In this document: positions 1 through 42,502 of the stretch, in pieces
Layout of the letters: every line of letters starts with the position of its first letter
Position numbering within the stretch: position 1 is the stretch's first letter
Source of the DNA: a virus
Length of the DNA: 42,502 nt
Strand: one strand, 5' to 3'
Virus record (IMG/VR): IMGVR_UViG_3300048922_000076
Coordinates: 1 to 42,502 of that record
Translations under genes and position numbers: made by a program
Notes under the pieces: generated by a model
The model's database searches: none
Told to the model about the DNA's origin: nothing
Seen by the model: the letters and a program-made list of their open reading frames with translations, nothing else

Positions 1-204
1 ATTGCTTGAGCCATCACTGTTAAGCAGCGGCGTTCCATCCAGAAAAATTGATTGCCCAGTCAGACCGCCGCCAAATTCCCCTTCACCGAGCGCGATAAGC
101 AGTTTTGCCTTCGCGATGGACTGAAGATCATCTGGCTGTTCTACAGGCGTACGTGATGAAGAACTGCCGCCCTTGCGGCCTTTTATTTTGGTTGCGGTTG
201 CCAT
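1..204 (-). CDS. J: Central tail tip / host specificity protein J, N-terminal fragment
   Basis: The gene starts at an ATG at 204 and runs off the left edge, so only about 68 N-terminal residues are visible. The fragment has a basic, Ser-rich start (KIKGRKGGSSSS) followed by a segment ending LFLDGTPLLN-like (…SIFLDGTPLLNSDG), which matches the start of lambda J, where LKSVLLNSTPVLDTEG follows a similar basic leader. In lambda, J forms the tip of the non-contractile tail and binds the host receptor. The position right after gene I is the lambda order (K-I-J). A terminator-like hairpin lies just upstream. The receptor-binding part cannot be seen. Confidence 0.85.
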   Translation of the reverse strand, partial: MATATKIKGRKGGSSSSRTPVEQPDDLQSIAKAKLLIALGEGEFGGGLTGQSIFLDGTPLLNSDGSSN

Positions 205-214
205 ATTGCGCCCA

Positions 215-237
215 TAAAAAAGGCCGCCTGAGCGACC
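215..237 (-). terminator. Intrinsic terminator between I and J
   Basis: On the minus strand GGTCGC-TCAG-GCGGCC forms a 6-bp stem (one G-U) followed by TTTTTT. It sits between the stop of I and the start of J. Late transcription would have to read through it, as Q-modified polymerase can. Confidence 0.6.
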
Positions 238-263
238 TTAGAGGTAAGAATGAGGTGATGAGG

Positions 264-842
264 TTATTGCTGGTCTTCTACATAAATACCGGCGGAAATA
301 ATCGCGCCGCCGATCCGGCGTTTTCCGTAAAGAAGGGGAACCGGATATCCCTGAGCTGCCGTATTTGTAACGCTGCCGAAGGCATAGGAAGCCTGGTTAT
401 CTGCATCCTGCTTACTGGCGAGACCGGCGGTCTGCGGGGATAGCATTTGAATGACGCCGCCAGCCATTAGAGCCACACCAGGAGCGATAAGCACACCACC
501 ACCATATGCAGATGTTAATGTTCCAACAACAACCAGTATCGCACCGAGTATTGTTTGTAGTAGTCCGGCTCGTTTACTGCCGATAATTACAGGTGTAATA
601 CGAATTACATCACCTGTTACCGGATAACCTAAATCATCCTCGCCAATGTTTTTCTTTCCTTTGAACACAGCATAAGTAATGCCTCTGTTTTTGCTGTTAT
701 TCATATATCTTTCAAAGCCAGGAATGGTGCAACTAAGCGCTCTCCCGGCCTCTGAAACAGTGCGAATAAGTCGGTAATGAGATTTACCAAAAATTTTACC
801 GAGCGAACCTCCGAGTTCAATTCGAGTCATTAATTCTTGCAT
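264..842 (-). CDS. I: Tail assembly protein I
   Basis: A 192-residue protein in the lambda gene I position between K and J. A hydrophobic, glycine-rich central stretch (about residues 90-135, with ILGAILVVVGTLTSAYGGG and a second hydrophobic run) precedes a C-terminal region rich in small residues ending GGAIISAGIYVEDQQ. This layout is typical of lambda I family members, which are needed for tail tip assembly but are not found in the mature virion. The ATG at 842 is chosen because AAGGAGG lies 7 bases before it; the next in-frame ATG is four codons on. The gene overlaps the end of K by 13 bases. Confidence 0.85.
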   Translation of the reverse strand: MQELMTRIELGGSLGKIFGKSHYRLIRTVSEAGRALSCTIPGFERYMNNSKNRGITYAVFKGKKNIGEDDLGYPVTGDVIRITPVIIGSKRAGLLQTILGAILVVVGTLTSAYGGGVLIAPGVALMAGGVIQMLSPQTAGLASKQDADNQASYAFGSVTNTAAQGYPVPLLYGKRRIGGAIISAGIYVEDQQ

Positions 843-1564
843 GCCTCCCCCTCCTTCATTAGGTCTTTGTGCCTGACCATTTTCATGGTCCGTTCCTGCC
901 AGTATCCGCCGTAAGGCACCCGGTTACTGAGCATGCCGTACATGTGGTGCATAAGCATGTTGCCTTCGAGCAGGATCCCCGCGTGATTCCACTTTTTAGA
1001 TTGAACCTGCATGATCACCATATCGCCCGGCACTGGTGGCCCGTTGAATTCGCGAAATCCACATTCGTACCAGCAGTCCTGATAAAAATTATCTGGGTGC
1101 TCATCTTCCCACCATGGGTAATCGACACGGTAATCGGTCAGTTCAATGCCATGCGTCTGCCGGTAATAGCTCATGACCAGACCCCAGCAATCGGTGTGCC
1201 CGAGCACGAACGGGCGCTCGAGCAACGGCAATTCACCGCGCGGCTGAATGGTACGAAAATCCCCCTCCGGCCAGCTCACGATGTGCCAGGGTAATTCGGT
1301 TGCATCGCACTGCGCCTTATCCAGTTCGCTCGGCTGCGTTGTTGCATCGGGGTGACTGTGAACGATGGAAATAACCGTTCCCCAGTCTTCGGCGTCAGCA
1401 TAACCCACAGGATCGAGGTGAAAATCTTCGGTGGGATTGGCGGCCAGATTGGCACAGGGGAAATAACGTTCAACCCGGCTTTTCTGCGCTACCACGCCAC
1501 AGCATTCTTGCGGGTAGCTCTGCCGGGCATGTTCAAAAATAGCCTGCAGGGTTTTATCTCGCAT
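830..1564 (-). CDS. K: Tail tip assembly protein K (JAMM + NlpC/P60 peptidase)
   Basis: A 244-residue protein with two peptidase domains. The N-terminal half holds a JAMM/Mov34 metal site: a Glu near residue 21 (QECCGVV) and HSHPDATTQPSELD at about residues 69-82. The C-terminal half is NlpC/P60-like, with the nucleophile Cys in HTDCWGLV and the His in WNHAGILLEG. Lambda K has the same two-domain build; the NlpC/P60 part is thought to cut peptidoglycan during tip assembly or DNA entry. The gene lies two bases after L and overlaps I, so the tip genes are translationally linked. All expected catalytic residues are visible. Confidence 0.92.
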   Translation of the reverse strand: MRDKTLQAIFEHARQSYPQECCGVVAQKSRVERYFPCANLAANPTEDFHLDPVGYADAEDWGTVISIVHSHPDATTQPSELDKAQCDATELPWHIVSWPEGDFRTIQPRGELPLLERPFVLGHTDCWGLVMSYYRQTHGIELTDYRVDYPWWEDEHPDNFYQDCWYECGFREFNGPPVPGDMVIMQVQSKKWNHAGILLEGNMLMHHMYGMLSNRVPYGGYWQERTMKMVRHKDLMKEGEACKN

Positions 1565-1566
1565 AT

Positions 1567-3231
1567 TCAGCTCTTAATCAGAGATGTGCCCGGGAAGCCG
1601 CCAAACGGCAATTCGTTATTTGCCCCGAAGCGGGGCTTGCAACCCGTATTCAACGTGCCGTTGCACACGTCGAGAGATGGGTCGCTAACCGGATTACCGT
1701 GCTTATCGAAATAGTTGGTACCGGCATAATCGCAGCCATCCCCTGAACGGTATTTGCCACGGATGCACCAGGTGCAGAGAGAATGAAGCTGCCGGGTCGG
1801 GATCATCAACCCCTGCAAATCCATCGGGCTGCTCAGCGTGAACTCAACGGAGATGTTGGTTTCCATGCTCTTGCTGTCGATATAGAAAACCTGCAACTTC
1901 TCCTGCGTGGCGTCCGCCGTGGCATTCCCGCCAGCAAAGTTTCGGGCGTCGAGGTATTGCGCCAGCGTATCGTGAATGGTCACCACAGCCTGAAGCATGT
2001 CATCGTAAGCCAGACAAAGCGCGGTGATCGACCCGTCAAGATTCGCCACAGTCAGTTTCGGCTGTGCGCTGCTGCCGCTTGTGGAAGCCTCAATACCTTC
2101 AATCTGAACCGGCCACGCTGAATATTCGTTACCCTGCCACCAGATGGATTTTGCAGGCAGTTTTGATTCGTCGTAAACCGGCGTCCCACCAATATATTCA
2201 ATTTTGGTGATATAACGGGTGCCCCACGGCTTAGTTGCTGCAGGTAGCGCAATTGAACCGGCAGACCCGAAAGACAGACTGGCTGTCTCGCCGGTTGAAT
2301 AAGTTATTTTTATTCCTGAAGCACCATTGGCAGGAATGGTGGCGGCCGCTGATGGACGTGTTACCGCGGCTGCACTGGTTGCTATATAGCTTGTTGGCTG
2401 AGGCCCCTTTTCTGCCTGCGGCCCCCAGATATCAATCCCATTAACGCCGTCACCAGTCCAGGAAGGTGACCGCGTTTGAGATACATCCTGAATAACACCA
2501 AATCCGACATTCCCCGTGGTACTGGCAGATCCTGATACCAAGGTTGTTGAGCTACAGAAAAACCATCCGTCAGCCAAAGGGACGATTTGAATGTTGTCGG
2601 CATTTCCTTGAGTAACCCCCGTATTAAGGTCAAAGTTCGCGTAAGACCCGCTGATTCCATTTACGCCTGCACCCCAGATTATCTGCAAGACGCTATATCC
2701 ATTAGCTTTTGCAAAAATTGATGTCGTTAACGTATCCCCTTGAGAAAGCGAACCAGAGACATTTTGCACCAGCTGGTGAGTACCGTTAGATGTTAATGGG
2801 GTTAATTTTGTGGCTGAAATTCCATTATTTGGTGAAGGCCGGTTCGTGACAATTGTCATGGCCCCTTTTGTCCAGTTGGACACACCTATATTGCCGGAAT
2901 ATTTTAGGATGTTAGTTGCTGCAGGCTCAGGCTCTGTTCTCCCACCAAGTTCAAGCGGCCACTGGTTAGCCGCTGCCTGGTAGATTTTCCCATCCTGACC
3001 AATATAACTGGCCGCACCAGCGCGCTGGAATGTCACACGATTATCCAGCGCGGTTTCTGTCAAATTGATAGGACTCAGGGGATTAGCCGCAGCAATTTCA
3101 TCCTCGGTGTAAGCCAGATTGTAATTGTGAAATCTGAGGACTTCGCCGGTGCCAAAAGCGGTACCGTCCACCTCAAAAAGCCGGACAGTGTCACCCGGCT
3201 CTAATTTCTGATAATCGTTGTTTATGCTCAT
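1567..3231 (-). CDS. L: Minor tail protein L with large inserted carbohydrate-binding-like domain
   Basis: 554 residues, against 232 in lambda L. The C-terminal 200 residues are recognisably L: KSIWWQGNEYSAWPVQIEG, then PKLTVANLDGSI, then a Cys-rich end (CTWC at about 484, followed by further Cys in GDGC, DVC and TGC) that in lambda L binds an iron-sulphur cluster. A short N-terminal strand (VRLFEVDG) also fits L. Between about residues 40 and 335 is an insertion. Its core, from TNILKYSG to PTSYIATSAAAVTRP, is the beta-sandwich type seen in many phage tail proteins and usually annotated as carbohydrate-binding or concanavalin-like. It overlaps M by 4 bases. The function of the insert is inferred. 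Confidence 0.85.
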   Translation of the reverse strand: MSINNDYQKLEPGDTVRLFEVDGTAFGTGEVLRFHNYNLAYTEDEIAAANPLSPINLTETALDNRVTFQRAGAASYIGQDGKIYQAAANQWPLELGGRTEPEPAATNILKYSGNIGVSNWTKGAMTIVTNRPSPNNGISATKLTPLTSNGTHQLVQNVSGSLSQGDTLTTSIFAKANGYSVLQIIWGAGVNGISGSYANFDLNTGVTQGNADNIQIVPLADGWFFCSSTTLVSGSASTTGNVGFGVIQDVSQTRSPSWTGDGVNGIDIWGPQAEKGPQPTSYIATSAAAVTRPSAAATIPANGASGIKITYSTGETASLSFGSAGSIALPAATKPWGTRYITKIEYIGGTPVYDESKLPAKSIWWQGNEYSAWPVQIEGIEASTSGSSAQPKLTVANLDGSITALCLAYDDMLQAVVTIHDTLAQYLDARNFAGGNATADATQEKLQVFYIDSKSMETNISVEFTLSSPMDLQGLMIPTRQLHSLCTWCIRGKYRSGDGCDYAGTNYFDKHGNPVSDPSLDVCNGTLNTGCKPRFGANNELPFGGFPGTSLIKS

Positions 3232-3566
3232 GGTTTAAATGCCTGCATAAAGGTCGCATCAAGGTTGTATTTTCCATTTCCCAGCGCGGTCGGCTTGTAA
3301 GTCTCACACCTGAAAAAACCAATCGATTCAAGGGGTGGTGTCCACAGAAAAGATTTTTTACCTGCATGTGAATCAAGGAAATTTTTGATTGCTGAAATGT
3401 AAGACTCGTTGCCGGTAAAACTTAACGTCCATTCCTGGCTTTTCGCATTTAAACCATCACCGGCAACCTGAGCGTAACCATCGCCAAACTGTGCCTTGCG
3501 AATACGAAATGTCGTATCCGCCTCCGCATTCAAGCGCGGGCACCATGTAAAAGTTTCAATCGCCAT
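3228..3566 (-). CDS. M: Minor tail protein M
   Basis: A 112-residue protein in the lambda M position between tape measure H and L. It has the typical M pattern: TFTWCPRLNAEADTTFRIR, then QFGDGYAQVAGDGLN, WTLSFTG and a C-terminal YNLDATFMQAF. M forms a ring of the tail tip complex on which the tube is built. The stop of H is only 3 bases upstream of the start, and the end overlaps the L start in ATGA. Length is normal for the family (lambda M 109 residues). Confidence 0.9.
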   Translation of the reverse strand: MAIETFTWCPRLNAEADTTFRIRKAQFGDGYAQVAGDGLNAKSQEWTLSFTGNESYISAIKNFLDSHAGKKSFLWTPPLESIGFFRCETYKPTALGNGKYNLDATFMQAFKP

Positions 3567-3569
3567 TTA

Positions 3570-6500
3570 TCACCTGCTTTTCATTGCATTCCAGATGTCA
3601 CCGCCCGGGCGTAAATCTTTCGCCTTTTCCTGCTGATAAAGTTGCTTAACATAGTTGGCGATCTGCGTTCCGAATTGTTCCCATCCCTCGGAGGATTTCG
3701 AGCTGGAGTTACCGTTCCCATCAATAGAGATGTAAACCTGAGGTGCACCACCTGAGACGCCGGAAGAGTTACCCCCACCCACCGCTCTCACGCCGAGCGA
3801 ACCGTCAGCAGCCCGGGTAAGTGGCATGATGGCTTCCGGCCCTGCCTCTCCGAATACCCCAGCGCCCTGCGCAAAAGCAAACATGGTTGGCGTGTTGTAG
3901 ACTCCGCCGCTGAATGAATTCAGGGACGGTGAATCGTAGACGCCGCCTTTGGCGTTAAAACTCAGATTGCTATACGCACCAGAAGAGAATGAGCTGGACG
4001 CTGCCGCGCCGGATGTGCCAGAACCGCCGAAGTAACTCGCAACGCCACCAACCAGAGAGCCGAATAAACCAGATGACGAAGAAGAACCGCCTCCCATAGC
4101 GCTGACCACCGCCATCTGAAGCGCCACTTTTTCAATAATCTGCAGGATTGACACGCCCCATGACTTCCAGCTCACCTTGTTGCCTTCCAGCATTGAAGTG
4201 ACGTTGGTGAACGCGCTATCAAGAGTATTTTTCACGCCATCTGAAACGGTTCCTGATACGTTACTGACTTCCTCGAGCCAGTTGTTGTATCCCTTCGAGG
4301 CGCCAGACATCCAGTCTGCCTCCGCTGCAGCAGTGGCTTTATATTTCTTATCCAGTTCGGTCAGAGCGGCATCACGCGCCGCTATGGCCTGTGCGCCCTG
4401 GTCGGTTTTAGAGAACACCCTGTTAACCTGTTGGGTTTCATCAAAACGCGCGCGCTGCCGGTCACTCAGCCCCGCCGTTTCGGTCGTCAGCGCCGCCTCA
4501 TCCCGGTATTTTCTGGCGGCATCCGTTAAGTCCTTCAAAGCATCGGCCTGTTCGCGCTGTTTTCTGACCGTTTCGTCAGCGCGCTGATTCCACTTAGCGA
4601 GCTCAGCAGATGAAGCCTGAATGGCTTTGCGCTGTTCGTCCGTCCATTTGGTACCGGCCTGGTGAGAGGCAGCATAAAGCTCAGAAGCCTTTTCACCTTC
4701 AGTGGCCCTGACCTTTTGAACCTCGATAGCGACCGTCAGATCGGCCATTTTGCGGCTGTATTGCTCGGCGACTGTCGCCGCTTCACGCTCTGCCTTGTTC
4801 TGGGCATTGGTGGCGGCAGTGCCGTCCTTTTTGGCCTGTGCCGCTGCGGCATCTTTTTTGGCTGCCTGATCTTTGTTGTAGATGTAAGTCGTATAGAGTG
4901 CGCCGGTAAGTTTCAGATCCTCGGCTTCATAAACATATTGCTGATGAAGCTTTTGCAGCCCTGAAAGGTTGGCTAACTCGTTTTCACGCCGGGATTTTTC
5001 AACTGCGGTGGATTGCTGAGGTGTAGCATTCGCGGTTGAAACTACAGGCCCGGCATATTGGGGCGGCGTGGCACCGGCTGTCGCGGACATTGACCGGTTA
5101 AGCAGGTCATATGCACCTTTCAGAATGGAGACCGCTCCAGCCTGTTCGATAGCCTTTTTAGTTGCCAGATCACTGGCGTCATTGACTAACTTCTGAGTGC
5201 TGGCCACTTTCGCCGCAGCATTCTCGCGTTCGTATTCCAGTTTGTTCAGCTTGTCGGTCAGTTCGATGTTTTTAGCGGTGATGTCCGCCTGATCCATGAA
5301 CGTGTTCAACTGGGTTACGGTCGGGTGTGCGTTATAGTCCTGCTGGATCTGATCCAACCCTTTCAGGCTGTCTTTCACTTTGGCAATCTGAACATCCAGA
5401 TCGGCAAGGTCGCTTTTCTGTGCGGCCAGAGAAGAACGTGCGTCACCGGCTGTGGCCTTCAGGCCAAGTACCGACATGGTCTGAAGCTTGCCGTTTATCT
5501 CATCGAGATTATTGGCAAAGCTCACGGCTTCCTGATGAACCTGCTGTGTATGCTGGTACAGACCATACATTGCCGTTCCGGCCGAAATAATAAGCCCCGG
5601 CCAACCGCCGAGCAGGCTAAGAACGCCGCCTCCCAGCCGATTCATGACTGATGCTGTGTTATTCAGCTGGTTCATCGCCGCAGAACGCCCGCTGATAGCG
5701 CTGTTCAGTGATGTCTGGGCGGCAGCTAAATTCCGTTCAGCGAGAATTTGCGCCTCAATAGATGTTGCTGCAGCCCTTGCCTGTTGCGCACGATACACAG
5801 TCTGGCGTGCAGCGGCCACGCTGACTTGTGCGCCACGTACTTGAGCCTGTGCCAGCGCCACCTCGGCAGCAGTGTTTGAGATTACTGCGGCCGTTGACTG
5901 GGCGACACTTCCCACCATATTCCCGAAGTACCGGGCAATGCCTAATCCAACCAGCGCGCCCGTAACATTGGCAACGGTATTAATGTTTTTCGCAAGTCCA
6001 TCCAACACGCCAGACAGACTCGATGACGCGCCAACTGCATCATTTGCACCGCCCACCCATGCGAGGAAGGCATTTTGCACTTTCTGGGCGGATCCGCTGA
6101 TCGAAGCCGGGAGAGTTTCAAATTCTTTTCTGAGCACCTGAACATTGGTCAGCAATGGGACGATCTTGTCAGTCGTCAACTCTCCGTTGTTCGCCATGTT
6201 ACGGAGCCCGCCAACCGTGGTACCCAACCCATCGGCAAGAAGCTTCGCCAACCGTCCGCCGTTCTCCATGATGGCGTTGAACTCTTCACCCCGCAAAACG
6301 CCGGAACCTAATGCCTGGCTGAGCTGCGTGATCACCGAACTGGCTTCTTCTGTGCTGGCCCCTGACAGTTTCAACGACGTAGCCACAGTTTCGGTGACCT
6401 TCGCAACGTCTGAAGACGCATAGCCTGCGGCACGTAGCGCCTGGGCAATACGGCTGTAAAGGTTGCTGTTTGCCTCGAGAGAAGTCCCTGTGCGCTGGCT

Positions 6501-6854
6501 GATTTCCATTAGCGTGCGCTGTGATGTGGCGTAATCGTCGGTTGAGGTTGAAGCTAAACGCAGGCGCCCATTTAACTGGTTCCATGTGTCAGCAAATTCA
6601 ATAAGTTGGTGAGTAGCGAATGCGCCAGCAAAAGCACCGGCTAAACCCGCTGCAGATGACTGAACAGAAGATAATTGTGCGCTGAGTTCTGAAACCGCCT
6701 GGCGGGTGTTTCGTGCAGCAGCAGCAGCCTTCTTACCGCCCTGCTCCATTGTTTTGTAATAATCAGCCCCCATCCGGGAAGCACGGGAAATTTCAGACTG
6801 AAATGAACTGGAGTTCGCTGAAATTTTGATAATAAGTTCGCGCAGCGTAGCCAT
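3570..6854 (-). CDS. H: Tail tape measure protein H
   Basis: 1094 residues, the longest gene in the window. The N-terminal region (about 1-300) has the tape-measure pattern of lambda H: LIIKISANSSSFQSEI, a long Ala/Gln-rich helical stretch, then ISQRTGTSLEANSNLYSRIA and LRGEEFNAIMENGGRLAKLL. Hydrophobic segments near 290-310 and 410-435 are likely membrane-interacting. Residues about 470-850 are coiled coil. The C-terminus has the Gly/Ser-rich region and FGEAGPEAIMPLTR, a typical H tail. H sets tail length and is ejected during DNA entry. It lies downstream of G/T, whose products chaperone it. Confidence 0.95.
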   Translation of the reverse strand: MATLRELIIKISANSSSFQSEISRASRMGADYYKTMEQGGKKAAAAARNTRQAVSELSAQLSSVQSSAAGLAGAFAGAFATHQLIEFADTWNQLNGRLRLASTSTDDYATSQRTLMEISQRTGTSLEANSNLYSRIAQALRAAGYASSDVAKVTETVATSLKLSGASTEEASSVITQLSQALGSGVLRGEEFNAIMENGGRLAKLLADGLGTTVGGLRNMANNGELTTDKIVPLLTNVQVLRKEFETLPASISGSAQKVQNAFLAWVGGANDAVGASSSLSGVLDGLAKNINTVANVTGALVGLGIARYFGNMVGSVAQSTAAVISNTAAEVALAQAQVRGAQVSVAAARQTVYRAQQARAAATSIEAQILAERNLAAAQTSLNSAISGRSAAMNQLNNTASVMNRLGGGVLSLLGGWPGLIISAGTAMYGLYQHTQQVHQEAVSFANNLDEINGKLQTMSVLGLKATAGDARSSLAAQKSDLADLDVQIAKVKDSLKGLDQIQQDYNAHPTVTQLNTFMDQADITAKNIELTDKLNKLEYERENAAAKVASTQKLVNDASDLATKKAIEQAGAVSILKGAYDLLNRSMSATAGATPPQYAGPVVSTANATPQQSTAVEKSRRENELANLSGLQKLHQQYVYEAEDLKLTGALYTTYIYNKDQAAKKDAAAAQAKKDGTAATNAQNKAEREAATVAEQYSRKMADLTVAIEVQKVRATEGEKASELYAASHQAGTKWTDEQRKAIQASSAELAKWNQRADETVRKQREQADALKDLTDAARKYRDEAALTTETAGLSDRQRARFDETQQVNRVFSKTDQGAQAIAARDAALTELDKKYKATAAAEADWMSGASKGYNNWLEEVSNVSGTVSDGVKNTLDSAFTNVTSMLEGNKVSWKSWGVSILQIIEKVALQMAVVSAMGGGSSSSSGLFGSLVGGVASYFGGSGTSGAAASSSFSSGAYSNLSFNAKGGVYDSPSLNSFSGGVYNTPTMFAFAQGAGVFGEAGPEAIMPLTRAADGSLGVRAVGGGNSSGVSGGAPQVYISIDGNGNSSSKSSEGWEQFGTQIANYVKQLYQQEKAKDLRPGGDIWNAMKSR

Positions 6855-6885
6855 ATTTCACCCATAAACCCCGCCTGCGCGGGTA

Positions 6886-7571
6886 TCAAAGACCGCCTAA
6901 AAACTCTTCAAAATCACTAATTTCTTTCTCTTCTTCCGTCTGGCCCCACTTCAGCAGCACATCGTTTAAGCTGAGTTTTCCGCCCTGTGCATTGATAGTT
7001 GCGGTCGCGACTTGCGCAGCCTGAACATCACCACGCCAGTCGCCGATAGGGCTTAACCGGTCATAGGCGATCCACATTTTCAATTCACTGGCGGTAAGGG
7101 TTTGGCGGAGTTCGTGAACGGTGCGCCCCAGACGGAGCGCCAGAGAGAAGAGGAAGAAAGTCAGCGGCTCTTTTACTTTTTTTCAGCAGATTCCTGACTC
7201 AGGCCTAAGGCCAGAGCCTGTTGCAGTAATCGCACATGGACTGGCCCGTAAATTTCTGAGACCTGTTCTTTATCTTCAGGTGAAAACACCTGGGCGCCGG
7301 TCTCATCCAGCAGCACATCGATAAACAGGATCACATCCGCATCGCGGTTACGAATGAAGGTTTCAGTCGGTGTCAGTTTTGGGGGTTCTGTACCTTCCGG
7401 CAGTTCGGGAGAAAGAAAGGCGCGGAAATCAACCCAGGCTTGACCAGAGGGCTCGCGCAGGGTGACCTTGATGTCGCCCCATTCCGGTACCGAAACTTCT
7501 TTTGTGCGATATGCGCCAGACGGGGCCAAAGCCAGATCACGTAATGAGGCAGAGAGTGCCGTTTTCTTCAT
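6886..7571 (-). CDS. GT: G-T tail assembly chaperone (-1 frameshift fusion product)
   Basis: The long product starts as G at 7571 and slips -1 at A AAA AAG (7176-7182), just before the G stop at 7173-7175, then reads the T frame to 6886. The joined T part begins VKEPLTFFLFSLALRLG and continues through LRQTLTASELKMWIAYDR and a C-terminal acidic EEFLGGL. This is the expected T domain of siphophages, which contacts H and the tube protein while G coats H. Without the shift the T frame has only a weak internal TTG (7083) and no Shine-Dalgarno sequence. The frameshift is inferred from the sequence, but the slip site, overlap and order all agree. Confidence 0.88.
7173..7571 (-). CDS. G: Tail assembly chaperone G (unshifted product)
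   Basis: A 132-residue protein between V and H. The start MKKTALSASLRDLAL and a central PEWGDIKVTLREPSGQAW fit the Enterobacteria tail chaperone family. It ends SQESAEKK exactly on a slippery heptamer. In lambda the short product greatly outnumbers G-T and coats the tape measure protein until the tube polymerises; both are absent from the mature tail. A terminator hairpin lies upstream between V and G. Confidence 0.88.
   Translation of the reverse strand: MKKTALSASLRDLALAPSGAYRTKEVSVPEWGDIKVTLREPSGQAWVDFRAFLSPELPEGTEPPKLTPTETFIRNRDADVILFIDVLLDETGAQVFSPEDKEQVSEIYGPVHVRLLQQALALGLSQESAEKK
7176..7182 (-). promoter_or_regulatory. Programmed -1 ribosomal frameshift site A AAA AAG
   Basis: On the minus strand the last codons of G read GAA AAA AAG TAA. 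The heptamer A AAA AAG is in the correct zero frame (X XXY YYZ), with the stop codon as the next codon. It is the heptamer used by dnaX and many IS elements, and differs from the GGGAAAG of lambda. The -1 frame is open from here to the T stop. Confidence 0.85.
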
Positions 7572-7605
7572 TGTTGGGTTCTCTAAAAGTGAAGGAATTC
7601 AGGGT

Positions 7606-7629
7606 AAAAAAAAGCGGCCTGAGCCGCTT
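7606..7629 (-). terminator. Intrinsic terminator after V
   Basis: Minus strand AAGCGGC-TCAG-GCCGCTT with a run of T immediately after. It begins at the V stop codon, separating the abundant tube protein from the chaperone genes. Confidence 0.7.
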
Positions 7630-8098
7630 AGGAAGTTGCCTGAATGATAGGGATCGGCTTGCCGCGAACGCGCAGTGAATACGTCGCGCCGACGACGGAA
7701 GACGTAGCCGCTGACCATGAGCTTTGACGTACTTCTACGAGAATGTAGTAGCCATTGCCCGAAGCGAATTTCACGCGAAGCGCCCGCAATTCGTCATTTT
7801 CATATGCAGTCTGCAATGCGGCCTGTGCCTCTTCATCGCCAACCCAGTTACGGGTAATAGACATTTCTGCCGGAGCAGCGAGGCCGTTGGTCTGCTCCTG
7901 TTCGACGGAGCACAGCGTGGTGACATCAATGTCGCCTTTCTGCCCGCCGGTATAGGTGATTTCTTTCGTTGCGCATGCAGCTTCCAGCCAGGTGATCCCC
8001 ACGCCTGGAAAGCCAGGTGCGGTAAAATCAGCGGCAGAAACCGGCGCGTCGGTGACGGCGAACGTCATACCCTTTGTGACTTCGTATTTACTCGACAT
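7628..8098 (-). CDS. V: Major tail (tube) protein V
   Basis: 156 residues from the ATG at 8098, which has GGAG 6 bases upstream; a further in-frame ATG five codons earlier lacks a good site. The sequence has the tube-protein pattern of the lambda V/TTP family: KYEVTKGMTFAVTD, a central ITYTGGQKGDIDVTTLCS, EMSITRNW, and a C-terminal GATYSLRVRGKP. V polymerises as hexameric rings to form the tube. It lacks the extra C-terminal Ig-like domain of lambda V (246 residues). It is bracketed by terminators at 8113-8135 and 7606-7629, isolating this highly expressed gene. Confidence 0.88.
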   Translation of the reverse strand: MSSKYEVTKGMTFAVTDAPVSAADFTAPGFPGVGITWLEAACATKEITYTGGQKGDIDVTTLCSVEQEQTNGLAAPAEMSITRNWVGDEEAQAALQTAYENDELRALRVKFASGNGYYILVEVRQSSWSAATSSVVGATYSLRVRGKPIPIIQATS

Positions 8099-8112
8099 GT
8101 GATCTCCGGACA

Positions 8113-8135
8113 TAAAAAAACCGCCCGTAGGCGGT
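8113..8135 (-). terminator. Intrinsic terminator between U and V (CGTA-loop type)
   Basis: Minus strand ACCGCC-TACG-GGCGGT followed by seven T. The same hairpin recurs at 19730-19751 and 20703-20723. Confidence 0.8.
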
Positions 8136-8154
8136 CTATTGGTGAGGTGAAAGG

Positions 8155-8502
8155 TTATTGCTGGTTCTGAATTTCCAGCATGGCACGGTAGAGCCCGGTT
8201 TCTGACTCGTATCCGTTGGTTCGGTTAAGTTGCGTGAAATTCAGTGGCGCCAGCGCGTTTTGCACCAATTCACGAATTGCGCGGGCTTCATCAGGTGATT
8301 TGGCGTAGACATCAACCTGAACGGAATCTGTTTCTTCGGCAGGGCCGCAAAGGGTATCGCCAAAGTTTTCGCTGACAATACTGAAGACGATCCACGGCGC
8401 GCTGACAGCGGTTTGGCCTTCGGCATTCAGCGGTGCAACGTAGGGATAAACCTGCCCGCCGGCCAACGTACCTATGAGTGCAAAAACATCGGCTTCCGTC
8501 AT
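8155..8502 (-). CDS. U: Tail terminator protein U (DUF3168-like)
   Basis: 115 residues, start MTEADVFALIGTL, followed by VYPYVAPL…APWIVFSIVSE and QVDVYAKSPDEARAIRELV, the usual pattern of the DUF3168/gpU tail completion family. The protein caps the tube and provides the surface for head joining. The gene overlaps the upstream gp10-like gene by 4 bases and lies between it and V, the standard order in HK97-like phages. Length matches the family. Confidence 0.85.
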   Translation of the reverse strand: MTEADVFALIGTLAGGQVYPYVAPLNAEGQTAVSAPWIVFSIVSENFGDTLCGPAEETDSVQVDVYAKSPDEARAIRELVQNALAPLNFTQLNRTNGYESETGLYRAMLEIQNQQ

Positions 8503-8945
8503 TTTGATAGCGCCTTATCGATAGCAAGATTGGCCTGTGAAAATGCAGCTTTGGTTGCATCATCCTGCCGGGCGTCATAAGCCGGGCGAACAAAAGGAAC
8601 CTGAGCCATATAAGAAGTGCCCAACTCGACAAACCGCCAGTAAAAGGCATTCTTGCTGTCGTTCGTCTTCATCTTGTTATCGCTGTTCCCGGTACGGGGG
8701 TTCGTGCCTCGGATATGAACGCCAGATGAGATATCACCGTTTCTGTCTCTCTGAGTCATCACGACAATATTCCTCTTCAACTTGCCGGTGCGAACGGGGG
8801 CCCGCTTGATCACTTCATCTTTAAAAACAGTAGCTGCCGCGCGTGTGGCATCGCGCATCACTTTTCTGTTTTCAGCTTTGCTCAGGGCTTTCAGGTCATC
8901 GGACAGGTCCAGCAAATTCGAGAAATCAAGTTTAGTGTCGATCAC
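8499..8945 (-). CDS. HK97 gp10-like tail/neck protein
   Basis: 148 residues. VIKRAPVRTGKLKRNIVV in the first half and a C-terminal FYWRFVELGTSYMAQVPFVRPAYD are the signature stretches of the HK97 gp10 family (the RTG-L-…-I and E-GT-…-P-RPA pattern). The protein acts at the head-tail interface or in tail completion. It overlaps both neighbours (ATGA junctions), so translation is coupled with the head-tail joining protein upstream and U downstream. Confidence 0.88.
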   Translation of the reverse strand: MIDTKLDFSNLLDLSDDLKALSKAENRKVMRDATRAAATVFKDEVIKRAPVRTGKLKRNIVVMTQRDRNGDISSGVHIRGTNPRTGNSDNKMKTNDSKNAFYWRFVELGTSYMAQVPFVRPAYDARQDDATKAAFSQANLAIDKALSK

Positions 8946-9280
8946 GTTTTCACCCCCTGATTACAGAGAATTTCCAACTGCGTCATTCTTGAATCTGGGA
9001 TTGGGGGACCTGATATTTCTAAAACCTGTCCTTTAAAGGGTCCTGACTTGCAGACAAGCCGGGATGAAGCGCCGACGTCAGCGCGATAGCGCATCCATAC
9101 ACGTATCGTTGCTTCGGCCTTTTCTGCCCCCGACGCCACAAGTTCACGCCCGCTTATGCCTATCACTTCCGCCCATACGGTTGCCGTGTCCGACCAGATC
9201 TTTTCCGGTAGCCCGGATGGCTTTCTGGTTTCGATAAAGTTCTGTATGGTGACCCGATCGCGAAGTCTTCCGGCAAACAT
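8942..9280 (-). CDS. Head-tail joining protein (SPP1 gp16-like head closure)
   Basis: 112 residues, starting MFAGRLRDRVTIQNF and containing WAEVIGISGRELVASG and IRVWMRYR, the pattern of the phage head-tail joining family (Phage_H_T_join). Members form the stopper ring below the adaptor. It sits between the gp6-like adaptor and the gp10-like protein, with a 4-base overlap to the latter. Length is normal. Confidence 0.88.
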   Translation of the reverse strand: MFAGRLRDRVTIQNFIETRKPSGLPEKIWSDTATVWAEVIGISGRELVASGAEKAEATIRVWMRYRADVGASSRLVCKSGPFKGQVLEISGPPIPDSRMTQLEILCNQGVKT

Positions 9281-9289
9281 GTTGGCCTC

Positions 9290-9619
9290 CTAAACTATGG
9301 TCGGTGCACGAAGTGAGTAAATATGGGCGGTTACACTGAAGGGCAAATTACCCGCAGTATAATTTTTTTCCTCCTGACCATCTCTTACCCTGTCAAGGAT
9401 CCCGACCAGAATAAGCGTTGCCATTTTTACTCGTTGAAGTTCTGCCGTGCCATCAATGATCACCCCATCTTTATCAATCAGTTTTTCGCGCGACCCCTGA
9501 ACATAATCAAAAATAGCCGAGCTTGCTGACAGGATTTTCTGTTTAATGTCATCGTCTCCGGCATCCGTGTCTATGCGAAGATGCCCTTTTGCTTCTTCAA
9601 GCGTTACAAATTCAATCAT
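9290..9619 (-). CDS. Head-tail connector (HK97 gp6-like adaptor)
   Basis: 109 residues. FVTLEEAKGHLRID at the start, an acidic DAGDDD turn, then a helix ILSASSAIFDYV and VKMATLILVGI follow the gp6/gp15 adaptor pattern. The adaptor forms the ring directly under the portal. The order portal, repeat protein, gp6, joiner, gp10, U is HK97-like with one inserted gene (9616-10617), which overlaps this start by 4 bases. Confidence 0.87.
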   Translation of the reverse strand: MIEFVTLEEAKGHLRIDTDAGDDDIKQKILSASSAIFDYVQGSREKLIDKDGVIIDGTAELQRVKMATLILVGILDRVRDGQEEKNYTAGNLPFSVTAHIYSLRAPTIV

Positions 9620-10617
9620 GCTTTTGGCCTCGCATCACGCCCGCGCTTAACGGCAAGTTTCCATCCCTTTGAAGACGGTTCGCCTGGCTTGTCGGTTGTC
9701 TCTGCGTGGCAAAGCCACACTGATCCCGCCCAGGTGACGCTGTCGCCAGGCAAATACTTTTCTCCCTCCTTGAAAATATCTCGGTAGATCATCACCGGTA
9801 TAAAGAATGACTTCTCCGTCCTGGTGCCACTGGCCAGTTGAGCGGTAATGGTAAATTCACGCTCGTTTGCCTGGCTGATATCAATTGAAGAAATGCCATC
9901 AACCAGACATTCCCAGCCATTTAAGCCGGTTGTTTTCTGGAAAGAGCGCCATAAACCTCCCTGGTGTATGGCATAACTGCCGCGAGGGAATGACTTTCCC
10001 TCATCGATGCATGGCATTATTTCTAACTGCAGCGCATCTTTGCCGTCTTCCCCCGGTTCCCCATCTTTCGGAAGAGGAAGTGCGGATACTGCGTCTTTTA
10101 CCATCTGCTGAATGTCAGGCAGTACTGGCTGATGAATTTCAATCCCTTCCACAGCTTTTCGCACCAATCCTTCAATGTCGGGAAATGCTGGTGTTTTCGG
10201 AGATTCAGGCACCGGGATGGCAGATACTGCATCTTTTACTATTTGCTCAACATCGGGGAGAACTGGCTGCGGAATTTGAATGCCCTCAACGGCTTTCCTT
10301 ACCATGCCTTCAATATCTGGAAGTTCTGGTATTTCTGGGGCTTCAGGCACCGGGATAGCAGAGACCGCATTTTTAACTAGCTGATTGATATCGGGTAACA
10401 CTGGTGCGGCGGGGATTTCAATCTGCGCTAAAACTGCCCTGGCTATGGACGCCTCATCAGGTGGGGTCTTTGGAAGCTGATTAACCAACGCGGCCAGCTT
10501 TTCAATTTCCCGCGATTGTGCAGACAGAGCGCTTTCATACTTTTGCTGCACCACCAACAATTGATCTCTTACCGCCTCACCAACAGCCTTCAGCAGTGAC
10601 ATGTCACGTTCATTCAT
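9616..10617 (-). CDS. Repeat-rich, possible head-fibre or surface-binding protein next to portal
   Basis: 333 residues between portal and adaptor. Residues 1-50 are coiled coil. Residues about 70-190 contain two full repeats and one partial repeat of about 45 residues, each with LPDI/VxQxVKDAVSAIPVPE followed by PDIEGxVRKAVEGI. A short collagen-like GEPGEDGKD (about 193-201) follows. The C-terminal part has KYLPGDSVTWAGSVW and LCHAETTDKPGEPSSKGWKL, which resembles small chitin/carbohydrate-binding modules in fibres. Trimerising repeats plus a binding end suggest a head fibre or decoration protein; this is inference. It overlaps the portal gene by 8 bases. No standard family was recognised for the whole protein. 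Confidence 0.6.
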   Translation of the reverse strand: MNERDMSLLKAVGEAVRDQLLVVQQKYESALSAQSREIEKLAALVNQLPKTPPDEASIARAVLAQIEIPAAPVLPDINQLVKNAVSAIPVPEAPEIPELPDIEGMVRKAVEGIQIPQPVLPDVEQIVKDAVSAIPVPESPKTPAFPDIEGLVRKAVEGIEIHQPVLPDIQQMVKDAVSALPLPKDGEPGEDGKDALQLEIMPCIDEGKSFPRGSYAIHQGGLWRSFQKTTGLNGWECLVDGISSIDISQANEREFTITAQLASGTRTEKSFFIPVMIYRDIFKEGEKYLPGDSVTWAGSVWLCHAETTDKPGEPSSKGWKLAVKRGRDARPKA

Positions 10618-11971
10618 GGGTAAGTAATCCTTTCATCATTACCCTGACCATGAACTGCTCTGGCTCGGACAGAGCCTTGCTGTTTTCGTCGTCAACGGGC
10701 GGTGTCGGTGTAAGAGTGGTTTGAGATTTGTTGGTCGAACCAAATGGATCAGCCTGGGCATCACGCTTAGCGAGCGCGGACAGGCTGTAATTTTGCTGTT
10801 GCATATAAGGCGTATCCCCGCCTTCAACCGGAAGCATATTCTCTTTGTTTCGCGCCTGATTCGGCGTAAGAAAACCAGCGCCTATGCCTTCGCTGTAAGT
10901 TTTATACCGTCCCTCAGTATCCATTCGTATGAGGACATCAAGATCGAACTCAATGCCAGTCTGAGGATCAAGCTCAAGCGCCTCATCCAGCAGCAGTTCT
11001 ATCGCTTCGATATGCGTTTGAAGACATTGAGAGTAGTACCCCTGATCTAACGCCTCAATATTGTTATAAGACGGCGTTGTAGCCGTATCAACCTTGTAAA
11101 GCGGGACGTGAAATGTTGAGCAGATGATTTTGGCCGTCAGGTTAAGTTGCTCAACCATCTGAGCGTCAACCGCAGTCATGGCAATGCTCATAAAGTTGGC
11201 ACCATCCGCTAACAGCCCTGTTTTACCGGCATTAGCCCCCGAGTAGCCCTCGTCCCACGCGGCTTTAATTTCCTTCGCCTTATCTGCATCCACTGCACCG
11301 GGAACGGTGATCACTCCGCCCGGCTTACCGCCATTCTTAAAATGATGGGCTGAATTCGTGAGGATTGCATCCCCCTGCATAGCCGTCAGTCCACAGGCAT
11401 AAATGGGGGATAATCCGCAAAGAGGGTGAAAAAAACAGTTAAACCGGTCGTGAATAATCTCTCGGGCCGGAACCATGATCTGAGTTTCCAGACCATTAAT
11501 ATTATCTGGCCTAACCTGATAGAAAATTTCTCCATCATCCGTGATGTACGGCGTCACTTTGTTTGGGTCAAGTACACGCAGCTGCTTCACTGCCCCTGAT
11601 GCTTCCCTTATTTTCAGCACGTATGTATTGCCATCTGACAATTTCGAGTTCATCCAGGACTCAAAAAACTGCATTCGTGTCTGAAAATTATTGGGTTTTC
11701 TCAGCAGAGGCGAAATTTTGAGATCGTCATGCGCTGTCCAGATGCCATTGTTTAACTTTTTCTTCAAAAGCACCGGCATTTTTGCGATGTCAGCGGATAT
11801 CAATGAAATACAGGAGAACACGGCGTGATAAGCCAGAACAGTGGCGCTATCTACCTCTATGTTTCGCTGCCAGGCTCCCGTGAATGATTCAAGGATTCTT
11901 CGCCATGATCCCCCACCTGCAGCCTGCAGCGCCTTTTCTTCTTTGGGCTTTTTGCGGAAAAAACTTAACAT
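10610..11971 (-). CDS. HK97-family portal protein
   Basis: 453 residues. The pattern is that of HK97 portals: TVLAYHAVFSCISLISADIAKMPV near residues 43-66, a FNCFFHPLCGLSPI region, ITVPGAV…KEIKAAWDEGYSG, and FHVPLYKVD then NNIEALDQGYYSQCLQ. The dodecameric portal is the DNA entry vertex to which terminase and connectors bind. The C-terminus overlaps the repeat-rich gene by 8 bases. Length is close to the family norm (about 420-460). Confidence 0.93.
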   Translation of the reverse strand: MLSFFRKKPKEEKALQAAGGGSWRRILESFTGAWQRNIEVDSATVLAYHAVFSCISLISADIAKMPVLLKKKLNNGIWTAHDDLKISPLLRKPNNFQTRMQFFESWMNSKLSDGNTYVLKIREASGAVKQLRVLDPNKVTPYITDDGEIFYQVRPDNINGLETQIMVPAREIIHDRFNCFFHPLCGLSPIYACGLTAMQGDAILTNSAHHFKNGGKPGGVITVPGAVDADKAKEIKAAWDEGYSGANAGKTGLLADGANFMSIAMTAVDAQMVEQLNLTAKIICSTFHVPLYKVDTATTPSYNNIEALDQGYYSQCLQTHIEAIELLLDEALELDPQTGIEFDLDVLIRMDTEGRYKTYSEGIGAGFLTPNQARNKENMLPVEGGDTPYMQQQNYSLSALAKRDAQADPFGSTNKSQTTLTPTPPVDDENSKALSEPEQFMVRVMMKGLLTHE

Positions 11972-11989
11972 CGCTGCCTCTCCTGGGTT

Positions 11990-12145
11990 TTATTCTTTTT
12001 TTCGCGTTTTCGTCTTTTTCTCGACAGAATCAGTGATTTCTACATGACCCGTTAAACGAAGTACTTCGGCATAATCGTCACGAATAAACCGCTTTTCACC
12101 GGCATGTGCATCGTGTGTATCTTTCAGATAGCGAACTTGTTTCAT
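11990..12145 (-). CDS. Small basic phage protein between capsid and portal
   Basis: A 51-residue ORF. It starts MKQVRYLKDTHDAHAGEKRF, continues with IRDDYAEVLRLTGHVEI and ends in a Lys/Thr/Arg-rich tail (KKTKTRKKE). The size and the charged C-terminus resemble small genes often found at this place in HK97-like head modules. Function is not known. It begins just after a strong hairpin (12153-12174) and ends 18 bases before the portal start. No strong Shine-Dalgarno sequence is visible. Confidence 0.6.
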   Translation of the reverse strand: MKQVRYLKDTHDAHAGEKRFIRDDYAEVLRLTGHVEITDSVEKKTKTRKKE

Positions 12146-12152
12146 ACAAAGC

Positions 12153-12174
12153 ATGCGGGGGTCTCCCCCCGCAT
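12153..12174 (-). terminator. GC-rich hairpin after capsid gene
   Basis: ATGCGGGG (12153-12160) pairs with CCCCGCAT (12167-12174), an 8-bp stem with a 6-base loop, 18 bases downstream of the capsid stop. The following minus-strand sequence is only moderately T-rich, so it may be a weak terminator or an mRNA 3' end stabiliser. Confidence 0.4.
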
Positions 12175-12192
12175 CTCCTGATCTTCCAGCGT

Positions 12193-14130
12193 TTAGCTGC
12201 CAGCGTTGGCGCCGTAATTAACCCCGGTAATCACGGAAACCGCAGCAGTACGACGACGTTTCCAGTTGATCCAGCGCTCAGCACGGATGGCGACGCTGTT
12301 GGTCTGGAACATTGACACCATTTCAACCGGAGTAGGCGCCAGGCTGTCACCGGTCGGGTCACTTTCCATTTCCAGTGATGCTTCACTGGACATATCAACA
12401 GTCACCCCACCATCATCTGCGAGATAGATATCCGGGGCATTTACCAGCACCAGCAGATTTCCGACATACTGCGAGACAATGACAGGAAGACCCTGGAATG
12501 TGCCTCCCAACAGTGTCATTTCCGGATATTCCTTCTGGCCCAGCGCGTTTTTGCGCATTGAAAGCGCAAGTGCGTTGGTGCTGGACATCAGCCAGACAGC
12601 GCCGGTTGGTTGCAGATTCGCAGCGACAAACGTTCCGAAAGCAGCGGCCGCGTCATCATCCGGATTTCCGGTTGATGCAATACCGGCAATACCATTCGTG
12701 ATGGAGGCCGGTGAAACATCCACCTGAGCAGCTTTGGCTGGGTTGACAAAGTCAGTATCCAACCGGGCGATCACCGCCTCTGCCAGCGCGTTACGTACCA
12801 ATGCATCCGCCGCAGGGTTTGAGAAGCGGATCAACTCATCGGTAAGAACGGCAATGGCCGCCACTTTAGCAAAGCCGAAAGTGACTGATTCAAAGTCGAA
12901 CTTAGTCAGCGGCTTCGCTTTCCCCTGTCCGACCCAGTTAGCTGAACCGCCGGAAGTTTGCGCATGAATGCGAACATTAAATGGCACGCTGCGCAGGGCA
13001 GGAATACCCCCCAGACCAAAACGACCAATAAGCGTCTGAGGACGAAGGAAATCGATGAAATCCTGTGCGTATTCCTGATATTCAACAAGACTTCCTGCCC
13101 AGGCGGGATCGGTTGTTGAGCCAGCACCCACGGCGGACTTCAGTACATGGTGAAGCTTGGCGTCATCGCCATATTTTGCCTTTGCAATTTCAAGCGCATC
13201 ACTGCGGCTGCCTTTTGCCGCAGCAAGACATTTGGCGAATCGGGCAAAACCGATACCTTTTTCCAGCTTTTGTTCCACGCGGATAATGCCAGGTGCGCGG
13301 TTACCGGCGGTAGTGACCACCTGACCGCCAGCGGCTTTTTGAACCGGTTTAGCGGTATCAGCTTTGGTGGCTTCCATATCGCGCAGACGCGCAAGGTGAG
13401 AATCGACGCTTTTGATTTCCGCAGAAACTTCGTCGTATTTCTCTTCTTCTTCAAGATCAAGCGTGCGGCCTTCTTCAAAAGATTTTGCCATCACTGATTC
13501 ACGGGCCGCTTCCAGCGTTGCGCGCTTGGTTTCGAACGATTTGATTTGCTCAGAAATGTTCATTGTTGTTCCTTTAATCGAAGTGGTTTTTGGTGCTGTA
13601 GCGCCAGCGTGTTTGTTATTTTTCGAATCGTTCTGCCCGATGCCTGACGCGGCACGCAGTTTCTCATCGATAGATTTGACTGCCTGAATCGTTCCCTCAG
13701 CGTTGGCCGGAACCGTCACGACTGAGAGTTCATACCACTCCCATTTCGTAAACCGGATGCCGCCTTCGTCGATGTATGCGTATTCAATCGGGCGAAAGCC
13801 GATCGATAGCCCTTTAACGAGTCCGAGCCGAATGCTCTGCCAGGCTTCTTCAAGTCTGGCGGCTAGCTGACTCGGGGCATCAGCCTTTACCAGCTTTGCC
13901 TTAATTTCTATTCCATCGGGGGTAACCTTGGCACTTGTTACCTCACCTATTGGAGACTGATGGTCGTGTTGCCATAAAAGCGGGATCGGTAGCTGAAATT
14001 CAGCCCCTTCCGGCATCACGATGTCTCCATACCGGTCAGGTGTCGGCGTAGTGGCTATGCCGGTAATCTCCCGCGTCTCCTCATTGACCGATTTCACCTT
14101 CAGAAGACTGACGGCATGCTGTTGCTTCAT
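12193..14130 (-). CDS. Prohead protease-major capsid protein fusion (HK97 type)
   Basis: 645 residues from the ATG at 14130 (GGAG and AGGA upstream). Residues about 1-175 are an HK97-type prohead protease: ITGIATTPTPDRYGDIV, LLWQHDHQSPIG with the likely catalytic His, and GLVKGLSIGFRP with the likely Ser. A linker leads to a helical scaffold-like delta region (about 190-290) and then an HK97-fold capsid: WVGQGKAKPLTKFDFE, FGFAKVAAIAVLTDEL, and MLLGGTFQGLPVIVS near the end. Protease and capsid are usually separate genes; here they share one frame. An internal ATG at 13563 with its own ribosome site could give the capsid alone. Confidence 0.9.
   Translation of the reverse strand: MKQQHAVSLLKVKSVNEETREITGIATTPTPDRYGDIVMPEGAEFQLPIPLLWQHDHQSPIGEVTSAKVTPDGIEIKAKLVKADAPSQLAARLEEAWQSIRLGLVKGLSIGFRPIEYAYIDEGGIRFTKWEWYELSVVTVPANAEGTIQAVKSIDEKLRAASGIGQNDSKNNKHAGATAPKTTSIKGTTMNISEQIKSFETKRATLEAARESVMAKSFEEGRTLDLEEEEKYDEVSAEIKSVDSHLARLRDMEATKADTAKPVQKAAGGQVVTTAGNRAPGIIRVEQKLEKGIGFARFAKCLAAAKGSRSDALEIAKAKYGDDAKLHHVLKSAVGAGSTTDPAWAGSLVEYQEYAQDFIDFLRPQTLIGRFGLGGIPALRSVPFNVRIHAQTSGGSANWVGQGKAKPLTKFDFESVTFGFAKVAAIAVLTDELIRFSNPAADALVRNALAEAVIARLDTDFVNPAKAAQVDVSPASITNGIAGIASTGNPDDDAAAAFGTFVAANLQPTGAVWLMSSTNALALSMRKNALGQKEYPEMTLLGGTFQGLPVIVSQYVGNLLVLVNAPDIYLADDGGVTVDMSSEASLEMESDPTGDSLAPTPVEMVSMFQTNSVAIRAERWINWKRRRTAAVSVITGVNYGANAGS
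13561..13575 (-). promoter_or_regulatory. Internal ribosome site and start for capsid part
   Basis: Minus strand AAAGGAACAACAATG inside the fused protease-capsid frame. The Shine-Dalgarno AAAGGA is 6 bases before an in-frame ATG that begins MNISEQIKSFETKR, the expected start of a capsid precursor with its delta domain. It suggests that free capsid precursor is made in excess over the fusion. Confidence 0.65.
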
Positions 14131-14149
14131 TTCCTGATCTCCAGAAACG

Positions 14150-14170
14150 AAAAAACCCGCCGTAGCGGGT
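14150..14170 (-). terminator. Intrinsic terminator between TerL and protease-capsid
   Basis: Minus strand ACCCGC-TACG-GCGGGT followed by a run of T. It has the same tetraloop as the other late-operon terminators. Confidence 0.7.
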
Positions 14171-14187
14171 CGTGGAAGACGCAATCT

Positions 14188-15849
14188 CTATATGAAGAAA
14201 ACGCCGTAATCTTTTTTTGTCGGTGCGGGGTTCAGCGCCATCAGATAAATTGCATTAAACAGCGCCATTAATGGGTCGATTTTACCAATGCCACTGGCTC
14301 CTTTTGTCACCAGAGGGGCATTACCGCTGATCACGACTTTGGCATTACCAACGCACCAGTTCATCAGGGGCTGTAGCGCATGCCGCAATACTCCCTCTGC
14401 CAGTTTTCTTTCTGCGGCCTTACACGCGCCGCCGAGCCGCCAACCCTGGCTGACGCCAACCACAGAATCCTGTGGTATTCCTGACTCAATCAGGGTGTCA
14501 AGCAACACTCCAACGCTGGCGGGGTCCATGCCAACCTTGTCGAGCAAACCTGCTTCATAAATCTGAGAAACGTACATCGCGACTTCATCCGCATCATCGC
14601 CCATTACTTTGACTATCGTCAGATCTCCCTGCCGTTCAAAATCCCGTAGTTTGCTTTCTTCACTTTTTCGTCGTTCAAGGGCTTTTTCGTGTGCCCAGGC
14701 ATGCGACCAGGTGAGCCATTCCCTGGTATTTTTATCTCTGCCGACTATCGAAAGACCGAGAAGGTCATCAAGGCCACCGCCGTCTATCCCCACGGTGATG
14801 ACCTCGCAACGGCTCAATATCTGCTTGAAGGTTACAGCTGGATCGGCTTGAAGCTCCCAATATTCAGCACCGGCCCATCGGTCATTTCTAAGATTCATGC
14901 CGATTTCGACGTTTAGGTGCTTTGCAAGGAACTTTCTCAGGCTGCCCTCATCTTCCTGCGAGCGCTTCAGGTAATCATCATCCAGCCATTCTTTGCTTAC
15001 CGAACGTCCCATGTTGGGGTTGGTAATATAAAAATTGTCCGGATTTCGGAACCCCTCAGATTCAACCATTTCCGGTGGGAATTCATACAAAATACCGAGT
15101 GTTTTACCGTCTTTGATGATGCCATCGCGGACATTGCGCCAGTAATCGAGTTTCTTTTTGAAAACACCCGCTGGCGGCTCATCACTCTGCGTGGTGAGGT
15201 AAATTACCCAGCCCTCGTTACGAGATACCTGACCGCCCAATGCCTCAATAAACATCGCATCGGCTTTTGCGTTCTTACCGAAAAGCCAGAGCTCCTCAAC
15301 CAGAATACGTCCGGCCTTTTTACCTGAAACGGTGTCGCTGTCAGCGGCCACAACCTTCAGACTGTTACGGTTAATCCGATGAGTGATGGTCCTTATGTGA
15401 TCCTGAATATGGAAGATGGTTGATAACTCCTCATCCTCCCTCACCATACTGGCTGCCGGCTTGAAGCAGTTATCGGCGACCTCTTTTGTTGGGGCTAAAA
15501 TCAGGTGCTCTTCATCGGCGCGCCAGCAAATAACCAGTGCGGTGAGCATAATGCCCGCCGCTATTGTGGATTTGGTGTTTTTTTTGCTGATGAGTAGCCC
15601 GTATTCACGGATCATCTGATTTCCGGTTGTCTGGTCATACCCTCCAAAAATTGCCAACACGAAATCAAACACCCACTGTTCCGAGCACTCCCCAAACGTC
15701 GGTTTGCCAGGCACATCTGTCACTCTCAATTCTTTGAAAATTGACAGAGCATACTGCCCGGAGTCAGGGAAGATCGGTGGCGGAATGATTGACTCACGAT
15801 TAACAAGCTTCGTTGCCCAGTCAGTGCATGCGGTAGACCATTCAGGCAT
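14188..15849 (-). CDS. terL: Terminase large subunit
   Basis: 553 residues. The N-terminal ATPase has GLLISKKNTKST at the Walker A position (about 85-96) and RILVEELWLFG as Walker B (about 180-190). The C-terminal nuclease has VITVGIDGGGLDDLLG (first acidic residues) and later IGKIDPLMALFNA. This is the HK97-type terminase large subunit, the motor that packages DNA and cuts it at cos. TerS ends one base upstream of its start, and the head genes follow. Length is normal. Confidence 0.95.
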   Translation of the reverse strand: MPEWSTACTDWATKLVNRESIIPPPIFPDSGQYALSIFKELRVTDVPGKPTFGECSEQWVFDFVLAIFGGYDQTTGNQMIREYGLLISKKNTKSTIAAGIMLTALVICWRADEEHLILAPTKEVADNCFKPAASMVREDEELSTIFHIQDHIRTITHRINRNSLKVVAADSDTVSGKKAGRILVEELWLFGKNAKADAMFIEALGGQVSRNEGWVIYLTTQSDEPPAGVFKKKLDYWRNVRDGIIKDGKTLGILYEFPPEMVESEGFRNPDNFYITNPNMGRSVSKEWLDDDYLKRSQEDEGSLRKFLAKHLNVEIGMNLRNDRWAGAEYWELQADPAVTFKQILSRCEVITVGIDGGGLDDLLGLSIVGRDKNTREWLTWSHAWAHEKALERRKSEESKLRDFERQGDLTIVKVMGDDADEVAMYVSQIYEAGLLDKVGMDPASVGVLLDTLIESGIPQDSVVGVSQGWRLGGACKAAERKLAEGVLRHALQPLMNWCVGNAKVVISGNAPLVTKGASGIGKIDPLMALFNAIYLMALNPAPTKKDYGVFFI

Positions 15850-16341
15850 TTACTGTTTCCCGTTGTTGACAACCAGCTGAGGCGGGGCCATTCCCGCAAA
15901 TTTGCTGGCAACCGCTTTAGCTGCTGTCAGCTTCGCATCTTTTTTGCCACCCTCACCTTTTTTGCTGTGGATATAAGGCAGCATGGCTTTTGCTGCATCT
16001 TTACGGATGTCAATGTCCTCATCGGAGCTATTCATTACTGCTTTTAGAAAATCAAGCGGGTCCTCATATACACCGATTCTCCCGCTGTTTTCTTCAGGCT
16101 GCTGAGGAGGGTCTGTTACTGCTGGGGTGTTAACATTTTTTCCGAATGTCGGCTCATCATCGACTTCAATTTTTTCTTTCTTTTTTCTTTTGATAAATGC
16201 GATGACTTCCGGGTCATTAGCGAGCTGCGACCCCTTGGAGCGAGCGGATTTTTCAGAATATCCAGCTTTAATTGCCGCGTCTTTTTGTGACATACCGGAA
16301 ACCAGCGCAATGGCGAATTTTCGCTTCTGCGCTGTTAACAT
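15850..16341 (-). CDS. terS: Terminase small subunit
   Basis: 163 residues from the ATG at 16341, with GGAGG 8 bases upstream. The N-terminal region (LTAQKRKFAIALVSGMSQKDAAIKAGYSEKSARSKGSQLANDPEVIAFI) is described here by its parts: a helix-turn-helix with GMSQKDAAIKAGYS and then SARSKGSQLANDP, the classic Terminase_2 DNA-binding pattern. A Lys-rich segment KRKKKEKIEVDD and a C-terminal MLPYIHSKKGEGGKKDAK follow. TerS binds near cos and loads TerL. It is the first gene of the packaging block, right after a non-coding stretch. Confidence 0.92.
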   Translation of the reverse strand: MLTAQKRKFAIALVSGMSQKDAAIKAGYSEKSARSKGSQLANDPEVIAFIKRKKKEKIEVDDEPTFGKNVNTPAVTDPPQQPEENSGRIGVYEDPLDFLKAVMNSSDEDIDIRKDAAKAMLPYIHSKKGEGGKKDAKLTAAKAVASKFAGMAPPQLVVNNGKQ

Positions 16342-16510
16342 GTTTACACCCTCCAAAGGGGGAAATTTTCTGCGCGTGAGAGGGTGGGCGGTTTCGCGTT
16401 CAAACCGCCAAAAACATTAGATCCTCCCCCCCACCCATAATGAGAATAAATATCATTGACATTCTAATGATTGCATTTGCAACCATTACCAGTCGCAATG
16501 ACAACCATTC
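16342..16510. other. Non-coding stretch beside terS: candidate cos region
   Basis: No supported gene lies here. It holds a C-run (CCCCCCCACCC near 16425-16436), a 15/19 match to the Fur-box consensus at 16436-16454, and repeats of CATTCTNA/CCATT type around 16455-16510. In HK97-like phages the cos site lies upstream of terS and near an HNH gene, as here, so this is the best place for cos. The cut site itself cannot be read from sequence. Confidence 0.4.
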
Positions 16511-16831
16511 TCACTTGCCTTTCATGTCATCCTTTGTCTTCTTCCGATGGCAGCCGTCATCACCATTGCAGAGGATCTGGCAGTTATCATCAGTATCAGG
16601 TCCACCCTGATAGAGCGATACAATGTGATCAAGTTCGAACCCATGCGGATATTCAGTCAGGCGTCCGCAGACCGCACAGCATGGACTGGCTGCCCACATT
16701 CGCTTACGACGCGCCTGTAACTTCCAGCCCGTTATGCGACTGTCAGCAATGACCATTGGCTTCAATCGCTGCGTCGTTACGGCCTGCAATCTTGGCTTGA
16801 GTGTCGTTAGCTTTGCCATCATCTGGTCCAT
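16511..16831 (-). CDS. HNH endonuclease (packaging-associated)
   Basis: 106 residues. Two CxxC pairs bind zinc (CCAVCG at about 51-56 and CNGDDGCHRKKT near 88). The HNH core is ELDHIVSLYQGG (about 66-77) with DNCQILC after it. HNH proteins next to terminase in HK97-like phages assist TerL in cos cleavage. The gene overlaps the small glycosyltransferase gene by 13 bases; a second ATG pair at 16822/16819 may be the true start, as no strong Shine-Dalgarno sequence is seen. Confidence 0.9.
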   Translation of the reverse strand: MDQMMAKLTTLKPRLQAVTTQRLKPMVIADSRITGWKLQARRKRMWAASPCCAVCGRLTEYPHGFELDHIVSLYQGGPDTDDNCQILCNGDDGCHRKKTKDDMKGK

Positions 16832-17418
16832 TCAGGGAATAAGGCGAGACGCCACGCGCGGCGACGCTCTGCCCTTGGTTGATTGTCTGGGTGTCGCTCG
16901 ACCGTGACGCCGTCTGCATGATCCACCAACGAGTAACAGGGATAGATGACCTTGCCTCCCAATGCATCACCGACTGCATAGTCAGCCGCCTTAGTTCGGT
17001 TCCAGTTCTGCATTATCCGGCTTAGTCCGCTGACTGGCGGGCTGTAACATACGCCATGAATGAGCCGGTCCATCATGATGTGGGCAGCGCGGCGTTTATC
17101 TGCATCAATCAGGCTGGCTGCTATCTGCTGCTGGTACTGTGGGGGACGCCCGGTACCCAGATAGAAACTGATGAGATTATCGGGAAACTTGGTCAGCCAC
17201 TCATTCACACCCCGAGAGAAGTCCGGTAACGGCAGAGCGTCATCCTCAAGAATTACCACGCGGCAATCCTGCTGACTGGCCCACTCGATGGCACGGCGAT
17301 GGTTCCAGTTCGCACCGTGGTCGTCTTCATCAATCAACAGGTGCGCGTCCAACATATCAGCGAGGCGAGTCGCCATGTCTCGGCGCTGGTGGTGCCCAAC
17401 AACACAGAACTTCATCAT
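16819..17418 (-). CDS. Small glycosyltransferase-like protein
   Basis: 199 residues. After a beta strand (MKFCVVGHHQRR) and HLLIDEDDHGANWNHRRAIEWA comes CRVVILEDDALPLPDF at about 53-68, the LEDD(A)-type motif of GT25/LPS-type glycosyltransferases that binds metal and nucleotide sugar. YLGTGRPP and a YPCYSLVDHADG segment follow. The size and motif fit a compact GT-A fold. It overlaps the larger glycosyltransferase upstream (ATGATG) and the HNH gene downstream, so all three are likely co-translated late. The substrate is unknown: capsid or tail protein, phage DNA or host LPS are possible. Confidence 0.65.
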   Translation of the reverse strand: MMKFCVVGHHQRRDMATRLADMLDAHLLIDEDDHGANWNHRRAIEWASQQDCRVVILEDDALPLPDFSRGVNEWLTKFPDNLISFYLGTGRPPQYQQQIAASLIDADKRRAAHIMMDRLIHGVCYSPPVSGLSRIMQNWNRTKAADYAVGDALGGKVIYPCYSLVDHADGVTVERHPDNQPRAERRRAWRLALFPEWTR

Positions 17419-19466
17419 GCAATCCCCACTCTCTGTTTGTAGGCTGTGTAGCGCTGGTCATTCTCGAACTTTTTAATGCCGTACTTCTGTTCGAACAGCA
17501 CGACCTGACCCCATGTCATTTCATCAGGCGGTGCAGCACCGCCGGTCTTAGAAACCAGATGTTTAACGTGTGAAGCAGGGATAATCATTGGCATAGAACC
17601 GGCTCGCCTGACCTGCTCAATCACCGAATCATCTGCGCACCAGTACCGAAAATCTTCATCCAGCCCACCGATATCCACCCACAACTGACGCGACAGCACG
17701 AAGCACCAGCCGCTGAAATGTTTTCCATTAACAGTGCCGGTTTCATTTTTAGTGATCCCCTGCTGTCTGCTGTCGCCCGGACTGACGGGAGACATAACAG
17801 GATGCTTGGCCTGCAGCAGGGCGTCGAGCCATCCGGACATGAATTCAAGGTCATTATTGGCAACCATGACCCACGGTGCGGAACCAGTCCTAATGCCTCG
17901 GTTGGCAAACGCGTTGTAAGCGAACGCGCTGCTTTCATAAAGCGTAACGGCACCTGCATAACGAACGGCTTCGGTCTGCTCAATGACAATGACATTGACG
18001 TTGTGCACTCCTGCACCATCCCGGCAGGTGTTAATAGCGTGCTGAGTCATCACCTGTCGTTCATCGGTGTCGCCCTTAGATAAAATGACAACATCAATAA
18101 CAGGAGGCTTTGACCGCTTCACTATCTGCGTCTGGTAACGCTGTGAAAGCTGCGTTTCGGTCGTCGTGCGGTTGTAATCGTAGTGATAAAGAACCCGCTC
18201 AATAGCATGCTCAGTGCGTAAAAGTGGCCGGAGGTCTTTGGCGTACTCTCGATCCTCGCCACAGAGTTTCGACGGGAATGGCGTGCGTAAAACAATAGCC
18301 CGCTTCACTGCACAAATATGGTTCGGGATCCGGTGATACTCATTACCAGTGTTGGCATCGTCGGCATATTTCAGCGAGTAACGGCACAGTAACGGCGCGT
18401 TGCCATCGAGTGACACCTTTGCCTGAAACGTAATGACGTCAGCGCCGGAAGTCGCGGCCGTCAACAGCGATGTAATGTAATCAGGCTCTATGCGGTCGTC
18501 GTCATCAACGAACACGACATATTCGCCCTTTGCCAGCCTGACCATCTCGTTACGCTTGTCGCCCAATTGAATGGTTTTGGTGTCCATAATGAACAGGATT
18601 TCAACCCTGTCCTGCTCGGATTTGCTCAGGGCATTGTATTGCCCGAAGATCTGAGACTGGATTTTCTGAGCGAAATTATCCCAGCGCGTATGCACTGAGG
18701 GGATCAAAATGGACAATGCGACACCAGGCTTATGCCCGGCAATAACATCGCGACGAAATGGTACGTATTCCGAACTGTAGCGTTTCTCTTCCGCCAACTG
18801 AGGCTTTGCAGCCAATCTGACGTGCTCAGGAACTGAGGACTGAATATTGCCTTTTTCGTCACTCGCATAAAATAAACCGGCTGAATCCTCCACATCCTGA
18901 TAGCGGCAGGTTGTCAGTCCTGCGTTGAAAATGCGGTCTGACCACGATTCGTGCTCAAAACCCCACGTCCCGAAATTGGTATCCATGCCGCCTACACGGT
19001 CAACGGCTTTGCGTGTCACATATAACATGCAGCCTTTTGGGCGGACGTGGGCGCGGACCCCGTTTTCTCGAAAATAAGCGTCATCACCCCACAGGTACAT
19101 CAGATGCTGCTCTGGCGATGAGGTATAAGGCACCCACCAGTTTTCAGTGGATGGCCACGTATCATCGTCAAATAAAAAAAGGTGGTCACATCCAGAATTC
19201 AGCAACTCTTCAATGCAACGATTCTTTGCGCCAGCAATGCCGAGTGATTTCTCATGCCGAATAATTTCAATACCGGCAGCAGCCGCCGCTGGCGCTGAAC
19301 CATCGTCAATCACGATTAACTTAGCGCCAGCCGGTAGATATTTCAGATGCTGTTCAATCGTCTTTGCCAGAACAGAAGGCCGGTTGTGCGTCGTAATGGC
19401 AATGCCAATCAGCGAGCCCGAATTGCACACAGGCGCATACGGGACACCATCAATAGTGACCTGCAT
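17415..19466 (-). CDS. Large glycosyltransferase with three GT-A-like domains
   Basis: 683 residues; AGGAG lies 6 bases before the start. Domain 1 (about 17-225): GIAITTHNRPSVLAKTI, LIVIDDGSAP and HLFLFDDDTWP with the DxD motif. Domain 2 (about 235-440): VALSILIPSVH, ILFIMDTK and GEYVVFVDDDDRIEPDY. Domain 3 (about 455-660): IDVVILSKGDTDER, VNVIVIEQTE, APWVMVANNDLEF and GGLDEDFRYWCADDS. Each has the order of a family 2 glycosyltransferase. Three such domains in one chain suggest a processive or bifunctional enzyme. It lies beside a second glycosyltransferase gene and near packaging genes; the target is not shown by the sequence. Confidence 0.75.
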   Translation of the reverse strand: MQVTIDGVPYAPVCNSGSLIGIAITTHNRPSVLAKTIEQHLKYLPAGAKLIVIDDGSAPAAAAAGIEIIRHEKSLGIAGAKNRCIEELLNSGCDHLFLFDDDTWPSTENWWVPYTSSPEQHLMYLWGDDAYFRENGVRAHVRPKGCMLYVTRKAVDRVGGMDTNFGTWGFEHESWSDRIFNAGLTTCRYQDVEDSAGLFYASDEKGNIQSSVPEHVRLAAKPQLAEEKRYSSEYVPFRRDVIAGHKPGVALSILIPSVHTRWDNFAQKIQSQIFGQYNALSKSEQDRVEILFIMDTKTIQLGDKRNEMVRLAKGEYVVFVDDDDRIEPDYITSLLTAATSGADVITFQAKVSLDGNAPLLCRYSLKYADDANTGNEYHRIPNHICAVKRAIVLRTPFPSKLCGEDREYAKDLRPLLRTEHAIERVLYHYDYNRTTTETQLSQRYQTQIVKRSKPPVIDVVILSKGDTDERQVMTQHAINTCRDGAGVHNVNVIVIEQTEAVRYAGAVTLYESSAFAYNAFANRGIRTGSAPWVMVANNDLEFMSGWLDALLQAKHPVMSPVSPGDSRQQGITKNETGTVNGKHFSGWCFVLSRQLWVDIGGLDEDFRYWCADDSVIEQVRRAGSMPMIIPASHVKHLVSKTGGAAPPDEMTWGQVVLFEQKYGIKKFENDQRYTAYKQRVGIA

Positions 19467-19482
19467 AGATGCTCCTGGTTAA

Positions 19483-19707
19483 TTATTGTTTCTTGATGCG
19501 AACGGTACCGAAGAGGGTTTGCCACTTAACTTCGCCGTTCTCTGCGATCATGCGGTCGTGTTCATCTAACACAGCAGCGATTACTTCACCATTTTCATCA
19601 TCAGCGGTGAAGCAGCTCTTGACCTCTTCGCCATCGAGATAAACTTTGTAACGCTGCCCCGGATAAATTCTTATGCCAGGGTCATCATCCAGAACTGTTA
19701 ATCGCAT
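19483..19707 (-). CDS. Small hypothetical phage protein
   Basis: 74 residues from the ATG at 19707 (AAGGTG upstream). Start MRLTVLDDDPGIRI, then YKVYLDGEEVKSCFTADD and EVIAAVLDEHDRMI, ending VKWQTLFGTVRIKKQ. This compact beta-rich pattern occurs in small phage proteins near lysis or terminase genes, but I do not know a function. A terminator lies just upstream (19730-19751), so it is expressed only by read-through or from an unseen promoter. It ends 16 bases before the large glycosyltransferase. Confidence 0.6.
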   Translation of the reverse strand: MRLTVLDDDPGIRIYPGQRYKVYLDGEEVKSCFTADDENGEVIAAVLDEHDRMIAENGEVKWQTLFGTVRIKKQ

Positions 19708-19729
19708 AATGCTCACCTTTTCAGGCCAT

Positions 19730-19751
19730 AAAAAAACCGCCCGTAGGCGGT
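19730..19751 (-). terminator. Intrinsic terminator after the 42-residue ORF (CGTA-loop type)
   Basis: Minus strand ACCGCC-TACG-GGCGGT and seven T, identical in stem and loop to 8113-8135. It begins at the stop codon of the small ORF at 19751-19879. Confidence 0.8.
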
Positions 19752-19879
19752 TAGTTGAATAATTTGGTGAAAAGCAGGCCAAGCTTAACGCAATTATTGA
19801 TCTCCTTAATTATCCTCGCAGGATAAATCCCGTAGAGGGTTAAGGCTATCAATGTTACCTGAGCCCCTTGGCTTTTCAT
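19751..19879 (-). CDS. Possible 42-residue hydrophobic peptide gene
   Basis: An ATG at 19879 opens a frame of 42 codons (MKSQGAQVTLIALTLYGIYP…, ending LLFTKLFN) that stops exactly at the base of an intrinsic terminator. GAGGATTAAGG lies upstream and could serve as ribosome site. The central part is hydrophobic enough for one membrane helix. Some 220 nt further upstream is a good promoter (20111-20140), so promoter, leader, ORF and terminator form a self-contained unit. I do not recognise the peptide. It may be a small membrane protein or toxin; an unrelated non-coding RNA is also possible. Confidence 0.4.
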   Translation of the reverse strand: MKSQGAQVTLIALTLYGIYPARIIKEINNCVKLGLLFTKLFN

Positions 19880-20110
19880 GCATTGACCTTAATCCTCGAC
19901 AACTAAGGCGGAAGATCTTCCGGCGCTGCCGGAGAATGTAAAAGCCCAAAATGGTTAAACCAACTTGGTGTATCTTCCTTCTCACTATCTTTTCTTTTTC
20001 AGTTACCCCTGGCTCAGGAACCCTGACGTCGAGATCAGCGGATGCTTTCGGGGACGTTCAAAAATTGGGTCAAAAAGACCTCCTTGAACATTCCGTGGGT
20101 GACTAGATGC
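19880..20110 (-). ncRNA. Structured leader of the small unit
   Basis: No long gene is present. On the minus strand GTTCAA…TTGAAC encloses an inner GGTC-TTTTT-GACC hairpin that hides an AAGGAGG ribosome site in front of a short ORF (MFKEVFLTQFLNVPESIR). Further on TCCGGC-AGC-GCCGGA (19919-19933) forms a perfect 6-bp stem. The layout looks like an attenuator or leader-peptide control region. No riboswitch class was recognised. Confidence 0.35.
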
Positions 20111-20140
20111 AATATAGCAAAAGAAAATGAATGTTGTCAT
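20111..20140 (-). promoter_or_regulatory. Putative promoter with extended -10
   Basis: Minus strand ATGACA (20135-20140), 18-base spacer, TATATT (20111-20116) preceded by TGC. Transcription would begin near 20104, after the gene at 20181-20678, and run into the leader and small ORF. The -35 lies inside the 39-bp repeat. Confidence 0.45.
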
Positions 20141-20176
20141 TATCGCAGACACTCAGTGAATGCCTGCTGTAATGCC
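20138..20176. repeat. 39-bp direct repeat, copy A
   Basis: 35 of 39 bases match 21019-21057. Read on the minus strand both copies encode ALQQAF(T/N)ECL. Copy A lies just after the stop of the gene at 20181-20678. Confidence 0.8.
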
Positions 20177-20180
20177 CAGG

Positions 20181-20678
20181 CTAACTACGCCAAAGAACTC
20201 CACCTGGTCTCAGTTGCTCACGGATAATGGCTTCTACTTTTTCGGTCAGTTCATCCGGTGATTTCATTTCCCGTTTGTCTGAAGTCCCAGCCTTTGGAAT
20301 CGGACATCCGCCAAAAGGCAGAGTGTATGAACCAAATACTTTCTTACAGTCAGACAGCCACCCTTTCTGGATAGAAGCATCCTTAATGAAGATGTACCCA
20401 TCGATGACATGAAAGGGCTTATGGGCTGGATATTCCAATGAGACTGAAACGTCTTCGACATTACCCGTGCAAATATACTCAACCGTGAGTGGTTGGATTA
20501 TTTCAACCTCTTCGATGGTGATCGGGATGATGAATTGCGAAAACGACTTACCTCTTCGCTCTCCCTCGCACAGCACCTGATCGCCGTGTTTAATCCGAAA
20601 GCTCAGACTTGCACTGCAATAATCGCCATCTTGCAACGTATAAAGACGGTTAAAGCTTAAATAAATTTTGTTGGTCAT
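20181..20678 (-). CDS. Hypothetical accessory protein
   Basis: 165 residues, start MTNKIYLSFNRLYTLQDGDY with AGGTG upstream. The first 100 residues look like a beta-sandwich (alternating hydrophobic strands: CSASLSFRIKHGDQVL, QFIIPITIEEVEII, TVEYICTGN). A helical C-terminus (SPDELTEKVEAIIREQL) follows. I do not recognise a family. It is flanked by a terminator upstream (20703-20723) and a repeat plus promoter downstream, so it behaves as a separate accessory gene in the late region. Confidence 0.6.
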   Translation of the reverse strand: MTNKIYLSFNRLYTLQDGDYCSASLSFRIKHGDQVLCEGERRGKSFSQFIIPITIEEVEIIQPLTVEYICTGNVEDVSVSLEYPAHKPFHVIDGYIFIKDASIQKGWLSDCKKVFGSYTLPFGGCPIPKAGTSDKREMKSPDELTEKVEAIIREQLRPGGVLWRS

Positions 20679-20702
20679 TTAGCTGCACCTAATTACGGAC
20701 AT

Positions 20703-20723
20703 AAAAAAACCGCCCGTAGGCGG
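20703..20723 (-). terminator. Intrinsic terminator (CGTA-loop type)
   Basis: Minus strand CCGCC-TACG-GGCGG followed by seven T, the third copy of this element. It ends the small gene at 20746-20958. Confidence 0.8.
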
Positions 20724-20745
20724 CTTGGTAATATTTACAGAGTAA

Positions 20746-20958
20746 TTATTTCTCAATAATCGAAAGTATGGCATTTGCTAATAATTCAATGTTCGCAGCT
20801 GCATACTTAAGATCATCTTCAACTTTATCTGAACTACTCCTTTGTGAGGAAGCAGCAGCTGAAGCTTTAGCAATTTCCAAAGCAGCTGCTACTGCAGCAA
20901 CACGTCTTTGGATTTTCAAGTCGGGGAGGTTATCTCGCAGTGGGAAATTTTCTAACAT
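20746..20958 (-). CDS. Small helical hypothetical protein
   Basis: 70 residues from the ATG at 20958 (AGGTG 6 bases upstream; an ATG three codons earlier lacks a ribosome site). Ala- and Ser-rich helices: RRVAAVAAALEIAKASAAAS, then VEDDLKYAAANIELLANAIL. It has no membrane helix and no known motif. It is followed at once by a terminator. Base composition is slightly more AT-rich than the neighbours. Function unknown. Confidence 0.5.
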   Translation of the reverse strand: MLENFPLRDNLPDLKIQRRVAAVAAALEIAKASAAASSQRSSSDKVEDDLKYAAANIELLANAILSIIEK

Positions 20959-21018
20959 GTTAAGCACCTTTTGATAATGGGAGGTGGCAGATTACCCTTA
21001 TCTTAAATATGGTTAAAG

Positions 21019-21057
21019 CATTATCACAGGCACTCATTGAACGCCTGCTGTAATGCC
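21019..21057. repeat. 39-bp direct repeat, copy B
   Basis: Partner of 20138-20176. It directly follows the stop of the Acb2-like gene and forms the end of an overlapping 44-codon frame. Confidence 0.8.
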
Positions 21058-21158
21058 TTAGCAGTCGCCGTCCGGCTGTGCCACAGCTCGGCACGCAGCC
21101 ATGCATGCAGTCTGCATATCCGTTTTGGCGATCGCCAGCCAGCGCGGATCTGCCCCAT
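21024..21158 (-). CDS. Possible overlapping 44-residue ORF
   Basis: A frame shifted against the Acb2-like gene opens at the ATG at 21158 and ends at 21024: MGQIRAGWRSPKR…AELWHSRTATAKALQQ, ending AFNECL. The last third lies in a 39-bp repeat whose second copy differs by mostly silent changes in this frame (GCG/GCA, TGC/TGT), a hint that this frame has been translated. There is no clear ribosome site. It may equally be the remnant of an older gene end. Confidence 0.25.
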   Translation of the reverse strand: MGQIRAGWRSPKRICRLHAWLRAELWHSRTATAKALQQAFNECL

Positions 21159-21294
21159 CGCAGCGCAACCTTTCAATGTGCGAGATAAATTGACGGCTAA
21201 GCGCCTTAACAGAATTCATATCGGCAATATCTTGCTCGGATAAGGTGCGGTAGCCTTTGACTGTGCTGCCGTCTTGCGGTTTTGCTTCGCTCAT
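21058..21294 (-). CDS. Acb2-like (Acb2/Tad1 hairpin) cyclic-nucleotide sponge
   Basis: 78 residues from the ATG at 21294 (AAGGA 7 bases upstream). The body reads KGYRTLSEQDIADMNSVKAL, a second helix, then DPRWLAIAKTDMQTACMAA and RAVAQP. This GYR-LS/T-…-MN-…-K pattern followed by D-RW-(A/S)I-KTD-Q-…-AxAQP is that of Acb2 and related phage hairpin proteins, which form hexamers and soak up cyclic di- and trinucleotide signals to block CBASS. The assignment rests on remembered family features. It is located among terminator-separated accessory genes next to lysis genes. The C-terminus (DGDC) is unlike the usual TTF-type end. Confidence 0.65.
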   Translation of the reverse strand: MSEAKPQDGSTVKGYRTLSEQDIADMNSVKALSRQFISHIERLRCDGADPRWLAIAKTDMQTACMAACRAVAQPDGDC

Positions 21295-21359
21295 CAATCA
21301 TTCCTTCATCAGTTAATTTTGCAACGCTTCTGGGCTTCAGTGGTATCACCCTGTAGGGA

Positions 21360-21593
21360 TCAGACCAGCTTTTTCGCCAGTTCAACCAGGTCGTCAAACA
21401 CCGCATGAGTCTGCGCGCCAGCAGCGGCAACCAACTCTTTCAGCTTCGCCAGTACAGCATCGCAGTTGTTAACGACAGGCTGCTGTACTACCTCGTCATT
21501 CAATGGTTCTGACATGTTTTGTTCCTCTGTTTGAGTTTCGGCGGGTGCCGGTTTGAAATGCTTATGAAGAAACGCCAATAGCCATTTGATCAT
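21360..21593 (-). CDS. Small hypothetical protein following Rz
   Basis: 77 residues. The start ATG at 21593 overlaps the Rz stop (ATGA). The N-terminus IKWLLAFLHKHFKP is a short hydrophobic helix, followed by a Gln/Glu-rich linker and a helix AVLAKLKELVAAAGAQTHAV and FDDLVELAKKL. An internal ATG at 21515 (MSEPLND) has GAGGAACA upstream and could give a soluble 51-residue form. Similar small proteins lie beside lysis genes in enterobacterial prophages; function unknown. Confidence 0.6.
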   Translation of the reverse strand: MIKWLLAFLHKHFKPAPAETQTEEQNMSEPLNDEVVQQPVVNNCDAVLAKLKELVAAAGAQTHAVFDDLVELAKKLV

Positions 21594-22144
21594 TTCGGAT
21601 TGGCCTTCTGGTTGGTCACTTTGTCGTAAGTGCGCTCGCAGGACTGTCCGGAGACATAACTTTTGTCAGCCTCAGTTGCGTACTTTCCCGCCATTTCGTC
21701 AGATTCGCTGAGCAACTGGGCAAGCAGAATGCTGGCCTCGGTTCTTGCCGAGCTTGCTGCGACAGTGGCGGAAAGGCGGCCGGTTTCACTTCCTGCGAGT
21801 TGCCGCTGGAGGGTCTCGAGTTGTTTGCGCAGCCCGGCACCAGCACGATCAGCAGCAGCGGCATCAGACCGAGCTTTAGCCAGTTCTTCTTCAACATGTT
21901 TTCGTTCCTCGTCGGCGGCCAATTGGCGGCGTTGTTCTTCCGCTCTTTCCTGCCCTTCACGCTTCAAGGTTGCGGCTGTATCGACGGCGTCACGCTGTGA
22001 CCATTTCAACTGCCAGGCCTGATCTGCGGCATTATATCCAGCGGTATAACGCCAGTGACTAAAAGCCCATAACGAAGAAGCCACCAGAGCGATTAACACC
22101 AGTGGCTTCCAGAATTTTTTAATCAGGGCTATAACGGCTGTCAT
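21590..22144 (-). CDS. Rz: Spanin inner-membrane subunit (Rz, DUF2514-like)
   Basis: 184 residues. One N-terminal membrane helix (PLVLIALVASSLWAFSHW, about 14-31) is followed by a long coiled coil with QERAEEQRRQLAADEERKHV and LRKQLETLQRQL, and a C-terminal SCERTYDKVTNQ. This is the build of an inner-membrane spanin that joins the outer-membrane Rz1 and fuses the membranes at the last step of lysis. Rz1 is encoded inside it in another frame. It overlaps the lysozyme stop and start. Confidence 0.88.
   Translation of the reverse strand: MTAVIALIKKFWKPLVLIALVASSLWAFSHWRYTAGYNAADQAWQLKWSQRDAVDTAATLKREGQERAEEQRRQLAADEERKHVEEELAKARSDAAAADRAGAGLRKQLETLQRQLAGSETGRLSATVAASSARTEASILLAQLLSESDEMAGKYATEADKSYVSGQSCERTYDKVTNQKANPK
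21616..21897 (-). CDS. Rz1: Spanin outer-membrane lipoprotein Rz1, nested in Rz
   Basis: 93 residues from an internal ATG at 21897, entirely inside Rz in a different frame. MLKKNWLKLGLMPLLLIVLV forms the signal sequence, ending in the lipobox V-P-G-C (Cys about residue 23). The mature part is Ser/Pro-rich (AAFPPLSQQARQEPRP), as in Rz1 proteins. The nested arrangement is diagnostic of Rz/Rz1. The lipobox -1/-2 residues (P-G) are a little unusual. The frame also extends 21 codons upstream without a signal peptide. Confidence 0.8.
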   Translation of the reverse strand: MLKKNWLKLGLMPLLLIVLVPGCANNSRPSSGNSQEVKPAAFPPLSQQARQEPRPAFCLPSCSANLTKWRESTQLRLTKVMSPDSPASALTTK

Positions 22145-22575
22145 GATAAAAACAGTTCGCGTTCAGCGGCACGGCGCTTCGTAAGTCCTTTCAGCACGCG
22201 ACCGGCAGCCTTATTCCATTTCGGGAACTCATTGGCTGCGCCAGCATAGTCACCCGCGTTTAATTTCTTGATCAGGGTCGAACTGGTGAAGTTCTTCGAA
22301 CCGACATTGAAAATAAACGATACCAGCGCATCAAACTGATTCTGCGTCAGTGGGACTTTCACGTTTGTCCCGATCGACAGTTCCGGCACTTTCACATCAT
22401 CACGCAGAAACTGTTCAGCCTGGGGCTGTGTGATCACGTCACCGCGTTTAACGTTGTGCGTGTGCCCGATACCAATTGTCCACGGCACGCCACCGGTTCC
22501 CGGATCAGGGTACGCAGTCAGCACGCAGCTTTCGAAGCGCTTAATCAGCGCAAAGCCTTTATCACTGGTTTGCAT
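22141..22575 (-). CDS. Endolysin, T4-type lysozyme (GH24)
   Basis: 144 residues. The catalytic triad region is visible: Glu in IKRFESCV (about residue 15), Asp in YPDPGTG (about 24) and Thr in WTIGIGHT (about 32-39). Later QNQFDALVSFIFNVGSKNF and RRAAERELFLS are typical of P22/T4 phage muramidases. It cuts the glycan strands of peptidoglycan. There is no N-terminal hydrophobic segment, so it needs a holin for export. It overlaps Rz by 4 bases. Confidence 0.93.
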   Translation of the reverse strand: MQTSDKGFALIKRFESCVLTAYPDPGTGGVPWTIGIGHTHNVKRGDVITQPQAEQFLRDDVKVPELSIGTNVKVPLTQNQFDALVSFIFNVGSKNFTSSTLIKKLNAGDYAGAANEFPKWNKAAGRVLKGLTKRRAAERELFLS

Positions 22576-22593
22576 GAAGTTCTCTCAGAGGAG

Positions 22594-22881
22594 TTACTGC
22601 GGAATTCGCAGGACTTTAATGATTTTCGCCACGTTGCCGCGCACGGCGAATATCGCAATGCAGATAACGAGGTTCAGTAAGAGGATGGCAAAACGCGTTC
22701 CACCATAATGATCAAACGCCCAACTCAGTGGGACGTGTCCGTAAATCAGGATCATCAGGTAGGCCAGCCATGACGCCCAGCGGCGGTGTGTCGCTCCGTT
22801 CTTTCGAAAGAAACTCAGCCGGATAACCACCAGCGTACACACCACCACGTTCAGAATTACCAGCGGGTCATTTATTACCAC
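22594..22881 (-). CDS. Holin (phage holin family 3-like)
   Basis: 95 residues from a GTG at 22881 with GGAGG 7 bases upstream; an ATG at 22902 lies before that site. Three membrane helices: PLVILNVVVCTLVVIRLSFF, SWLAYLMILIYGHVPLSWAF and FAILLLNLVICIAIFAV, with a basic C-terminus (KIIKVLRIPQ). Together with the next gene it precedes the lysozyme. Holins form membrane lesions that release the lysozyme at a set time. It overlaps the second holin-like gene. Confidence 0.8.
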   Translation of the reverse strand: MVINDPLVILNVVVCTLVVIRLSFFRKNGATHRRWASWLAYLMILIYGHVPLSWAFDHYGGTRFAILLLNLVICIAIFAVRGNVAKIIKVLRIPQ

Positions 22882-23248
22882 TTTGCCCCCTCCACCGATC
22901 AATCAGTGATGTTGGGTTCTTTGCCCGGTTGCTGGCGAACGTAAGCAGCTGCACCGCCAGTGCGGAGATGATCACCGCGCCCAAGGCATCCAATGGTTTA
23001 TCAGGGTAACTGAGCCAGGCCGCCAACTTAGCGCCAGCAACACCGGCACCGAGCAAGCCACACATGAATGAAACGCCAAAATATGAAATGCGGCGCCACG
23101 CTGACAGGTCAACGGCTGACGTGACGTAGAAAACAGCGCCAGCAAAGGCACCGAAAACCACCCCGTAATCCAGACCGGTGAACCAGCCAAACAGACCGAC
23201 CGTTGCAAGCGCCGTTGAAGCCGCTGAAGCTGAAACCGGCTCAGACAT
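22868..23248 (-). CDS. Second holin-like membrane protein
   Basis: 126 residues from the ATG at 23248 (AAGGGG upstream). Membrane helices: LFGWFTGLDYGVVFGAFAGA, RISYFGVSFMCGLLGAGVAG and LGAVIISALAVQLLTFA; the basic C-terminus is RAKNPTSLIDRWRG. It matches putative holins found first in lysis cassettes, where a pair of membrane proteins may act as holin and antiholin. It follows the hicAB cassette; the 62-bp repeat copy begins two bases upstream of its start. Confidence 0.75.
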   Translation of the reverse strand: MSEPVSASAASTALATVGLFGWFTGLDYGVVFGAFAGAVFYVTSAVDLSAWRRISYFGVSFMCGLLGAGVAGAKLAAWLSYPDKPLDALGAVIISALAVQLLTFASNRAKNPTSLIDRWRGQSGNK

Positions 23249-23249
23249 T

Positions 23250-23311
23250 GATAAACCCCTTATCGCTGTTGGTGTCCTCACAACCGAATTGAGGGCAATA
23301 AAAAAGGCCAC
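23250..23311. repeat. 62-bp direct repeat, left copy flanking hicAB
   Basis: 58 of 62 bases match 24118-24179. It includes the leader of the holin-like gene (start at 23248) and the poly-A side of a terminator. Confidence 0.9.
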
Positions 23312-23323
23312 CCGAAGGCAGCC
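23300..23323 (-). terminator. Intrinsic terminator after hicB
   Basis: Minus strand GGCTGCC-TTCG-GGTGGCC followed by TTTTTT, closing the hicAB unit. Part of it belongs to the 62-bp repeat. Confidence 0.65.
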
Positions 23324-23344
23324 TTAAGAGAGGTAAGCGACTCT

Positions 23345-23752
23345 TTAATTAACCAGAATCTCTAACCGTTTTCCGAGTGCGGCGAGCGCCGCCTCAGTAG
23401 TATCAATCTTTGTATTATGACCCAGCGTAACAATCCGCTGAACCTCCTGAGGTTTCAGGTTCATTCGCCGGGCTAACTCTGCGTTTGAGGTTCCAGTCTC
23501 GAGCATTGCATTAAGCAAAAGCACTTTTGCCCATACGCTGGCCGGTACTGTCACGAAGTCATCACCAGATTCACCAGGAAGTGGCACCGGTTGGTTATCT
23601 TCGAAGTAAAATTCAAACGCGGTAACCAGAGCGTCACGCGCCATTTCTAACGCTTCTTCTCTGGTATCGCCCTGCGTTAACGCTTCCGGTATATCCGGGA
23701 AACTCACGAAGTACCCGTCACCGTCTTTTTCAAGCTTTACTGGATATCGCAT
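23345..23752 (-). CDS. hicB: HicB antitoxin
   Basis: 135 residues from the ATG at 23752. The N-terminal part has the partial RNase H-like HicB fold: YPVKLEKDGDGYFVSFPDIP, EALTQGDTREEALEMARDAL. The C-terminal part is a DNA-binding domain (SNAELARRMNLKPQEVQRIV). HicB neutralises HicA and represses its own promoter. It follows hicA, the classical HicAB order with toxin first. Two near-identical palindromes upstream of hicA are likely its operators. Confidence 0.92.
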   Translation of the reverse strand: MRYPVKLEKDGDGYFVSFPDIPEALTQGDTREEALEMARDALVTAFEFYFEDNQPVPLPGESGDDFVTVPASVWAKVLLLNAMLETGTSNAELARRMNLKPQEVQRIVTLGHNTKIDTTEAALAALGKRLEILVN

Positions 23753-23802
23753 ATTCAACGCGATGAATCTTTGCGAGTAACCAGCCCCGAAGGGCCGGTT
23801 TG

Positions 23803-23979
23803 TTAATTTAGGCCTAACTGCTTGAGTATGGCCTTTCGCAGTGGTTCTTTTATCTCAGAGCTGGGATGCCTTGGCATTACGCTTCGCTTCCCGTTAAATC
23901 TCAGCTTCAAGTGGTTAGTACCGTTTGAAACTTCAACCCCCTGCGACTCAAGCCACCGCCTGAACTCGCTCTGCTTCAC
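23803..23979 (-). CDS. hicA: HicA toxin (mRNA interferase)
   Basis: 58 residues starting with GTG at 23979, with GGAGGAGG just upstream. KQSEFRRWLESQGVEVSNG is followed by the catalytic His motif GTNHLKL and then RHPSSEIKEPLRKAILKQ and LGLN. This is the full double-stranded-RNA-binding-like HicA fold of normal length. HicA cuts mRNA when free of HicB. The His is intact, so the toxin is probably active. It is only 50 bases upstream of hicB. Confidence 0.92.
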   Translation of the reverse strand: MKQSEFRRWLESQGVEVSNGTNHLKLRFNGKRSVMPRHPSSEIKEPLRKAILKQLGLN

Positions 23980-24011
23980 CGCCTCCTCCTGTTTGTTTAA
24001 CTTGAGATAAG

Positions 24012-24065
24012 TATAAACATTTTTGTTTATACGCGCAAGCTAAATTATAAACATTTTTGTTTATC
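24012..24065. promoter_or_regulatory. Paired palindromic operators upstream of hicA
   Basis: TATAAACA-TTTT-TGTTTATA at 24012-24031 is a perfect 8+8 palindrome. TATAAACA-TTTT-TGTTTATC at 24046-24065 differs in one base. The copies are 34 bp apart centre to centre, about three helical turns. They lie 33 bases upstream of the hicA start, in AT-rich DNA that must also hold its promoter. They are the likely HicB binding sites. Confidence 0.7.
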
Positions 24066-24117
24066 ATCAGGAGGTGTGAATTATTACCACTTATCGACGT
24101 GGCCGCGTTTTCCAATC

Positions 24118-24179
24118 GATAAACCCCTTATCGCTGTTGGTGTCTTCACAACCGAATTGAGTGCATAAAAAAAGGCCAC
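24118..24179. repeat. 62-bp direct repeat, right copy flanking hicAB
   Basis: Partner of 23250-23311 (58/62 identical, same orientation). Here it is not followed by a gene start, so it looks like the displaced original leader. Confidence 0.9.
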
Positions 24180-24191
24180 TGAACGGTGACC
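24167..24191 (-). terminator. Intrinsic terminator after the membrane-protein gene
   Basis: Minus strand GGTCAC-CGTTCA-GTGGCC followed by TTTTTTT, 87 bases after the stop of the gene at 24278-24946. Confidence 0.65.
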
Positions 24192-24277
24192 TCATAACTT
24201 TTCATTTCTGATGAAAAATTTACAACCAATCTAAGATTGCGCGCCTCTTGGCAGGTAACAAAGAATCTCGATAGACG

Positions 24278-24946
24278 CTACTTGTTCGATTTAACCTTAA
24301 CCCATTCAGCTTTGCATATTTTTTGAATTGTCTCCTCAAAATTTCGCAAGCTTTTAGCAATTTCTATTGAATTCCCTGCATTTCCAGAGTTACGAATTTT
24401 AACTAAATTAACTTTTATATGAACAATAATAACGGAAATAACTTGATACTCGGATTCATCTGGGTTGAGTAACATTCTTATTTTGGCTGAGTGAAAATCC
24501 AGCAAGTCAAAGGCATCAAGGATTGAGGGATTTAAACCACCTACCCTATGGTGATCATTAATAAGCATTTGAATACGCATTACTTTACCAAAATACTCTG
24601 CAGCTGATGACCGTAATTCGTTTATCCACGCCTGCCTGTTGGTGGATACCGTTTGAGCCAATAAGTTTTGAGATGCGATATCCAATTGGGCTTCCCTATC
24701 CTTATCATAAGATAATTGTTGAGCAGCACGGTCTTCTTTTAACGCTATTATATTTTGCCTGATTGTAAGCCATGCAATTGCACCTGGTATGGAGCCAGCT
24801 ATAAAAGCGCCTAAAACACTAGCTAAGAAAGTATCCCAAGCAAAATCAGTTTTTAACTGAATATCTGGCATGTGAGATATAGCCAGCCGACTGAGTTCTG
24901 TAATATGCCCACCAAAGTATGGGAAAGGGACACCTAACCATTCCAT
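24278..24946 (-). CDS. Membrane-anchored hypothetical protein (AT-rich accessory gene)
   Basis: 222 residues. A hydrophobic segment at about 40-62 (TFLASVLGAFIAGSIPGAIAW) is followed by a coiled coil (IALKEDRAAQQLSYDKDREA) and a helical cytoplasmic domain containing RQAWINELRSSAAEYFGKV. The RQ.WI..LR pattern after a membrane helix is seen in various bacterial and phage membrane proteins of unknown role. The gene is clearly more AT-rich than its neighbours and sits between the pR' region and lysis genes, the classical place for late-region accessory genes. A role in lysogenic conversion or exclusion is possible but unproven. Confidence 0.6.
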   Translation of the reverse strand: MEWLGVPFPYFGGHITELSRLAISHMPDIQLKTDFAWDTFLASVLGAFIAGSIPGAIAWLTIRQNIIALKEDRAAQQLSYDKDREAQLDIASQNLLAQTVSTNRQAWINELRSSAAEYFGKVMRIQMLINDHHRVGGLNPSILDAFDLLDFHSAKIRMLLNPDESEYQVISVIIVHIKVNLVKIRNSGNAGNSIEIAKSLRNFEETIQKICKAEWVKVKSNK

Positions 24947-24995
24947 GAGTAAACCCTCAAAATGAAAGATTAAGCATATTACTTAGTGCATTAAA

Positions 24996-25022
24996 TAAAA
25001 AGCCCCAGCGTTTGCCGAGGCT
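24996..25022 (-). terminator. tR'-like terminator just after the late promoter
   Basis: Minus strand AAGCCTCGGC-AAA-CGCTGGGGCT (imperfect stem) followed by TTTTTATTT. The stem begins about 27 nt after the predicted pR' start, the lambda pR'-tR' arrangement on which Q acts. Confidence 0.65.
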
Positions 25023-25055
25023 TGATATCAGGTATAGTTTTCCATCATTGGGATA

Positions 25056-25084
25056 AATCTAGCCAGATTCGGCAACTTTTGCAA
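25056..25084 (-). promoter_or_regulatory. Late promoter pR'
   Basis: Minus strand TTGCAA (25079-25084), 17-base spacer, TAGATT (25056-25061), directly after the Q stop at 25093. All late genes lie downstream in the same orientation. A Q-binding site should overlap it. Confidence 0.6.
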
Positions 25085-25092
25085 CGTCTAAA

Positions 25093-25911
25093 TCACTGGG
25101 TTACCTTTTTAAATTCAGTTTCGGCCGCCGACTCCTCAATAAAGCATTTGGTGATCAGCTTCTCGTAGAACGGTTTCCAGCTGTTGTTCCACGTTCTCTC
25201 CGGCAGGTCTGGCAGCAATGCTTTCACGGCGCGGTGTGCTACTGCCGCTGGCAGGCGGGAATAGCCAACGCCATGACAACGCGGACATTCCTTTACAACC
25301 GGCAGCCCCATCAGAATGGATTTCTCCCGATCGACTACTTTTCCCGTCCCGTTACACCGGCAGCGACTCGAGATAATGCCCTTTCCTTTGCATGGCTGGC
25401 AAATCAGATCAACTATCTCTTCACCTTCCGTTTTGGACTTCATTTCATGGCGGTAAAGCAGCCCAAGATTACCAGGAAGAGAATCGATAAGGTGCTGACG
25501 GTCGATGGCCAACTGATTTCTGAAGGTTCTTTTCACCTTCGTAAGGCCGGTACCGGAGCAGCACGGGCAGGTGGATGTAGCCGCCGCCGAGCGCGCGTAA
25601 TCTTCAAAAGCCATCTTCGCCATAATGCGCAGGCATTCAGCCATCCGGCGCCCCGCTACCTTGCCGATGTGCTTCGGTGCGTGCTGTTTTGCGTACTGCG
25701 TCAGCATGCCGACTGCTATCGTTTTGTCCTGCTGGCTGATACCGGCTTTTGCCAGGAACAGACGCAGGCCGAATTCAGCCCCGCTTTGTGTCATTCCCAG
25801 CGCTGCCATAATATCCGTGATGTTCAGTGCATCGCTGGCCGTCGCGCGGGAACTGTCGCTGATCGATAAGCCTTTCGGGGAAAAATGCTTCAAAATCGTT
25901 TCAAGGTTCAT
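25093..25911 (-). CDS. Q: Late antitermination protein Q (phage 82/21 type)
   Basis: 272 residues from the ATG at 25911. The N-terminal half is helical with ALGMTQSGAEFGLRLFLAKAG. The middle has four Cys motifs of the DnaJ-like CxxCxGxG kind: CPCCSGTG, CQPCKGKG, CRCNGTG and CPRCHGVG, expected to bind zinc. This is the Antiterm family, which loads onto polymerase paused at pR' and makes it ignore terminators. It is the last gene of the pR operon and lies next to the pR'/tR' pair. Confidence 0.92.
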   Translation of the reverse strand: MNLETILKHFSPKGLSISDSSRATASDALNITDIMAALGMTQSGAEFGLRLFLAKAGISQQDKTIAVGMLTQYAKQHAPKHIGKVAGRRMAECLRIMAKMAFEDYARSAAATSTCPCCSGTGLTKVKRTFRNQLAIDRQHLIDSLPGNLGLLYRHEMKSKTEGEEIVDLICQPCKGKGIISSRCRCNGTGKVVDREKSILMGLPVVKECPRCHGVGYSRLPAAVAHRAVKALLPDLPERTWNNSWKPFYEKLITKCFIEESAAETEFKKVTQ

Positions 25912-25924
25912 GCTGTCTCCACAC

Positions 25925-26938
25925 TTATTTTTGTTTGCCGGTAGCGATAACACCCATCGCCAGCGCGCGGTCTAATGTCTTCAGCACCAGAAATTCCTGT
26001 GCACCGTGCTCTTCTTCCCAAGCCGGGGTATTCGCATGAAGTGAGTCGTGACACCGTCTGCACAGCGGGATCACGAACAGGTCATGCGCTTTTGTTGCCA
26101 TCCCACCAAATCCATTGCCGGTGATGTGGTGCGGATCATCGGACCCGTTACCACAGCCGCAGCATGGCTGGCGCTTTACCCATTGGGTGTATTTCGTGTT
26201 TTCGTACCGACGGGGCTTCGGAATACGGAAGTATGATTCCGGTGTCTCCGGATCGATTGCCAGCGCCAGCACCGGTTTTATGTTGTTCGCCAGTTCTTCA
26301 CGGGGTTGCTTCTCCCACGGGTTGACGTCAGCCTCTTTACGCTGGCCGCCGGGCGGGTTGTATTTCATTCCCAGTGCCGCGCAGACCACTTCTTCCGGCA
26401 GCTGGTGAACCAGCCCTTTCGAAACTGCCCACCAGCACAATTCTGGCAAGGTCAGGTGACGGCCGTCAGGCAGACCATACCGGTACCGGATTGCCTCAGT
26501 CACAAATTCGGCGGCGTTCGCCAGCGCGGTCGCATCCAGTTTTGGCGATTCTTTTTCCCGAAACTCGTTGTCATGCGCCCAGCACAGACAGACCACGCCA
26601 CGACCGCGCGGAACCTGCACCAGCTCATGGTGATGGTATTCTCCGTTGTAATCCGGGCACTGACAGACGCGGTGGCGCTTAACCCACAGCGTCAGTGCCG
26701 CCATGCCGCCGACTTTGGCAATGACCGCCGGAGACGACAGAAAACCAGACAGGCGCGGATCCCGCGAAAGTGACTGGGCTTCAACCGGTACCAGACCGTC
26801 AGGCATGGTATGCAGGTCAGCGGGTTCGTTGGTGATCAGCAGGCGTTTACTGCTGAAGAACTTCACCATGTCCGCTGGCAGCGCGAACTGCACGATCCCC
26901 AGTTCCCTCTGAGGATACGGTTTTAACAATGCTCTCAC
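25925..26938 (-). CDS. DUF968 protein with HNH-like zinc site
   Basis: 337 residues from a GTG at 26938 (AGGAGG 7 bases upstream), overlapping the Rha stop as GTGA. The N-terminal half carries CQCPDYNGEYHHHEL and VVCLCWAHDNEFRE. The C-terminal DUF968 domain has KRQPCCGCGNGSDDPHHITG, then HDLFVIPLCRRCHDSLHAN, an HNH/recombination-nuclease pattern. DUF968 proteins are common next to Q and RusA in lambdoid phages (Ninb/Orf-like region) and are thought to act in recombination. The longer frame up to 26992 has no ribosome site. Confidence 0.85.
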   Translation of the reverse strand: MRALLKPYPQRELGIVQFALPADMVKFFSSKRLLITNEPADLHTMPDGLVPVEAQSLSRDPRLSGFLSSPAVIAKVGGMAALTLWVKRHRVCQCPDYNGEYHHHELVQVPRGRGVVCLCWAHDNEFREKESPKLDATALANAAEFVTEAIRYRYGLPDGRHLTLPELCWWAVSKGLVHQLPEEVVCAALGMKYNPPGGQRKEADVNPWEKQPREELANNIKPVLALAIDPETPESYFRIPKPRRYENTKYTQWVKRQPCCGCGNGSDDPHHITGNGFGGMATKAHDLFVIPLCRRCHDSLHANTPAWEEEHGAQEFLVLKTLDRALAMGVIATGKQK

Positions 26939-27630
26939 GCGTGGGCCTCCTGTTTCTGTCGCAGATAACCAGCCCACAGCCCGGCAACCCATTCAACGCC
27001 CTTTGCCGTGAATCTGGCCTGGCGAAACGCATGCTGATTCTGCTGGCTGGTACCGGTTTTCACCTCAAACCGACCTGCCTCTAAATGATTGGCCTTTGGC
27101 GTCAACTGGCCTTCAAGCCGGTAAACAATGTCTTTCTCGAGCAGGAACATCCGGAATTCCGGTTCTTTCGCATGCAGCAATTTACAGACCGCGCGGAATC
27201 CCATAGAGCCATTAGCCATCACGTACTGATCAACGAATTCCACTTTTGGGGCCGCCAGCGCCAGCTGTGATTCCAGCACCTGTTTTTCTTCGGCCAGATC
27301 AGCAGCCAGTCGTAACGCTTCGGGCAATGACTGGGGCAACTGGTTTTTCAATTCCAGCTCCTGCCAGCGGTCAACTACCGCGGCGGTGAACTCCGGAGAC
27401 AACCGGGCAACCAGCACCAGCGAATCTCGCTTATTGAACCAGTACTCCTGATACTCCTGACCGTTCTGCTCATGAAAATAGGGGGTGTGCGCCAACGGCG
27501 CGCTTAAATTTCCAGCAACTGCGAGCCGCTCAGCTGAGCGTTTCACATCGCTGTGTTTGCTTTGCACAAGCTCTGCAATCTCACGGCTCGACATCGTTAC
27601 CACTTTTCCTGACAGCAAACTGTTCGACAT
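26935..27630 (-). CDS. Rha-type regulatory protein / antirepressor-like
   Basis: 231 residues from the ATG at 27630 (GGAG 5 bases upstream). The N-terminal Rha domain reads MSSREIAELVQSKHSDVKRS, then a NGQEYQEYWFNKRDSLVLVA motif. The C-terminal half (PKVEFVDQYVMANGSMGF, KLLHAKEPEFRMFLLEKDIVYR) is the KilAC/ANT type. Rha of phage 186-like and lambdoid phages interferes with growth in some hosts, and such Rha-KilAC proteins are often antirepressors. It sits in the pR operon between RusA and DUF968. The role as antirepressor is inferred. Confidence 0.85.
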   Translation of the reverse strand: MSNSLLSGKVVTMSSREIAELVQSKHSDVKRSAERLAVAGNLSAPLAHTPYFHEQNGQEYQEYWFNKRDSLVLVARLSPEFTAAVVDRWQELELKNQLPQSLPEALRLAADLAEEKQVLESQLALAAPKVEFVDQYVMANGSMGFRAVCKLLHAKEPEFRMFLLEKDIVYRLEGQLTPKANHLEAGRFEVKTGTSQQNQHAFRQARFTAKGVEWVAGLWAGYLRQKQEAHA

Positions 27631-27644
27631 AATCACTCCACACG

Positions 27645-28019
27645 TTAAGCCGGCTGCACACCGGCGGGTTTGAAATCAGTTATCGTTATTTCTGCCTTCC
27701 CTTCTTTGGTCACCGGTCCCCACTCGACCGTCATTCGTTTTACTTGGCTGTCGTCCTTCCAGATCCCCGCGTGGGTCAGGCCATCAAACAGCGCCTTCTG
27801 GAAGTTATCTAAATCCCGCTTTGCCCTGGTCGGTGGACACAGAACCAGATGCACTTCCAGTTCGGTGAGCAGCGCAGGCGGACGGCTGCGGAACTGCTGA
27901 TAAATCGCCGCCAGCGCGTTCGACCGGAAGATCCTCCCCCGCTCGCTGATCAGCACGCCCTTTCGGGTGGAGCGCCAGTAACCGTTGACGCTTGGCGGGA
28001 ATGGCAGGGTCAGTCGCAT
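27645..28019 (-). CDS. rusA: RusA Holliday-junction resolvase
   Basis: 124 residues, start MRLTLPFPPSVNGYWRST, the RusA signature. The three catalytic acidic residues are visible in AKRDLDNFQKALFDGL (D-x-D) and GIWKDDSQVKRM. RusA resolves branched DNA before packaging. It overlaps the small upstream gene by 10 bases. Length matches E. coli RusA (120). Confidence 0.95.
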   Translation of the reverse strand: MRLTLPFPPSVNGYWRSTRKGVLISERGRIFRSNALAAIYQQFRSRPPALLTELEVHLVLCPPTRAKRDLDNFQKALFDGLTHAGIWKDDSQVKRMTVEWGPVTKEGKAEITITDFKPAGVQPA

Positions 28020-28171
28020 GCTATTTCCCCCGCTTTGATCAGACTGTTAAGCACTGCGTCAGCATGTTCACGCGCGGCGGTGTAGTCAGTGGAATGTAGC
28101 TCCCCCGAAGGGGAGACAGCCATCAACCAGCCTTTGTAAGCAGAGAGCCAGATTTTCTGGAATTCGTTCAT
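28010..28171 (-). CDS. Small hypothetical protein before RusA
   Basis: A 53-residue ORF with ATG at 28171, overlapping the methyltransferase stop (ATGA) and running 10 bases into rusA. It reads MNEFQKIWLSAYKGWLMAVS, then TDYTAAREHADAVLNSLI and ends EIACD. The double overlap fits the tightly packed pR operon. Similar small proteins are seen between methylase and rusA genes in enterobacterial prophages; function unknown. Confidence 0.65.
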   Translation of the reverse strand: MNEFQKIWLSAYKGWLMAVSPSGELHSTDYTAAREHADAVLNSLIKAGEIACD

Positions 28172-29913
28172 GCGGCCACCTCTTTATCAGCTCCGCACAT
28201 TTCTGGCAGATTGGCGCGCACCAGCGCTTCAGCAAAAGGAGGCGGCACCGCGTTACCGCAGCGAGCAACCTGTTTGTCTTTGGCGTATTTTTTGCCGCGA
28301 TAATCCTGATCGATGATGTACCAGCTCGGGAAACCCTGGGCGGCGTAAAGCTCATGGGGTTGCAGCATGCGCATGCCGATGTCGACGATCTGGTAATCGA
28401 CGCCTTCCACTGTGACCAGGCCGAACCGGTCATTCGTGGTTACGGTGTGCAGAGACCCGTCCAGACTGATGCCTTCTTTCTCGTTGCCGTAATACTTGAG
28501 CAGGAAAGCGCGTACCTCACCGATGTGAAGTCCCAAAGCAGTGATTGCCGGAACTGGTTCGGTCACTACACGCCCGTCTTTGCAGCTACCGCGCAGCAAC
28601 ACCAAATTTGATGTGACTAATGCGTGATGATCGACAGTGGTTACGCCGTGAGTTGGCCCGGTGATATCAACACCCGGACCGGTGTAATTACCGCCGTAAT
28701 GCTTGGCCAAAAAAGCGGTGCAAAGCTGGCTCTTTCCACCACCAGCCCCCATTACAGTGCCGTGTGGCTCAGTTACTGGATGACCAACGCTATTACCGAA
28801 TTGACGGGCAATTACCGGAGCAACAAGAAGGTGCTCGGCTTTACTGGTGATTGTCGTGATGCCTTTGGTTGCTGGATATGCCATCCGGTCCCCACCGAAA
28901 CCAGTTTGTCCTATACGGGCAATAATCGGGGCCACGATGGAGAAGCCGGGTGTCTTTGTTATGGCCTGCAATGGTTCATCGACAGACTGTCCACGGAAGC
29001 AGTCGTAACTGCTTTTAGTGCTGGTGTGGTTGCACTTCACGATAAACGGCGTCGGGTTGTCGATCACGAAGCGCTGAATGCCGCGGGCAATGCGTTTTAG
29101 TGTGTTTTCAGCCAAGGGCTTTTTGCGCTCGAAAATGCTTGGGCACGGGATTGACCAGTCGATACATTCTGCAGCTGTACGCCACGGCGCAAGCTTACCG
29201 CTCTGAACGTCCAGTGATTTCGGGTCCCCGTGGCTCGCTACTGGCCATTCAACTGGCTGGCCATCACAACGCATCACCATGAAGAACCGGCGGCGTATAG
29301 TCGGCGCACCGAAGTCGCAGGCGCGTAATTCGCGGTGATCGACTACGTAGCCAAGCCCGGCAACCAGTCGGCGGACATCGTCGCTGTTCACATCGATGTT
29401 CAGCACTTCACAGCATTCGGTGATGGCCGGATGATCAGCTGCAATGCCGGTTGTCAGCATGCCGATGAATGCAGCAAATGTTTCGCCAGCGCGCGCCGGG
29501 TCCGGATGTTCTGTGCCGTCTTCTGCGGTCAGCAGCGGACCCCACGTTTTGAACTCTTCGACGTTCTCAAGCATCATCACGCGCGGGCGCTTCGCCAGTG
29601 CCCAGCGGATCACAATCCATGCCAGACCACGGATTTCTTTTTTAACCGGTTTACTGCCCTTCGCTTTACTGAAGTGACGGCAGTCAGGACTGAACCATGC
29701 CAGACCAACCGGACGGCCAGCGGTTGCCGCGATAGGGTCAACATCAAACACCGATTCGCAGTAGTGCAGCGTTTCAGGATGATTGGTGCTGTGCATGGCG
29801 ATCGCGTTCTCGTCATGGTTGATCGCGATATCCACGCTGCGACCCGTTGCCATTTCAATACCGGTACTCGCACCGCCGCCGCCCGCAAAATTGTCTACGA
29901 TGATTTCTTTCAC
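28168..29913 (-). CDS. DNA cytosine-5 methyltransferase
   Basis: 581 residues. Motif I: DNFAGGGGASTGIEMA (about 7-22). Motif IV: WFSPDCRHFSKAKGSKP (about 73-89) with the nucleophile Cys, in the phage variant PDC rather than PC. Motif VI: MLENVEEF (about 113-120). Motif VIII: FGAPTIRRRFFMV. C-terminal motifs AAQGFPSWYII and VARCGNAVPPP correspond to IX-X. The long variable middle holds the target recognition part. It probably protects phage DNA from host restriction. It overlaps the adenine methyltransferase by 4 bases. Confidence 0.93.
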   Translation of the reverse strand: MKEIIVDNFAGGGGASTGIEMATGRSVDIAINHDENAIAMHSTNHPETLHYCESVFDVDPIAATAGRPVGLAWFSPDCRHFSKAKGSKPVKKEIRGLAWIVIRWALAKRPRVMMLENVEEFKTWGPLLTAEDGTEHPDPARAGETFAAFIGMLTTGIAADHPAITECCEVLNIDVNSDDVRRLVAGLGYVVDHRELRACDFGAPTIRRRFFMVMRCDGQPVEWPVASHGDPKSLDVQSGKLAPWRTAAECIDWSIPCPSIFERKKPLAENTLKRIARGIQRFVIDNPTPFIVKCNHTSTKSSYDCFRGQSVDEPLQAITKTPGFSIVAPIIARIGQTGFGGDRMAYPATKGITTITSKAEHLLVAPVIARQFGNSVGHPVTEPHGTVMGAGGGKSQLCTAFLAKHYGGNYTGPGVDITGPTHGVTTVDHHALVTSNLVLLRGSCKDGRVVTEPVPAITALGLHIGEVRAFLLKYYGNEKEGISLDGSLHTVTTNDRFGLVTVEGVDYQIVDIGMRMLQPHELYAAQGFPSWYIIDQDYRGKKYAKDKQVARCGNAVPPPFAEALVRANLPEMCGADKEVAA

Positions 29914-30782
29914 GCTGTTGCTCCCATTTTGCGGGCAAGTGTGCCGGCGGTATCAATGATCTGGTCGACCGGCATTCCGTCCATTTTCAGGCGGTTGATG
30001 TGGTGACGAAGTTTGTTCTGCAAATGCGCGTCGAGATTTGAAGACTCGGCGACCTGGTCAAAGAGATGATTCACTTCGGCTGGCCATACGCGGTTGTTGG
30101 TTTCCGGTACCGGAATAATTTCAGGAATATTTTGTTGCGGGGTTTGTTGTAAACCAGCTGCCAAGGTGCGGATCTGGAATAGAAATGCCTCGCCTTGCGC
30201 CAGCAGTTCTTCACGATCGATGTAGTTGAAGGCAGGACCACGCCACTTCTTATCAAATACGGCAACAGCGCCAGCAAAGAAAGCGCCAGATGGGACCTGT
30301 TTTTCGTCTGCAGGAACAAACCATTCAGGGAGGTCAAAGCCAATTCGTCCACGAATGAATGAGACGTGGTCAGCATCTTCTGGCCACCACGTTTCTGAGG
30401 TCGCCGCCTTGATGAGGAACACATACCGGCCGCCGAGCTCACGCATCTTGAATGTGTGGTTCATAATGTGTGACATACCGGTGACGTGCTGGCCTTCGTG
30501 CTGGCTGGCGCGGGAGTATGGCGGGTTGCCGAAAGCAGCCCCGTGAAGTTCGCTTAATCTGGCTGACCAATCGTGAGTCAGTGCATTGTCTTCAACGGTA
30601 TAGAACGCCGGGCATTTGCTATTTTCGCCATCAGTAAACAGATCGAGAACCAGCGGACCGAACATCGCGTTGATACCCCAGAAAAGTGCATCGGGCGTGC
30701 GCCACTGATCGCCAACTTCTTTAAGTTTGTGGCTGGATAATTGCTTTTGCTCTGTCAGAGCCTGTGAGTATAGATTGCTCAT
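29910..30782 (-). CDS. Phage N6-adenine DNA methyltransferase (Dam family)
   Basis: 290 residues from the ATG at 30782. WRTPDALFWGINAMFGPLVLDLFT is the start of the phage Dam family; it is followed by AAFGNPPYSR, the catalytic NPPY motif, and VFLIKAATSETWWPE. A C-terminal extension (about residues 185-290) is helical with a Pro/Gln-rich linker (QQTPQQNIPEII). The enzyme should methylate adenine in short sites such as GATC. Its start overlaps the upstream stop (ATGA). Together with the cytosine enzyme it gives two kinds of DNA protection. Confidence 0.92.
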   Translation of the reverse strand: MSNLYSQALTEQKQLSSHKLKEVGDQWRTPDALFWGINAMFGPLVLDLFTDGENSKCPAFYTVEDNALTHDWSARLSELHGAAFGNPPYSRASQHEGQHVTGMSHIMNHTFKMRELGGRYVFLIKAATSETWWPEDADHVSFIRGRIGFDLPEWFVPADEKQVPSGAFFAGAVAVFDKKWRGPAFNYIDREELLAQGEAFLFQIRTLAAGLQQTPQQNIPEIIPVPETNNRVWPAEVNHLFDQVAESSNLDAHLQNKLRHHINRLKMDGMPVDQIIDTAGTLARKMGATA

Positions 30783-31123
30783 GCCTGTTCCCTTCCCTGA
30801 CGTACCGCCCACAGATTACGCTCAAACTCTGCACTGATTTCAGCCATGGTTTTAACTGGACGCTCTGGCTGGTCAACAGTCGATTTCACTGCAACAGGCT
30901 TTGGTTTATCACTGAGGAAATACGTGTTTTTAAAACCTGCATGGCCAATCACAATGTTAAATTGCGGTTTTTTTCCGATCGCACAGAGAGCTCCAGATGT
31001 CCTGTTTTTCGGCGGGATAAATCCAGTATTCCGGATAACATCCGCTTCAATTTTTGAGCAGGTACGAGGTGTGCGATCACGCATAAGCTCCGCGATCACT
31101 AACTGCTGAAATGTCTGTGTCAT
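30779..31123 (-). CDS. Hypothetical protein between O and Dam genes
   Basis: 114 residues from the ATG at 31123, overlapping the O stop (ATGA) and the Dam start (ATGA). MTQTFQQLVIAELMRDRTPR and CSKIEADVIRNTGFIPPKN look like a winged-helix or HTH start; a middle GALCAIGKKPQFNIVIGHAG and a basic C-terminus follow (EFERNLWAVRQ). It occupies the place of the replication P gene but has no ATPase or DnaC features. It may help replication or transcription; unknown. Confidence 0.6.
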   Translation of the reverse strand: MTQTFQQLVIAELMRDRTPRTCSKIEADVIRNTGFIPPKNRTSGALCAIGKKPQFNIVIGHAGFKNTYFLSDKPKPVAVKSTVDQPERPVKTMAEISAEFERNLWAVRQGREQA

Positions 31124-32130
31124 GCTGTTTTCACTCCCTGCTGGCGCTGGGCGCACTCTTTCCAAATCTTGGCCCACTGCGATATGGCGAAATCGGCACG
31201 CATGCTGCGGATGTTGGCTTTGCTGGCCTCGGCGCAAACCGTTTTTTCCAGCGCACTCGGTGCCTTGGTTGCCGCTACACCGCTAATGAACCGGCGGTAT
31301 GCCGCATCCCGCTCGGCTGCATCAACTGCAACGTCGCCTTCCCGCTCCCACTTCCCGTTTTTGCGCGCTGGACGGCCTGCACGATTCCAGGCGTTAGCGC
31401 CTTCGAGGTAGCCAGGGAACTTTGAAGGCTGGAACAGCGTGGTCGGGCGCAGGTACTCGGCCATTTCCAGATCGCCGCCCCATTTGGCATGCATGTAATC
31501 AACCGTCAGCTGATGTTCTTCAGTGGTGAAGCCTTCACGCAGTCTGGCGCGGATGTTATCCAGTGAGGATTTGCTGACCTGATAGCGGGAGCCGGTGACC
31601 TGGTTCAGGTAGTTAAGAACCTGTTTAGCGTGATCAGTAATTTCGACTTCGGAGTCGGTCTGCGCAGCAGGCTGACAAGAGGTTTTATTATCTGATGGAT
31701 CTTGTTTTGAATTTACTAACGGATCCCCCCCAGATTCTGGCGGGTGAAAACCGGTATTCGTGTTCGATTTTGATGCGTCGGATTTTGACCGGTCAGAATT
31801 TGAGGCGTCAGATTTTGATGTGTCAGAATCTGACGGTTGAGCAGCATCACGAAGCTTCGCAATATTCAGCTGGTACATATTCGATGTGTTGCGGTTTCCC
31901 TTGCGGCGCTGCGTGCTGGTGATCCAGCCGTCAGCCTCAAGTTTGCCCAGCGTAGTGCGCACAGTGCTTTCACCTGCACCAAGCTGGCGGGCAATGGTGG
32001 TGATCGACGGCCAGCAAAGGCCTTCGTCAGAACTGAAGTCAGCGAGGCGCGCCATAATGGCCACCGCCGATATTTTTAAACCGGCAGCAGCGCAACCATC
32101 CCAAACGTATGCGGATAACTTAACGCTCAT
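31120..32130 (-). CDS. O: O-type replication initiator (HTH_36 + phage replisome organiser C-terminal domain)
   Basis: 336 residues. The N-terminal winged helix has AIMARLADFSSDEGLCWPS and ITTIARQLGAGESTVRTTL. The middle (about 98-125) is a Ser/Asp/Lys repeat region encoded by 15-bp DNA iterons. The C-terminal domain (AKQVLNYLNQVTGSRYQVSK, then RLREGFTTEEH, LRPTTLFQPSKFPGYLEG) is the conserved phage replisome-organiser C-terminus. It should bind the iterons in its own gene and recruit host helicase. No P or DnaC-like partner is recognised nearby. The gene overlaps the DUF4222 gene by 4 bases. Confidence 0.9.
   Translation of the reverse strand: MSVKLSAYVWDGCAAAGLKISAVAIMARLADFSSDEGLCWPSITTIARQLGAGESTVRTTLGKLEADGWITSTQRRKGNRNTSNMYQLNIAKLRDAAQPSDSDTSKSDASNSDRSKSDASKSNTNTGFHPPESGGDPLVNSKQDPSDNKTSCQPAAQTDSEVEITDHAKQVLNYLNQVTGSRYQVSKSSLDNIRARLREGFTTEEHQLTVDYMHAKWGGDLEMAEYLRPTTLFQPSKFPGYLEGANAWNRAGRPARKNGKWEREGDVAVDAAERDAAYRRFISGVAATKAPSALEKTVCAEASKANIRSMRADFAISQWAKIWKECAQRQQGVKTA
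31768..31842. repeat. Iterons inside O: probable replication origin
   Basis: Four consecutive 15-bp units at 31768, 31783, 31798 and 31813 share TTTTGANNNGTCAGA (first ends GTCGGA, third starts ATTTGA). A fifth degenerate unit follows to 31842. Each has a TGA-N4-TCA dyad core. An AT-rich stretch lies beside them at about 31681-31725. Lambda ori has the same design: iterons in the middle of O with an adjacent AT-rich region. Confidence 0.8.
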
Positions 32131-32479
32131 AAGACCCTCTTAAATTTTCGCCGGAATTGTTCAGTAGGCTGGGCGCATTCATGCGGGTAACCGGCACGCA
32201 TGAAGATGACGCGATCCCCTGCTCTGTCGAAGCCCACGACGTGTACCACAACGCCCCGCCAATCCTTGTAACGCCTGTCCAGCTTTTGGATTTCTTCAGA
32301 CATGCCGTCACCTTCTGGCTACTCTGGCGGATGTAACCTACCCACCACGCCGCGAACTGGTAGTTGCACGGCACCCACTCGCCATCGATAATCACTTCAT
32401 ACGAGAAAGAGCCAGCGGTACCGCCAGTCGTTTTACCGCGCATTTGCGGAACGCCAGCTTTTACGAGTAAACTGTTCAT
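32120..32479 (-). CDS. Phage protein of pR operon; 3' part overlaps the DUF4222 gene
   Basis: The frame from the ATG at 32479 (GGAG upstream) is 119 codons. Residues 1-60 look like a genuine conserved phage protein: PQMRGKTTGGTAGSFSYEV and VPCNYQFAAWWVGYIRQ. From about residue 60 the sequence covers the DUF4222 gene in another frame and looks like out-of-frame translation. The natural end may have been near 32300, where GGCATGT replaces the GGCATGA that would give the usual stop/start overlap. So the long tail is probably a stop-loss extension. Function unknown. Confidence 0.55.
   Translation of the reverse strand: MNSLLVKAGVPQMRGKTTGGTAGSFSYEVIIDGEWVPCNYQFAAWWVGYIRQSSQKVTACLKKSKSWTGVTRIGGALWYTSWASTEQGIASSSCVPVTRMNAPSLLNNSGENLRGSYER
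32127..32303 (-). CDS. DUF4222-like small protein
   Basis: 58 residues from the ATG at 32303 with AAGGTG 5 bases upstream; the stop overlaps the O start (ATGA). MSEEIQKLDRRYKDWRGVVV and HVVGFDRAGDRVIFMRAGYP match the short prophage family DUF4222, which lies before replication genes in many enterobacterial phages. The fold is probably a small beta barrel. The role is unknown. It lies wholly inside the longer frame at 32120-32479. Confidence 0.75.
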   Translation of the reverse strand: MSEEIQKLDRRYKDWRGVVVHVVGFDRAGDRVIFMRAGYPHECAQPTEQFRRKFKRVL

Positions 32480-32486
32480 GCGTTAA

Positions 32487-33008
32487 TTACTCCACACGGT
32501 TTGTTAATGCGCCGACGCCTCGGGACTGCACTCCTGAGGCGTCACCTTTTCCGGCTTTACATTTCTTGCCGAACAGCGCCAGCACAGCCCTAACCTCTGC
32601 ATCACGCGCCGATAAATGGCGGTGGTGATATTTCATAATTTCTGCCGCTTCACTTTCATCAATCACACTGTCTTCCAGCGCAGACTGAATAATCATGTCG
32701 ACTTGTCCACGATGCGCCGCTGTGCGTATGCTTTTACTGAACAACTCAACTTGATCCAGTTCATCGTACTGAGGGATGTCAACATGCATGCCACCGCGTC
32801 TCTGGGAAAAGTATTCAGCCAGGTAACTTGTGCCGCTGATGTCTTCCATTGCGATCAGCTCGTCAATTTCAAAGAATCTGCAGCCGTTCTTTTCGTAAAG
32901 ATTGTTGTTGAACTGCGTTTCAGTCATGCCCAGAGCGCCAGCCATTGCAGATCGACCACCGGGATAGGCTTTGCACATCGCTTTAACTACTGATTTCAGG
33001 TCTACCAT
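32487..33008 (-). CDS. YmfL-like / CII-position regulatory protein
   Basis: 173 residues, start MVDLKSVVKAMCKAYPGGRS, followed by AMAGALGMTETQFNNNLYE, a helix-turn-helix seen in YmfL of prophage e14 and related CII-like regulators. The second half is helical with SALEDSVIDESEAAEIMKYH. It is the second gene of the pR operon, the CII position. By analogy it may activate lysogeny promoters or influence replication. The C-terminal 30 residues (from KKCKAGKGDA) look unstructured. Confidence 0.8.
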   Translation of the reverse strand: MVDLKSVVKAMCKAYPGGRSAMAGALGMTETQFNNNLYEKNGCRFFEIDELIAMEDISGTSYLAEYFSQRRGGMHVDIPQYDELDQVELFSKSIRTAAHRGQVDMIIQSALEDSVIDESEAAEIMKYHHRHLSARDAEVRAVLALFGKKCKAGKGDASGVQSRGVGALTNRVE

Positions 33009-33049
33009 TTAGCTTTTCCTCGGGTAGTTATGTTCTTTGGATGATCGGT

Positions 33050-33298
33050 TTAAGCTGCAACTGTCTCAGGCAAACCATCAGTAGAATTCGGATAAATGTC
33101 CGGGCGAAGTTCATGCGGAGTAACAGCCCATTTACCAAGGCTACAAAGCTGAATAACCCGATCAGCAGGAACCTGGTTATTGATGATCCAGTTAGCAACC
33201 GATTGAACAGATTTGAATTCGAACTCCCGAGAAACTGCGGATAGAGAACCAACCGTAAGAACGGCCTTCTCTGTGATGTTTTTGTACTTTGCGGGCAT
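33050..33298 (-). CDS. cro: Cro-type repressor (YdaS/Cro-like)
   Basis: 82 residues; AGGAGG 5 bases before the ATG. The HTH reads VGSLSAVSREFEFKSVQSVA and NWIINNQVPADRVIQLC, then PHELRPDIYP, the usual ending of YdaS-like Cro proteins (Cro-like proteins that choose NW-I-…-P-…-VI). It is the first gene from pR, divergent from cI, so it should repress pRM and pL/pR in the lytic choice. A 13-bp operator lies in the pR spacer. Confidence 0.9.
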   Translation of the reverse strand: MPAKYKNITEKAVLTVGSLSAVSREFEFKSVQSVANWIINNQVPADRVIQLCSLGKWAVTPHELRPDIYPNSTDGLPETVAA

Positions 33299-33325
33299 GG
33301 GGACCTCCTGATTAGATACAGAAGG

Positions 33326-33354
33326 ATAATGCTACTTAAAGTAGAATAAATCAA
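33326..33354 (-). promoter_or_regulatory. pR with operator OR1 in the spacer
   Basis: Minus strand TTGATT (33349-33354), 17-base spacer, CATTAT (33326-33331). The palindrome CTACTT-A-AAGTAG (33332-33344) fills the spacer next to the -10, so bound repressor blocks pR directly. Confidence 0.8.
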
Positions 33355-33369
33355 CTACTGAAAATAGAA

Positions 33370-33412
33370 ATGACTATACTTGAAGTGGGTTGTAATCTTC
33401 TACCTATGGTAG
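33370..33412 (+). promoter_or_regulatory. pRM region with operators OR2 and OR3
   Basis: OR2-like ATACTTGAAGTGG (33376-33388) matches CTACTTNAAGTAG at 10 of 12 positions. OR3-like CTACCTATGGTAG (33400-33412) is a perfect palindrome with 9 of 12 and covers the cI start codon at 33406. A possible -10 TGTAAT (33391-33396) with ATGACT upstream would start transcription at or next to the ATG. Confidence 0.55.
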
Positions 33413-34089
33413 AAGAAGCGAAATATAAAGATTTCTCAGAACGACTGAATGTTCTCCTTGCTGAGAAGAACGTTACAGTGACTGATCTGGCTAAATTCAG
33501 TGGCGTCTCATATGAGATGGCGCGGCGTTACACGCTGGGCACAGCAAAGCCAAGGGATGAAAAAATGCTTAAAATTGCCGACCAGCTTTCTGTTTCTCCG
33601 GCCTTTCTCGATTATGGCGTTGATGCCGCCGGTAACTCCACGCGTTCAAGCCCGACGGTTACCCTAAGACAGTTAGAAGTTTTCGCCTCCGCAGGAAACG
33701 GCTATATAAATCATGAGTTTCCCGCGATAGTATCTGCCATCGAAATCCCTCAAGACAAAATTTACGAATTATTCGGCAGGAGTTCTTTGGAAGGGGTCAG
33801 GCTTATTAACGTAGATGGTGACAGTATGATGCCAACGCTGAACCCGCGAGATCTCCTGTTCATTGACACCCGCATTGACCATTTCAATGGCGATGGCATA
33901 TACGTTTTCAACTTTGAAGAATCCACATTTGTTAAGCGTCTTCAAAAGGTTAAGGGAAGAAAGCTATCTGTGCTTTCTGATAACGATAAATACCCATCAT
34001 TCGAAATTGAACCGCATGAAATGAGTGAGCTATACATATTCGGCAAACTTATCAAGCAGTTGCCCTTAAAATTTAACGACTTCGCATAA
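33406..34089 (+). CDS. cI: CI-type repressor with S24 autocleavage domain
   Basis: 227 residues from the ATG at 33406. The N-terminal HTH is VTDLAKFSGVSYEMARRYT, then KPRDEKMLKIADQLSVS. The C-terminal LexA/S24 part has the cleavage region VFASAGNGY (Ala-Gly), the Ser in VDGDSMMPTLNPRD and the Lys in STFVKRLQ, so it is SOS-inducible by RecA. No ribosome site precedes 33406 or the alternative 33370. A leaderless message from pRM, as for lambda cI, would explain the former. The gene is followed by a strong terminator. Confidence 0.92.
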   Translation: MVEEAKYKDFSERLNVLLAEKNVTVTDLAKFSGVSYEMARRYTLGTAKPRDEKMLKIADQLSVSPAFLDYGVDAAGNSTRSSPTVTLRQLEVFASAGNGYINHEFPAIVSAIEIPQDKIYELFGRSSLEGVRLINVDGDSMMPTLNPRDLLFIDTRIDHFNGDGIYVFNFEESTFVKRLQKVKGRKLSVLSDNDKYPSFEIEPHEMSELYIFGKLIKQLPLKFNDFA

Positions 34090-34106
34090 ATAACCCCACC
34101 TCAACA

Positions 34107-34130
34107 ACCGGCTTTCGCCGGTTTTTTTTT
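34107..34130 (+). terminator. Intrinsic terminator of cI
   Basis: ACCGGC-TTTC-GCCGGT followed by an uninterrupted T run to 34130, 18 bases after the cI stop. Confidence 0.85.
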
Positions 34131-34182
34131 CGTCTAAATTTCAACAGATTAAACAATAATCCGCTTTATCAAACCAATTTTT

Positions 34183-34224
34183 CTACTTTTAGTAGTTGAT
34201 TTATTCTACTTCAAGTAGCAATAT
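34183..34224 (+). promoter_or_regulatory. pL with operators OL1 and OL2
   Basis: TTGATT (34196-34201), 17-base spacer, CAATAT (34219-34224). OL1 CTACTTCAAGTAG (34206-34218) fills the spacer; OL2 CTACTTTTAGTAG (34183-34195) abuts the -35. The design copies pR, confirming a paired-operator switch. Transcription should start near 34231. Confidence 0.8.
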
Positions 34225-34596
34225 TGATTCACCAGCATAACGGGAAGAACACTGGGGGGTTGATGAACTCACTTACCATAAACCCAGTATGACCACAGTC
34301 CCAGTGTTCTTCCCGTTGTGATGTGTACAAGCGTACTGCACCGCAGGCGGGAGGAAGACTGGAAATCGGCTGGGCGTCCACCATAACGCCAAAACCAAAA
34401 CCGAGCGGCCAGAAATAAGCAGGTGTAGCGCCCTGGTGTCACAACAGTACCCACATGAGAGCGCGTAGTTTTCTGTTGATTCTGGGGATGCAGATAGCAG
34501 TCATAGAATCATCCCAGTTCGTAAGACGCTTGCTTTGGTAAAAGCGTTAACCCGAACCACGTTGGCTGGGAGGTCAGCACACAACAGGTAAGAGCA

Positions 34597-34833
34597 TTGA
34601 TTGGAACGCGCATAGAAGCTTTGTTGTCTGCGCCAGTGGCTGGGGGTGAATCCAGCACAAACCGCGCGGCGGCCAGATCGGCGCCAGGTTACGCAGTGCT
34701 CTTTCCGTTGTGGCAAGCATCAGGTGATGGTCGGGTTCCCTACCCGATTGCGGGTTCAACTCCCGCCGCCCAATCAGATCGACGTGGAACCTCGATAATC
34801 GCTGTCTGTAGTTGTCTTTCGGCGGTGGCATGA
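34597..34833 (+). CDS. Possible small ORF inside the pL leader
   Basis: A frame of 78 codons from a TTG at 34597. It reads IGTRIEALLSAPVAGGESST, then APGYAVLFPLWQ and GDGRVPYPIAGSTPAAQSDR, ending LSAVA at a terminator stem. The composition is plausible for a protein, and Icd- or Ash-like small prophage proteins occur in comparable leaders, but I cannot match it to a family. The start is weak (TAAGAG upstream). The strong base pairing of the same DNA argues that the RNA may matter more. Confidence 0.25.
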   Translation: MIGTRIEALLSAPVAGGESSTNRAAARSAPGYAVLFPLWQASGDGRVPYPIAGSTPAAQSDRRGTSIIAVCSCLSAVA

Positions 34834-34895
34834 CTCTTCAACTTACCCAAGGGGGAGCGAAGATAATGTTCTGATCATGACCACCGCCAATTTTT
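34821..34895 (+). terminator. Terminator-like hairpin in the pL leader
   Basis: GGCGGTGGCATGA (34821-34833) pairs with TCATGACCACCGCC (34875-34888), one bulge, 41-base loop, followed by AATTTTT. If active it would stop pL transcription before the first gene unless antiterminated. Confidence 0.5.
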
Positions 34896-35002
34896 CGCAG
34901 ACATAGACAAGGGCCGCTGGCACCTACCCAGCACGCCCTGTGCATTACCGGCCGCCCTTGTCTATGTGTGTGAGTAGTTAACCAACTGAGAAGGAAATGA
35001 AC

Positions 35003-35428
35003 ATGTTTGGAATGTTTAAGAAAAAGGCGCGCAAAGCAGTCGCCGAAGTGAAAAAGATGGAAAACCGTGACGCGGTTGAAGCAACTGTTTGGGGCGCGTA
35101 CGCCATCGCATATGCAGACGGCACCTGTGATGCGAAAGAAATTGCTGTTCTGGAAAAAACCATCAGTGCTTTACCGGCTTTCTCCCCGTTCGCCGGAGAA
35201 GTTGCACAGATGAGCAGCAACATCCGCGCACGTTACGAAGCATCGCCACGCAGCGCAAACGCACAGGCCTACCGTGAACTGTCTGATGTCGCTGGCACTT
35301 CTGATGCTGTTGATGTCCTGTGCCTGTGTCTGGACATTGCCGATCAGGACGGCATCGGAGAGGAGGAGGAAGCCACTCTGAAGAAAATCGCTCAGTCCCT
35401 GCAACTGTCTTTAGACCAGTACTTATGA
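35003..35428 (+). CDS. TerB-like protein
   Basis: 141 residues from the ATG at 35003 (AGGA 7 bases upstream; the ATG at 34997 is too close to it). A basic start MFGMFKKKARKAVAEVKK is followed by the TerB-type helical domain: AYAIAYADGTCDAKEIAVLE and a second DIADQDGIGEEEEATLKKIA, the paired acidic loops that bind metal in TerB. Phage TerB proteins are linked to tellurite and phage-resistance modules, but the role here is unknown. It is the first gene of the pL operon after the leader. Confidence 0.8.
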   Translation: MFGMFKKKARKAVAEVKKMENRDAVEATVWGAYAIAYADGTCDAKEIAVLEKTISALPAFSPFAGEVAQMSSNIRARYEASPRSANAQAYRELSDVAGTSDAVDVLCLCLDIADQDGIGEEEEATLKKIAQSLQLSLDQYL

Positions 35429-35580
35429 TCGGCAAACTTCGTCTGGCCAGTGCTGGCCTGATCTTGTTTCTGGTCGTCGCTGTGGACTTCACCAGCCGCA
35501 TTATGTCAACCGTCGCCGATGGTTTTCTGGTTGTGGCTCTACTGGTGGTTATCTGGCCGGTTATTAGTAAGAAGTCCTGA
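35425..35580 (+). CDS. Small membrane protein
   Basis: 51 residues; the ATG at 35425 overlaps the TerB-like stop (ATGA). Two hydrophobic segments: LRLASAGLILFLVVAVDF and VADGFLVVALLVVIWPVI, separated by a short polar turn, with a basic end (SKKS). Coupling to the TerB-like gene suggests they work together, for example as a membrane anchor pair. No family recognised. Confidence 0.65.
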   Translation: MIGKLRLASAGLILFLVVAVDFTSRIMSTVADGFLVVALLVVIWPVISKKS

Positions 35581-35649
35581 TCTATCCATGCGGGTTTCGG
35601 CCCGCATCGATTCAAACCCTATGTGCAGTAGGAAAGTGGAGTAATACAC

Positions 35650-36570
35650 GTGAAAGACCTTTGGTTTAAAAACATTCTGATTTACCGCATGAGTCGTGAT
35701 ATCGCGCTTGATGCCGAGGAAATGCAGCGCCAAATGAGCGCCTTCATTTTCTCACCGTGTGGCAGCCAGGATATGGCGAAAACCGGCTGGATTTCCCCAA
35801 TGGGTCAGTTCGGTACCGAAAAACTGGTTCATGTAGCCGGGCACCAGTTGCTGATCTGTGCAAAGCGTGAAGAGAAAATCCTTCCCCCGCCGGTGATCAA
35901 GCAGGAACTGCAGGACAGGATTGAGCGGCTTCAAAACGAGCAGCACCGCAAGCTGAAGAAGACAGAAAAGGATTCACTGAAAGATGAAGTGCTGCATAGC
36001 CTGATGCCGCGTGCGTTCAGCCGCTTCAGCCAGACCTTTATGTGGATTGACCTCGATAACCGCCTGATCATGGTCGCCGCAGTCAGTGCCAAAAAGGCAG
36101 AAGACATGCTGGCGTTACTGCGCAAAAGCCTCGGTTCCCTGCCGGTGGTGCCGCTGACGATGGAAACTCCTATCGAGCTGACTCTGACCGATTGGGTGCG
36201 CACCGGTGAGCCGCCAGCTGGTTTTGCTTTGCAGGACGAAGCCGAGCTGAAAGCCATTCTGGAAGAAGGCGGCACTATCCGCTGTAAAAAGCAGGCGCTG
36301 GTCAGCGACGAAATCGGGACGCATATCGAAAACGGCAAGTTGGTTACCCAGGTGTCGATGGATTGGCAGGAGCGTGTCAGCTTCCAGATCAATGACTCCT
36401 TCACTCTGAAGAAGCTGAAACCGAGCGACACACTGGCAGATCAGAATGACGACATTGACCGTGAAGATTTAGCCGCGCGCTTTGATGCTGATTTCATTCT
36501 GGTGACCAGCGAGTATTCCTCGCTTATCTCGAGCCTTATTTCCGCGCTGGGCGGCGAAGCGCAAAGATAA
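35650..36570 (+). CDS. rdgC: RdgC-family recombination-associated protein
   Basis: 306 residues from a GTG at 35650 (GGAG 8 bases upstream). It begins [17 protein letters not shown] and continues [30 protein letters not shown] and a C-terminal [19 protein letters not shown], matching E. coli RdgC (303 residues) along its length. RdgC is a ring-forming DNA-binding protein that limits RecA loading. In the pL operon it takes the place where lambda has Red recombination genes. No Exo, Beta or RecT was found in the window. Confidence 0.93.
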
Positions 36571-36650
36571 TTTAAAACCATCTGATTTTTATTAATTGCC
36601 ATAACTGGCAAGGGATTCTCTCACGCCGAAATCAGGAAAGAGGCTATTTC

Positions 36651-36725
36651 ATGAAAATTGATATCACATTTTTCTTTGCTCTCGGCGCGGTAATGGCAAT
36701 CACCTATTTAGGAATGAAGCCATGA
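36651..36725 (+). CDS. 24-residue membrane peptide
   Basis: ATG at 36651 with AAAGAGG 7 bases upstream. MKIDITFFFALGAVMAITYL, ending GMKP, is one membrane helix. The stop overlaps the next start (ATGA), so it is part of the operon. Such tiny membrane ORFs are common in phage early regions; function unknown. Confidence 0.5.
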   Translation: MKIDITFFFALGAVMAITYLGMKP

Positions 36726-37051
36726 AGAAATCACGGCCAACTGCCTCCCTAGATACGATGACCGGTCACTCTATTTTGTACAAAGAACAGCCGGACGGAG
36801 TGAAAGCGTACTGGGACGGAAAACAGGTTACCTGCCGCTGCCCAGCTTACGAATTCCCGCACCGCTTTACCGGAGGACGGTGTAACGGCTGGCATATGGC
36901 AAAGAACTGTTTCGACAATCGACTCAGTTGCCAGAACTGCAACTGCCTGCATGCCAACGGGTGCGACGTTATTAATGAAACAGAAAGCCCAGCTGAATGC
37001 CTGTTTGTCCTGGACTTCTGTGCTGATTATCAAATCAATTTACCGAGGTAA
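36722..37051 (+). CDS. Cys-rich hypothetical protein
   Basis: 109 residues. After VKAYWDGKQVTCRCPAYEFP comes RFTGGRCNGWHMAKNCFDN and SCQNCNCLHANGCDVI: at least nine Cys and two His in a stretch of 55 residues, probably one or two zinc sites. It ends CLFVLDFCADYQINLPR. The family is found in early regions of enterobacterial prophages; I do not know a function. It is coupled to the peptide gene upstream, and the HD gene starts 5 bases downstream. Confidence 0.65.
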   Translation: MKKSRPTASLDTMTGHSILYKEQPDGVKAYWDGKQVTCRCPAYEFPHRFTGGRCNGWHMAKNCFDNRLSCQNCNCLHANGCDVINETESPAECLFVLDFCADYQINLPR

Positions 37052-37055
37052 TTTT

Positions 37056-37574
37056 ATGACCTGGTTAACCACTTTCTCCGGCCAGCATCTGGATTTCTCA
37101 AATCCTAATCTGCTTGCCTTCAATATCGGCGACATCGCGCAGGGCCTGTCACATGAATGCCGCTTTGCTGGGCAGATTGCCGACTTCTACAGCGTGGCTC
37201 AGCACTCTGTTCTGTGCAGCATGATTGTTGAACCGCAATACCAGCGTGAAGCCCTGTTGCATGACGCCACTGAAGCGTACATGAAGGACATCCCTGCCCC
37301 ACTGAAACGCATGCTGCCGGACTATTCCCGCATCGAGCGCCAGATTGATAGCCTGATCCGCGAGAAGTACGAACTGCCACGCGAGATGAGCGCCATCGTC
37401 AAAACAGCGGACCTGATCATGCTGGCCACCGAACGCCGGGATCTGGAAGTCGATGCAGATAACTACTGGCCGATTCTGGAAGGTATTCAACCGACCGACA
37501 TTCTTATCACACCTCTCAACCCAGTACAGGCCAGAGCTTTATTTATGCGCCGCTGGGAAGAACTGATGTTCTGA
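37056..37574 (+). CDS. HD-domain phosphohydrolase (YfdR-like)
   Basis: 172 residues from the ATG at 37056 (GAGG 7 bases upstream). FSGQHLDFSNPNLLAFNIGD is followed by FYSVAQHSVLCSMI (first His), LLHDATEAYMKDIPAPLK (HD pair) and later IVKTADLIMLATERRD (the final Asp). This matches YfdR of an E. coli prophage, an HD-type 5'-nucleotidase-like enzyme. It may adjust nucleotide pools. The longer upstream frame has no ribosome site. Confidence 0.88.
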   Translation: MTWLTTFSGQHLDFSNPNLLAFNIGDIAQGLSHECRFAGQIADFYSVAQHSVLCSMIVEPQYQREALLHDATEAYMKDIPAPLKRMLPDYSRIERQIDSLIREKYELPREMSAIVKTADLIMLATERRDLEVDADNYWPILEGIQPTDILITPLNPVQARALFMRRWEELMF

Positions 37575-37583
37575 TCTGGGGGA

Positions 37584-38012
37584 ATGATGAAACTCAGCAA
37601 GGTTCAGCGGGAAGAATTGCGGGGCATGTTCGGCGGTCGGTGTGCTTATTGCGGCTGTGAGTTGCCGGAAAAAGGCTGGCACGCAGACCACGTCCAGGCA
37701 GCATTCAGAAAATGGGAGTTTGGCGAACGTCGCGCAGACGGCACGCGAAAAGTTATTTACAGCGGTGAGCACTGGAAGCCTGAAAACGATGTGCAGGAGA
37801 ATCTTTTTCCAGCATGCGCACCGTGCAACTTATTCAAATCGACTTTTAGCCTGGAAGATTTCAGGGAGAATATCGCCGCACAAGCGGACAGAGCACGACA
37901 GTACAGCGTTAATTTCCGCACGGCTGAAAGATTTGGACAGGTGCAGGTAACAGCATCACCCATCGTTTTTTGGTTTGAGCAGTGCGCCCAGGAGGAAGGC
38001 AATCATGACTGA
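37584..38012 (+). CDS. HNH endonuclease (early region)
   Basis: 142 residues. The zinc/HNH core is CAYCGCELPEKGWHADHVQA, with ENLFPACAPCNLFKSTFSLE completing the site. Two adjacent ATGs (37584, 37587) follow a GGGGGA ribosome site. Proteins like this occur in early operons of prophages near YfdR-type genes and may be homing or anti-host nucleases. It overlaps the next gene by 8 bases. Confidence 0.85.
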   Translation: MMKLSKVQREELRGMFGGRCAYCGCELPEKGWHADHVQAAFRKWEFGERRADGTRKVIYSGEHWKPENDVQENLFPACAPCNLFKSTFSLEDFRENIAAQADRARQYSVNFRTAERFGQVQVTASPIVFWFEQCAQEEGNHD

Positions 38013-38637
38013 TCGTTTCTATATGGCATGCCTGCGCGACACGGTTGGCAGCAACATGTCATTCCACTGCCGCAACGGGCAGGGTTATGCCTCTGATATC
38101 AACAAAGCCCACGTTTACACACTGGAAGAAGCTCAAAACAGCTGGAATCGTGGCCGTGATATCGACCTGCCAGTGTCTGCTGATGCAATCGACGCCGCTG
38201 CTGTTTGGCATGTTGATCACCAGCATATTCCGGGTGAAAGCGTTCTCGAAGAAGGTTGCGAACGTTACGTAGCTTTCGTGAAAGGCAGGTGGAACGGGAA
38301 TGATGTTTATTGGCTGTCTGATCTGCTGCCGACCGATGATTTCAGCAAGGCCAGAGTTTTTGCTCAGCCTGATACAACCGATAGCGATCTGGTCTGGTTG
38401 CCGTTCACTACCGCTGACGCAGTGAAACGCAGGACATTCAACATTAACCTGCTCGACCGCCGAACCATGATTCAAAGCGCGGGTTTGCGCCAGCCTGATT
38501 GGTTGAAACGTCATAAGCGTCGTAAATCCTCAGGCAAGACCCGCTGGAACTGCCCATTCTGCGGAAAAATCAGCTGGCAGGAGAACCCTTATGATTTTGA
38601 CGGCTGCCGGGACTGGGCATGCGAGGGACACAGATAA
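38005..38637 (+). CDS. Hypothetical protein with C-terminal zinc ribbon
   Basis: 210 residues from the ATG at 38005, overlapping the HNH stop. MTDRFYMACLRDTVGSNMSF, YASDINKAHVYTLEEAQNSW and a central CERYVAFVKGRWNGNDVYWL are followed by a basic linker (LKRHKRRKSSGKTRWN) and a zinc ribbon CPFCGK…CRDWACEGH. The linker and ribbon suggest nucleic-acid binding. The family is common in lambdoid early regions, but its role is unknown. Confidence 0.65.
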   Translation: MTDRFYMACLRDTVGSNMSFHCRNGQGYASDINKAHVYTLEEAQNSWNRGRDIDLPVSADAIDAAAVWHVDHQHIPGESVLEEGCERYVAFVKGRWNGNDVYWLSDLLPTDDFSKARVFAQPDTTDSDLVWLPFTTADAVKRRTFNINLLDRRTMIQSAGLRQPDWLKRHKRRKSSGKTRWNCPFCGKISWQENPYDFDGCRDWACEGHR

Positions 38638-39122
38638 TGACTGAGACAACAAATTATCAAATCGGTCTGATGCAGCATGCTCTGGGCATCAACGAAAGAC
38701 ACCGTGAGCCATACCGCAATTACTTCCTCGCCAGCAGCGGTCACAGCGACAGTGCTGACCTGGAATCTCTGGTGTCCGCTGGCCTGATGACATCCCGCGC
38801 CGCGCCATCCTTCTGTGCTGATGGTGATGTGGTTTACCACGTCACGGATGCTGGTCAAGAGATCGCAATTGCGGCACTGCCAGAGCCAAAGAAACGCACC
38901 CGGTACCAAGAATATCTGGCTGCTGATTATGGCTACTCGTTTGCTGAGTGGCTGGGTATTGATGTGCCGAAAATTGAATATGGTTCCTGGTATCCGAACG
39001 ACGGCAAATTCCGCATGGTTTCCCACCGTGCAGCCGGGGAATGGTGTGATACCCAGAAAGCAGCCAAGGCCAGTTACAAACGGGCACTGAGCGCCAGCAA
39101 AGAACTTCGGGAGGCTGTATGA
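38637..39122 (+). CDS. Hypothetical early phage protein
   Basis: 161 residues; the ATG shares the A of the previous TAA (TAATG). The first half (IGLMQHALGINERHREPYRN, LESLVSAGLMTSR, VVYHVTDAGQEIA) looks like a winged helix typical of transcription regulators. The C-terminal half has YLAADYGYSFAEWLGI and a helix QKAAKASYKRALSASKEL. Related proteins occur in early regions of many enterobacterial prophages. Function unknown. Confidence 0.65.
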   Translation: MTETTNYQIGLMQHALGINERHREPYRNYFLASSGHSDSADLESLVSAGLMTSRAAPSFCADGDVVYHVTDAGQEIAIAALPEPKKRTRYQEYLAADYGYSFAEWLGIDVPKIEYGSWYPNDGKFRMVSHRAAGEWCDTQKAAKASYKRALSASKELREAV

Positions 39123-39772
39123 CTGATACAACAGATATCGCGGCGCTGATGCGTGATATGCGCGACTTGGCCGATCGGATTGTCGAATGCCAGGGTGAAA
39201 ACTCTGATGGTGAAGAAATCATTCACTTATATGACCAATCAGATACCACGTTCAAGGCTCAAAATATTTTGCTGGTACTAAATGCATTCGAAGAAGAACG
39301 CCAGCGGTGCGCAGAAATTACAGAGCAATATGTGGACAGAACTACCGCATTGTCGTTCGCAACTCAACGCGCAGAGGCGGCAGAGAAGCAGGCGCAACAG
39401 AATTTAAACGATGCAAAAATATTGCAAGGACTCTGGGAGGCGGCAGACAAAGAGCGAGACCGGCTGAAATCTTCCCATAGCAACATGGTCACCCGATGCG
39501 CATTGCTGCGCCAACGAACTGACTTACCTGTAGATAGGATCCCCGCCTACAACGCACTGGTTAAAGCTCAGGAAGAAATCGCAGTACTGCGAGAAAAACT
39601 GGCTAATCCCGTAGTGCTACCAGCCGGTTACTCAGCCCGGGCCGGGCATCCATTCCACGAAGGTGAGCGAAACGTCATGATCCCGAATAAACACGGCGAC
39701 TGGCTTTCCCGTTTCGAGGTTGAACATGCAATTCACATTGCTGGGTTCCCTTTTACGCTTAAGGGGGAGTGA
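39119..39772 (+). CDS. Coiled-coil early protein (Ead/Ea22-like organisation)
   Basis: 217 residues overlapping its upstream neighbour (ATGA). Long helices: ALMRDMRDLADRIVECQGEN, VLNAFEEERQRCAEITEQYV and AEAAEKQAQQNLNDAKILQ form a coiled coil. A short C-terminal module (GHPFHEGERNVMIPNKHGDW) follows. Ead/Ea22-type phage proteins share this long-coil-plus-small-tail build, a loose resemblance only. It lies in the pL operon among accessory genes of unknown role. Confidence 0.55.
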   Translation: MTDTTDIAALMRDMRDLADRIVECQGENSDGEEIIHLYDQSDTTFKAQNILLVLNAFEEERQRCAEITEQYVDRTTALSFATQRAEAAEKQAQQNLNDAKILQGLWEAADKERDRLKSSHSNMVTRCALLRQRTDLPVDRIPAYNALVKAQEEIAVLREKLANPVVLPAGYSARAGHPFHEGERNVMIPNKHGDWLSRFEVEHAIHIAGFPFTLKGE

Positions 39773-39894
39773 TGATCGCTTTAATTGGAACAATTCTTGT
39801 TTGGACATTGATAATTCTGGCTGGAATTGTCGGCGTTATTTGTGCCGTAGTTGGCTTCATGTTTTTAATTAGCTTTAACGGAAGATTGAGGTAA
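39772..39894 (+). CDS. 40-residue membrane protein
   Basis: ATG at 39772 overlaps the stop of the upstream gene (TGATG) and follows AAGGGGGAG. IALIGTILVWTLIILAGIVG and VICAVVGFMFLISF form one or two membrane helices; the end is basic (NGRLR). Well-placed in the operon, so likely real; function unknown. Confidence 0.6.
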   Translation: MIALIGTILVWTLIILAGIVGVICAVVGFMFLISFNGRLR

Positions 39895-39898
39895 AACC

Positions 39899-40624
39899 AT
39901 GAACAACCTGAGCATTGAACGCTTAAAAGATTTTGAACGCGACCCGTCAAACAATTTCCTTACTCGCAGCGAAATGATGGAAGCCATCAAAGAGCTAATC
40001 TCCATCCGTGAGCTGAAAGGCGATCAGGTGCCGGTGGCTATTGACTCTGACATTGTTCGGGACGCCAACCGCTATCGATTTCTGCGCGATGAAGACGCCT
40101 GGGGCGAAGACAGTGATAGTTGGGATGTCGAGACAAAAACCGGCCTTATCAGTTCCGAAAATTTGATGGGAGGATTGGGATCAGATCAATTTGACGCTGC
40201 TGTTGACGCACGAATGGCAGCATCAGATATTCCATTCTTTAATCCTGTCAACGCCCCGCAAAAGCCGGTCGTTGTGCTGACCGATTGCGATATTGGCGCT
40301 GTCTCTCACATGGCTCACTGGTACTCAGAAGAACAATGCGAAGCATGGGTGGCGGGCGTCGAGCATGCTAAAAAACAGATCGTGGCCGCTGGCTGCATCG
40401 TCCAGACAGGTGATACTGATACGGGGGATGATCATCAGTCCTCAGCGCCAGCAGTCCTTCGGGATGTGCTAACTGCCGTCTCTATCGGCGGCAGCCGGAC
40501 GGAACTTATCGACGCACTCACGGCAATCAAACCTAAGTTCGGTGCGCCTGGTTCCCGTGACGTTGATGTCCGCGCAGCACATGTGGCCATCGATAAGGCA
40601 ATCGAAAAACTTTCAAATCTGTAA
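39899..40624 (+). CDS. Hypothetical early protein (Ea22-like)
   Basis: 241 residues with GAGG 7 bases before the ATG. The start MNNLSIERLKDFERDPSNNF, then MMEAIKELISIRELKGDQVP, is typical of many phage early proteins of the Ea22 group. The middle has ANRYRFLRDEDAWGED and a VETKTGLISSENLMGGLGSD, then FDAAVDARMA; the C-terminus holds VRAAHVAIDKAIEKL. YRFLRD…DAAVDAxMA is recurrent in lambdoid proteins of unknown function. It precedes the excisionase. Confidence 0.6.
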   Translation: MNNLSIERLKDFERDPSNNFLTRSEMMEAIKELISIRELKGDQVPVAIDSDIVRDANRYRFLRDEDAWGEDSDSWDVETKTGLISSENLMGGLGSDQFDAAVDARMAASDIPFFNPVNAPQKPVVVLTDCDIGAVSHMAHWYSEEQCEAWVAGVEHAKKQIVAAGCIVQTGDTDTGDDHQSSAPAVLRDVLTAVSIGGSRTELIDALTAIKPKFGAPGSRDVDVRAAHVAIDKAIEKLSNL

Positions 40625-40665
40625 GCCGGTGTGCAGTCGGCTATAACTAAACGTGTGGAGTATTT

Positions 40666-41016
40666 ATGCCGAGAAAATTATCGTTAGGTACATGGAACCA
40701 GGATGAACTTTCAGATTTGATGAACGGTGCGCCCGTTGTTCCGAAACATGAAAAAAGAAGCATGAGCCATCTTCAACTAACGCCTAATAAATGGGTGACC
40801 GAGGATCTGCTGATCGCTACGACTGGTCTTCGGCCAGGTACCATCAAACGGGCCAGGGAAAAGGCATGGCTTCAAGGTAAGGAATATCTTCTCTTTTCAC
40901 CAGAAGGAGAACCAAAACCAAACAGCGAGTGTATGTATAACAGGCAGGCAATAGATGAATGGATTGAAAAGCAGGCGATGAATCAGCCCGATGCGGTAAA
41001 TCGCAAAAAAGCTTAG
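40666..41016 (+). CDS. xis: Excisionase (DUF1233/YdaQ-like)
   Basis: 116 residues; GTGGAG 5 bases before the ATG. The core KWVTEDLLIATTGLRPGTIK, RAREKAWLQGKEYLLFSPEG and CMYNRQAIDEWIEKQ is that of the DUF1233 excisionases, winged helices that bend DNA at att and direct the integrase to excision. It lies 31 bases upstream of int, as in lambda. The first 40 residues are an extra extension. Confidence 0.88.
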   Translation: MPRKLSLGTWNQDELSDLMNGAPVVPKHEKRSMSHLQLTPNKWVTEDLLIATTGLRPGTIKRAREKAWLQGKEYLLFSPEGEPKPNSECMYNRQAIDEWIEKQAMNQPDAVNRKKA

Positions 41017-41047
41017 TCTGATGAATTTTCATCAAGAGGAGTAGGTA

Positions 41048-42331
41048 ATGGCAGAAATTACATATCCAACAGGCGTTGAGAACCACGGAGGGTTCTTGCG
41101 CATATGGTTTATTTATAATGGGAGCCGAGTAAGAGAGCCGTTGGGGGTGCCTGATACACCAAAAAACAGAAAATCTGCCGGGGAACTTAGGGCAGTTGTA
41201 ACCTATGCGATAAAGACTGGGACGTTTGACTATTTAAAGCAATTTCCTTCATCGAATAATTTGAAGAAATGCGGGATTAATAATTACGGGCTGACTATTG
41301 GAGATATTGCCAATAATTGGCTTTCAATTAAGAGGCCAGAGCTAGCCAAGACAACTTTGAAAGCATATGAAGCAAGGATGCGAACAGCCCTGTATTATTT
41401 GAATGGGAAATCGAAAATAGAGGATATTAAGCCTGAGGATATTTTAAAGCTGAGAAATACGCTTCTATCCGGATTGCAATTAAAAAGGAATCCCGGACAT
41501 ACACCAACCAAAGGCAGATCAGTAGTTACTGTAAATGGAATACTGACTGATCTGGCGGGTATGTTCAGGTATGCGGAGGAAAACGGGTATATTCGATCCT
41601 CTCCTATGGTGAATATTTCCTCTATGAAAAAAGTAACAAAGAAACCACACCCAATCACTAGGGAGGAGTTTCCCAGGCTAATGGCTGGATGCGGAACGCG
41701 GCAAATACGCAACCTCTGGGCACTAGCTATTTACACAGGTATGAGACATGGGGAGATTTGCGCGTTGGCATGGGAAGATATTGATCTGGTCAATGGAACA
41801 ATTCTAATACGCAGAAGCCTTACAACTTTGAAATATTTCAAAGAACCAAAGACTATCTCAGGGATCCGGACGATTAATCTCATTCAGCCTGCGATCGACG
41901 CACTGCTCGATCAAAGAGAGTTGACGAGGCTGGGTAAAAAAATATCTATAGAAGTGACAACGAGAGAATTTAGGAAAACGTACATCGAAGAGTGCACGTT
42001 CGTTTTTAACCCAAAAATAAATGCTATGAACAATTTGAGCACAGATCACTACTCTGTCGCCTCAATCGCGCAAACTTGGAATACGGCAATTCGAAGAGCA
42101 GGAATAGTATCACGAAAAGCTTATCAGTCCCGGCACACCTACGCTTGCTGGTCATTATCTTCAGGCGCTAACCCAAACTTTATAGCCAGCCAAATGGGTC
42201 ATGTCAATTCTCAAATGGTTCATCAGGTTTACGGTGCCTGGATGCAGGAGAATAATATTGGCCAGGTGGAACTGCTGAACAGCAAGTTAGCAAGCTTTGC
42301 CCCATCACTGCCCCAATTAAAGGTAGTGTGA
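41048..42331 (+). CDS. int: Tyrosine-recombinase integrase
   Basis: 427 residues. An arm-type DNA-binding start of the DUF3596 kind (GVENHGGFLRIWFIYNGSRV and REPLGVPD), a core-binding SAM-like domain (IGDIANNWLSIKRPELAKTT), and a catalytic domain with Arg in IYTGMRHGEICALAWEDI, SRHTYACWSLSSGAN (the H-x-x-R-like box, here RHTY), QMGHVNSQMV and the Tyr in HQVYGAWMQ. GAGGAGTAGG precedes the ATG. It is the last gene of the pL operon and marks the att end of the prophage. Confidence 0.95.
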   Translation: MAEITYPTGVENHGGFLRIWFIYNGSRVREPLGVPDTPKNRKSAGELRAVVTYAIKTGTFDYLKQFPSSNNLKKCGINNYGLTIGDIANNWLSIKRPELAKTTLKAYEARMRTALYYLNGKSKIEDIKPEDILKLRNTLLSGLQLKRNPGHTPTKGRSVVTVNGILTDLAGMFRYAEENGYIRSSPMVNISSMKKVTKKPHPITREEFPRLMAGCGTRQIRNLWALAIYTGMRHGEICALAWEDIDLVNGTILIRRSLTTLKYFKEPKTISGIRTINLIQPAIDALLDQRELTRLGKKISIEVTTREFRKTYIEECTFVFNPKINAMNNLSTDHYSVASIAQTWNTAIRRAGIVSRKAYQSRHTYACWSLSSGANPNFIASQMGHVNSQMVHQVYGAWMQENNIGQVELLNSKLASFAPSLPQLKVV

Positions 42332-42502
42332 AAGGTTAATTGATACAAAACAGATATTTAGGCTATGCATACTTAAACATTACAAATGTTCACTGGTACT
42401 TATCTCTATACCTTATGGCTGTTGTCCTGGCTGATGATGGTAAAGAGGTAGTCTGGAAGATACACGACTTTACACTTCTAATTATCAGTTCTCTCAGTGG
42501 GC
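42332..42502. other. Sequence beyond int: att region or junction, no supported gene
   Basis: 171 bases follow the integrase stop. Nothing here could be assigned with confidence. A frame without a stop runs from about 42340 to the edge (with an ATG at 42415, MAVVLADDGKEVVWKIHDFT) and could be the start of another gene. The core attachment site should lie close by but needs the other end of the prophage to be identified. Confidence 0.4.

Follow-up and report, generated by a model that had tools for sequence, protein, structure and literature searches.

A noncoding pL leader composed of tRNA-like folds, long hairpins and a terminator unit, with an organisation resembling the dicBF region of the Qin prophage

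The put RNAs of phage HK022 suppress termination in cis via the zinc-binding domain of the beta-prime subunit of RNA polymerase, P4 CI RNA and the C4 of P1 and P7 are RNA-based attenuation or immunity systems, and RprA is a host small RNA with its own promoter. An HK022 put RNA comprises about 70 nt with two stem-loops (PMC9378689). DicF is cut out of the dicBF transcript, by RNase III to a 190-nt form and by RNase E to a 53-nt form (PMC10448788); a study from 2016 detected no DicF counterpart among about 2,000 phage genomes and left the original phage role open (PMC5069750). Known copies of STnc100, or PasD, lie mainly in late regions (PMC12370729, PMC13192938).

Our analysis concerns a leader in a viral stretch of 42,502 nucleotides (IMG/VR record IMGVR_UViG_3300048922_000076), here called the window. 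This leader is flanked by a CI-like repressor on one side and terB on the other, and can be divided into the following features:

33370-34089, plus strand: CI-like S24 repressor, a profile match, just upstream of the leader
34178-34219, plus strand: left operator, two copies of TTNTTCTACTTNNAGTAG (direct repeat D3)
34196-34225, plus strand: putative pL promoter, TTGATT, 18 nt, AATATT, as read from the sequence
34231-34996, plus strand: leader, noncoding
34233-34323, plus strand: long hairpin H1 with 24-nt arms, 3' arm CAGTGTTCTTCCCGTTGTG (inverted repeat I1)
34315-34445, plus strand: TLS-A, 131 nt, closed by GTTGTGA/TCACAAC, with four more arms or helices and a pseudoknot
34446-34579, plus strand: segment between TLS-A and H2
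34580-34712, plus strand: hairpin H2 with arms CACAACAGGTAAGAGCATTG and CAGTGCTCTTTCCGTTGTG and a structured loop, a predicted RNase III site
34707-34775, plus strand: TLS-B, a cloverleaf with D-like, anticodon-like and T arms and the T-loop TTCAACT, as minimum-energy fold
34707-34895, plus strand: predicted processed RNA of TLS-B and T, 189 nt, the putative counterpart of the 190-nt DicF form
34788-34895, plus strand: T unit, single-stranded GCTGTCTGTAG, GC-rich hairpin (34821-34888) and T tract (34891-34895), a DicF/RprA-like 3' end
34895-34973, plus strand: long hairpin H3 ahead of terB (inverted repeat I2)
34997-35428, plus strand: terB-like gene, the first of the left operon (PF05099 and phrog_632)

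The operator on the pL side (34180-34224) recurs as an inverted repeat on the pR side (33326-33370) with 91% identity, and we therefore regard the region as an immunity region with its left promoter pointing into the leader. A strict consensus promoter scan of the leader region gave no match; from the putative pL promoter, the leader RNA would be expected to start near 34232. An earlier note on this DNA correctly recognised a TerB-like protein as the first clear gene product, but its start at 35003 is the second in-frame ATG, and the ATG of terB lies at 34997. The note's further claim that the pL operon lacks an N-like protein agrees with our profile scans: the main ORFs (TerB, RdgC, a YfdR-like protein, HNH, a DUF1233 excisionase and the integrase) and some of the very short ones, compared to PHROGs and Pfam, revealed no N family.

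About 770 nt dense in inverted repeats and without a convincing protein had been described for this place, and our data bear this out: the 760 nt of the leader fold with -300.7 kcal/mol (z -4.06, none of 20 shuffles equally stable), and all of its ORFs are short. A coding leader was considered and rejected, because homologues of the modules carry indels whose lengths are not multiples of three, so that no protein frame is conserved across the region. Compensatory changes, in turn, are abundant in the stems of TLS-A and in the arms of TLS-B, and so neither of the two outcomes that the note named as refuting its reading was observed. The leader is not unusually long, as had been supposed, since leaders in the same place measure about 600-2000 nt in prophages of Klebsiella, Citrobacter, E. 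coli and Rahnella. Among the single modules, folding is most distinct from shuffles in H1 (z -6.9) and H3 (z -6.7), followed by the T unit (z -2.9) and H2 (z -2.2). The energy of TLS-A alone does not differ significantly from shuffles (z +0.4), for which its pseudoknot is probably the explanation. No Rfam family matched the window at gathering score, including DicF, STnc100, RprA, tRNA and C4, and ARAGORN detected no tRNA in it. The leader is a modular RNA array with the order H1, TLS-A, intervening segment, H2, TLS-B, T and H3.

For TLS-A the covariation is decisive. Its helices were found by covariation in an alignment with 19 relatives, two of them after manual gap shifts. They comprise a closing stem of 10 bp, a short arm directly after it, two more arms, and a fourth arm that adjoins the closing stem at its 3' strand in the manner of a tRNA T arm; an anticodon arm is not evident. 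The four pairs of the pseudoknot interchange among relatives between CCCG/CGGG, CCTG/CAGG, CTGG/CCAG and CCGG/CCGG. In an unedited MAFFT alignment 95.6% of the cells in four helices are paired, with 55 double-change cells compared to 16 in shuffled data. In the model alignment both partners vary in 22 of 34 pairs and none of 500 shuffles reached the observed values in any measure, but this alignment is fitted to the model and the unedited one is the stricter test. Searching the loci with the covariance model gave 81 full-length copies, with E-values from 3e-41 for the best to 9e-30 for the weakest, and two further matches of weak, partial quality; the copy of the window scores 131.3 bits against model R1 (E 2e-32). 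In IMG/VR the TLS-A pattern is present in 109 stretches; in genomes it is credible for Enterobacterales only, the other matches looking like chance. No Rfam family matches TLS-A.

Some copies deserve separate mention. The loci L277 (794-955) and L313 (2433-2594) each contain a weak TLS-A-like match of 22.5 bits about 350 nt upstream of the full TLS-A, possibly a distant paralogue, and in the TLS-A copy of L289 (8727-8866) the first arm is extended to GCCTTAGCTAATTGGGC, resembling the D arm of a tRNA.

For TLS-B the predicted fold and the covariation of its arms give a cloverleaf with a canonical T-loop. Among 23 relatives the anticodon-like and T arms covary, with five double-change pairs, a result seen in none of 500 shuffles. 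However, the acceptor stem is paired in just 77.6% of cells, and because it is so poorly kept we regard TLS-B as tRNA-like rather than as a tRNA. The D arm is less certain, since RNAalifold provides an alternative pairing in the D-like region. At a permissive threshold, TLS-B has weak matches to tRNA-like Rfam families. Relatives of the same slot come closer to true tRNAs: those of Serratia (L017, 46 bits), L239, L084 and Pantoea PdC23 (L008) exceed the tRNA gathering score, and a whole-locus scan found a canonical tRNA-Arg in the tRNA-like slot of L145. ARAGORN detected no tRNA in the 220 slots, or two with introns allowed, but as it missed the tRNA-Arg of L145 this is no full count.

For TLS-B together with T (34707-34895) about 40 relatives were found, in which the T unit is conserved. 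Its single-stranded stretch reads TTGCTGTGTGTAGTTGTCTT in most relatives and GCTGTCTGTAG in the window, where the T tract is short (AATTTTTC), and the 16-mer TGCTGTGTGTAGTCTT is present in at least 120 IMG/VR stretches. The T unit of Serratia L017 gives a sub-threshold match to RprA via its 3' part. Pairing of the window T unit with E. coli ftsZ is no better than that of shuffles (z +0.65), in a comparison in which the DicF control itself reached just z -1.4. The loop of the T hairpin (34850-34874) harbours a two-codon minigene, ATG TTC TGA, behind a strong ribosome-binding-like GGGGGAG. Almost every relative in alignment A4 retains it, and initiation at this site could allow a ribosome to open the terminator. 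In another phage, L033 (minus strand, about 1322 in the reverse complement) a T unit stands directly ahead of the same terB, and the other leader modules are absent. RprA 3' ends, that is TTGCTGTGTGTAGTCTTTGCCC followed by a terminator, are also found in unrelated phages: N4-like Erwinia phages, the jumbo phages Y3, SNUABM and JA11, and Stenotrophomonas phage BUCT708. An example is the one in Erwinia phage Ea9-2 (L418, 1503-1560).

The long hairpins H1 and H2 are related in their 3' arms (CAGTGTTCTTCCCGTTGTG and CAGTGCTCTTTCCGTTGTG). A copy of H1 in Rahnella (L010) is 97.6% identical, the loop domain of H2 is also present in L273, L316, L340, L365 and L321, and a piece combining the 3' part of the intervening segment with the 5' arm of H2 (34514-34601) is common to Pantoea PdC23 and Salmonella PAT1. 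The table of H-arm pairs is partly circular, because arms were picked by complementarity, and we left it out as proof. H3-type hairpins of several relatives (L007 at 3270-3300, L065, L084 and L023) carry GGGCTCATAACCC, a sequence identical to the initiator tRNA anticodon stem-loop down to the three G-C pairs. Within the loci, 22 of 31 occurrences of this loop fall in array regions, the copies being related and not independent, and the window lacks it. Upstream of TLS-A in L157, L181, L247, L264 and L307, hairpins that resemble T arms, for example CTGGTTCGATTCCAG and GTCCGTTCGATTCGGAC, lie within the loops of H hairpins.

BLAST searches of phages, plasmids and E. coli genomes left the leader as a whole unmatched and found separate pieces of it in different phages: 34303-34446 in elements of Klebsiella, Citrobacter, E. 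coli, Serratia and Leclercia, and 34694-34979 in Rahnella and Ewingella. In Rahnella pRAHAQ01 a joint at CCCGTTGTG links H1, with nothing in between, to the unit which in the window comes after H2. Leaders follow a common grammar, in which CACAAC...GTTGTG hairpins take turns with folds whose closing stem is GTTGTGnnn...nnnCACAAC, in many cases ahead of a terminator-like unit. The modules are swapped between phages at this common GTTGTG/CACAAC junction, and true tRNA genes can occupy the tRNA-like slot.

We counted 220 distinct arrays with sufficient upstream DNA and sought a repressor within 2.6 kb. In 128 of them a CI-like repressor lies upstream on the same strand; in the remaining 92 none was found within this distance. 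Arrays downstream of a repressor that bear TLS-A usually lead into RdgC, YfdQ/YfdR or ParB-like genes, and hence are pL leaders. Other arrays occupy quite different places, such as after the lysis genes (L265) or between the terminase and portal genes (PAT1), and those of phage-plasmids adjoin tRNA genes. The virulent-type phage Bas81 has an H hairpin and an STnc100-like fold followed by true tRNA-Ser and tRNA-Arg, and in the N4-like phage St11Ph5 a tRNA-Ala precedes a long tract of folds bearing T arms. This tract (L417, 1150-2560) extends over about 1.4 kb 3' of the tRNA-Ala, consists of tRNA-like T-arm folds and an H hairpin, and is hardly annotated. Sub-threshold STnc100 folds were seen upstream of tRNA genes and TLS-A in phage-plasmids of E. 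coli (L011, 1578-1695) and Leclercia (L012, 1225-1368).

At the gathering score DicF (RF00039) was not found in the window, and sub-threshold matches exist only in the T units of the relatives L113 and L084; these matches drew our attention to E. coli K-12 and its Qin prophage. There the dicBF region has an H hairpin with the arms CATAACGCGAAAGCGCATGG and CCGTGCGCTTCCGGTTGTGG, a fold with GTTGTGGC/GCTGCAAC as its closing strands, the DicF terminator unit and an STnc100-type fold, in this order. Counted on the K-12 sequence, the RNase III end of the 190-nt form would fall in the 3' arm of H. K-12 dicF and the window agree in having 189 nt between the H boundary and the last base of the T tract. 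For the 88 T units that have an H no more than 450 nt away, the distance has a median of 188, a second group at about 80 representing cases with T directly after H, and an H within this range is present for 64% of T units compared to 13% of random positions. The window leader shares with DicF both its place, in the transcript of an early left promoter downstream of a repressor, and a long GTTGTG-ended hairpin about 190 nt ahead of an intrinsic terminator.

We consider it rather probable that the leader represents a DicF-type array of noncoding RNA modules, which is processed to small RNAs that would most likely act in trans. Transcription from pL would yield a chain of H hairpins, tRNA-like folds (TLS) and the terminator unit T. 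By analogy with dicBF, RNase III may cleave each H hairpin where it ends in GTTGTG, after which RNase E may trim the pieces, perhaps along with RNase P at the tRNA-like folds. One product would be the 189-nt RNA of TLS-B and T, its 3' end made by the T terminator, and TLS-A would be another released RNA. A part of the polymerases would presumably pass T into terB-rdgC-...-int and give the mRNA of the left operon. In the infected or induced cell T would most likely serve as a base-pairing small RNA, probably bound to Hfq, because a conserved single-stranded stretch with a terminator resembles the 3' end of such RNAs; the tRNA-like shape of the other folds suggests that they bind a protein. Action in trans is favoured by the 92 arrays without an upstream repressor and by the arrays beside tRNA genes, and the 128 arrays downstream of a repressor leave room for a cis role at pL.

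The earlier note had offered two readings of the leader, antitermination as by put and processing to a separate small RNA. The latter gains support from the homology of organisation with Qin dicBF and its published RNase III and RNase E products, the former does not. An RNA that modifies RNA polymerase in cis and replaces N would be in the right position directly downstream of pL, in an operon without an N family among the tested proteins, and the terminator-like T inside the leader must be passed to reach terB. However, local alignments of the leader with the HK022 early region score 21 and 22, below the shuffle maxima of 32 and 29, the units of the window are larger and different from put, and modules are also found away from pL, far from any early promoter, all of which makes antitermination quite unlikely. 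That T lies within the leader could also be read as attenuation or immunity, in which a processed leader RNA pairs with the nascent leader and halts the left operon at T; processed leader RNAs do serve in this way in other phages. We regard this as unlikely, since the window has no Rfam C4 match, a CI-like repressor and its operators are already present, and arrays outside leaders would be left unexplained.

A different role is suggested by the resemblance to tRNAs itself: folds and arm hairpins could be decoys that bind, or are cut by, host enzymes targeting tRNAs (for example anticodon nucleases of defence systems) and so spare the real ones. The cloverleaf of TLS-B with its canonical T-loop, the T-arm hairpins in H loops, the initiator-like loop in H3 of relatives with its frequency in array regions, true tRNAs in the same slot and an expected early expression all fit such decoys, which would not exclude the processed, DicF-type array. 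Yet no partner is known, the fMet-like loop is absent from the window and its copies elsewhere are not independent, and TLS-A is without an evident anticodon arm, so that we hold decoys to be rather improbable. Finally, modules swapping at a common junction might represent merely a decayed tRNA cluster and recombination hot spot without a function of its own. This is contradicted by the covariation, as compensatory change many times over, in a pseudoknot too, is unexpected without selection on the RNA, and such a relic is very improbable.

Arrays with a covarying, pseudoknotted TLS-A occur in many phage records from several genera of Enterobacterales. A literature search that covered few of the subscription papers revealed no description of tRNA-like arrays in leaders of phages, and within the searchable literature TLS-A, the grammar of shared junctions and the presence of such arrays in further phages appear to be new. 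Faubladier and Bouche are said to have described prophage sequences related to dicF in 1994, which may already cover part of the relationship. It is possible, and we propose it tentatively, that temperate and virulent phages of enterobacteria share a combinatorial kit of tRNA-like noncoding RNAs, joined by interchangeable GTTGTG/CACAAC ends. Its RNAs would lie in early leaders or in clusters of tRNA genes, would be cleaved by RNase III, and would affect translation or tRNA-targeting host functions in trans; DicF and STnc100, and possibly also the 3' end of RprA, would then be known single members of the kit. If true, this would define a testable class of early phage RNAs, account for the 600-1000 noncoding bases that these phages maintain under pL, and tie DicF, STnc100 and the RprA-like 3' end into one modular system.

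Compared to the known systems, the leader shares with HK022 putL and putR a structured RNA right after pL in a phage without N, but differs in the larger size of its units, in fold and sequence, and in that arrays occur elsewhere too. With STnc100/PasD (RF02076) it has in common a fold closed by a long stem that is found in phages and adjoins T-like units in relatives, and STnc100-like folds fill the same slot in Qin, Bas81 and phage-plasmids; the window itself gave no STnc100 match, even at a permissive threshold. The T units of relatives resemble the 3' end of RprA (RF00034) in having TTGCTGTGTGTAGTCTTTG followed by a terminator hairpin, of which the window sequence is a diverged variant. 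The cloverleaf, the T-loop and the true tRNAs that occupy the same slot or flank arrays are features in common with phage tRNA clusters. Unlike phage tRNAs, the folds of the window are undetected as tRNA by ARAGORN or at the Rfam gathering score, and TLS-A is pseudoknotted.

The closest resemblance is to Qin dicBF. The Qin array is preceded by three small genes (ydfABC), and the window carries an extra TLS-A and two more long hairpins; its T unit differs from DicF in seed sequence, lacks the pairing with ftsZ and has no Rfam DicF match. By Rfam score and ftsZ pairing the leader is accordingly not DicF, but as a pL-proximal noncoding leader with predicted processing it would be of the DicF kind: in both cases a repressed early left promoter has a transcript in which a hairpin, a tRNA-like fold and a terminator follow one another in the same order.
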